Shown here one piece after another: positions 1-38,791 of a stretch of DNA of 38,791 bases. Below the pieces are notes generated by a model that did not search any database, was not told the DNA's origin, and saw only the letters and a program-made list of their open reading frames with translations. A program made the position numbers and the translations under genes. Numbering within the stretch: position 1 is the first letter of the stretch; the number at the start of each line of letters is the position of its first letter. The stretch covers positions 1-38,791 of the forward strand of contig JAFPAQ010000009.1 of NCBI GenBank assembly GCA_017424235.1. The letters are read 5' to 3'. This stretch comes from Lachnospiraceae bacterium (GTDB lineage Bacteria; Bacillota; Clostridia; Lachnospirales; Lachnospiraceae).

Positions 1-77
1 ACGGCTGCAACCAATATTATAATTGTATAAATAACTTCTTTTGAGCGAAGGACAACTATTTTGGTGTTAGAGCTCAT
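1..77 (-). CDS. N-terminal fragment of a small membrane-associated protein (truncated by window edge)
   Basis: Reading the minus strand, an ATG at 77-75 opens a frame that stays open to the window edge, giving 25 residues (begins MSSNTKIVVLRSKEVIYTII). An AGGTGG ribosome binding site lies 7 bases upstream of the ATG (85-90 on the + strand). A short basic stretch is followed by a hydrophobic run (IYTIIILVAA), as expected for a single N-terminal membrane anchor or uncleaved signal. It is divergent from glnA, so the two share the intergenic region 78-317. I do not recognise the family from so few residues. Confidence 0.5.
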   Translation of the reverse strand, partial: MSSNTKIVVLRSKEVIYTIIILVAA

Positions 78-317
78 TTATATACCACCTTTCAATTTAT
101 ATGCACTCTCGTAAGCTTTTAAACAGATGCCAGGAGTACATATTATGTATTTGGGAGCAGTTTATTTATTTAATAATATGAATATAGATAACATAATATT
201 CTTATTGGTACGGAGTTAACACTTATAATTGACAACAATAACAGAAATGTGTTTTTATATAACAGTAGTATGAATTTTCTTATAAATGAGAATTAAAACG
301 AAAGGAAAGATTTATAT
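78..317. other. Divergent intergenic region upstream of glnA
   Basis: This stretch separates the truncated minus-strand gene from glnA. A TTGACA box is at 229-234, but the A/T-rich sequence that could be its -10 (254-261) lies at a longer than ideal distance. A TATAAT at 224-229 is an alternative -10 with only a weak -35. I searched for a terminator with a T run or an ANTAR-type hexaloop hairpin, as seen before gltB, and found neither. The glnA ribosome binding site (AAAGGAAAG) is at 301-309. Confidence 0.4.
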
Positions 318-1649
318 ATGGCAAGGTATACAAAACAGGATATCATAGACCTGGTAGAGGAAGAAGATGTTGAGTTTATACGAATGCAGTTTACTGATAT
401 AGAGGGCAATTTTAAGAATGTTGCAATTACATCAAGTCAGCTTGAAAAGGCACTTAACAATGATTGCATGTTTGACTGTTCTCTGGTAGATGGGATGCCA
501 CCAACCGAGAATGCGGATATGTTTCTGTATCCGGACCTGGATACATTTACTATTTTCCCATGGCGTCCACAGCAGGGAAAGGTAGCAAGATTTATATGTG
601 ATGTTTATCGTGCAGACCGTACTCCGTTTGAAGCTGACTGCAGATATATTCTCAAGAAGGCAATAAAAGAAGCAAGTGATATGGGATATACATTTGAAGT
701 AGGTCCTGAATGTGAGTTTTTCTTATTTAATGCAGATGAGGATGGAAGACCAACTACAAATACTAATGAACAGGCTGGCTTTTTTGATATGGGACCACTT
801 GATAATGGTGAGAATGCAAGACGTGATATTGTATTAAATCTTGAAGATATGGATTTTGTAATAGAGGCATCACATCATGAAAAAGCACCTTCACAGCATG
901 AGATAGACTTTGAATATGATGAGGCACTTGCAACTGCTGATAATATTATGACTTTTAAGCTTGCTGTAAAGACTATAGCAAAGCATCATGGTCTGCATGC
1001 TACATTTATGCCAAAGCCAAGAAAAGATTTCTTTGGCTCAGGCATGCATATAAATATGTCATTAAATAAAGACGGAAAAAATATTTTTGAAGATCCTGAA
1101 GATATAAATGGTCTTAGCAAAGAAGCATATTATTTTATGGGTGGACTTATGAAGCATATAAAGGGAATATGTGCAGTGACCAATCCTCTTGTAAATTCTT
1201 ATAAAAGATTGAAACCGGGATTTGAGGCACCTGTGTATGTGGCATGGAGTACAGCCGGAGTAAATACCATGATAAGAATACCTAATATACGTGGTGAGCA
1301 TACAAGAATCGAGCTTCGTTCACCAGACCCTTCAGCTAACCCATATCTTGCAATAGCTGCATGCCTTAAGGCAGGGCTTGATGGAATAAAGAATAAAATA
1401 GAGCCACCCAAAGAGGTAAAGGACAATATAAATATTATTCCTGAAATGGAAGCTTACAACAGAGGAATAGAAAAGCTTCCTACAGACCTTCTGACAGCCT
1501 GTGAAGAGATGAAGAAGGACAATATAGTAAGAGAATTGCTGGGTGAAAGTGTTTTTGAGCAGTATTATGAGTCAAAGATAGCATCATGGAATGAGTATGA
1601 TTCTCAGGTAACTAATTGGGAGATTGAGTCATATCTTTATAAGGTTTGA
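318..1649 (+). CDS. glnA: Glutamine synthetase, type I (GSI-alpha-like)
   Basis: Catalyses ATP-dependent condensation of ammonium with glutamate to glutamine, the entry point of ammonium assimilation in the cytoplasm. The 443-residue length matches the short GSI-alpha form of Bacillus and Clostridium. Visible signatures are an N-terminal beta-grasp domain, the metal-binding EVGPECEFF around residues 127-135, EASHHEKAPSQHEIDF from 183, the GSGMHIN histidine motif, NSYKRL from 293, and RGEHTRIELRSPDPSANPYLA. The NLYDLP-like adenylylation segment of the beta form is not recognisable, so control by feedback and transcription is more likely than by adenylylation. ATG at 318 has an AAAGGAAAG site about 9 bases upstream. 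The next gene, 36 bases on, is an ANTAR regulator, an arrangement known for clostridial nitrogen-assimilation genes. Confidence 0.97.
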   Translation: MARYTKQDIIDLVEEEDVEFIRMQFTDIEGNFKNVAITSSQLEKALNNDCMFDCSLVDGMPPTENADMFLYPDLDTFTIFPWRPQQGKVARFICDVYRADRTPFEADCRYILKKAIKEASDMGYTFEVGPECEFFLFNADEDGRPTTNTNEQAGFFDMGPLDNGENARRDIVLNLEDMDFVIEASHHEKAPSQHEIDFEYDEALATADNIMTFKLAVKTIAKHHGLHATFMPKPRKDFFGSGMHINMSLNKDGKNIFEDPEDINGLSKEAYYFMGGLMKHIKGICAVTNPLVNSYKRLKPGFEAPVYVAWSTAGVNTMIRIPNIRGEHTRIELRSPDPSANPYLAIAACLKAGLDGIKNKIEPPKEVKDNINIIPEMEAYNRGIEKLPTDLLTACEEMKKDNIVRELLGESVFEQYYESKIASWNEYDSQVTNWEIESYLYKV

Positions 1650-1685
1650 TAACAGTGCACTTGATTTTTGGTTGGAGGTGTTGCT

Positions 1686-2234
1686 GTGTCAAATATAATA
1701 GTTGCCTTTGCCAAACCGGAAGAAGCTAAAAGCATTAAAAATGTACTGGTAAAAAATGGATTTAGCGTTGCAGCAGTTTGTACCTCAGGTGCACAGGTGC
1801 TTAGTTATTCAGATGATTTTAATGACGGAATTATTATAAGCGGATATAGGCTTACTGATATGATATGTGTTGAACTGTCACAAAATCTTCCAAAAGGATT
1901 TGAAATGGTTGTAATGACCTCACAGAGGTTACTTTCTGATATTACGGGAACCGGAATAATAGGACTTATCATGCCATTAAAAGTGCATGAACTTGTAGAA
2001 ACCATAGGTATGATGTCCCAAAATCAGACCAGACGCAGAAAGAAACTAAGGTCAAAACCAAGGGTTCGTAATGAGGAGGATGAGACTATAATATTAAAGG
2101 CAAAAGCTCTTCTCATGGAAAGAAACAATATGACAGAAGAAGAGGCGCACAGATATCTGCAAAAGCACAGTATGGATAATAGTACTAATCTGGTGGAGAC
2201 TGCTCAGATGGTATTGGCAATAAATGATAAATAA
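1686..2234 (+). CDS. ANTAR-domain antiterminator with pseudo-receiver domain (nitrogen regulator)
   Basis: RNA-binding regulator of the ANTAR family, expected to stabilise a hexaloop hairpin in target leaders and block terminator formation. Residues 1 to about 115 form a receiver-like fold, but where a phospho-acceptor aspartate is expected the sequence is IIISGYRLTD, so it looks like a pseudo-receiver. A basic linker (TRRRKKLRSK) precedes the ANTAR domain near the C-terminus, with AKALLMERNNMTEEEAHRYL and the trailing SMDNSTNLVETAQMVL. I choose GTG at 1686, because GGAGGTG at 1674-1680 is 5 bases upstream. An earlier in-frame TTG at 1668 overlaps that site. The product is 182 residues. The position after glnA matches the clostridial glnA-nitR arrangement. 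A probable target is the gltB leader at 24043-24088. Confidence 0.88.
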   Translation: MSNIIVAFAKPEEAKSIKNVLVKNGFSVAAVCTSGAQVLSYSDDFNDGIIISGYRLTDMICVELSQNLPKGFEMVVMTSQRLLSDITGTGIIGLIMPLKVHELVETIGMMSQNQTRRRKKLRSKPRVRNEEDETIILKAKALLMERNNMTEEEAHRYLQKHSMDNSTNLVETAQMVLAINDK

Positions 2235-2264
2235 AAGTAAATAAATGAAAAGGACAAAATTATT

Positions 2265-3110
2265 ATGAAATTTACAAAAATGCATGGTTGTGGAAACGAT
2301 TATCTTTATATAAATGGCTTTGAGGAGAAGCTTTCTTCCGAAGAAAAGCCTGACTGGGTGAGAAAGGTAAGTGACCGACACTTTGGAGTTGGTGGTGACG
2401 GAGCTATCTTTATCAATCCCGGTAAAGAGGCAGAATTTGAGATGGAGATGTACAATGCAGATGGTACTCGTGCACAGATGTGTGGAAATGGTATCAGATG
2501 TGTTGCAAAGTTTGTATACGATAAGGGACTTACAAATAAGACAAGTATAACAGTAGAGAGCTTTGGCAAGGTAAAATATCTTGATCTTACATTAGGTGAA
2601 GATGGCAAAGTGGCTTCTGTAAAGGTTAATATGGGTGCTCCAATACTTAATGCAAAGGAAGTACCTGTTGTATCGGACAATGACAAAGTCATAAATGAGC
2701 CTATAGTAGTAAATGGTGATACTTATAATATGACCTGTGTATCAATGGGTAATCCACATGCTGTAGTATTTCTTGAGGGATATGATGATCTTAAGGATTT
2801 CGAAATAGAGAAAATCGGACCATTTTTTGAGAGTCACGAAAGATTTCCTGAAAGAGTGAATACTGAGTTTGTACGTGTGATTGACAGACAGACAGTGCAG
2901 ATGAGAGTGTGGGAACGCGGTACAGGAGAGACTCTTGCATGTGGTACAGGCTGCTGTGCTATTGCGGTTGCATGTGTGCTTAATGGACTTACAGACAATA
3001 AGATAACAATTCAGGTACTTGGTGGAGAGATAGTATGTGAATGGGATCAGGAGAAAAATCTTGTGTTTATGACAGGTCCTGCTACTACAGTTTTTGAGGG
3101 TGAAATTTAA
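2265..3110 (+). CDS. dapF: Diaminopimelate epimerase
   Basis: Interconverts LL- and meso-diaminopimelate in the lysine and peptidoglycan precursor pathway. The 281-residue product starts MKFTKMHGCGNDY, the family's N-terminal signature. It has the two catalytic cysteines of the PLP-independent racemase mechanism: Cys73 in MCGNGIRC and Cys226 in LACGTGCC. The glutamate- and arginine-containing segment RVWERGTGETLACG is also intact. The ATG at 2265 follows an AAAAGGAC site. It lies 30 bases after the ANTAR gene and 16 bases before the MBOAT gene with no terminator between them, so it is probably co-transcribed with both. Confidence 0.96.
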   Translation: MKFTKMHGCGNDYLYINGFEEKLSSEEKPDWVRKVSDRHFGVGGDGAIFINPGKEAEFEMEMYNADGTRAQMCGNGIRCVAKFVYDKGLTNKTSITVESFGKVKYLDLTLGEDGKVASVKVNMGAPILNAKEVPVVSDNDKVINEPIVVNGDTYNMTCVSMGNPHAVVFLEGYDDLKDFEIEKIGPFFESHERFPERVNTEFVRVIDRQTVQMRVWERGTGETLACGTGCCAIAVACVLNGLTDNKITIQVLGGEIVCEWDQEKNLVFMTGPATTVFEGEI

Positions 3111-3126
3111 TTAAAGAGGTGTAAAA

Positions 3127-4554
3127 ATGCTTTTTCCTAGCGAAGTTTTTTTGTTTGTGTTTTTACCAATAGTAGTGACAGTATATTATGCTTTTCTTAG
3201 AAAAACAACAGTGGCAAAAAATCTTTTCCTGCTGGCAGCAAGCTTATTCTTCTATGCCTGGGGAGAGCCTGTATATGTTTTTTTAATGATAGGCACTATT
3301 ATATTTAACTGGATATTTGGTATTTTGGTTGATAAGTTTAGAAATAATAAAATCATTGTAAAGCTGGTATTTGTTTTGATGATACTGGTAAATCTGGGGA
3401 TACTTGGCTGGTTTAAGTATGCGGGATTTACAGTCCTTCAGATAAACAGATTCCTCCACACAGCTATAAATGTTCCTGTTGTGGCACTGCCTATTGGTAT
3501 TTCGTTCTTTACATTTCAGGCTATGTCCTATGTTATTGATGTATACAGAGAGCGTGGAAAGGTACAGTACAATCTATTTTATGTAGGTCTTTATGTATCT
3601 TTGTTTCCACAGCTGATAGCAGGTCCTATTGTAAGATATGAGACTATAGCTGATCAGATAGAGAACAGAAAAGAAAATTTCAGTGATTTTTCAGCAGGTG
3701 TTACAAGATTTTGTATAGGTCTTGGCAAGAAGGTACTTGTTGCCAACAATATGGCTGTTATAGCTGATAATGCATTTGCACTTATTATAAATGGTGAATT
3801 TCAGGCATCTATGGGTATGGCATGGCTTGGTGCCATAGCATATACATTACAGATATTCTTTGATTTTTCAGGTTATTCTGATATGGCAATAGGTCTTGGA
3901 CAGATGTTTGGATTCAGATTTGAAGAGAACTTTAATTATCCGTATATTTCAAAGTCGGTATCAGAGTTCTGGAGAAGATGGCATATTTCACTGGGCTCAT
4001 GGTTTAGGGATTATGTGTACATTCCACTTGGAGGAAGCAGGGTGTCAAAGCCAAGACTTATATTTAATACATTTGTTGTCTGGCTTCTTACCGGTATATG
4101 GCATGGTGCTAACTGGACATTCATTGCATGGGGACTTATGTATTTTGTCATCATTACTGTTGAGAAGCTTACAGGCCTTGACAAGAAGGATAAATGGTGG
4201 GGACATATCTACACAATGGTACTTGTCATTATTGGATGGGTAATATTCAAGTCAACAGGTCTTGGTACAGCAGTACTTTATATAAAGGCAATGTTTGGTA
4301 TCGGGGCAAAGGGACTTATTGACAAAGCTGTGTTTGCATATATTGCTCAGAACTGGATTTATTTTGTATTAGCCATAGTGGGATGTGCACCACTTATGCC
4401 TTATATTGATAAAAAGATGAATAAAGATAAAGATGGAGCAGCTGCTATGGTATGGAACATTTTTTATGCGATTGCCATTATTATTTGTCTTGTAGTAAGC
4501 GTATCGTTCATAAGTAACAATGCGTATAATCCTTTCATCTATTTCAATTTTTAG
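3127..4554 (+). CDS. MBOAT-family membrane O-acyltransferase (AlgI/DltB-like)
   Basis: Polytopic membrane O-acyltransferase that moves an acyl group, usually acetyl, across the membrane to an extracellular acceptor. The 475 residues are mostly hydrophobic, with many membrane segments from residue 1 onward. Family signatures are PQLIAGPIVRYETI, SEFWRRWHISLGSWFRDYVYIPLGGSR, and LLTGIWHGANWTFIAWG, which holds the invariant histidine at about residue 326. The downstream gene encodes a periplasmic-type SGNH hydrolase-like partner 12 bases away, its ribosome binding site overlapping this stop codon. The pair resembles AlgI with AlgJ/AlgX in polysaccharide acetylation. The acceptor polymer cannot be told from sequence; a capsule, exopolysaccharide or wall polymer is possible. 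Confidence 0.93.
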   Translation: MLFPSEVFLFVFLPIVVTVYYAFLRKTTVAKNLFLLAASLFFYAWGEPVYVFLMIGTIIFNWIFGILVDKFRNNKIIVKLVFVLMILVNLGILGWFKYAGFTVLQINRFLHTAINVPVVALPIGISFFTFQAMSYVIDVYRERGKVQYNLFYVGLYVSLFPQLIAGPIVRYETIADQIENRKENFSDFSAGVTRFCIGLGKKVLVANNMAVIADNAFALIINGEFQASMGMAWLGAIAYTLQIFFDFSGYSDMAIGLGQMFGFRFEENFNYPYISKSVSEFWRRWHISLGSWFRDYVYIPLGGSRVSKPRLIFNTFVVWLLTGIWHGANWTFIAWGLMYFVIITVEKLTGLDKKDKWWGHIYTMVLVIIGWVIFKSTGLGTAVLYIKAMFGIGAKGLIDKAVFAYIAQNWIYFVLAIVGCAPLMPYIDKKMNKDKDGAAAMVWNIFYAIAIIICLVVSVSFISNNAYNPFIYFNF

Positions 4555-4566
4555 GAGGAACGCAGA

Positions 4567-5712
4567 ATGAAGCTATTAAAAAACAGAAATAATATCATTA
4601 CTATTGCATTTCTGATATTTATTCTGACAATACCTGCCGTCTCTGTGATTAGGAATGTATTGCCGGAGAAGGACAGAGAGCTTACTGAGGCAGAGCGCAA
4701 TGTACTTGAAAACAGCGGTTCATTAAATGAAAACAGTCAGGAAGGTGCTGATACCGAAGAGAGTGTCCAGGCGGATGTCCCTGCACCGGAGATAACTCCA
4801 CAGCCATTTACATTTGCTGTTTTACAGGGAAAGATAAATGACTTTACAAACGGACTTTTTGGACGTACTAAATTAATTGCATTTAATACCGGACTTACTT
4901 CGTTTTTAACGGGTGGTACTTATATAGAGTCAACTCAGTCACTTATGGGCAAGAATAATATGTTCTTTTACAAAACCGAGCTTGATGGACATCCTATCTG
5001 GGACTATATGGGTATAAACCATTTTACTGATGACGAGCTTGCTGCAATCAAGAATAACCTTGAGGCTACCAAAAAGCATCTAAATGACAGAGGTATAGAG
5101 TTTTATACCATGTGTATACCAAACAAAGAGATAGTTTATCCTGAAAATATGCCGGATACTATTGCAAGGGTAAACGAAGTGTCAAGAGGACAGCAGCTTG
5201 ATGAGTATCTTGAAGCCAACAGTGATGTCACTTATGTATATCCCTTGAAAGAACTTCTGGCAGGAAAAGAGAAGGATCAGATTTATTATATTACTGACAG
5301 TCATTGTAACCAGAAAGGTTCTTTTATAGCAATGCAGACCTTCTTTAAGGAGGTATATGGAACATATGCTGATCTGGATTCGGTTACATTTGAGGTGCAT
5401 GCTACTGACCATTCAGGCGATCTTGCATTTATGGCAGGTCTTGCGGACAAGTACAAGATAGATACTGTATATGTTTTTGACAAGGAATCAGCAGATAAGG
5501 AACAGTATAAAGACCAGGTGTTACTATATCTTGGAGATTCCTTTGGTGGATTTTTATCTACGATTTGCAAGGGCTATTATAAAGAGGTTCACTGGTATCA
5601 TCCAAATGATTTTTACTATGGAATGTTAGATGAATATAATCCCGACATAGTGATATGGGAACGGGCAGAAAGATACTGTGAGACATTTGCAGAGCCGATA
5701 TTAGATAAATAA
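4567..5712 (+). CDS. AlgJ/AlgX-like SGNH hydrolase-fold protein (DHHW type), MBOAT partner
   Basis: Predicted extracytoplasmic, membrane-anchored partner of the MBOAT protein. Residues 10-27 form a hydrophobic anchor, followed by a Glu/Pro-rich linker (about 40-75). The body carries an SGNH-type set: the Asp-x-His pair in TDSHCNQKG (Asp244, His246) and the serine in LYLGDSFGG (about Ser325). The order, with Asp-x-His before GDS, is the circular-permuted arrangement known for AlgJ/AlgX/PatB-like acetyltransferases. By family logic it would pass the acetyl group from the MBOAT protein to a sugar polymer. The start ATG follows AGGAGG, which overlaps the upstream TAG stop, so the two genes are probably translationally coupled. 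No T-tailed terminator is seen after it. Confidence 0.82.
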   Translation: MKLLKNRNNIITIAFLIFILTIPAVSVIRNVLPEKDRELTEAERNVLENSGSLNENSQEGADTEESVQADVPAPEITPQPFTFAVLQGKINDFTNGLFGRTKLIAFNTGLTSFLTGGTYIESTQSLMGKNNMFFYKTELDGHPIWDYMGINHFTDDELAAIKNNLEATKKHLNDRGIEFYTMCIPNKEIVYPENMPDTIARVNEVSRGQQLDEYLEANSDVTYVYPLKELLAGKEKDQIYYITDSHCNQKGSFIAMQTFFKEVYGTYADLDSVTFEVHATDHSGDLAFMAGLADKYKIDTVYVFDKESADKEQYKDQVLLYLGDSFGGFLSTICKGYYKEVHWYHPNDFYYGMLDEYNPDIVIWERAERYCETFAEPILDK

Positions 5713-5805
5713 CTATTGCAATCTTATATTTGGTACAGTATTACGTACAAAATAAATGTTATATACTATTTTTAAAAAAATAATCAAAAAACTGAAAATT
5801 TTCTC

Positions 5806-5834
5806 TTGAAATTAAAAAAAACCTGTGCTATTAT
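5806..5834 (+). promoter_or_regulatory. Promoter of the aspS-gatCAB operon
   Basis: A TTGAAA box (5806-5811) and TATTAT (5829-5834) are separated by exactly 17 bases, close to the housekeeping sigma-factor consensus. This predicts a transcript starting near 5841, immediately ahead of the T-box leader. Confidence 0.7.
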
Positions 5835-5840
5835 CAAACG

Positions 5841-6171
5841 CATAAAAGAAAAGTCTTGGAATAAAAATTAATGACCAATATTAAATGCTATGAAAGAGAC
5901 TCCTTTCAGGGAAAGCGACAGGAAGGAAGCGTCACCGACTGAGAGCGCAGAACGTGGAAGCTGATATGGGGAACACTCTGGAGCAGACTATTTGAAAAAC
6001 TTGCGTTATTTATAAAAAACAGGTTCTAGTAGGGTAGTACGTTGACATGCGTTAAATGTAAGAGAGGATAGGATAGCAAGTGTTTTGAAATATCCTGTCA
6101 ATACGGGTGGTACCGCGGGTATATATCAGATTATCCGTCCCGGAATACGATTTGTATTCCGGGATTTTTTT
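5841..6171 (+). promoter_or_regulatory. T-box leader (aspartate type, GAC specifier) of aspS-gatCAB
   Basis: T-box riboswitch that senses uncharged tRNA and controls termination before aspS. The invariant T-box core GGGTGGTACCGCGGG is at 6105-6119. Stem I elements are visible upstream (GAGAGCGC near 5941, GGGAACACTCTGGAG near 5969-5984). After the stem strand GGAG, which can pair with ACTCC at about 5901, the specifier-loop strand reads CAGACTA, giving GAC (Asp) at 5986-5988. The leader ends in a terminator: CCCGGAATAC at 6139-6148, a 5-base loop, GTATTCCGGG at 6154-6163, then seven T. The presence of the T-box is certain; the specifier call is probable, since I placed it by eye from the stem. 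Confidence 0.93.
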
Positions 6172-6201
6172 GTCTTAATAAATTGAAAAGGAGACATTGA
6201 T

Positions 6202-7938
6202 ATGTACAGAGACATAACTATTAAGGAAATTGGTGAACAGCATATAGGACAGACTTTGAAGGTTGCCGGATGGGTAGAGAATATCCGTGACCATGGCGGA
6301 GTATCATTTATTGACCTTCGTGATATGTACGGAGTATTACAGATAGTAATGAGAAACACAGAGCTTTTAAAAGGCATAACAAAAGAGATGTGTGTATCCA
6401 TAGAAGGACCGATTGAAAAAAGAGATGAGGAAACTTACAATCCAAAGATTCCAACAGGTACAATTGAGCTTGAAGCAAAGACAGTTACAGTACTCGGAAA
6501 GGTATACAGTCAGTTGCCATTTGAGGTAATGACTTCAAAGGAAACCAGAGAGGATGTAAGATTAAAATACCGTTATCTTGATCTTAGAAATGCAAAAGTA
6601 AAGGAAAACATTATTTTCCGTTCTAAAGTAATAAGCTTTCTTAGACAGAAGATGACAGATATGGGATTTATGGAAATACAGACACCTATTCTTTGTGCTT
6701 CATCACCTGAGGGTGCAAGAGACTATATTGTTCCTTCAAGAAAATATAAAGGCAAGTTCTATGCTCTTCCACAGGCACCACAGCAGTATAAGCAGTTACT
6801 TATGGTATCGGGCTTTGACAAATATTTTCAGATAGCACCCTGCTTCAGAGACGAGGATGCAAGAGCAGACCGTTCACCGGGAGAGTTTTATCAGCTTGAC
6901 TTTGAGATGAGCTTTGCCACACAGGAGGATGTGTTCAAGGTAGGAGAAGAAGTACTTTCAGCAACCTTTGAAAAATTTGCTCCCAAAGGATTTGAAGTAA
7001 CTAAGGCACCATATCCTGTAATAAGCTATAAACAGGCTATGCTTGAGTTTGGAACAGACAAACCGGATCTTAGAAATCCACTTAGAATCATAGATGTGAC
7101 AGAATTCTTCCAGAGATGTACATTTAAGCCGTTTATTGGCAGGACAGTAAGGGCAATAAAGGTTCATGCGGAGATGTCAAAGGGATTCCATGAGAAGCTT
7201 TTGAGCTTTGCTACATCTATGGGAATGGGTGGACTTGGATATTTAGAGGTTGCTGAGGATATGACCTATAAGGGACCTATTGATAAGTTTATTCCTGAGG
7301 ATATGAAATCAGAGCTTGCTCTTCTTGCAGGACTTAGCGCAAAGGATACAATATTCTTTATAGCAGATAAAGAGGATAAGGCAAATTATTATGCAGGCCA
7401 GCTTAGAATTGAGCTTGGAAACAGACTTGATATTTGCGAGAAAAATGCATATCGCTTCTGCTATGTAAATGATTTCCCAATGTATGAGCTTGACCCGGAG
7501 ACTAAGAAGATAGGCTTTACACATAATCCTTTCTCAATGCCACAGGGAGGTCTTGACGCACTTATGAATGAAGATCCACTTAAAATACTTGCATATCAGT
7601 ACGATATAGTGTGTAATGGAGTAGAGCTCTCAAGCGGTGCGGTCAGAAACCATGATATGGATATTATGGTAAAGGCTTTTGAAATTGCAGGATATGATGA
7701 GGAAACTCTTAAATCCAAATTTGGAGCACTCTATCAGGCATTTCAGTTTGGAGCACCACCACATGCAGGTATGGCACCTGGAGTAGACAGAATGCTTATG
7801 CTTTTGAAGAATGAAGAAAACATAAGAGAAGTTATAGCATTCCCTATGAGTGGTTCAGCACAGGATATGATGTGTGGGGCACCAAATGATGTGACAGAGC
7901 AGCAGCTTAGAGAGGTTCATATTAAGATTAGAGACTGA
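6202..7938 (+). CDS. aspS: Aspartyl-tRNA synthetase, probably non-discriminating
   Basis: Class IIb synthetase charging tRNA-Asp and, if non-discriminating, also tRNA-Asn. The 578 residues contain the N-terminal OB-fold anticodon domain (VAGWVENIRDHGGVSFIDLRD), class II motif 2 (FRDEDARADR from about 215), the bacterial insertion domain in the middle, and motif 3 (PGVDRMLML, GVDR at 527-530). Residue 31 is His. In Pseudomonas aeruginosa AspRS, His31 was reported to support tRNA-Asn recognition, whereas discriminating enzymes such as that of E. coli have Leu at the equivalent place. The other residue reported there, near 82, is not a clear match here. Immediate linkage to gatCAB supports the indirect Asn-tRNA route. 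Confidence 0.97.
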   Translation: MYRDITIKEIGEQHIGQTLKVAGWVENIRDHGGVSFIDLRDMYGVLQIVMRNTELLKGITKEMCVSIEGPIEKRDEETYNPKIPTGTIELEAKTVTVLGKVYSQLPFEVMTSKETREDVRLKYRYLDLRNAKVKENIIFRSKVISFLRQKMTDMGFMEIQTPILCASSPEGARDYIVPSRKYKGKFYALPQAPQQYKQLLMVSGFDKYFQIAPCFRDEDARADRSPGEFYQLDFEMSFATQEDVFKVGEEVLSATFEKFAPKGFEVTKAPYPVISYKQAMLEFGTDKPDLRNPLRIIDVTEFFQRCTFKPFIGRTVRAIKVHAEMSKGFHEKLLSFATSMGMGGLGYLEVAEDMTYKGPIDKFIPEDMKSELALLAGLSAKDTIFFIADKEDKANYYAGQLRIELGNRLDICEKNAYRFCYVNDFPMYELDPETKKIGFTHNPFSMPQGGLDALMNEDPLKILAYQYDIVCNGVELSSGAVRNHDMDIMVKAFEIAGYDEETLKSKFGALYQAFQFGAPPHAGMAPGVDRMLMLLKNEENIREVIAFPMSGSAQDMMCGAPNDVTEQQLREVHIKIRD

Positions 7939-7964
7939 TGATCCAGTAGAAAGGGTGTAGATTA

Positions 7965-8258
7965 ATGGCTAATGTGATTTCTGATGAAACAATTGATTAT
8001 GTCGGTATTCTTGCAAAGCTTGAACTCTCTGAAGAAGAAAAAGAGCAAGCTAAGAAGGATATGGGAAGAATGCTTGACTATATAGATAAGCTTGCTGAGC
8101 TTGATACTACAGAAATTGAACCAATGTCGCATGTGTTTTCTGTACAGAATGTATTTAGGGAGGATGTCGTGACTAACGGTGATGAGAGTGAGAAGACTCT
8201 CCAAAATGCACCAGGTGCAAAGGACAATATGTTTATGGTGCCACGTACCTTCGAATAA
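7965..8258 (+). CDS. gatC: Asp/Glu-tRNA amidotransferase subunit C
   Basis: Small subunit of the GatCAB amidotransferase that stabilises GatA and threads through the GatA-GatB interface. The 97-residue product fits the family size. It starts [27 protein letters not shown], typical of GatC, and ends in the usual region around FREDVV and the alanine/proline motif [16 protein letters not shown] at 7965 follows an AAAGGGTG site. It lies 26 bases after aspS with no terminator, so it is in the T-box-controlled operon. Confidence 0.93.
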
Positions 8259-8294
8259 AAGAGGACATAAAAAAATAAAGGAGTGGATATAAGC

Positions 8295-9764
8295 ATGGGA
8301 ATATTAGATTATAGTGCAGTGGAGTTATCCACAGCAATAAAACAGGGAAAGTGCACCGCCGTTGAAGCCATGCAGGCTGTGCTTGACAGAATAGATGAGA
8401 TTGAAGCTGATATCAATGCCTATGTAACAGTTGATAAAGAAAAAGCATTAGAAGCAGCAAAAGCAGTTCAAAAAAGGATAGAAGCAGGAGAGCTTACAGG
8501 TGCTCTTGCAGGTGTACCGGTTGCGATAAAAGACAATATGTGTACAGAGGGTATGCTTACTACCTGTTCTTCAAAGATTCTTGGAAACTTCATACCTACA
8601 TTTTCGGCAGAAGCAGTTGAGGTACTTGAAAAAGCAGGTGCGGTTGTTATCGGAAAGACCAATATGGATGAGTTTGCGATGGGTTCTACTACTGAGACAT
8701 CAGCTTTTGGAGAAACTAAAAATCCATGGAATAAGGAGCATGTACCAGGTGGTTCATCCGGTGGTTCGGCAGCGGCAGTAGCTGCTAAGGAGTGTTTCTT
8801 TGCACTTGGTTCTGATACAGGTGGTTCTATCAGACAGCCGGCATCTTATTGCGGGGTTGTAGGTCTTAAGCCTACTTATGGTACCGTATCAAGATATGGA
8901 CTTATAGCTTATGGTTCATCACTTGACCAGATAGGTCCCATTACGCGGGATGTAACAGACTGTGCAACAGTATTGGAAATCATAGCTGCAAAGGATGACA
9001 AGGATTCTACCTCTGTAAAGAGAGAGGATACTGATTTTACATCAGCACTTGTTGAAGATGTAGAGGGCTTAAGGGTAGGTATTCCAAGAGATTATTTTGG
9101 AGAAGGTCTTGACAGTGAAGTAAAAGAGGCAGTATTAAAGGCTGCAAAGGCTCTTGAACAAAAGGGAGCAGTTGTTGAAGAATTTGATTTAAGCCTTGTT
9201 GAATATGCGATTCCTGCATATTATACGATTGCAGCAGCAGAGGCAAGCTCAAACCTGGAGAGATTTGATGGAATAAAATACGGATATCGTGCAGAAAGCT
9301 TTGAAGGACTTCACAATATGTACAAGAGAACACGTTCAGAAGGATTTGGTCCCGAAGTAAAGCGCAGAATAATGCTTGGTTCATTTGTGCTTAGTTCAGG
9401 TTATTATGATGCGTATTATTTAAAGGCACTCAAAGTAAAAGCCATGATAAAGAAGGCATTTGACAAGGCATTTGAAAAGTATGATATAATACTTGGACCT
9501 GTGGCACCTACCACAGCACCAAAGCTTGGACAGAGCCTGTCAGACCCGTTAAAGATGTATCTGGGAGATATATATACAATATCTGTAAACCTTGCAGGCT
9601 TGCCGGGAATCTCTGTCCCCTGTGGAAAGGATTCAAAGGGTCTTCCGATAGGTTTGCAGCTTATCGCTGACAGTTATAATGAAAAGAAGCTTATTCAAAC
9701 AGCCTATACCTATGAAAAGCTTCGTGGTAAATTTGAAATAGATAAACAGGAAGGAGAGGCATAA
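8295..9764 (+). CDS. gatA: Asp/Glu-tRNA amidotransferase subunit A (amidase)
   Basis: Glutaminase subunit that releases ammonia from glutamine for transamidation of Asp-tRNA-Asn or Glu-tRNA-Gln. The amidase signature is complete: Lys79 in VAIKDN, Ser154 in PGGSSGGSAA and nucleophile Ser178 in GSDTGGSIRQP, the same spacing as in characterised GatA enzymes. I choose ATG at 8295 (489 residues), because the upstream in-frame GTG at 8283 lies inside the ribosome binding site AAAGGAGTGG. gatB follows after 2 bases, indicating translational coupling. Confidence 0.96.
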   Translation: MGILDYSAVELSTAIKQGKCTAVEAMQAVLDRIDEIEADINAYVTVDKEKALEAAKAVQKRIEAGELTGALAGVPVAIKDNMCTEGMLTTCSSKILGNFIPTFSAEAVEVLEKAGAVVIGKTNMDEFAMGSTTETSAFGETKNPWNKEHVPGGSSGGSAAAVAAKECFFALGSDTGGSIRQPASYCGVVGLKPTYGTVSRYGLIAYGSSLDQIGPITRDVTDCATVLEIIAAKDDKDSTSVKREDTDFTSALVEDVEGLRVGIPRDYFGEGLDSEVKEAVLKAAKALEQKGAVVEEFDLSLVEYAIPAYYTIAAAEASSNLERFDGIKYGYRAESFEGLHNMYKRTRSEGFGPEVKRRIMLGSFVLSSGYYDAYYLKALKVKAMIKKAFDKAFEKYDIILGPVAPTTAPKLGQSLSDPLKMYLGDIYTISVNLAGLPGISVPCGKDSKGLPIGLQLIADSYNEKKLIQTAYTYEKLRGKFEIDKQEGEA

Positions 9765-9766
9765 TA

Positions 9767-11197
9767 ATGGCAAAGCAATATGAAACAGTCATAGGTCTTG
9801 AAGTGCATGTTGAGCTTGCTACAAGGACTAAGATTTTCTGTGGCTGCTCTACGGAATTTGGCGGAGCACCTAACACACATACCTGCCCTGTATGTACAGG
9901 TATGCCCGGTTCACTTCCTGTATTAAATAAACAGGTGGTAAATTATGCAATAGCAGTTGGTCTTGCAACTAATTGTAACATTACCAGATATTGCAAATTT
10001 GACAGAAAGAATTATTTTTATCCCGATAATCCTCAGAACTATCAGATAAGCCAGCTATATCTTCCTATATGCCGAGACGGATATGTTGAGATAGAAACAC
10101 AAGATGGTAAAAAGAACGTAGGAATACATGAAATCCATATGGAAGAGGATGCAGGAAAACTGATTCATGACGATTGGGAAGACTGTTCACTTGTGGATTA
10201 TAACAGATCGGGAGTGCCACTTATTGAGATAGTTTCGGAGCCTGACATGAGAAGTGCTGAAGAGGTAATCGCATACCTTGAAAAGTTGAGGATGATAGTT
10301 CAGTATCTTGGAGCTTCTGACTGTAAGCTTAATGAGGGCTCTATGAGAGCAGATGTAAATATTTCTGTAAGAGAAGTAGGAGCTGAGGAATTTGGTACAC
10401 GTACTGAGATGAAAAACCTCAATTCCTTTAGGGCGATAACTCATGCAATTGAAGGCGAAAGACAGCGTCAGATAGACCTTATTGAAGCAGGTGAGAAGGT
10501 AATTCAGGAAACCAGACGCTGGGATGACAATAAAGAGTATTCTTATGCAATGCGTTCCAAGGAGGATGCACAGGATTATAGATATTTTCCTGATCCTGAT
10601 CTGGTACCGGTATATATTTCTGATGAATGGATTGAGCAGATAAAAAGTATGCAGCCGGAATTCAGAGAAGAAAAGATGGCACGATATAAAGAAGAGTTTG
10701 ATATACCTGAATATGATATAGGTATTATCACTGACTCAAAGCATTTGGCAGATCTTTTTGAAGAGACAACAGCTATCTGTAAACAGCCTAAAAAGGTTTC
10801 AAACTGGATAATGGGCGAGACTTTAAGACTGTTAAAGGAAAAGAGCATGGATCCTGAGGATATATGTGTATCTCCATCAAATCTTGCAAAGCTTATAGAG
10901 CTTGTAGATAGTAAGACTATTAACTCATCTGTTGCAAAAGAAGTATTTGAGACAATGTTTGAGAATGATACAGACCCGGAGAAGTATGTTGAAGAAAAGG
11001 GTCTTAAGACTGTGAATGATGAGGGAGCCCTTCGAAAAACCATTGAGGAGGTTATTGCTGCAAATCCACAGTCTGTAGAAGACTATCACAATGGTAAAGA
11101 TAAGGCTATAGGCTTCCTTGTCGGACAGACCATGAAAGCAATGAAGGGAAAAGCAGACCCTGTAAGTGTAAATAAGATTCTAAAAGAACTTTTATAG
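9767..11197 (+). CDS. gatB: Asp/Glu-tRNA amidotransferase subunit B
   Basis: tRNA-binding and kinase/transamidase subunit of GatCAB. The 476-residue product begins YETVIGLEVHVELATRTKIFCGCSTEFG and continues with CPVCTGMPGSLPVLN, the GatB signature with its zinc-binding cysteines. GSMRADVNIS and RTEMKNLNSF follow in the catalytic cradle. The C-terminal part is the helical YqeY-like tail that binds the tRNA elbow. It is the last gene of the aspS operon and is followed by a terminator at 11228. Without gltX, glnS or asnS in view, whether the enzyme also serves tRNA-Gln is open. Confidence 0.96.
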   Translation: MAKQYETVIGLEVHVELATRTKIFCGCSTEFGGAPNTHTCPVCTGMPGSLPVLNKQVVNYAIAVGLATNCNITRYCKFDRKNYFYPDNPQNYQISQLYLPICRDGYVEIETQDGKKNVGIHEIHMEEDAGKLIHDDWEDCSLVDYNRSGVPLIEIVSEPDMRSAEEVIAYLEKLRMIVQYLGASDCKLNEGSMRADVNISVREVGAEEFGTRTEMKNLNSFRAITHAIEGERQRQIDLIEAGEKVIQETRRWDDNKEYSYAMRSKEDAQDYRYFPDPDLVPVYISDEWIEQIKSMQPEFREEKMARYKEEFDIPEYDIGIITDSKHLADLFEETTAICKQPKKVSNWIMGETLRLLKEKSMDPEDICVSPSNLAKLIELVDSKTINSSVAKEVFETMFENDTDPEKYVEEKGLKTVNDEGALRKTIEEVIAANPQSVEDYHNGKDKAIGFLVGQTMKAMKGKADPVSVNKILKELL

Positions 11198-11227
11198 TAA
11201 CAATAGAATACCATATACTATTTAATG

Positions 11228-11264
11228 AAACCGATTATACCACAAGCGTGATATAATCGGTTTT
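11228..11264 (+). terminator. Rho-independent terminator of the aspS-gatCAB operon
   Basis: AAACCGATTATA at 11228-11239 pairs perfectly with TATAATCGGTTT at 11252-11263 around a 12-base loop. The T run is short. Confidence 0.75.
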
Positions 11265-11299
11265 CTACGATAAGTAGACACTATTCGGCACTTGGTAGA

Positions 11300-11359
11300 T
11301 TGAGTAGAGAATACCTGTTTTATATCATTATATATATCAATTCAGAGCCGTGCTCTGAA
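11300..11359 (+). promoter_or_regulatory. Putative motA promoter and downstream dyad
   Basis: TTGAGT at 11300-11305 and TATCAT at 11323-11328 are 17 bases apart, a moderate housekeeping-type promoter. Just downstream is a perfect inverted repeat: TTCAGAGC (11341-11348), CGT, GCTCTGAA (11352-11359). It has no T run, so it is not a terminator. At about +6 to +25 it could be an operator or a hairpin in the 5' leader. No flagellar sigma-28 promoter was recognised. Confidence 0.4.
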
Positions 11360-11395
11360 CAGTTACCCAAAATATGTGTGTAAGGAGGTATTCGA

Positions 11396-12160
11396 ATGAA
11401 AATCAACAAAGCAGGATTTACAGGATTTTTATTATGTCTTATGGCAATCTTTTTTGGAATTGCCACTAATGGTGGAATGCAGACAATAGTCAATTTTTTG
11501 CATTTGCCCTCTTTTATAATGACCGTAGGTGGTGCTCTTTTTGCCGTAATGATGACAAGTGACAGCTTTAGTGAGTTTAAGCTTGGTATAACAGGATTTT
11601 TTGATGCATTGTCGGGAAAGAAGGAAAATCTGGAGGATATAGTAAACTGCATATATGATATGTCAGAAATGTCAAGAAAGGAAGGCCTGCTTTCCCTGGA
11701 GGATTACAGCAAGCAGATACAGGATGCTTATCTGGCAAAAGGCATTACTCTTGTGGTGGATGGTACAGAGTCTGAACTTATTCGTGATATAATGGAAACA
11801 GAGATGAATCATAAATATGACAACGATAAGAGGCAGATTGGTTTTTGGCAGGACTTTGGAGCATTTGCGCCTGCATGGGGAATGGTGGGAACTCTTATCG
11901 GACTTATTAATATGATGAAAACAATGGGTTCAGATTCCTCTGCAATAGGAGATGGTATGTCACTTGCACTTATTACGACCCTGTATGGAGCAATACTTGC
12001 AAACTGGGTATGTATTCCGATATCCAGAAAGCTTGAAAAGAAGAGTGCAGCTGAGTATGTGAAAAAAGAAATCGTGATAGAGGGAATACTGTCAATTCAG
12101 GCAGGCGAAAATACCAGAATCATTAAGGAAAAAATAAAAGCGATTCTCGAGGAAAAATAG
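11396..12160 (+). CDS. motA: MotA-family flagellar stator subunit (orphan)
   Basis: Proton- or sodium-channel stator subunit that pushes the flagellar rotor. The 254-residue product has two N-terminal membrane segments (about 8-27 and 36-52), a cytoplasmic loop, and two more segments (FAPAWGMVGTLIGLINMM and LALITTLYGAILANWVCIP). Arg94 and Glu102 in SRKEGLLSLE match the charged Arg90/Glu98 pair of the E. coli protein that contacts FliG, and the proline-containing third and fourth segments are present. An AAGGAGG site precedes the ATG. Oddly, no motB follows: addB is next, with its own promoter. TolQ/ExbB proteins are related, but the GLLSLE loop favours MotA. Confidence 0.88.
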   Translation: MKINKAGFTGFLLCLMAIFFGIATNGGMQTIVNFLHLPSFIMTVGGALFAVMMTSDSFSEFKLGITGFFDALSGKKENLEDIVNCIYDMSEMSRKEGLLSLEDYSKQIQDAYLAKGITLVVDGTESELIRDIMETEMNHKYDNDKRQIGFWQDFGAFAPAWGMVGTLIGLINMMKTMGSDSSAIGDGMSLALITTLYGAILANWVCIPISRKLEKKSAAEYVKKEIVIEGILSIQAGENTRIIKEKIKAILEEK

Positions 12161-12197
12161 TGAAAAAGCTGTTGATAGCAAACTATTGTATACATAA

Positions 12198-12227
12198 TTG
12201 ACAGCCGGGCTTTTGGCATGATAAAAT
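12198..12227 (+). promoter_or_regulatory. Putative addBA promoter
   Basis: A perfect TTGACA (12198-12203) and a TAAAAT (12222-12227) are 18 bases apart in the motA-addB gap. The gap has no clear terminator, so some read-through from motA is possible. Confidence 0.55.
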
Positions 12228-12282
12228 ACCACAACGCAAAAAATAATTGATTAATTATTGCCGAGAAAGGTATGGAATAAAT

Positions 12283-15200
12283 ATGGGACTTAAATTTTAT
12301 ATCGGAGCATCCGGTTCCGGAAAGAGCTATCAGCTTTATAATAATATCATAGAAGAGTCACTAAAAAATCCCGACAGAAATTATCTTATAGTAGTTCCGG
12401 ATCAGTTTACTATGCAGACTCAGCTTGAAATGGTAAAGCGTCATCCCAATAACGGTATAATGAATATTGACGTGCTTAGCTTTGGAAGACTTTCACACCG
12501 TATATTTGAAGAGGTAGGGGGAAATGAAAAACCTGTTCTTGACGATACGGGTAAGAGTCTGGTACTCAGACGTGTGGCAGCAGAGCTTGAAGACAAGCTG
12601 GGCACAATGAAAAATAATGTAAGAAAGCTTGGTTATATTAGTGAGGTCAAATCTGCTATCTCAGAATTTATGCAATACGGACTTGGCATTAATGAAGTTG
12701 GAAAGCTTTGTGAGTATGCTTCAAAGAGAAAAGCATTGGGAGGAAAGCTTAAGGACTTACATATTCTGTATGAGGGCTTCTTGAAATATATTGATGAGAA
12801 ATTTATCACAACAGAAGAAACACTTGATATTTTAAAAAACGTATTGCCTAAGTCCAGGGTGGTAAAAGATAGTGTTATTGTATTTGACGGATTTACAGGA
12901 TTTACACCGGTTCAGAATAATGTGATACAGGAGCTGATGATATTGGCTTCTGAGGTAATAATAACAATAACTATGGATACAAGGGAAAATCCATACATGA
13001 TAGATGAAGAACAGAAGCTGTTTCATCTAAGCAAAAAGACAATAAGTGATCTTTTACGTCTTGCAAAAGAAGCAAAGGTAGCGCACGATCCCAAAAGAGA
13101 TATTAAAATATCAGATGATATTGTATATAGATATAAGGATAATCATGCACTTGCTCATCTTGAAAGAGAGCTTTTCAGAAGTCCCTACAAAACATTTGAT
13201 AACAAAAATAACAATAGTGTTTTTATTGCGGAAATGTCTAATCCACAGGAAGAAATCAGACAGGTATGCTTAAAAATAAAAGAGCTTGTCAGAAACGAGG
13301 GCTATAGTTACAGGGAAATCGCATTAATAACAGGTGATATAGAAAGATATGCTTTTGTTGCAGAAGAAGAATTTGAGCATTTTAATATACCATATTTTAT
13401 TGACCAGAATAATAAGCTCGTGTTAAATCCTTTTGTTGAATTTATAAGAAGTGCGCTTTTGATAATAATTCAGGATTATTCTTATGAAGCAATGTTTCAT
13501 TTCTTAAGATGTGGACTGGCAGATATCACACCTGAGGAAACAGACCGACTTGAAAATTATATAATGATGGTTGGAATCAGGGGTAAGGCAAAATGGAGCA
13601 GTAAATTTACCAGACACGCAAAGAAAAATGAGGAGGATGCAGCAGAGCTTGAAGAGTTAAACGGGCTGAGAGAGAAAATTGTTGATAAGCTGGAAATGCT
13701 TAATATTAAGAAAGCTACCGGCAAGGTTTTCGTTCAGGCATTATATGATTTTATCTTAAAGGCGGGTATAGAAGAAAAACTTAAAGAATATGAAGAGTTC
13801 TTTATCTCTGAGAATGAACCTGTTAAAGCAAAAGAATATGGTCAGATATACAGACTGGTCATGGAACTGTTAGATCAGATATACGCTCTTATGGGTGATG
13901 AAGAATTGGAGATAAAAGAATTTGCACAGATACTTGATGCAGGTTTTGCAGAGATAAAGGTTGGAAGTATTCCACAGACTGTTGATAAGATCGTATTGGG
14001 TGATATTGAAAGAACACGACTTGCAGAAATTAAGGCCTTGTTCTTTATAGGAGTAAATGACGGAATAATTCCAAAGGGTAATACAGCTGGTGGAATCATC
14101 TCAAATATTGACAGAGAGTTTTTGCAGGACTCGGAGTTTGAGCTTGCACCTACTCCAAGGCAGCAGATGTATATACAAAAGTTTTATTTATATATGATAA
14201 TGACCAAGCCGTCTCAAAAGCTGTTTTTGTCATATTCAAAGGTTGATAATGAAGGAAAGAGCATACGTCCTTCATATCTTATAAATACTGTTAAGAAGCT
14301 TTATCCCGGTATTGAGACGAAATATCCTCAGCTTGCACCTGTTGAAAGCCAGCTTGGTTCGTCAGCAGAAGGCCTGCAGCAGCTTATTGATATGCTTAGA
14401 AGATATGCTGCCGGTAATCAGGACATGAATAAGAAGTACTTTTTTACTCTGTATGATAAATATGTTCAAAACGAGAAGTATGCATCAGTAGTTGAGCAGA
14501 TGAAGGCAGCAGCCTTTGGACATATTAATGGAGTAGATGGAGCAATGCATACAGGACTTTCTAAAGAGCTTGCAAGGCTTCTTTATGGTCAGGTGCTTCA
14601 CAACAGTGTAAGCCGGCTTGAAAAGTTTGCTTCATGTGCCTATGCACATTTTCTAAAATATGGTATAGAGCTTTCGGAGAGAGACAAATACAGCTTTGAA
14701 AGTGTGGATATAGGTAATATATTCCATGCAGTATTGGAGAGCTTTGGTGAAGAGCTTACAGAGGAAGGATATACCTGGTTTGATTTTCCAAAGGAGACCG
14801 GCGAAAGACTTGTTGGAGAGTGCCTGCAAAGCTATGCAGATGCATATGGAGAGAATGTGTTATATAGTACTGAAAGAAACAAATACATGATAAATCGAAT
14901 GCACAGAATACTTAACCGTACTGTTGATACATTACAATATCAGTTAAAGCAGGGTGCATTTACACCGGAGAGCTTTGAGCTTTCATTTAGCATGACATCA
15001 GACCTTGAGGCAGTTAACATTTCTCTTTCGGAAGAAGAAAAAATGAGGCTTATAGGACGTATAGACAGAATAGATACATGCCAAAAGAACGATAAGCTGT
15101 ATGTAAAGGTAATCGATTATAAATCAGGAAATAAGAAATTTGACCTGGCAGCATTATATTATGGACTTCAGCTTCAGCTGGTTGTGTATATGAATGCAGC

Positions 15201-15762
15201 ATTAGAGAGTCAGAAAAAGCAAAATCCCGATAAAGACGTAGTGCCGGCAGCAATGCTTTATTATCATGTAAATGATCCAATGACAGAAACTGAAAAGGGA
15301 AAACCTGATCCTTATGAGATACAAAAGGCAATACTTGATGAACTCAAAATGACAGGAATAGTAAGTGATGATGAAGAAACAATTTTACTGCTTGATAAAG
15401 AGTTTGAAAGTAAGTCTAATATAATTCCGGTTGCAAGAAAAAAGGATGGCAGCTTTACAGCAGCTTCCTCAGTGCTTTCAAGAGATGACTTTGGTACTGT
15501 ATCCAAATATGTTAATCATAAGATAAAGGAAATAGGCAGTAGTATTCTTAGTGGAAATATAGATTTGAATCCCTATGAGCAGTCAGACACATCTGCATGT
15601 ACTTATTGTGCGTTTAAGGGTGTGTGTGGTTTTGACAAAAAGCTTAGTGCGGGAATGATAAGACATCTTGATGATCTGAATCAGGAGGAGGCTATGGAGT
15701 TAATAAAAAATCAGGTAAACCGTGATTTGGAAGGCAAGGCTCAAAATGGAGGTGAAGTTTAG
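12283..15762 (+). CDS. addB: ATP-dependent helicase/nuclease AddB subunit
   Basis: Subunit of the AddAB complex that resects double-strand breaks and recognises a Chi-type sequence. The 1159-residue product begins MGLKFYIGASGSGKSYQ, with a Walker A at 8-15. It ends in a RecB-type nuclease domain (IGRIDRIDTC, VKVIDYKSGNKKFD). The four cysteines of the iron-sulfur staple are present: Cys785 in FASCAYAHF, then Cys1106, Cys1109 and Cys1114 in ACTYCAFKGVC. I choose ATG at 12283. A frame extension to a TTG at 12247 has no ribosome binding site and the conserved N-terminus starts at the ATG. Confidence 0.95.
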   Translation: MGLKFYIGASGSGKSYQLYNNIIEESLKNPDRNYLIVVPDQFTMQTQLEMVKRHPNNGIMNIDVLSFGRLSHRIFEEVGGNEKPVLDDTGKSLVLRRVAAELEDKLGTMKNNVRKLGYISEVKSAISEFMQYGLGINEVGKLCEYASKRKALGGKLKDLHILYEGFLKYIDEKFITTEETLDILKNVLPKSRVVKDSVIVFDGFTGFTPVQNNVIQELMILASEVIITITMDTRENPYMIDEEQKLFHLSKKTISDLLRLAKEAKVAHDPKRDIKISDDIVYRYKDNHALAHLERELFRSPYKTFDNKNNNSVFIAEMSNPQEEIRQVCLKIKELVRNEGYSYREIALITGDIERYAFVAEEEFEHFNIPYFIDQNNKLVLNPFVEFIRSALLIIIQDYSYEAMFHFLRCGLADITPEETDRLENYIMMVGIRGKAKWSSKFTRHAKKNEEDAAELEELNGLREKIVDKLEMLNIKKATGKVFVQALYDFILKAGIEEKLKEYEEFFISENEPVKAKEYGQIYRLVMELLDQIYALMGDEELEIKEFAQILDAGFAEIKVGSIPQTVDKIVLGDIERTRLAEIKALFFIGVNDGIIPKGNTAGGIISNIDREFLQDSEFELAPTPRQQMYIQKFYLYMIMTKPSQKLFLSYSKVDNEGKSIRPSYLINTVKKLYPGIETKYPQLAPVESQLGSSAEGLQQLIDMLRRYAAGNQDMNKKYFFTLYDKYVQNEKYASVVEQMKAAAFGHINGVDGAMHTGLSKELARLLYGQVLHNSVSRLEKFASCAYAHFLKYGIELSERDKYSFESVDIGNIFHAVLESFGEELTEEGYTWFDFPKETGERLVGECLQSYADAYGENVLYSTERNKYMINRMHRILNRTVDTLQYQLKQGAFTPESFELSFSMTSDLEAVNISLSEEEKMRLIGRIDRIDTCQKNDKLYVKVIDYKSGNKKFDLAALYYGLQLQLVVYMNAALESQKKQNPDKDVVPAAMLYYHVNDPMTETEKGKPDPYEIQKAILDELKMTGIVSDDEETILLLDKEFESKSNIIPVARKKDGSFTAASSVLSRDDFGTVSKYVNHKIKEIGSSILSGNIDLNPYEQSDTSACTYCAFKGVCGFDKKLSAGMIRHLDDLNQEEAMELIKNQVNRDLEGKAQNGGEV

Positions 15763-15764
15763 TT

Positions 15765-18700
15765 TTGGCAATGAAATTTACAGATGACCAGCAAAGAGTC
15801 ATAGATGCAAGAAATTCAAACATATTAGTAGCGGCAGCAGCAGGAAGCGGAAAAACTGCTGTGCTTGTTGAAAGAATAATTAAGAAGATAACAGATATAG
15901 ATAATCCTGTGGATATAGACAGACTGCTTATAGTTACTTATACTTCGGCAGCAGCGGCACAGATGAGGGAACGAATAAGCAAGGCGGTAGCTGCAAAGCT
16001 TGAAGAATATCCGGATAATGACCATTTGCAGAGACAGTCTTCACTTATACATAATGCCCAGATAACTACCATAGACTCCTTTTGCCTTTTTGTTATAAGA
16101 AACTATTTTAATGAGATAAAGCTTGATCCGGGCTTTCGTGTGGCAGATGAGAGTGAAGTAAAGCTTTTGATGAATGATGTGATGGATAAGCTTTTAGAAG
16201 AAGCTCATACAGAGCCAACTAAACGTTTTCTGAGATTTGTAGAGTGCTACAGTACAGGCACAAGTGAAAAGAAAATAGAGGAAGCGATAAGAGGTTTGTA
16301 TAATTTTGCCATGAGTTATCCGTTTCCTGAGGAATGGCTTAGAGAAAGAATAAATGATTATGAATTAAGTGATATATCAGAGCTTGTCAGAAAGGATTGG
16401 TTTCAGGGAACATTAAAGTATATTAAAACCACACTTAAAGAGTGTGAAGGCAGGATACAGCGCTGTATTGACTTAGCCTCAGGTGTAGGAGGCCCGCTGC
16501 CATATATGGATGCGCTGGTATCTGATATGGAGCTTCTTCAGAAGCTTGGCAGCACAGATGATTATGCAAAGCTGTATGACCTGTTCAAATATCTGAAATT
16601 TACTGAGCTTTCAAGAAAAAAAGGTGATGGAGTAGATCCTCGGCTTAAAGAGGTGGTTAAATCCATAAGAAATGAGGTCAAAGACAGTATAAAGAGTATA
16701 TCAGATAAGCTGTTTATGATTTCTCCACAGGATACCTTCGATGACATGGCGGAATGTAAATATATAATGGAGGAGCTGGTTGAGCTTACTCTTAAGTTTA
16801 AAGAATATCTGGATAACGCAAAGCGAGAGAAGAATATTATTGACTTTACCGACATGGAGCATCTTGCTTTGAATATTCTTGTTGAGAAGGATGATAATGG
16901 AAATATAATACCACGCGATGCAGCATTGGAATATCAGGAATATTTTGAAGAAATAATGGTAGATGAATATCAGGATGCCAATGAGGTACAGGAGCTCTTG
17001 ATAAAGAGTATTTCCGGTGAAAACATAGACAGACATAACCGGTTCATGGTAGGCGATGTCAAACAGAGTATTTATAAATTCAGACTTGCAAGACCTGAGA
17101 TATTTATGAAGAAATATGATGAATATCCAATAAACACTCCTGTGAATGGTAATGTCAGAATTGACTTGAGCTGCAATTTTAGAAGCCGTAGAGAAGTGCT
17201 TGACAGTGCAAACTTTATATGCAGTCAGATAATGAAAAAACAGGTAGGAAATGTTGAATATGATGATAAAGCAGCCTTAAATCTGGGAGCTGTATATTAT
17301 ACTGCTCCAAACGATATGGATAAGAGCTTTGAACCATTTGAGGATATGTACCAGACTGAGCTTTTGCTTGTGACAGAGCCTTCTAAAGAGGAGATAGAGC
17401 TTGGAACTGCTAGGGAAAACAGTGATTATTCCGAGAAGGAAAAAGAAGCACTTGTGGTTGCCTCAAGAATAAAAGAAATGGTTGGAAGATTTCCTGTAAC
17501 CGATGCCGATACCGGACAAATACGTCCTGCAAAATTCTCAGATATTGTTATTCTTTTCAGGGCTACTTCAGGATGGGATGAAGACTTTAGACGTATACTT
17601 ATGGAAAGAGGTATACCTGTTCATGTGACCAGCAAGAGCGGATATTTTAATACTCTTGAAATACAGACTGTCGTAAATATTTTGCGTGTACTTGACAATC
17701 CTACTCAGGATATTCCACTTTTTGGAATATTGAAGATACCTTATTTTGGCTTTACAGACGAAGAAATAGCCCTGATAAAGTGCAGAGTAAGAGAGCAGCT
17801 TATAAATGAGTGCAGGAAAAAGGATAAAAATGTAAATAAAGAAGACGAGGATGTCAAAAAGAAAATCAGAAAATTGTCAATATATGAGCAGATGAAGCTG
17901 TATTGTGAAATTGCCCCCGATGAAGAGGAAGCGATTCTTGATAAGTTAGATAATTTTTTTGATACGATTGACAGCTTCCGTCAAAGAGTCACATATACTC
18001 CGATAAAGGAGCTTATAAAGCATATTCTAAAAACAACAGCCTTTGATGCATATGTAGGTGCAATGCCGGGAGGAGACCAGAGAAAAGCCAATCTTGACTT
18101 GTTGTTAGAGAAAGCAGGAAATTTTGAAAAGACAAGCTTTTACGGACTTTTTCATTTTATCCGTTATCTCGAGACTATACAGGAACAGGAGGTTGATTTT
18201 GGCGAGGCGAATATTCTTGATGAAAATGCGGATGTAGTCAGAATAATGACTATACATAAGAGTAAAGGTCTTGAATTTCCGATATGTTTTGTGTGTGGAC
18301 TGTCAAAGCAGTTTAACCAGATGGAAATGCGACAGAGCATAGTAATGGATGTTGAGCTTGGTCTGGGAGTTGATTATATAGATCCTGTTATGAGAATAAA
18401 GAGAAAAACTCTTAGAAAAAATGTTGTTTTGCAGCATATGAAAGAGGATACAAGAGGTGAAGATCTTAGAGTTTTGTATGTTGCACTGACGCGAGCAAAG
18501 GAAAAGCTGATACTTACAGGATATGTAAAAGATATTTGTAAAAAGCTGGGAGCATATAGTGCCATAGCCATGGAAGAAAGTGATAAGCTTCCCTATTCAG
18601 CTATTATGTCAGCTAATTCATATATGGATATGATAATTGCGTCACTGGTCAGACACAGATGTATGTATGAACTTTTAGAAGAGTGTGGAGTATGCTTTGA

Positions 18701-19688
18701 GAAGAATGAATTACCTTATATGGATATTCCCATGCTTGTAAAAAGATACAATGAGTTTGAAGCTATATCGGGTGAGCTTGCAGAAGCCGGCAAGACAGCA
18801 ATGCTTGAGAAAGAGCTTGAAGCTGCACATGAATATGCAGACAGTAAGCTTGCTGAGGAAATAAATGAGAGACTTGATTTTAAATATCCGTTTGATTATC
18901 TTGAGGGTCTTACAGTTAAGACTACGGTGTCGGAGTTAAAGAAGGCTGCTTTTAATGAGGAGTCAGAGGCAACTAAGCCTCTTATACAGCTTCCGGAGGA
19001 AAGTTATATTCCGAGATTTATAATTGAGCAGACAGTCGCAGAGGATGAAGCTGATAAAGAAGAGATTTATAAAGAAGAGACTGTAACTGGCAGTGAAGAA
19101 AATATAGAAGTCAAGTCAGGGCAAAAAGCAATTGCAGGTACACAATATGGTACAGCAGTTCATAAGGTCATGGAGCTTTTGTCATTTTCAAAAGAGTATC
19201 TGGAAGTTGATTATTCAAAAGAAAAAACTGATCCGAAGCTTTTTGCACTTATATATGGTGAGCGTGAAAAATGGCTTGAACAGGGATATGTTACAAAGGC
19301 AGATATTGACTGCGTTGGTGTAGGAAAGATAGCAGGCTTTTTTAAGACTGAGCTTGCAAAACGTATGATAAAAGCATCCGAAGAGCATAAGCTGTATAAG
19401 GAGCAGCCATTTGTATTGGGTGTGCCGGCAAATAAGCTTCGCCCGCAATATCCTGAAAGTGAGACAGTTCTTATACAGGGTGTTATAGATGTATTTTTTT
19501 ATGATGATGATGGTGGTATAATACTTGTTGATTACAAGACTGATAAGGTTGATACATTGGAAGAGCTTGCACTAAGATACAAGACTCAGCTTGATTATTA
19601 TCAGATGGCACTTGAGCAGATACTGAAATGCAAAGTCAAGGAAAGGTATCTGTATTCATTTAAGCTAGGTAAGGAAATACAAATATAA
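15765..19688 (+). CDS. addA: ATP-dependent helicase/nuclease AddA subunit
   Basis: UvrD-family helicase and nuclease subunit of AddAB. The 1307-residue product has Walker A AAAGSGKTAV (Lys30), motif YTSAAAAQMRERI, Walker B IMVDEYQDAN (Asp400-Glu401), MTIHKSKGLEFP, VALTRAKEKLIL, and a C-terminal nuclease motif GVIDVFF...ILVDYKTDKV (Asp1256, Lys1258). A TTG start at 15765 is preferred: GGAGGTGA at 15748-15755 is at workable distance, while the ATG two codons later (15771) is too far. The N-terminus MAMKFTDDQQRVI also matches relatives. The start is 2 bases after the addB stop, so the two are translationally coupled. Confidence 0.96.
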   Translation: MAMKFTDDQQRVIDARNSNILVAAAAGSGKTAVLVERIIKKITDIDNPVDIDRLLIVTYTSAAAAQMRERISKAVAAKLEEYPDNDHLQRQSSLIHNAQITTIDSFCLFVIRNYFNEIKLDPGFRVADESEVKLLMNDVMDKLLEEAHTEPTKRFLRFVECYSTGTSEKKIEEAIRGLYNFAMSYPFPEEWLRERINDYELSDISELVRKDWFQGTLKYIKTTLKECEGRIQRCIDLASGVGGPLPYMDALVSDMELLQKLGSTDDYAKLYDLFKYLKFTELSRKKGDGVDPRLKEVVKSIRNEVKDSIKSISDKLFMISPQDTFDDMAECKYIMEELVELTLKFKEYLDNAKREKNIIDFTDMEHLALNILVEKDDNGNIIPRDAALEYQEYFEEIMVDEYQDANEVQELLIKSISGENIDRHNRFMVGDVKQSIYKFRLARPEIFMKKYDEYPINTPVNGNVRIDLSCNFRSRREVLDSANFICSQIMKKQVGNVEYDDKAALNLGAVYYTAPNDMDKSFEPFEDMYQTELLLVTEPSKEEIELGTARENSDYSEKEKEALVVASRIKEMVGRFPVTDADTGQIRPAKFSDIVILFRATSGWDEDFRRILMERGIPVHVTSKSGYFNTLEIQTVVNILRVLDNPTQDIPLFGILKIPYFGFTDEEIALIKCRVREQLINECRKKDKNVNKEDEDVKKKIRKLSIYEQMKLYCEIAPDEEEAILDKLDNFFDTIDSFRQRVTYTPIKELIKHILKTTAFDAYVGAMPGGDQRKANLDLLLEKAGNFEKTSFYGLFHFIRYLETIQEQEVDFGEANILDENADVVRIMTIHKSKGLEFPICFVCGLSKQFNQMEMRQSIVMDVELGLGVDYIDPVMRIKRKTLRKNVVLQHMKEDTRGEDLRVLYVALTRAKEKLILTGYVKDICKKLGAYSAIAMEESDKLPYSAIMSANSYMDMIIASLVRHRCMYELLEECGVCFEKNELPYMDIPMLVKRYNEFEAISGELAEAGKTAMLEKELEAAHEYADSKLAEEINERLDFKYPFDYLEGLTVKTTVSELKKAAFNEESEATKPLIQLPEESYIPRFIIEQTVAEDEADKEEIYKEETVTGSEENIEVKSGQKAIAGTQYGTAVHKVMELLSFSKEYLEVDYSKEKTDPKLFALIYGEREKWLEQGYVTKADIDCVGVGKIAGFFKTELAKRMIKASEEHKLYKEQPFVLGVPANKLRPQYPESETVLIQGVIDVFFYDDDGGIILVDYKTDKVDTLEELALRYKTQLDYYQMALEQILKCKVKERYLYSFKLGKEIQI

Positions 19689-19708
19689 ATATGTAATGGA
19701 GAATAGAA

Positions 19709-20611
19709 GTGAAAATAACACAAAAACGAACTACTGCAAAAGAAAAAATAATATATGTTATCAAACCATATATATTATATATGCTTATAAAGACAGTTTC
19801 ATTATTTGCGCTTGCAATAATTATTCCTTCAATACCGATTCCGGGGATGAATGGCTGGGTTGAAAATAATTCTGATATACTCAGCACTATATGTAATGCA
19901 TTCGCAAGTATAATAGCGGTAGCTTTTTTATTGAAGGATTTTATAAGGGATGTGTCAGTGTCAGGAGAACTTGATATTGACGCGAATATTATAAAACAAC
20001 TGTTATCATATGCAAAAAACGGCATGTTTACAACTGCTGTCTGTAATACCAGACAAAAAGTTATAGCTTTAGTATCAACTGTTATATTTGGGGGAAGCCT
20101 GGGAATTACACTAAACATCGCAGTACAAATAATAACAGATATGATGAATTCTGAAACAGCGTTAGGCTCTGATAAATATGCAAGAGTGGAGGCTATACAA
20201 TATTCGGTATCCATGTGGGTTGGAATAGTATTGTATGTTATAATATCTCCTGTTGTTGAAGAGATGGTGTTCAGGGGGATAATATATAACAGGGCAAAGC
20301 ATTTCTTTGGAGTCTGGAAAGCAGTATTAATATCAGCACTTTTGTTTGGTATTTTTCACGCCAATCTTCCACAATGCATATATGGTGTTATTATGGGAAG
20401 CATGATGGCATTATGCTATGAGTATATAGGATGCTTTGCAGCTCCCGTGCTTTTCCATATGTCAGCAAATGCCACAGTCTATATATTATCAATGGCAGGA
20501 CCGGCAATGGGAGAAAGCTATTCAAAACTGTTTACGGTCAAAGGATTTACTGTCTTTATTGTTATATCAGTTGTTTCATATGTAATAACAAAAAAATCTT
20601 CAGCCCGTTGA
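19709..20611 (+). CDS. CPBP-family (Abi/CAAX-type) intramembrane protease
   Basis: Predicted polytopic membrane metalloprotease of the CPBP family, whose members process prenylated proteins, handle bacteriocins or have unknown roles. The 300 residues contain the family motifs in order: SPVVEEMVFRGIIYNRAKHF (EExxxR), LLFGIFHANLPQCIYG (FxxxH) and FHMSANA (HxxxN). About seven or eight membrane segments are visible. GTG at 19709 is supported by ATGGAGA six bases upstream. It follows addA by 20 bases and is probably the last gene of that transcript. Its final codons form the 5' arm of the terminator. No substrate candidate is visible nearby. Confidence 0.85.
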   Translation: MKITQKRTTAKEKIIYVIKPYILYMLIKTVSLFALAIIIPSIPIPGMNGWVENNSDILSTICNAFASIIAVAFLLKDFIRDVSVSGELDIDANIIKQLLSYAKNGMFTTAVCNTRQKVIALVSTVIFGGSLGITLNIAVQIITDMMNSETALGSDKYARVEAIQYSVSMWVGIVLYVIISPVVEEMVFRGIIYNRAKHFFGVWKAVLISALLFGIFHANLPQCIYGVIMGSMMALCYEYIGCFAAPVLFHMSANATVYILSMAGPAMGESYSKLFTVKGFTVFIVISVVSYVITKKSSAR

Positions 20612-20627
20612 GGCTGAAGATTTTTTT
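20591..20627. terminator. Bidirectional terminator between CPBP gene and flavin-reductase-like gene
   Basis: AAAAAATCTTCAGCC at 20591-20605 pairs with GGCTGAAGATTTTTT at 20612-20626 around a 6-base loop. T runs exist on both strands, so it can end both convergent genes. The CPBP stop codon (20609-20611) lies in the loop. Confidence 0.88.
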
Positions 20628-20645
20628 ATCTCACTATTACTTCTT

Positions 20646-21149
20646 TTATTTTGCCATCACTTCTATGATTTCTGCAATATACATTGTATGCATATTGTCG
20701 TCAGGATACCATTTCTTTATGTCCGCAGATATGAATGAATCCTCGGTTAATCTTGTAGCTGATAGTTTCTGACAAAGCATTACAAAGCTGCTCTCATCGA
20801 TAAATGGAATAGAGTGTTTGTAATTCCATGTAAGACCTGCCTGGGCAATCTTGTCTACATCTCTTCCGGAGTGTGAACCGCAATAGTTGAGTTGTTCCTT
20901 GTACTCTTTATTCATAAAGGATATTGAGAAGAAGTCGCCATTATCAATAAATTCTTTGGTGTAGCGAGTGTCTCTTACAAATATGAAGGCAACATTTTTG
21001 CCCCACATAACGCCTACTCCACCCCAGCTTACAGTCATGGTATTAGCCTTATTTTTTGAACCTGCTGATACCAGTGCCCAGTCAGAGCCGATAGTAGTGA
21101 AGGGATTAAACTCCAGTTGTTCTATTGGAATTGGTTGAAATACGTGCAT
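20646..21149 (-). CDS. Flavin-reductase-like / FMN-binding split-barrel protein
   Basis: Small flavoprotein-type domain of the flavin reductase-like family, which binds FMN and often acts as an NAD(P)H:flavin reductase. The product begins MHVFQPIPIEQLEFNPFTTIG and contains NTMTVSWGGVGVMWGKNVAFIFVRDTRYTKEFID, the usual region for flavin contact in this fold. I choose the second Met (start at 21149, 167 residues), because AGAGGT lies just upstream of it with good spacing. The first Met at 21164 encodes that site. It is the only complete gene on the minus strand here. The physiological partner is unknown. Confidence 0.85.
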   Translation of the reverse strand: MHVFQPIPIEQLEFNPFTTIGSDWALVSAGSKNKANTMTVSWGGVGVMWGKNVAFIFVRDTRYTKEFIDNGDFFSISFMNKEYKEQLNYCGSHSGRDVDKIAQAGLTWNYKHSIPFIDESSFVMLCQKLSATRLTEDSFISADIKKWYPDDNMHTMYIAEIIEVMAK

Positions 21150-21308
21150 ATCTATACCTCTCATTTCTTTATTTAGTGTCAGGCTTTATGTGTCTGACCT
21201 GCATATAAGTATAGTATAAACCTTTATTTGCAAATTGTCATTAGTAACTATCCCGCGAGGTGTTTTCATTCTGAAACCCGGGGTTTTTTAAAAGGTTGGT
21301 TATAACTA

Positions 21309-21337
21309 TTGATAAATTAGCTAATTTACCATATAAT
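21309..21337 (+). promoter_or_regulatory. Toxin-antitoxin promoter with palindromic operator in the spacer
   Basis: TTGATA (21309-21314), 17 bases, then TATAAT (21332-21337). The spacer contains a perfect 16-base palindrome TAAATTAGCTAATTTA (21313-21328), and a further TAGCTAA is at 21343-21349. This is the expected place for autorepression by a Phd-type antitoxin or the complex. Confidence 0.75.
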
Positions 21338-21386
21338 GAGAGTAGCTAAAATATTCAGAGCGTACATTATACCAGGAGGTGATTTT

Positions 21387-21629
21387 TTGAATACTTCAAT
21401 TGCAACTGCAACTGAGATGCAGAATAATTTCGGAAAATATTTGAATCTGGTAATGTCGGGTCAGGAAATCATTATAACAAAGAATGGTCATGAAGTTGGC
21501 AGGTTTGTTCCGAAGGATGCTACAGTGTCTTATCTGACAGATTCACTTACAGGAATATTAAAGGGTAATGATGATATAGGCGAGGTAAAGTCAGAAAGGC
21601 TTAAAGAAAAGTATGGTTCTATTGATTGA
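21387..21629 (+). CDS. Phd/YefM-family antitoxin
   Basis: Antitoxin that should bind the PIN toxin and the operator in its own promoter. The 80-residue product (from TTG at 21387) reads MNTSIATATEMQNNFGKYLNLV and then QEIIITKNGHEVGRFVP, the Phd/YefM N-terminal DNA-binding fold. The acidic and basic C-terminal tail (DDIGEVKSERLKEKYGSID) would wrap the toxin. The TTG start is chosen because AGGAGGTGA at 21374-21382 is at ideal distance. The upstream in-frame ATG at 21336 overlaps the -10 box and has no ribosome binding site. The last 17 bases overlap the toxin gene. Confidence 0.87.
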   Translation: MNTSIATATEMQNNFGKYLNLVMSGQEIIITKNGHEVGRFVPKDATVSYLTDSLTGILKGNDDIGEVKSERLKEKYGSID

Positions 21630-22020
21630 TGCAAATATTATTCTTGATGTGTTGATGAATCGACAGGAATTTGTTAAAGATTCATCTATGATTTGGAAGC
21701 TTTGTGAAACGGAACAGCTAAAAGGCTATATTTCTACACTTTCTTTTGCAAACATAATGTATATTATGCGAAAAGAACTTGATCCGGATAAAATAGAAGA
21801 GGTTTTTCGCAAATTAAATCTGATTTTTGAATTTGCAGATTTTAGTAAGCCTGTTTTAGAAAAAGCAGTGGAAATGAATTGGAAGGACTTTGAGGATGCA
21901 GTACAAAGTGCAACAGCAGAACAGATTCATGCTGATTACATTATTACAAGAAATGTCCGGGATTTTGCCAAGAGCAAGGTAATTGCTTTTACACCAAGTG
22001 AATTATTATCAAGAATTTAG
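21613..22020 (+). CDS. PIN-domain (VapC-like) ribonuclease toxin
   Basis: Putative Mg-dependent RNase toxin paired with the Phd-type antitoxin. The 135-residue product starts MVLLIDANIILDVLMNR, with active-site Asp6. Downstream it has DFEDAVQSATAEQIHADYIITRNVRDFAKS, which supplies the second acidic cluster. At the position where many VapC toxins carry a glutamate after the first strand-helix unit, the sequence is SFANIMYIM, so Asn stands there; this is common in some PIN subgroups and may not mean inactivity. ATG overlaps the antitoxin end by 17 bases, typical of coupled TA pairs. The RNA target is unknown. Confidence 0.87.
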   Translation: MVLLIDANIILDVLMNRQEFVKDSSMIWKLCETEQLKGYISTLSFANIMYIMRKELDPDKIEEVFRKLNLIFEFADFSKPVLEKAVEMNWKDFEDAVQSATAEQIHADYIITRNVRDFAKSKVIAFTPSELLSRI

Positions 22021-22073
22021 AAATTGTTTTACTTTTTTACAAAAAAATTCCTAAAGTTAAAGGGGGAAACGGC

Positions 22074-23963
22074 ATGAAGATAAATAAATACCGGTACAAA
22101 CTGATATTTGTGCCTGTATGTATTGTTTTGCTTGTGTTATCAATAAATAAAACAAATGCTTTCTCAGCATTGCAGGTTCGGGCAGAGGAGAATAATGAAA
22201 TAAAATCTGAAACAAATGATATTTTTATGAAATATCAGGAGGTAGAATTTGCTGATACAGAGAAAGAGTATATTCAAGCCAAGAAGTATTTAAAGGTAGG
22301 ATATTTATCAGACAATGCACCTTTTCAGTATGTTTCAAAAGGTAACAATACGTCTGAACATATTGAGGTATTTGATGGACTGTGTTCTGATATATGCGAC
22401 AATCTTCAGATGAATACAGGACTCAGAATGCAGTATATCTGTTATTCAAACACCGAGCAGATGATATCAGCACTTGAAAAGAAAGAAATAGATATGATAG
22501 CAGGCATAGAAAATCAGCAAAAATACAAAGACAGAGTTGTTTTTTCAAAGGAATTTATTGAGTATCTGATGGTTCTTGTAAGAAATGACGCTATTGATAT
22601 TGAAAATATGGAAAACGTAATACAGGCAACTGTCCGGGGAGAGTTATCATCAATAGATTTACCGGATACAGTAAATGTTACTGAGTATAGTACTATATAC
22701 GAAATGCTAAAGAGCATTGACCGTATGGATACTCATTTTGGAATAATCAATTTCTACAGCGCAGACTATTATATTCGTTTGGGAAGTTTTTCTCATTCTA
22801 TATCAGTTCCTCTTACACATAAGGTAAAGATGAGCTTTGGATATGGCAAGGATGTTGATACAAGACTTATTTCTATATGTAACAAATGTCTTTATAGTAT
22901 GACGGAGGATAATATATACTTTTTACTGACTCGTCAGATGGATACTTCCAGACAGCAGGTAACCCTTAAAAATTATATTGAGGCAAATCCTTTTCAGAGT
23001 ATTGTGCTGTGTGTTGTAGTTATTGCCATTGTAATGCTGATAGTGATCATTTTTCAGAATGAAAAGGCAAAAAGTGCAAAAGAGCATGCAATTGACATTA
23101 AGAGATATGAGACATTGTCAAGGCTTATGGATGAATATGTATTTGAATATGATTTTGAGACAGATATGATTCATTTTGATGCGAAGTTTTTTGAAAAATT
23201 TGATTTTGGCGGCGACATCAAAATTTCACGATATGATTATGATAATCCTTCACTTAACAAACTCCTTGAATTGTGTGAGGAGGCTAAACAAAGAGAATTT
23301 ACTTCAACACAGGGCTTTGAGCTTTCCGATAAAAATGGTGATGTTCAGTGGTACAGAATGACTGCGTACAGGATAGTACAAAATGGAATTTCTACACAAC
23401 ATCTTATTGGTAAGATACTTAACATTCAAAAGGAGATGGAGGAACAGCTAAAAATAAAGGAAAGAGCAGAGACCGATATGCTTACCGGGCTTAACAATAT
23501 AGTTGGTTTTGAAGCCTGCTATAATAAGCTTATGAATGAATGGCATGATATAAGCTCAGTTGCCTTTGGTATTATAGATTTTGATGACTTCAAAAATATT
23601 AATGATACCTTAGGTCATGCAGGAGGTGACGAAGCCCTTATTCTTCTGGCAGAAAAAATAAATAAGCTGTGCAATGACAATGTAATAGCCGCCAGATATG
23701 GAGGAGATGAGTTTTATCTGTGTGCCTTTGGACTTAAAAGAGAAGAGGCGGATAAGCTTTTTGATACCATTGTAAAAAGTATGGATATTGAGTTGTCATA
23801 TCAGTCACAGTGTCATCATATATCAGTGAGTCTTGGTGCTGTATATTCACCTAAGAAGCTTCCATATACAATTCTTTTCAAAGAAGCTGACCAGGTTCTT
23901 TACAAGGTAAAATCAATAGGAAAGAACAGTTACAGAATGATTGACCATATGGGAGAGATATAA
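22074..23963 (+). CDS. Diguanylate cyclase with extracellular solute-binding (SBP_bac_3) sensor
   Basis: Membrane sensor predicted to make cyclic di-GMP in response to an extracellular ligand. Layout over 629 residues: an N-terminal signal-anchor (about 9-26), a family-3 solute-binding-like domain (about 70-300; LKVGYLSDNAPFQY, SALEKKEIDMIAGI), a membrane segment (about 309-329), a PAS-like region (about 335-455), and a GGDEF domain with DMLTGLNN, FGIIDFDDFKNINDTLGHAGGDEAL and an intact GGDEF at 543-547. The RxxD inhibitory site five residues upstream of GGDEF is not seen. Family-3 domains often bind amino acids. It sits directly upstream of gltB but is separated from it by a promoter and a terminator. 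ATG at 22074 follows AAAGGGGGAAA. Confidence 0.9.
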   Translation: MKINKYRYKLIFVPVCIVLLVLSINKTNAFSALQVRAEENNEIKSETNDIFMKYQEVEFADTEKEYIQAKKYLKVGYLSDNAPFQYVSKGNNTSEHIEVFDGLCSDICDNLQMNTGLRMQYICYSNTEQMISALEKKEIDMIAGIENQQKYKDRVVFSKEFIEYLMVLVRNDAIDIENMENVIQATVRGELSSIDLPDTVNVTEYSTIYEMLKSIDRMDTHFGIINFYSADYYIRLGSFSHSISVPLTHKVKMSFGYGKDVDTRLISICNKCLYSMTEDNIYFLLTRQMDTSRQQVTLKNYIEANPFQSIVLCVVVIAIVMLIVIIFQNEKAKSAKEHAIDIKRYETLSRLMDEYVFEYDFETDMIHFDAKFFEKFDFGGDIKISRYDYDNPSLNKLLELCEEAKQREFTSTQGFELSDKNGDVQWYRMTAYRIVQNGISTQHLIGKILNIQKEMEEQLKIKERAETDMLTGLNNIVGFEACYNKLMNEWHDISSVAFGIIDFDDFKNINDTLGHAGGDEALILLAEKINKLCNDNVIAARYGGDEFYLCAFGLKREEADKLFDTIVKSMDIELSYQSQCHHISVSLGAVYSPKKLPYTILFKEADQVLYKVKSIGKNSYRMIDHMGEI

Positions 23964-23990
23964 AAAAAGAAAAAATATTTTCAAAAGTAC

Positions 23991-24019
23991 TTTACAAATG
24001 AAAAAAAACATTTTATAAT
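23991..24019 (+). promoter_or_regulatory. gltBD promoter
   Basis: TTTACA (23991-23996) and a perfect TATAAT (24014-24019) are exactly 17 bases apart. The predicted start near 24026 gives a leader of about 122 bases before the gltB ATG. Confidence 0.8.
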
Positions 24020-24042
24020 AACAAAAGTTTAATAAAGCGCAC

Positions 24043-24088
24043 AAAGCAACCAAAGACGGTTACATACTGTTTTTTGGTTGCTTTTTTT
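24043..24088 (+). promoter_or_regulatory. gltB leader attenuator: terminator overlapping an ANTAR-type hexaloop hairpin
   Basis: AAAGCAACCAAA (24043-24054) pairs perfectly over 12 bases with TTTGGTTGCTTT (24073-24084), followed by seven T: a strong terminator located before gltB, inside its own leader. The 5' arm can instead fold into a small hairpin: AACC (24048-24051), hexaloop AAAGAC (24052-24057), GGTT (24058-24061). The loop has A at position 1 and G at position 4, the pattern recognised by ANTAR proteins. The two folds are mutually exclusive, as antitermination requires. The second upstream hexaloop that the full ANTAR target normally has is not clear between the predicted start and 24042. 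Confidence 0.7.
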
Positions 24089-24147
24089 CGTTTAATATTG
24101 AATATAACTGATGCGCAGATTAAAACAAACGGCAAAGGAGTAGAAAT

Positions 24148-27100
24148 ATGTTTGATGTAAAGATGAATGTTCCTCAGGCACCTCTATACAGAAAAGAGTT
24201 TGAACATGATAACTGCGGTATTGGTGCTGTAGTAAATATCAAAGGTACAAAGACCAGAGAAACAGTAGAAAATGCACTTAAAATCGTAGAAAATCTTGAA
24301 CATAGAGCTGGTAAGGATGCTGAGGGCAAGACTGGTGATGGTGTAGGAATCCTTGTGCAGATATGTCATGATTTCTTCAGTAAAGAGGCAGCTTCTCTTG
24401 GAATAGATCTTGGCGGAGAGAGAGAGTATGGTGTAGGTATGTTCTTCTTTCCTCAGGATGAGTTAAAGAAAAACCAGGACAAGAAAATGTTTGAGATAAT
24501 TGTAGAAAAAGAAGGAATGGAATTTCTTGGATGGAGAAATGTTCCCTGTGTGCCTTCTGTTCTTGGACATAAAGCAGTTGAATGTATGCCTTGCATCATG
24601 CAGGCATTTGTAAAGAAACCTGAGAATGTTGAGAAGGGACTGGACTTTGACAGAAAGCTCTATATTGCAAGACGAGTATTTGAACAAAGCTCAGACAATA
24701 CATATGTAGTCTCTCTTAGCAGCAGGACAATAGTTTATAAGGGAATGTTTCTGGTAGGACAGCTCAGACCATTTTTTAAAGACCTTCAGAGTCCTGAATA
24801 TGTATCAGCCATAGCAATGGTACATTCAAGATTCTCTACTAACACGAACCCAAGCTGGGAGAGAGCTCATCCAAACCGCTTTATAGTTCACAATGGCGAG
24901 ATAAATACTATCCGCGGTAATGTTGATAAGATGCTTGCACGTGAAGAAAATATGGAGTCAGAGCATTTAAGCAAAGAATTTCATAAAGTACTTCCGGTTG
25001 TAAATGCTCAGGGTTCAGACTCGGCAATGCTTGATAATACACTTGAGTTTTTGGTAATGAGTGGTATGGAGCTTCCACTTGCAGTAATGATAACCATTCC
25101 TGAGCCATGGTCTAACAACAAGACCATGTCACAGTCAAAGAAGGATTTTTATCAGTATTATGCAACTATGATGGAGCCCTGGGATGGTCCTGCATCTATT
25201 CTTTTCTCTGATGGAGATATCATGGGTGCTGTACTTGACAGAAATGGTCTTAGACCTTCCCGTTACTATATTACTTCTGATGACCAGCTTATCCTCTCAT
25301 CAGAGGTAGGTGCGCTTCCTATAGATAACAGCAAGATTATTAAAAAAGACAGACTTCGTCCCGGCAAGATGCTTTTGGTAGATACTGTACAGGGTAAGGT
25401 AATAGATGATGATACATTAAAGGAAAAGTATGCAAGAAGACGCCCTTATGGTGAGTGGCTGGATTCAAATCTTGTCACATTAAAGGAGCTTAAGATACCA
25501 AATATGAGAGTTCCTGAGTTTTCCTATGAGGAACGCCAGAGAATGCAGAAAGCCTTTGGATATACTTATGAGGAGCTTAGCACAAGTATCCTGCCTATGG
25601 CAAAAAATGGTGGTGAAGCGATAGCGGCAATGGGTGTAGATACTCCTATTCCGGTGCTTTCAAAGACACATCATCAGCTTTCACATTATTTTAAACAGCT
25701 TTTTGCACAGGTTACAAACCCGCCTATTGATGCGATACGTGAGGAAGTAGTTACTTCTACAAGTGTATATATTGGAAAAGATGGAAATATCTTAGAGGAT
25801 ACAGAGAAAAACTGTAATGTTTTAAAGGTTAACAATCCTATTCTTACTTCAACAGATATGTTAAAGATAAAGAATATGAAGAGAGAAGGCTTTAAGGTAG
25901 AAGTTATTCCTATAATATATTATAAGAATACAAGTCTTGAAAAGGCAATTGACCGTCTGTACATCGAAGCTGACAGAGCATACAGAGATGGAGCAAATAT
26001 CATAATACTTTCAGACAGGGGTGTAGATGAAAACCATGTTGCAATCCCTTCCTTGCTTGCGGTTTCTGCTATGCAAAAACATCTTGTACGTACAAAGAAG
26101 AGAACAAGCGTTGCACTTATACTTGAATCAGCAGAACCAAGAGAAGTACATGATTTTGCAGCATTGTTAGGTTATGGAGCATGTGCAGTAAATCCATATC
26201 TTGCACAGGAATCAATAAAAGAGCTTATTGACAATGGCATGCTTGACAAAGATTATTATGCGGCAGTTGATGATTACAACAGTGCAATCCTTCATGGAAT
26301 TGTAAAGATTGCTTCTAAAATGGGTATTTCGACTATTCAGTCATATCAGGGCTCACAGATATTTGAGGCAATCGGTATTGATTATGATGTGATAAATAAA
26401 TATTTTACAAATACTGTATGCCGTATTGGTGGCATTACACTTAAGGATATTGAAAAGCAGATAGATGCTCTTCATTCAAAGGCATTTGATCCACTTGGAC
26501 TTGCAACAGACCTCACTTTGGACAGTCCGGGACAGCACAAGTCAAGATCCGGTGCGGAAGAACATCTCTATAATCCTGCAACCATTCATATGCTTCAGCA
26601 GTCTACATGGCGTGGCGATTACGGTATGTTTAAGCAGTATACTGCCATGATAGATGATGAGGAGAGTGTCAGAAACTTAAGGGGACTTATGGAGTTTAAA
26701 TATCCAAAGAAGGGAGTTCCTATTGAAGAGGTTGAAAGTGTTGACAGCATAGTTACCAGATTTAAGACCGGTGCAATGTCTTATGGTTCAATTTCAAAAG
26801 AAGCACATGAAACTCTGGCTATTGCGATGAATATGCTCCATGGTAAGTCAAACAGTGGAGAAGGTGGTGAGGATATCGACAGAATGGTAGTTGGTCCGGA
26901 TGGAATCAATCGCTGTTCTGCAATCAAGCAGGTAGCTTCGGGAAGATTTGGTGTTACCAGCAGATACCTTGTAAGTGCAAAAGAAATACAGATAAAGATG
27001 GCTCAGGGAGCTAAGCCCGGTGAGGGCGGACACCTTCCTGCACAGAAGGTTTATCCATGGGTAGCCAAGACCAGACACTCAACACCTGGTGTAGGTCTTA

Positions 27101-28689
27101 TCTCTCCACCACCTCATCATGATATTTATTCTATTGAGGATTTGGCTCAGCTTATATATGACCTTAAAAATTCAAATAAAGATGCAAGAATCAGCGTAAA
27201 GCTTGTATCAGAGGCAGGTGTAGGTACTGTTGCTGCCGGTGTTGCAAAAGCAGGCGCACAGGTAATTCTTATTTCAGGCTATGATGGTGGTACAGGAGCG
27301 GCACCAAAGAGTTCTATCCATAATGCAGGATTACCTTGGGAGCTTGGTCTTGCAGAGACACATCAGACACTTATACAGAATGGACTTAGAAATAAAGTAA
27401 GAATAGAGACAGATGGAAAACTTATGACAGGTCGTGATGTTGCTATTGCTGCAATACTTGGTGCAGAAGAGTTTGGCTTTGCTACAGCTCCGCTTGTAAC
27501 CATGGGCTGTGTAATGATGAGAGTATGTAATCTCGATACATGTCCTGTAGGTGTGGCAACACAGAATCCTGAGCTTAGAAAACGCTTTAAAGGTAAGCCT
27601 GAATATGTAATGAACTTTATGAAGTTCATTGCAGAGGAACTTAGAGAATATATGGCAACACTTGGTGTAAGAACAGTTGATGAGCTTGTCGGCAGAACAG
27701 ACCTTTTAAAGATGAAGGATAAACTTCCTGAGGGAACAGTAAAGCTTGATCTTTCACAGATTATCAACAATCCATATGTCAATGAAAAATCAGTATTTGA
27801 TCCTAAGCAGGTATATGATTTTGAACTTGAGAAGACTCTGGATGAAAAGGTACTTTTAAAGCAGCTTGGAAAAGCACTTGAGAGCAACCAGAAAAAGACA
27901 ATAGAGATTGATGTGAAAAATACAGACAGATCCTTTGGTACAATATTTGGTTCAGAAATAACCAAGCGTTATTATGATACTTTGGAAGAAGATACCTTTA
28001 GGGTAATCTGCCATGGCGGTGGTGGTCAGAGCTTTGGTGCATTTATTCCAAAGGGACTTACACTTGAGCTTTCAGGTGACTGCAATGATTATTTTGGCAA
28101 AGGTTTATCAGGCGGAAAGCTTATTGTATATCCTCCAAAGGGAAGTCAGTTTAAGCAGGATGAAAATATTATAATAGGTAATGTTGCCTTATATGGTGCT
28201 ACAAGCGGTAAAGCATTTATCAACGGTGTTGCAGGTGAACGTTTCTGTGTAAGAAACTCAGGAGCACACGCTGTTGTTGAGGGTGTCGGTGATCATGGCT
28301 GTGAATATATGACAGGCGGACGTGTTGTAGTTCTTGGTGGTACAGGCAAGAACTTTGCTGCCGGTATGAGCGGTGGTATAGCTTATGTACTTGATGAAGA
28401 TAATGACCTTTACATGAGAGTTAATAAGGAAATGATTTCAATGAGTGAAATAACAAATAAATACGACATTATAGAGCTCAAGGGAATGATTGAAGAACAT
28501 GTTGCAAGCACTGGTTCACTCAAGGGTAAGATGGTGTTGGATAATTTCAGCGAGTACCTTCCTAAATTCAAGAAAATTATTCCTTATGATTACGACAGAA
28601 TGTTGAAGACTATTGTTCAGATGGAAGAAAAAGGACTTAGTGCAGAACAGGCACAGATAGAGGCATTCTACGCAAATACAAGAAAATAA
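24148..28689 (+). CDS. gltB: Glutamate synthase (NADPH) large subunit
   Basis: Transfers the amide of glutamine to 2-oxoglutarate, giving two glutamates; with GlnA it forms the GS-GOGAT cycle. The 1513-residue product is the full-length type. Residues 1-22 are a propeptide, and Cys23 (HDNCGIGAV) becomes the N-terminal nucleophile of the Ntn amidotransferase domain. A central domain follows. The FMN-binding synthase domain contains GYDGGTGAAPKSS. The 3Fe-4S cluster cysteines are 1121, 1127 and 1132 (GCVMMRVCNLDTCPVG). The C-terminal GXGXG beta-helix starts near GGGGQSFGAFIPKG. The small subunit follows 36 bases later. Regulation by antitermination in the leader is likely. Confidence 0.97.
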   Translation: MFDVKMNVPQAPLYRKEFEHDNCGIGAVVNIKGTKTRETVENALKIVENLEHRAGKDAEGKTGDGVGILVQICHDFFSKEAASLGIDLGGEREYGVGMFFFPQDELKKNQDKKMFEIIVEKEGMEFLGWRNVPCVPSVLGHKAVECMPCIMQAFVKKPENVEKGLDFDRKLYIARRVFEQSSDNTYVVSLSSRTIVYKGMFLVGQLRPFFKDLQSPEYVSAIAMVHSRFSTNTNPSWERAHPNRFIVHNGEINTIRGNVDKMLAREENMESEHLSKEFHKVLPVVNAQGSDSAMLDNTLEFLVMSGMELPLAVMITIPEPWSNNKTMSQSKKDFYQYYATMMEPWDGPASILFSDGDIMGAVLDRNGLRPSRYYITSDDQLILSSEVGALPIDNSKIIKKDRLRPGKMLLVDTVQGKVIDDDTLKEKYARRRPYGEWLDSNLVTLKELKIPNMRVPEFSYEERQRMQKAFGYTYEELSTSILPMAKNGGEAIAAMGVDTPIPVLSKTHHQLSHYFKQLFAQVTNPPIDAIREEVVTSTSVYIGKDGNILEDTEKNCNVLKVNNPILTSTDMLKIKNMKREGFKVEVIPIIYYKNTSLEKAIDRLYIEADRAYRDGANIIILSDRGVDENHVAIPSLLAVSAMQKHLVRTKKRTSVALILESAEPREVHDFAALLGYGACAVNPYLAQESIKELIDNGMLDKDYYAAVDDYNSAILHGIVKIASKMGISTIQSYQGSQIFEAIGIDYDVINKYFTNTVCRIGGITLKDIEKQIDALHSKAFDPLGLATDLTLDSPGQHKSRSGAEEHLYNPATIHMLQQSTWRGDYGMFKQYTAMIDDEESVRNLRGLMEFKYPKKGVPIEEVESVDSIVTRFKTGAMSYGSISKEAHETLAIAMNMLHGKSNSGEGGEDIDRMVVGPDGINRCSAIKQVASGRFGVTSRYLVSAKEIQIKMAQGAKPGEGGHLPAQKVYPWVAKTRHSTPGVGLISPPPHHDIYSIEDLAQLIYDLKNSNKDARISVKLVSEAGVGTVAAGVAKAGAQVILISGYDGGTGAAPKSSIHNAGLPWELGLAETHQTLIQNGLRNKVRIETDGKLMTGRDVAIAAILGAEEFGFATAPLVTMGCVMMRVCNLDTCPVGVATQNPELRKRFKGKPEYVMNFMKFIAEELREYMATLGVRTVDELVGRTDLLKMKDKLPEGTVKLDLSQIINNPYVNEKSVFDPKQVYDFELEKTLDEKVLLKQLGKALESNQKKTIEIDVKNTDRSFGTIFGSEITKRYYDTLEEDTFRVICHGGGGQSFGAFIPKGLTLELSGDCNDYFGKGLSGGKLIVYPPKGSQFKQDENIIIGNVALYGATSGKAFINGVAGERFCVRNSGAHAVVEGVGDHGCEYMTGGRVVVLGGTGKNFAAGMSGGIAYVLDEDNDLYMRVNKEMISMSEITNKYDIIELKGMIEEHVASTGSLKGKMVLDNFSEYLPKFKKIIPYDYDRMLKTIVQMEEKGLSAEQAQIEAFYANTRK

Positions 28690-28725
28690 ACTGTAGTCGC
28701 TAAAGCGGCAGAATGAGAGGAAAGT

Positions 28726-30210
28726 ATGGGAAAGCCAACAGGATTTTTAGAATATGACAGAGTTACCTCTACTGCTGAGGAACCTGAACAGAGAATAAAG
28801 CATTTTAATGAATTTCATAAACATCTACCAAAAGAGGAGCAGCAAAAACAGGGTGCAAGATGTATGGAATGTGGAGTTCCATTTTGTCAGGCAGGAATGA
28901 CTATTGCAGGAATGACATCAGGATGTCCACTCAACAACCTTGTGCCGGAGTGGAACGACCTGGTATACACCGGTAACTGGGAAAGAGCCTATAACAGACT
29001 TAAAAAGACAAATAATTTTCCTGAGTTTACTTCAAGAGTATGTCCGGCATTGTGTGAAAATGCCTGCACCTGTGGACTTTATGGAGATCCGGTAGCAACC
29101 AAGGAAAATGAGTATGCGATTATTGAGTATGCTTATGAGAATGGCTTTGCAGCTGCAAAGCCACCTAAGGTTCGCACAGGAAAAACAGTGGCTGTAGTTG
29201 GAAGTGGTCCTTCGGGACTTGCAGTTGCTGATCAGCTTAATAAAAGAGGTCATAGTGTAACTGTATTTGAGAGAAGTGACAGAGTAGGTGGACTTCTTAT
29301 GTATGGTATACCTAATATGAAGCTGGAAAAACACATTATTGAACGTAAGGTAAATATCATGAAAGAGGAAGGCATTACTTTTGTCACTAATGCTGATATC
29401 GGAAAGGATATTAAATCAAAGAAGCTTCTTGATGAGTTTGACAGAGTGGTTCTTTGCTGTGGCTCATCTAATCCAAGAGATATAAATGCCACAGGAAGAG
29501 ATGCAAAGGGAATTTATTTTGCAGTGGATTTTTTGAAAGGAGTAACCAAGAGTCTTCTTGATTCAGACCTTGCTGATAATACATTTGTACCTGTAAAGGG
29601 CAAGGATGTGGTTATAATTGGTGGTGGAGACACAGGTAATGACTGTGTGGGTACATCTATACGTCTTGGAGCCAAGTCTGTTACACAGATAGAAATGATG
29701 CCAAAGGCTCCGGATAAAAGAGCAGAAAATAATCCATGGCCTGAGTGGCCCAAAATCTGTAAGACAGACTATGGTCAGGAGGAGGCCATTGCCAGATTTG
29801 GTCATGATCCACGAATCTACGAGTCAACTGTAAAAGAGTTTGTAAAGGATAAAAATGGAAATCTTATGGCAGTTAAGATCGTAAAACTGGCATGGGAAAA
29901 AGATGCTGAAAGCGGCAGAATGGTCATGAAGGAAGTTGCAGGAAGTGAAAAGACCTTAAATGCTCAGATAGTACTTATAGCAGCCGGATTTTTGGGAACA
30001 CAGAAGTATGTGGCAGATGCCTTTAAGGTAGAGCTTGATGCCCGCACCAATGTAAAGACACAGCCTGATAAGTTTAAAACAAATGTAGACAGAGTATTTA
30101 CTGCCGGAGATATGCATACAGGTCAGTCACTTGTAGTAAAAGCGATTAGACAGGGACGTGACTGCGCACGTGAGGTCGATGAGAGCCTTATGGGATATTC
30201 ACAGTTATAA
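28726..30210 (+). CDS. gltD: Glutamate synthase (NADPH) small subunit
   Basis: FAD-containing subunit that passes electrons from NADPH through 4Fe-4S clusters to GltB. The 494-residue product has the N-terminal cluster cysteines in ARCMECGVPFCQAG and SGCPLNNLVPEWNDLVY, plus RVCPALCENACTCGL. The FAD-binding GSGPSGLAVADQLNKRGH follows, then the NADPH-binding VVIIGGGDTGNDCVGTSIRLGAK. The family's C-terminal ATG/GDM-like segment FTAGDMHTGQSLVVKAIRQGR is present. An intergenic GAGAGGAAAG site precedes the ATG. A 20-bp terminator stem begins at the stop codon. Confidence 0.97.
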   Translation: MGKPTGFLEYDRVTSTAEEPEQRIKHFNEFHKHLPKEEQQKQGARCMECGVPFCQAGMTIAGMTSGCPLNNLVPEWNDLVYTGNWERAYNRLKKTNNFPEFTSRVCPALCENACTCGLYGDPVATKENEYAIIEYAYENGFAAAKPPKVRTGKTVAVVGSGPSGLAVADQLNKRGHSVTVFERSDRVGGLLMYGIPNMKLEKHIIERKVNIMKEEGITFVTNADIGKDIKSKKLLDEFDRVVLCCGSSNPRDINATGRDAKGIYFAVDFLKGVTKSLLDSDLADNTFVPVKGKDVVIIGGGDTGNDCVGTSIRLGAKSVTQIEMMPKAPDKRAENNPWPEWPKICKTDYGQEEAIARFGHDPRIYESTVKEFVKDKNGNLMAVKIVKLAWEKDAESGRMVMKEVAGSEKTLNAQIVLIAAGFLGTQKYVADAFKVELDARTNVKTQPDKFKTNVDRVFTAGDMHTGQSLVVKAIRQGRDCAREVDESLMGYSQL

Positions 30211-30255
30211 AACAATAAAAAGTTGATGGACAATACCATCAACTTTTTATTGTTT
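30210..30255 (+). terminator. Terminator of gltBD
   Basis: A perfect 20-bp stem, 30210-30229 with 30236-30255, around a 6-base loop (core GTTGATGG / CCATCAAC, flanked by A and T runs). Because it is symmetric it may also stop transcription from the other side. Confidence 0.88.
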
Positions 30256-30338
30256 GCATTTACATAATGTGATATCATTAAATTGTTTAAAAATAATATG
30301 TATTTTCGGAATATTATGCACCTCAGTATTCTGAAAAT
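30250..30338 (+). promoter_or_regulatory. Purine permease promoter and leader dyad
   Basis: TTGTTT (30250-30255) and TATCAT (30273-30278) are 17 bases apart, and the -35 overlaps the 3' arm of the gltBD terminator. Downstream, ATTTTCGGAATA (30302-30313) pairs with TATTCTGAAAAT (30327-30338), 12 pairs with one G-U, around a 13-base loop. No T run follows. No purine-riboswitch core was recognised. The ribosome binding site AGGGGG follows about 10 bases before the ATG. Confidence 0.45.
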
Positions 30339-30368
30339 GCAAGAATAAAAATCAGGGGGACTAAATAA

Positions 30369-31727
30369 ATGATTGAAAAACTTTTTAAACTTAAGCAGAA
30401 CAATACTGATGTCAAGACAGAGGTGATTGCAGGTATTACCACATTTATGACAATGGCATATATACTTGCAGTAAATCCCAATCTGTTATCGGCAGCAGGA
30501 ATGGATGCAACAGCAGTACTTATGGCAACGTGTCTTGCATCGTTTGTAGGTACAATGTTTATGGCGCTTATGGCAAATTATCCGTTTGCGCTTGCTCCTG
30601 GAATGGGACTTAACGCATATTTTGCGTTTACCGTGTGCGGAGCAATGGGATATGACTGGAGAGTGGCTCTCCTGGCTGTATTTGTAGAGGGACTTATTTT
30701 CATTGTATTATCAGTGACTAATGTAAGAGAAGCAATATTTAATGCAATACCGAAGTCATTAAAAAGAGGTGTAAGTGGAGGTATTGGCCTTTTTATTGCT
30801 TTTGTAGGTCTTCAGGGTGCACATGTTATAGTAAACAGTGATTCAACTCTTCTTACCTATGTTAATTTTAAAGGAAATTTTAATACAGAGGGTATTTGTG
30901 CGCTGCTTGCAATAATTGGTCTTATTATTACAGCCATTCTTTATATCAAAAATGTAAAAGCAGCAATACTTATAGGTATTATAGTAACCTGGATACTTGG
31001 AATGTTATGTCAGGCATGTGGAATTTATGTAGTTGATATAGAAGGAGGATATTATTCATTATATCCATCATTTGCAATTACAGATTTTACGGCATTGGGC
31101 AAGACCTTCTTCCAGTGTTTTAATGTTGATTTTTCTACTGTAAATATTATGAATTTTATAGTAGTTTTGTTTGCATTTTTATTTGTAGATTTGTTTGATA
31201 CAATTGGAACACTCGTTGGTGTTGCAACTAAGGCTGATATGCTTGACAAGGACGAAAAGCTTCCAAGGATCAAGCATGCTCTTCTTGCAGATGCCATTGC
31301 AACATCGGTTGGTGCAGTGTTTGGTACTTCTACCACCACTACATTTGTAGAGAGTTCAGCCGGTGTCGGTGTAGGTGCAAGAACAGGTCTTGCCTCTGTT
31401 GTTACAGGCTTCCTTTTTCTGATATCAATTCTGTTTGCACCGATATTTACGGCAATTCCGGCATTTGCGACAGCACCAGCCCTTATATTTGTAGGATTTC
31501 TTATGATATCAGCAGTTGTTGATATTGACTTCAAAGCTCCAACCGAGGCGATTCCTGCATATTTATGTATGCTTGTGATGCCACTTTCATACAGTATTTC
31601 AGAAGGCATTGCTATTGGAATTGTTTCGTATGTTGCAATTAATCTGTTTAGTGGAAATGCTAAAAAGATTAAGCCACTTATGTATGTATTAGCGGTATTG
31701 TTCGTATTAAAATATATTTTCTTATAA
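30369..31727 (+). CDS. NCS2-family purine permease (AzgA/PbuG-like)
   Basis: Proton-coupled nucleobase uptake transporter. The 452 residues start MIEKLFKLKQNNTDVKTEVIAGITTFMTMAYILAVNPN, the typical start of the AzgA/PbuG branch that moves hypoxanthine, guanine or adenine. Conserved segments include ALAPGMGLNAYFAF, LKRGVSGGIGLFIAFVGLQ, DLFDTIGTLVGVATKADM, and TSTTTTFVESSAGVGVGARTG. Twelve or more membrane segments fill the rest. Substrate is inferred from family only. It is a single-gene transcript between two terminators. Confidence 0.9.
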   Translation: MIEKLFKLKQNNTDVKTEVIAGITTFMTMAYILAVNPNLLSAAGMDATAVLMATCLASFVGTMFMALMANYPFALAPGMGLNAYFAFTVCGAMGYDWRVALLAVFVEGLIFIVLSVTNVREAIFNAIPKSLKRGVSGGIGLFIAFVGLQGAHVIVNSDSTLLTYVNFKGNFNTEGICALLAIIGLIITAILYIKNVKAAILIGIIVTWILGMLCQACGIYVVDIEGGYYSLYPSFAITDFTALGKTFFQCFNVDFSTVNIMNFIVVLFAFLFVDLFDTIGTLVGVATKADMLDKDEKLPRIKHALLADAIATSVGAVFGTSTTTTFVESSAGVGVGARTGLASVVTGFLFLISILFAPIFTAIPAFATAPALIFVGFLMISAVVDIDFKAPTEAIPAYLCMLVMPLSYSISEGIAIGIVSYVAINLFSGNAKKIKPLMYVLAVLFVLKYIFL

Positions 31728-31734
31728 AATTATT

Positions 31735-31768
31735 AGCCATTACTTCGGTTTGAAGTAATGGCTTTTTT
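31735..31768 (+). terminator. Terminator of the purine permease gene
   Basis: AGCCATTACTTC (31735-31746) pairs perfectly with GAAGTAATGGCT (31752-31763) around a 5-base loop, followed by a run of T. Confidence 0.9.
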
Positions 31769-31863
31769 CGCTATATTGTACGAAAAAACCAGACCGGAAT
31801 TATTTTTGGTAATTTTTGATAAAATTGTAACTTTAAATTAGTTAAAATTTGTAAAAAGCATAG

Positions 31864-31923
31864 TTGACCGGCGGTCGAATAATATGATATCTTATAGGCA
31901 AGTCAATTCGACTAACGGTCGAA
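31864..31923 (+). promoter_or_regulatory. Two TetR-type operators around the promoter of the SCP2/hydrolase/condensation cluster
   Basis: Site 1 (31864-31879) reads TTGACCGGCGGTCGAA and site 2 (31907-31923) TTCGACTAACGGTCGAA. They share GAC-N5-GTCGAA and lie about 44 bases apart, four helical turns. Site 1 overlaps a TTGACC -35 box. A TATCTT at 31888-31893 is a possible -10, 18 bases on. Site 2 would cover the transcription start. Such an arrangement fits repression by a TetR-family protein. No tetR gene is in the window. Confidence 0.65.
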
Positions 31924-31964
31924 AATGTTTTGGTATATATTTATATTATTGGAGGAGATAAGTT

Positions 31965-32390
31965 ATGACATACGCAGAATTTTTTGCAGAATTTAAAGGA
32001 AAGTTTGCAGGAGCAGATGTAAGTGATATTAATGAACACCTTTCATTCCAGTTCAATATTTGTGATGAGGAATGTGGTGGTTCATTTTATGTTGAGATAA
32101 AAGATGGTGAGCTTTTTGTTGAACCATATGAGTATTATGACAGGGATGCAATGTTTAGTGCAAACCCTGAAATACTTATGGGAATAGCAGAGAATAAAGT
32201 AGATGCAGTTGATGCATATTTGAAACAGCAGTTGAAGGTAGAAGGAAATATTGACAAGGCACTTAGAATTAAAGAGATTATAGAGATGAAGCAGCAGAAG
32301 GGACAGAATTTTGAAAATGAAAAGACAAAAGCCCAGAAGGCTGTTGGCAAAATAGTTCAGAGTGTAGCTAAGAAGGTAATCTCTAAATAA
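31965..32390 (+). CDS. SCP2 sterol-binding-domain-like protein
   Basis: Small cytoplasmic protein with features of the SCP2 lipid-carrier fold. The 141 residues include LSFQFNI, CGGSFYVEIKDGELFVEPYEYYDRDAMFSANPEILMGIAENKVDAVDAYLKQQLKVEGNIDKAL, the usual strand-helix pattern with the 'KxxA..L.G.L.veG' segment. The C-terminus is a basic helix (KAVGKIVQSVAKKVISK), which could contact membranes. It is the first gene after the TetR-type operators, with GGAGGAG at the ribosome binding site, and lies 13 bases before the hydrolase gene. A lipid-carrier role is inferred from the fold, not shown. Confidence 0.72.
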   Translation: MTYAEFFAEFKGKFAGADVSDINEHLSFQFNICDEECGGSFYVEIKDGELFVEPYEYYDRDAMFSANPEILMGIAENKVDAVDAYLKQQLKVEGNIDKALRIKEIIEMKQQKGQNFENEKTKAQKAVGKIVQSVAKKVISK

Positions 32391-32403
32391 GAGGAGGAAG
32401 ACT

Positions 32404-33399
32404 ATGAAAGCAATAAAAAAAGCAGCAATTGCAGCAGGAGTTCTTACCGCAGCCGGAATTAGTGAAACAGCAGTTTTTTATAATATGGCAATGAAAAGAG
32501 ATGGAATTGCACCTGAGAAATCAGCAAAGATGTCAGGAATAGACTGGGGACAGTATGAAGACATAATGCGTAAAAAGGGTGAGTATATGTTATCTCAGCC
32601 AAATGAAAAGTTTTCAAGATATTCTGATGACGGACTTAAGCTTGTAGCTACATATTTTCCTTCTGCATTTGAAAATCCAAATTATACAGAAGAGATAACA
32701 GAAGGAAATACTGAAAATAAAAAGAGACTGGTAATTGGATTTCACGGATACACATCAAATGGAATAGCAAACCATACAGCAGTATTTGAATATTTTTACA
32801 AAAGAGGTTATGCATTACTTTTCCCTGATGCAAGAGCACATGGCAAGAGCGAGGGAAAATATATAGGCTTTGGCTGTCTTGACAGAAAAGATGCTCTTGG
32901 CTGGATAAACTGGGCAATAAACAAGTTTGGTGAAGATGTAGAGATAATGCTTTATGGTACATCAATGGGAGGAGCCACAGTGCTTATGACAAGTGGTCTT
33001 AAGCTTCCACCTCAGGTAAAAGGTATAACTTCAGATTGTGGTTTTACATCTCCAAAAGAAGTGTTTACATTTGTACTTAATAAACAGTATCATCTTCCTG
33101 CATTTCCTGTAATTCAGCTTTCAGACATCATCAATAAGAAGCTGGCAGGTTATGGAATGGATGAGTGTAATGGAAAACGCGAGGTAAAAAAGGCAAAAGT
33201 GCCAATCTTCTTTATACATGGCTCAGCAGATACATTTGTACCATGCTTTATGTGTCATGAAATGTACGATGCATGTTTAGCCCCAAAAAAGAAGCTTATT
33301 GTTGAGGGAGCGGGACATGCTGAGAGCTATTTGAAGGATACTGCCACATATGAAAGAGAACTTAATAAGTTCATGGATGCCATATTCAACAATAAGTAA
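32404..33399 (+). CDS. Alpha/beta hydrolase, membrane-anchored
   Basis: Serine hydrolase of the alpha/beta fold, predicted to sit on the cell membrane through an uncleaved N-terminal hydrophobic segment (AAIAAGVLTAAGISETAVFY). The catalytic set is visible: oxyanion HGYTSNG, nucleophile serine in YGTSMGGA, an aspartate in HGSADTFVP, and a histidine in GAGHAESY. At 331 residues it resembles the YqkD/BAAT-like hydrolases of Firmicutes. Substrate is unknown. It lies in the TetR-operator operon with the SCP2-like gene. 64 bases separate it from the condensation-type gene, with no terminator. Confidence 0.85.
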   Translation: MKAIKKAAIAAGVLTAAGISETAVFYNMAMKRDGIAPEKSAKMSGIDWGQYEDIMRKKGEYMLSQPNEKFSRYSDDGLKLVATYFPSAFENPNYTEEITEGNTENKKRLVIGFHGYTSNGIANHTAVFEYFYKRGYALLFPDARAHGKSEGKYIGFGCLDRKDALGWINWAINKFGEDVEIMLYGTSMGGATVLMTSGLKLPPQVKGITSDCGFTSPKEVFTFVLNKQYHLPAFPVIQLSDIINKKLAGYGMDECNGKREVKKAKVPIFFIHGSADTFVPCFMCHEMYDACLAPKKKLIVEGAGHAESYLKDTATYERELNKFMDAIFNNK

Positions 33400-33483
33400 T
33401 CTGTTAAATACAGTTTTAATAAAAAATACAGTACACAGTGACTGTTTAAATCTAAGGTTTTTTTGAAAGGATCAGGTCAGGAT

Positions 33484-34905
33484 ATGAAGACAAGAAAGGG
33501 ATATACGACTTACCCACTTACAGTTTCACAGAAGTTTCATAATTATTATGCAGGAGCAACAGAGCACAAGGAGATACTCAATATAGGAACAACTCTTACA
33601 ATCGAATTTGAGTTGGATGTTGATGAACTCAGAAATGCTGTTTATAAAGCATACCAGAGAAGTGAATTTATGCGTGTAAGATTTGCGTATGATAAGACAG
33701 AAGATGAATGGTATCAGTATGTTGTATCTGAAGATGATATGGGATTTTCTCCTGAAGACATTGAATATGTGGATTTCAGTTCACAGACAATGGAATATGC
33801 CGATGAAGTTATGACAAAGTGGACAAGAACTCCGTTTGTTCAGGAAGATTCTCAGATGAACAAGGTAGTGATTATCAAGAATCCTGACGGATTTCAGGGT
33901 ATCTTCCTTATGGGAGACCACAGACTTATAGATGCTCAGTCACTTATTGTATTTATGAAGGATGTTATCGAGCTTTATTGTAGCAAAATGTTTGAAGGTG
34001 TTCCATATCCTTCAGAGATGACTTCTTATATTAAACAGCTTGAGAAAGATATCGCTTATGAAAATAACAGTAAACAGCAGCAGAAGGACAGAGAGTACTT
34101 CTATAAGTTAATAGATGAGTCAGAGCCTATTTTTAATGGTATTGAAGGTACAGCACGACTTGATGAGACAAGAAAGGTATTTAAAGATAAGAGTTTAAGA
34201 TACGCTGTAGGTGCTTCGGACAGTATTGTTGCAGCTATTGATACCTTCTCCTTAGAGGCAGATGCAACAGAGCAGCTTATGAAGTTCTGTGAAGAGCAGC
34301 ATATATCATTACAGGTACTTCTGATTATGGGTATTCGTACATATTTCCAGAAGTTTAATAATAATGATGATGTATCTATGCAGGTATCATATGCAAGAAG
34401 AGCAACACTTATGGAAAAGAAGAGTGGCGGTACCAGAATCCACTGCTTCCCATTCAGAACTGTTATTCCAAGAGATATGTCATTCTTAGATGCTCTTAAA
34501 GTGATAAGAACAGGTCAGAATGAGACTTTCAGACATGTCAATCTTAATCCTGTTGAATATATGGGATATAGAGCAAAGAAATATAAGGTAAACCCTGGAT
34601 GCACATATGAATCTATCTCTCTTACATATCAGCCTGCAACTCTTAAACAGAATGGACTTGGCAAGAACATAGAAGGCATTAATTACAAGACCAAGAGATA
34701 TGGAAATGGCGTTTATTCAGATGGTATTTATCTTTCAGTTATGCACAGACCTGATGATAACGGACTTGACTTCTTATTTGAACATCAGATTAAAGCATAT
34801 ACAACACCAATGATTGAGTATTTCTATTATTATTTATGCAAGATCATGTTTAAGGGAATTGAAAGACCAAACTTAACAGTTGGTGAGATTATTGATTTAG
34901 TCTAA
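33484..34905 (+). CDS. Free-standing condensation-domain-like acyltransferase
   Basis: Stand-alone protein related to NRPS condensation and acyltransferase domains. At 473 residues it is about one C-domain long. The active-site motif HHxxxDG is represented by GDHRLIDAQS: the catalytic second His (His146) and Asp150 are kept, while the first His is Asp and the Gly is Ala. N-terminal YPLTVSQKFHNYYAG and the C-terminal half (RIHCFPFRTVIPRDMSFLDAL) fit the two-lobed fold. ATG at 33484 is chosen. An in-frame TTG at 33463 precedes the AAAGGA site. It is followed by a carrier protein and a ligase, so it probably moves an ACP-bound acyl chain to an amine or alcohol. The acceptor is unknown. Confidence 0.8.
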   Translation: MKTRKGYTTYPLTVSQKFHNYYAGATEHKEILNIGTTLTIEFELDVDELRNAVYKAYQRSEFMRVRFAYDKTEDEWYQYVVSEDDMGFSPEDIEYVDFSSQTMEYADEVMTKWTRTPFVQEDSQMNKVVIIKNPDGFQGIFLMGDHRLIDAQSLIVFMKDVIELYCSKMFEGVPYPSEMTSYIKQLEKDIAYENNSKQQQKDREYFYKLIDESEPIFNGIEGTARLDETRKVFKDKSLRYAVGASDSIVAAIDTFSLEADATEQLMKFCEEQHISLQVLLIMGIRTYFQKFNNNDDVSMQVSYARRATLMEKKSGGTRIHCFPFRTVIPRDMSFLDALKVIRTGQNETFRHVNLNPVEYMGYRAKKYKVNPGCTYESISLTYQPATLKQNGLGKNIEGINYKTKRYGNGVYSDGIYLSVMHRPDDNGLDFLFEHQIKAYTTPMIEYFYYYLCKIMFKGIERPNLTVGEIIDLV

Positions 34906-34954
34906 TAAAAATTAGTTTTTGATATTATTATTTGGAAAGGATATGTGAAAAATT

Positions 34955-35179
34955 ATGTACGATAAATTAGCAGATATTATTGTGAATTATGTAGAGATTA
35001 ATAAAGAGGATATCAAGCCTGAGTCACGTTTTATGGAGGATATGGGATTTACATCATTTGATTTCATGAGTATGTGCGGTGAGCTTGAAGAAGCATTGGA
35101 TGTTGAGCTTGATGAAGAGGCAATTGGCAATATCAGAACAATGCAGGAAGCAGTAGATTATCTTGAGTCTATTTCATAA
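34955..35179 (+). CDS. Acyl carrier protein (phosphopantetheine-binding)
   Basis: Small four-helix carrier of 74 residues that would hold the acyl group on a phosphopantetheine arm. The attachment serine is Ser34 in MEDMGFTSFDFMS, matching the (D)xGxxS context. The acidic second and third helices (GELEEALDVELDEEAIGNI) are typical of ACP surfaces. A GGAAAGGA site precedes ATG at 34955. It lies 49 bases after the condensation gene and 74 bases before the ligase gene, so it is likely a dedicated carrier of this cluster rather than the fatty-acid-synthesis ACP. Confidence 0.88.
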   Translation: MYDKLADIIVNYVEINKEDIKPESRFMEDMGFTSFDFMSMCGELEEALDVELDEEAIGNIRTMQEAVDYLESIS

Positions 35180-35216
35180 TAGGTAATTTTATAACGGTAT
35201 TTTTTTGGGAGTTTTA

Positions 35217-35234
35217 GCTGTCGTGTCAGACAGC
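35217..35234 (+). promoter_or_regulatory. Hairpin ahead of the ligase ribosome binding site
   Basis: GCTGTC (35217-35222) pairs perfectly with GACAGC (35229-35234) around GTGTCA. The AGAGAGG ribosome binding site of the ligase gene begins three bases later. No T run follows, so it is not a terminator. It could tune translation or stability inside the operon. Confidence 0.45.
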
Positions 35235-35253
35235 ACAGAGAGGTTATTGCAAT

Positions 35254-36801
35254 ATGTATATGTTTAGTAGCACAATCAAAGATTTGCTTGTTAAGGCAGA
35301 AGAAGCATACAATACACAGGATGCTTTCAGATATAAAGTAAAAAATGGAAATGATGATGGTAAAAAAGAGACCTGCATAGAGAGCAGAAGTTATACAATG
35401 CTCAAGACAGACTCAGAGAAATTTTCTAACATGCTTGCAGAATATGGTGAAGTAGGAAGTCATATAGCAGTACTTGGAACAACAAGCTATTCATGGATTG
35501 TATCATATTTTGGTATAGTAAACAGTGGAAGTGTTACTGTTCCAATCGATGCATTACTTCCGGCAGAGGATGTATGCGATCTTTTAGACAGAGCAGATGT
35601 TACTACTCTTGTAGTTGATGCCGGCAAATCTGATGTAGCTGTTATGGCACAGGAAAAATGTCCCAAACTTAAGAATGTTATAGTTATGAACTATAAAGAC
35701 AAGTCAAGTGATATCAAAGCTGCAATATTCTTTAATGACATTCTTGAAAAATATCAGGCAGGCTTTGACTGCGAGATAAAGCCGGAGCAGCTTGCAACTA
35801 TAATGTTTACATCAGGTACAACAGGAAAGAGTAAGGGTGTAATGCTTACACACAGAAATCTTGCAGAAAATGCAACCTGTCTTGATATGAAGTTTGATGA
35901 AGGAACAGTTCTCTTGTCAGTACTTCCGATTCATCATGCATTCTGCCTGAGTAATGATATTCTCAAGGCATTATCATCAGGATGCGTAATATGTATTAAT
36001 GATTCACTTCTTCGTGTTGCTAAAAACATTAAGTTGTTTGAGCCTAACATGATTCTTATGGTTCCGCTTATGATAGAAACTCTGGTTAAAAAGCTCGATG
36101 AAGCAGCATGGATACCGGCTCCACTTGTAAAAGCCAAGGTATTTGGAAAACAGTTCCATACAATAGTAAGTGGTGGTGCATATTTAAATCCGGCATATAT
36201 TGATAAATTCAAGAAATTTGGAATAAATATTCTTCAGGGATATGGAATGACAGAGTGCTCGCCTGTTATCAGTACAAACCTTAACTGGCTTAGCAAGGAT
36301 GGTTCAGTAGGAAAGCTTATGCCTAACTGTGAAGCTAAGGTAGTAGATGAGGAGCTTTGGGTAAGAGGTTCAAGCGTTATGCAGGGATATTACAAGATGC
36401 CTGAGGAAACAGCACAGACCTTAGAGGATGGCTGGCTCAAAACCGGTGACCTTGGATATGTTGATGAGGATGGTTTCGTATTCCTTACCGGAAGAAAGAA
36501 AAATCTCATTATCACTCCCAATGGAGAAAATGTATCTCCGGAAGAAATCGAAAACAAGTTATCGGCAAATCGTCTTGTTCAGGAAATAATCGTTCGTGAG
36601 AGTGAAGGCTCAATAGAGGCAGAGATTTTCCCGGATTATGAATATGCAAAGAATAAGAAGATTAAAAATATAGAATCTGAGCTTCAAAAACTTATTGATA
36701 AATATAATAAAGAAGCTCCATTATATAAGAGAGTTTATAAGCTTAAGGTCAGAGAAACTGAATTTGAGAAAAATACAACTAAAAAAATTAAGAGATTTTA
36801 A
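35254..36801 (+). CDS. Acyl-activating AMP-binding ligase (acyl-CoA / acyl-ACP synthetase type)
   Basis: ANL-superfamily enzyme that would activate a carboxylic acid with ATP and load it onto CoA or the neighbouring ACP. The 515 residues contain A3 TSGTTGKSKG (186-195), A5 ILQGYGMTECSPV, A7 LKTGDLGYVDEDG, and a C-terminal A10 (TTKKIKRF) whose Lys511 aligns with the catalytic lysine. Length and the GYGMTECSP signature fit long-chain fatty acid activation more than amino acid adenylation, but the substrate pocket was not modelled. It is the last gene of the cluster and is followed by a terminator. Confidence 0.88.
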   Translation: MYMFSSTIKDLLVKAEEAYNTQDAFRYKVKNGNDDGKKETCIESRSYTMLKTDSEKFSNMLAEYGEVGSHIAVLGTTSYSWIVSYFGIVNSGSVTVPIDALLPAEDVCDLLDRADVTTLVVDAGKSDVAVMAQEKCPKLKNVIVMNYKDKSSDIKAAIFFNDILEKYQAGFDCEIKPEQLATIMFTSGTTGKSKGVMLTHRNLAENATCLDMKFDEGTVLLSVLPIHHAFCLSNDILKALSSGCVICINDSLLRVAKNIKLFEPNMILMVPLMIETLVKKLDEAAWIPAPLVKAKVFGKQFHTIVSGGAYLNPAYIDKFKKFGINILQGYGMTECSPVISTNLNWLSKDGSVGKLMPNCEAKVVDEELWVRGSSVMQGYYKMPEETAQTLEDGWLKTGDLGYVDEDGFVFLTGRKKNLIITPNGENVSPEEIENKLSANRLVQEIIVRESEGSIEAEIFPDYEYAKNKKIKNIESELQKLIDKYNKEAPLYKRVYKLKVRETEFEKNTTKKIKRF

Positions 36802-36863
36802 TTTTTTTAGAGGTATATTTCTAATAAAAAACTCAATAATATATAATACTAAAACATGAAAAG

Positions 36864-36907
36864 ACACATACCATACTTTCAAAAGAAAGTTTTGGTATGT
36901 GTTTTTT
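36864..36907 (+). terminator. Terminator after the ligase gene
   Basis: ACACATACCA (36864-36873) pairs with TGGTATGTGT (36893-36902) and the inner ACTTTC/GAAAGT continues the stem around AAAA, with a small internal loop. A run of T follows. It separates the ligase from spoVAD. Confidence 0.85.
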
Positions 36908-36943
36908 CGTATAAAGAAAAAGCTTTAGGAAGGTGGGTGTTTT

Positions 36944-38026
36944 ATGGGAAAATGTGACTGTAATAATCAAAATAAGGCTTTAGGAGCATCGAGTATAATG
37001 TTTGGAGAACCTGTAAGGATAATGGGAAGTGGTTCTATTGTTGGGCAGATGGAAAACGAGGGACCTTTGTCAGGCTGCTTTGACAAAGTCAGTGAAGATA
37101 AAAATGATATGTTTGGTGCTGATTCATGGGAAAAAGCAGAAAGTGAGCTTCAGAAATCAGCAATTGCCATAACACTTGAAAAAACAGGAATGTCTGCCAA
37201 AGATATTCGCTATTTGTTTGCAGGAGATTTACTGGGACAGAATATTGCAAGCTCCTTTGGAGTAATGGATTATAATATCCCTCTTTTTGGTCTATATGGA
37301 GCATGCTCGACCTGTGGAGAGTCATTAAGTCTTGGTTCAATGGCAATAGCAGGAGGGTTTGCTGATACAGTAATAAGTCTTACCTCAAGTCATTTTGCAA
37401 GCGCACAAAAGGAATTTAGGTTTCCTTTGGAATATGGAGGACAAAGACCTTTGTATGCATCCTGGACAGTAACCGGAAGTGCAGGCTTTTTATTACAGCG
37501 AAACAATGTTTCTAATGAAATGAAAACTGCTAACAGTACATTCAAAAACAAAATATGTATTACCGGAATAACAACAGGAAGAATTGAGGATTTTGGAATA
37601 AAGGATTCCTTCAATATGGGATGTGCAATGGCACCTGCAGCTAAATGGGTAATTGAAGGAAATCTTAAGGATTTCGGACGTACTCCCTGTGATTATGATG
37701 CCATATTTACCGGAGATCTTGGAAATGTTGGAAGAGAAGCCCTTATTAAATTGCTTGAAGATGACGATATTGATATTAGAAGCAGACATTATGATTGCGG
37801 TATGCTGATTTATGATCTTGAAAAACAGGATGTACATGCCGGTGGAAGTGGTTGTGGCTGTTCAGCGGTAGTATTGTCGTCATATATATTAAAGAAAATG
37901 GATGAAGGTGAGTGGAAGAGGATACTGTTTGTTCCAACAGGGGCATTATTAAATAAGACATCCTTTAATGAGGGACAGAATGTTCCCGGAATTGCACATG
38001 GAATCGTAATAGAGACAATAGATTAA
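36944..38026 (+). CDS. spoVAD: Stage V sporulation protein AD homologue
   Basis: Thiolase-fold protein that in spore formers helps dipicolinic acid enter and leave the forespore through the SpoVA channel. The 360 residues align in pattern with SpoVAD: GPLSGCFDKV, AGDLLGQNIASSFGV, GLYGACSTCGESL, SLTSSHFASAQKEFRFPLEYGGQRP, IFTGDLGNVG, DVHAGGSGCGCSAVVLSSY, FVPTGALLNKTSFNEGQNVPGIAHG. A strong GGAAGGTGGG site is upstream of the ATG. The N-terminus is short and Cys-rich (MGKCDCNNQNK). SpoVAC and SpoVAE are not adjacent, unlike the usual spoVA operon. No clear sporulation promoter was found in the short gap after the upstream terminator, so its transcription start is unresolved. Confidence 0.92.
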   Translation: MGKCDCNNQNKALGASSIMFGEPVRIMGSGSIVGQMENEGPLSGCFDKVSEDKNDMFGADSWEKAESELQKSAIAITLEKTGMSAKDIRYLFAGDLLGQNIASSFGVMDYNIPLFGLYGACSTCGESLSLGSMAIAGGFADTVISLTSSHFASAQKEFRFPLEYGGQRPLYASWTVTGSAGFLLQRNNVSNEMKTANSTFKNKICITGITTGRIEDFGIKDSFNMGCAMAPAAKWVIEGNLKDFGRTPCDYDAIFTGDLGNVGREALIKLLEDDDIDIRSRHYDCGMLIYDLEKQDVHAGGSGCGCSAVVLSSYILKKMDEGEWKRILFVPTGALLNKTSFNEGQNVPGIAHGIVIETID

Positions 38027-38263
38027 TGATTATGAACAGCTTATAGTTTAATTAATTTGTTAACTTATAAATGAAATGATATATAGTGAAAAAAATGAAG
38101 AAATAGATTGAGTTTAGCGTTTTAATAAGTATATTTGCACCAGTAATATCCAATTGTCTGATAACAATGTTCCGAGAACAACGTTACCGACAAAAATTAC
38201 AAAATATGATAAAAGCAAATAAAAATATTGTGCAAAATAACGTCAAAAAAAGCAAAAAAATGA
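38027..38263. other. Non-coding AT-rich region after spoVAD
   Basis: About 240 bases with no credible gene on either strand and no clear terminator for spoVAD. It contains an inverted repeat TGTTC-CGA-GAACA at 38168-38180 followed by ACGTTAC. A related copy, GGTTCATAAG then GAACAGCGTTAC, is at 38294-38315, straddling the predicted start of the downstream RNA. Confidence 0.5.
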
Positions 38264-38292
38264 TTGACAAGGGTGTATGAATATGCAATAAT
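38264..38292 (+). promoter_or_regulatory. Strong promoter of the right-end hairpin-array transcript
   Basis: A perfect TTGACA (38264-38269), 17 bases, then AATAAT (38287-38292), with TGC just upstream of the -10 (extended -10). Predicted start near 38299. No protein gene with a family signature follows. Confidence 0.75.
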
Positions 38293-38298
38293 AGGTTC

Positions 38299-38791
38299 AT
38301 AAGGAACAGCGTTACAAAAAATAAAGAACAAGGTTCTTTTAGAGAAGATTTAATAGAACACCGATACTCAGGTTGGGGGACTTGAGAAGGTGTCAGGTCA
38401 TAAGGATTTCGGGGGAAGTTCCAAGTGACAAGATATAATTATTGGGGAATAATTAATAACGTGGTTTCGAAATGTGTAAAAGGAAGTGATGGATAACGGT
38501 TGGGGGACTGTTAGAAATCAAAAAAGTGTAAAAGGTAAGAAATTCAAAAAGTGTAAAAGGAAAATGTGTAAAGGGTAAAAACAAAAGTGTAAAAGGAAAT
38601 GATGGATAACGGTTGGGGGACTGTTAGAAATCAAAAAAGTGTAAAAGGTAAGAAATTCAGAAAGTGTAAAAGGAAAATGTGTAAAGGGTAAAAACAAAAA
38701 AGTGTAAAAGGAAACAGCAGTTGGGGAACTGCTAAAGAAACAAAAGTGTAAAAGGAAAAAAGAGAAAGGGCAAACAAAAGCGGATATCTTA
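38299..38791 (+). ncRNA. Predicted structured non-coding RNA with an array of UGGGGR-loop hairpins (incomplete)
   Basis: The predicted transcript holds an initial hairpin AAAGAAC-AAG-GTTCTTT (38323-38339) and then hairpins with the loop TGGGGG or TGGGGA: 38367-38386 (stem CTCAGGT/ACTTGAG), 38436-38455 (TAATTAT/ATAATTA), 38494-38513 (TAACGGT/ACTGTTA), 38607-38626 (same stem), and 38716-38733 (AGCAGT/ACTGCT). A weaker GGGG-loop hairpin is at 38404-38422. Stems differ but remain paired, which is compensatory change supporting an RNA fold. Linkers carry GTGTAAAAGG or GTGTAAAGGG ten times from 38474 on. Short open frames with a start codon exist in it (38489-38578, 38602-38691), but the decamer occurs in different frames. 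The 3' end and terminator lie beyond the window. Known family: none recognised. Confidence 0.6.
38474..38699 (+). repeat. 113-bp direct tandem repeat, two copies
   Basis: Unit 1 (38474-38586) and unit 2 (38587-38699) are adjacent and differ at only two bases (38486 G versus 38599 A, and 38547 A versus 38660 G). Each unit includes one hairpin with a TGGGGG loop and four GTGTAAA(A)GG elements. A degenerate third partial unit starts at 38702 and keeps the linker and a changed hairpin. The near identity implies a recent duplication. Confidence 0.95.

Follow-up and report, generated by a model that had tools for sequence, protein, structure and literature searches.

A predicted family of GGA-rich structured RNAs in one genus of Lachnospiraceae, probable CsrA sponges under a candidate TetR-Hpt regulator

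The end of a contig from a Lachnospiraceae bacterium carries a member of a family of noncoding RNAs predicted to be structured and to present many sites that end in GGA. We read this RNA as a probable CsrB/RsmZ-like sponge of CsrA, unrelated in sequence to the known ones and switched by a phosphorelay repressor that combines a TetR-type and an Hpt domain (TetR-Hpt), and we give this joint reading a probability of roughly 60%. The evidence is computational and comprises the RNA family with its promoter, operators, terminator-like ends and motifs, its co-occurrence with TetR-Hpt, an operator shared with the TetR-Hpt gene and a motif shared with flagellin leaders.

The mechanism we propose is as follows. 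The RNA would offer numerous GGA-ending sites, some in the loops of hairpins (UGGGGA, UGGGGGA) and others in linkers of the form UGUAAAAGG(G)A. TetR-Hpt, presumably acting as a TetR-family repressor, would bind GTAAC/GAAC palindromes around the RNA promoter until a hybrid sensor kinase phosphorylates its Hpt domain and repression is lifted. The RNA would then be transcribed, accumulate and titrate CsrA, and with CsrA sequestered, flagellin and other CsrA targets would be relieved of translational repression.

Results

A predicted RNA gene with its own promoter at the end of the window

The window, by which we mean the whole stretch of 38,791 nucleotides that was analysed, is contig C67 of a genome of 3.0 Mb in 273 contigs. 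Judged by its genes, the bacterium is motile and spore-forming: flagellin genes were found in its genome (G000), and the gene 5' of the predicted RNA (36944-38026) is, from its sequence, presumably spoVAD. All 38 named relatives of this putative spoVAD gene belong to Lachnospiraceae.

Ahead of the RNA lies a sigma-70-type promoter (Table 1), the best of six promoter-like sites in 792 bases for which shuffles give 3.3. An earlier sequence-only reading had placed the RNA from 38299 to the last base of the window; the start fits the promoter, but the proposed end is that of the contig and not of the RNA. The last 119 bases of the window are also found, letter for letter, at the end of contig C121, where a long hairpin (AGAGAAAGGGCAAACAAAA..TTTTGTTTGCTCTTTCTC) followed by a T-rich stretch can be read directly as an intrinsic terminator. 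From ~38299 to this terminator, the full predicted RNA measures ~520 nt. Prediction from sequence accordingly gives a free-standing noncoding transcript with a promoter and a terminator of its own, as a sponge RNA would have. A second copy in the same genome, on contig C189 (about 2500-4400, locus L005), also has a promoter and a terminator and lies between genes that we take to be spoVAB-like and spoVAC-like.

Table 1. Features of the predicted RNA gene and its surroundings (window coordinates)
Feature	Position	Strand	Remarks
Upstream operator pair	38161..38188	.	AACAATGTT core at 38163, AACAACGTT core at 38177
Sigma-70-type promoter	38264..38292	+	TTGACA-17-AATAAT, TG before -10; 11/12 score; arrangement kept in 17 aligned copies
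Predicted noncoding RNA	38299..38791	+	runs on into contig C121 via 119-nt identical overlap
Operator at about +6	38303..38316	.	GGAACAGCGTTACA; core in first 20 bases of 19/24 copies
GGGG-loop hairpin 1 (GGGGGA)	38367..38386	+	arms CTCAGGTT/GACTTGAG
GGGG-loop hairpin 2	38404..38421	+	GGATTTC-GGGG-GAAGTTC; absent from the sequence-only reading
GGGG-loop hairpin 3	38436..38455	+	arms TAATTATT/AATAATTA
GTGTAAAAGG linkers, n=8	38474..38483 (first); others start at 38526, 38551, 38587, 38639, 38664, 38702, 38746	+	
GGGG-loop hairpin 4	38494..38513	+	arms TAACGGTT/GACTGTTA
GTGTAAAGGG linkers, n=2	38566 and 38679	+	
GGGG-loop hairpin 5	38607..38626	+	arms TAACGGTT/GACTGTTA; copy of hairpin 4 via 113-nt duplication
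GGGG-loop hairpin 6	38716..38733	+	arms AGCAGTT/AACTGCT
Terminator hairpin, 5' arm	38761..38779	+	3' arm on contig C121; read directly

Every hairpin listed in the sequence-only reading is present, and a sixth (hairpin 2) was found. In the window RNA, the score for GGGG-loop hairpins with stems of at least 5 bp is 10 when each of several overlapping GGGG frames is counted, while dinucleotide shuffles average 0.19; the exact linker GTGTAAAAGG occurs eight times against 0.0 in shuffles. A 113-nt tandem duplication with 97% identity (38470-38582 and 38583-38695) is the source of much of this repetition, and hairpins 4 and 5 are therefore copies rather than independent instances.

A family of copies in the genus

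Complete copies number 24, in 20 of the 38 genomes of the genus, with one or two per genome and predicted lengths of 169-524 nt. A script defined the RNA ends of most copies and the others were placed by eye; a 5'-truncated copy (G014:C87, L060) was left out of the counts. A two-linker pattern matched in 9 of 98 related genomes, one of these matches being spurious (G002:C165), and a promoter-operator pattern matched in 14 of the 38 genus genomes. R1, a model of the promoter region that uses sequence only, matched in 21 of the 38 at E values up to 0.01, and 20 of these were accepted after reading. The G002:C165 match was rejected as an unrelated region without such a promoter, the true copy of that genome being elsewhere. 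Model matches G020:C45 and G021:C157 were likewise read and rejected, and G001:C59 and G021:C45 are not RNA copies: they are the promoter of the TetR-Hpt regulator's own gene.

When R1 was run over 299 genomes (298 genera of the family, our own included; stricter filters), nothing outside the genus held up, weak matches in G171 and G298 having been read and rejected. The spoVAD loci of the named relatives gave no RNA match at E up to 1 (39 sources, that is 38 loci and L004). The gene upstream of many of the RNA copies is, from its C-terminal sequence, presumably serA-like.

Rfam gave no relevant match in the window at gathering scores, and no relevant family matched at E up to 1 in 12 loci that hold 11 of the 24 copies. 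Chance-level matches far below the cut-off (L20 leader, MIR535 twice, mir-5697, ctRNA_p42d) were discarded; the scan also recorded a true tRNA in the flank of locus L050. The Csr/Rsm families (CsrB, CsrC, RsmX, RsmY and RsmZ) had no match in the window or the 12 loci, and the same holds for TwoAYGGAY (RF01731; window at gathering score, loci at E up to 1). These scans agree with the sequence-only reading, which could name no RNA family for the array, and our search of the open-access literature found no description of this RNA.

No reading frame is common to the 24 copies, and relatives keep the hairpins. It is very improbable that the transcript encodes small peptides rich in lysine and cysteine, whether as a plain mRNA or as an RNA with a dual function. 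Copy b does have an 86-codon frame that runs through 63-nt repeats and is open at the RNA end, with a motif spacing that is a multiple of 3, but the motif spacing in copy a is not, the longest closed frames (20-56 codons) differ among copies except near-identical orthologues, and we disfavour the peptide-coding reading for want of a frame common to the family. As a prediction, the structured, undescribed, multi-site RNA of the sequence-only reading is thus well supported, with motifs and hairpins kept in relatives, and we regard a free-standing structured noncoding RNA family as almost certain.

Stems that vary and still pair

Throughout the 24 copies there are 79 runs of at least four G. Of these, 42 are looped out by stems of 5 bp or more, which represent 36 distinct arm pairs; chance alone would give about 14 of 79. 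A chance origin is likely for some of the weaker pairs and conceivable for about a third of the stems found, and related copies are not independent. Own partner arms pair in 57% of cases against 18% on average, and 28% at most, for swapped arms, so the stems vary yet still pair beyond chance.

The compensatory change claimed in the sequence-only reading is borne out across hairpins and paralogous copies, but 13 close orthologues show no more than modest covariation. RNAalifold found almost no consensus for these 13 (-1.64 kcal/mol; double change in 1 of 17 pairs). The named hairpin has 87.8% paired cells in the same orthologues against 27.9-58.4% when slid; only 2 of its pairs (4 cells) changed on both sides, a cell count that 12 of 500 column shuffles reach.

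GGA as the common demand of loops and linkers

Two motifs recur in the RNA, the GGGG-loop hairpins and the UGUAAAAGG linkers, and both end in GGA. Over the 24 copies, the base that follows a run of at least four G is A in 71 of 79 cases (dinucleotide shuffles: 46% on average, 64% at most) and the base that follows the G-run of a linker is A in 65 of 73, compared with 272 of 787 for single G. GGA sites are multiple and, over the 24 copies together, above chance: without the last 35 bases of each copy there are 191, against 146.4 ± 8.2 and a maximum of 169 in 200 dinucleotide shuffles. A first shuffle comparison of hairpins, linkers and GGA used 19 copies and gave 156 GGA against 122.9; the later motif, ORF, hairpin and operator counts used all 24. 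Individual copies have 4 to 17 GGA, the window copy 17, and four of the 24 (G001a, G018, G034, G015) fall below their own-shuffle count. Invariant in the 13 orthologues are UUGUGUAAAA, GGGAU, the GGG and the A of the hairpin loop, and two GAA.

Set against 217 GGA in the 24 RNAs are only three GGAGG and no AGGAG. Together with the G-runs that end in A and the GGA excess, this rarity indicates that the common demand is GGA and not the Shine-Dalgarno core. Shine-Dalgarno mimicry, which the sequence-only reading had also entertained, or a ribosome decoy is for this reason hardly credible, purine-rich as the AAAAGGA and AAAGGGGA linkers are; most flagellin genes in the set described below have AAGGAGG or a similar GGAGG before their start.

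GGA in hairpin loops is a signature of CsrA sites. By prediction, GGA is no more exposed than other GG (unpaired 0.575 and 0.60, respectively; 0.45 overall), and the GGGG-tetraloop fold that is predicted puts the A of GGA into a base pair of the stem, in contrast to typical CsrA sites. The SELEX consensus of E. coli CsrA, as given in PMC7652899, is RUACARGGAUGU with an invariant ACA. Compared by eye with the start of this consensus, RUACARGGA, linker GUAAAAGGA agrees at 8 of 9 positions; GGA together with the invariant ACA was not found in it, since it has AAA for ACA.

CsrA and the flagellin leaders

The genome of the window encodes CsrA, the partner that the sequence-only reading had suggested for the RNA: one csrA was detected, over the Pfam cut-off (G000:C257:94-252). 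Its L4, R6, V42 and R44, which we take to be RNA-binding residues of CsrA, are identical to those of E. coli CsrA. A csrA gene is present in 18 of the 20 genomes with the RNA (missing in G016 and G022, each 86% complete) and in 17 of the 18 genus genomes without detected RNA, and its presence thus does not discriminate between them. Because RNA-less genomes have csrA, and their flagellin leaders are in the set, CsrA control does not require the RNA. Four genomes with no accepted RNA (G017, G020, G027, G029) have 4 to 8 csrA matches each, several of them near flagellin genes.

PMC7652899 describes the flagellin leader as a known CsrA target in Bacillus. Our set holds 33 flagellin leaders, obtained with one start-codon pattern. 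Their source genomes, all of the genus, include both RNA-bearing and RNA-less ones, and the genome of the window contributes a single leader; the last 18 leader bases, which include the Shine-Dalgarno site, were left out of the counts. There are 38 GGA-loop hairpins with stems of 5 bp or more, spread over 27 of the 33 leaders, where shuffles give 6.6 ± 2.5 and at most 16; UAAAAGG is found 11 times, in 10 of the 33, where shuffles give 1.7 and at most 5. These numbers are not fully independent, because an ungapped redundancy filter left some near-copies in the set. The leader from the genome of the window contains AUAUAAAAGGGGAGA and GGCAAGGAUAGCC. Given the enrichment of UAAAAGG, the linker motif of the RNA is also a motif of presumed CsrA targets in the same genus.

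A csrA gene in the genome, motifs that end in GGA and flagellin leaders that share these motifs give strong indirect support to the idea of a CsrA sponge, and we consider it quite probable that the RNA acts as one. Alternatively, it might be a scaffold for another RNA-binding protein, or a base-pairing RNA whose G-rich loop seeds recognise C-rich mRNA stretches, in either case with TetR-Hpt as the regulator. Neither the structure of the RNA nor its regulation would then look different, and the loops hold more G than a minimal GGA site calls for: 24 of the 79 runs are five G long. We nonetheless hold this alternative to be unlikely: GGA-ending linkers are as frequent as loops (73 against 79), they have UAAAAGG in common with the flagellin leaders, and a seed-pairing RNA would not need them.

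An operator shared with the TetR-Hpt gene

The operator is a palindrome with core AAC(A/G)N(C/T)GTT and ends that are mostly GTAAC or GAAC, and 20 of the 24 RNA copies have at least one. A core lies at most 300 bases upstream in 18 of the 24 copies, against 1.1 from shuffles; it is 122-153 bases upstream in 16 copies and inside the -35/-10 spacer in two. The RNA 5' end UUACA can also pair with UGUAA of the linkers (A3 columns 15-19 with 89-93; these pairs hardly vary), and the same letters may serve as DNA operator and as RNA anchor.

One match of the promoter pattern lies in front of a protein-coding gene (L083) and is its promoter; the product combines the Pfam domains TetR_N and Hpt and can be followed for 302 residues up to the contig end. 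The genome of the window has its own TetR-Hpt copy (G000:C123:54941-55843, L171), and protein P0001 consists of TetR_N and Hpt; the TetR-Hpt and Hpt-only loci are L083 and L170-L188. TetR-Hpt was found in 14 of the 38 genus genomes, nearly full length in 13 and truncated by the end of the contig in G018. In the same place, 5 of the 38 have a relative with 52-57% identity that consists of Hpt only; the best matches after these are weaker by some 15 orders of magnitude. None of the other genera among the 298 sampled gave TetR-Hpt at E up to 1e-25, and our search of the open-access literature found no description of the fusion.

Of the 20 RNA-positive genomes, 18 have TetR-Hpt or its Hpt-only relative; of the 18 RNA-negative ones, a single genome does (Fisher p 1.9e-7, uncorrected for ancestry). 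Neither was found in RNA-positive G008 (66% complete) and G014 (78% complete), and the RNA-negative genome that has one is G033 (71% complete). Inspection by eye placed the operator in the promoter of the TetR-Hpt gene itself in G000, G001, G021 and G024; in nine other genomes the gene stands closely behind a neighbour that is presumably scpB-like, without an operator, and in G018 the gene start is off the contig.

The upstream core is present in 18 of the 19 copies from genomes for which no loss of the TetR domain is known, and in none of the five copies from Hpt-only genomes, four of which also lack the +6 core. The exception among the former, G034, has TetR-Hpt and no upstream core and keeps two cores downstream; among the latter, G036 keeps the +6 core. 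It is conceivable that another regulator is at work and that the co-occurrence reflects one clade inheriting both genes, given that all positives are in one genus and that the test ignores ancestry. An operator common to the RNA promoters and, in four genomes, to the regulator's own promoter, and its weakening or loss where the TetR domain is lost, make this improbable, and control of the RNA by TetR-Hpt appears highly probable.

In G011 and G008 the RNA copies (L044, L045) have as neighbours hybrid histidine kinases that carry receiver domains, a type of kinase from which Hpt domains receive phosphate. Upstream of several RNA promoters (L047, L049, L055, L051), TGTCGAA-like sequences resemble Spo0A boxes.

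Discussion

The RNA described here resembles the sponge RNAs CsrB/CsrC and RsmX/Y/Z of Gammaproteobacteria (see also PMC7652899 and PMC4894983): its gene stands by itself, numerous GGA sites occur in its loops and linkers, and a regulator that includes a phosphorelay domain apparently governs its promoter. It is unlike them in having no Rfam match, GGGG(G)A loops, UGUAAAAGG linkers and a place in Lachnospiraceae, and in its candidate regulator, which is TetR-Hpt and not a response regulator of the UvrY/GacA type. TwoAYGGAY (RF01731) and Bacillaceae-1 (RF01690) were proposed in 2014 as CsrA-binding RNAs of Clostridia and Bacilli, a prediction needing validation according to the authors of PMC4333381; in contrast, our RNA matches neither family in the sequences scanned.

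The FliW-CsrA-flagellin control of Bacillus subtilis has counterparts in csrA, in flagellin leaders with GGA hairpins and, in G011, in a fliW directly before csrA. FliW is already a protein antagonist of CsrA, which is a point against an RNA sponge; unlike in B. subtilis, an RNA antagonist would here be added. CsrA itself is distributed well outside Gammaproteobacteria. Firmicutes and Epsilonproteobacteria are described as using FliW and having no RNA antagonist of CsrA in PMC8668096, which also mentions a Csr-like RNA in Leptospira biflexa as a candidate outside Gammaproteobacteria. Many csrA-bearing bacteria are described as without homologues of the antagonizing sRNAs in PMC4894983.

If true, the sponge reading would add a CsrA sponge with a candidate switch in gut Lachnospiraceae to the earlier candidates outside Gammaproteobacteria, and would connect a sensor relay with how flagellated gut bacteria move. 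As the end point of a phosphorelay, a fusion of a TetR DNA-binding domain with Hpt would be unusual. More tentatively, and at somewhat less than even odds, the parts may make up a whole Gac/Rsm-like circuit of independent origin in Lachnospiraceae, leading from kinases through TetR-Hpt and sponge RNAs to CsrA, beside FliW. Hpt-only genomes would in that circuit be a natural variant in which phosphotransfer was kept and DNA binding dropped.

Both RNA copies of the window's genome adjoin putative spoVA genes, the one in the window coming after spoVAD (window position 38026). With copies near spoVA genes and near kinases, one may guess at a tuning to sporulation or stress. Elsewhere in the window (21336-22020), two adjacent small genes resemble, from their sequences, what we take to be a toxin-antitoxin pair of a PHD-like antitoxin and a PIN-domain protein.
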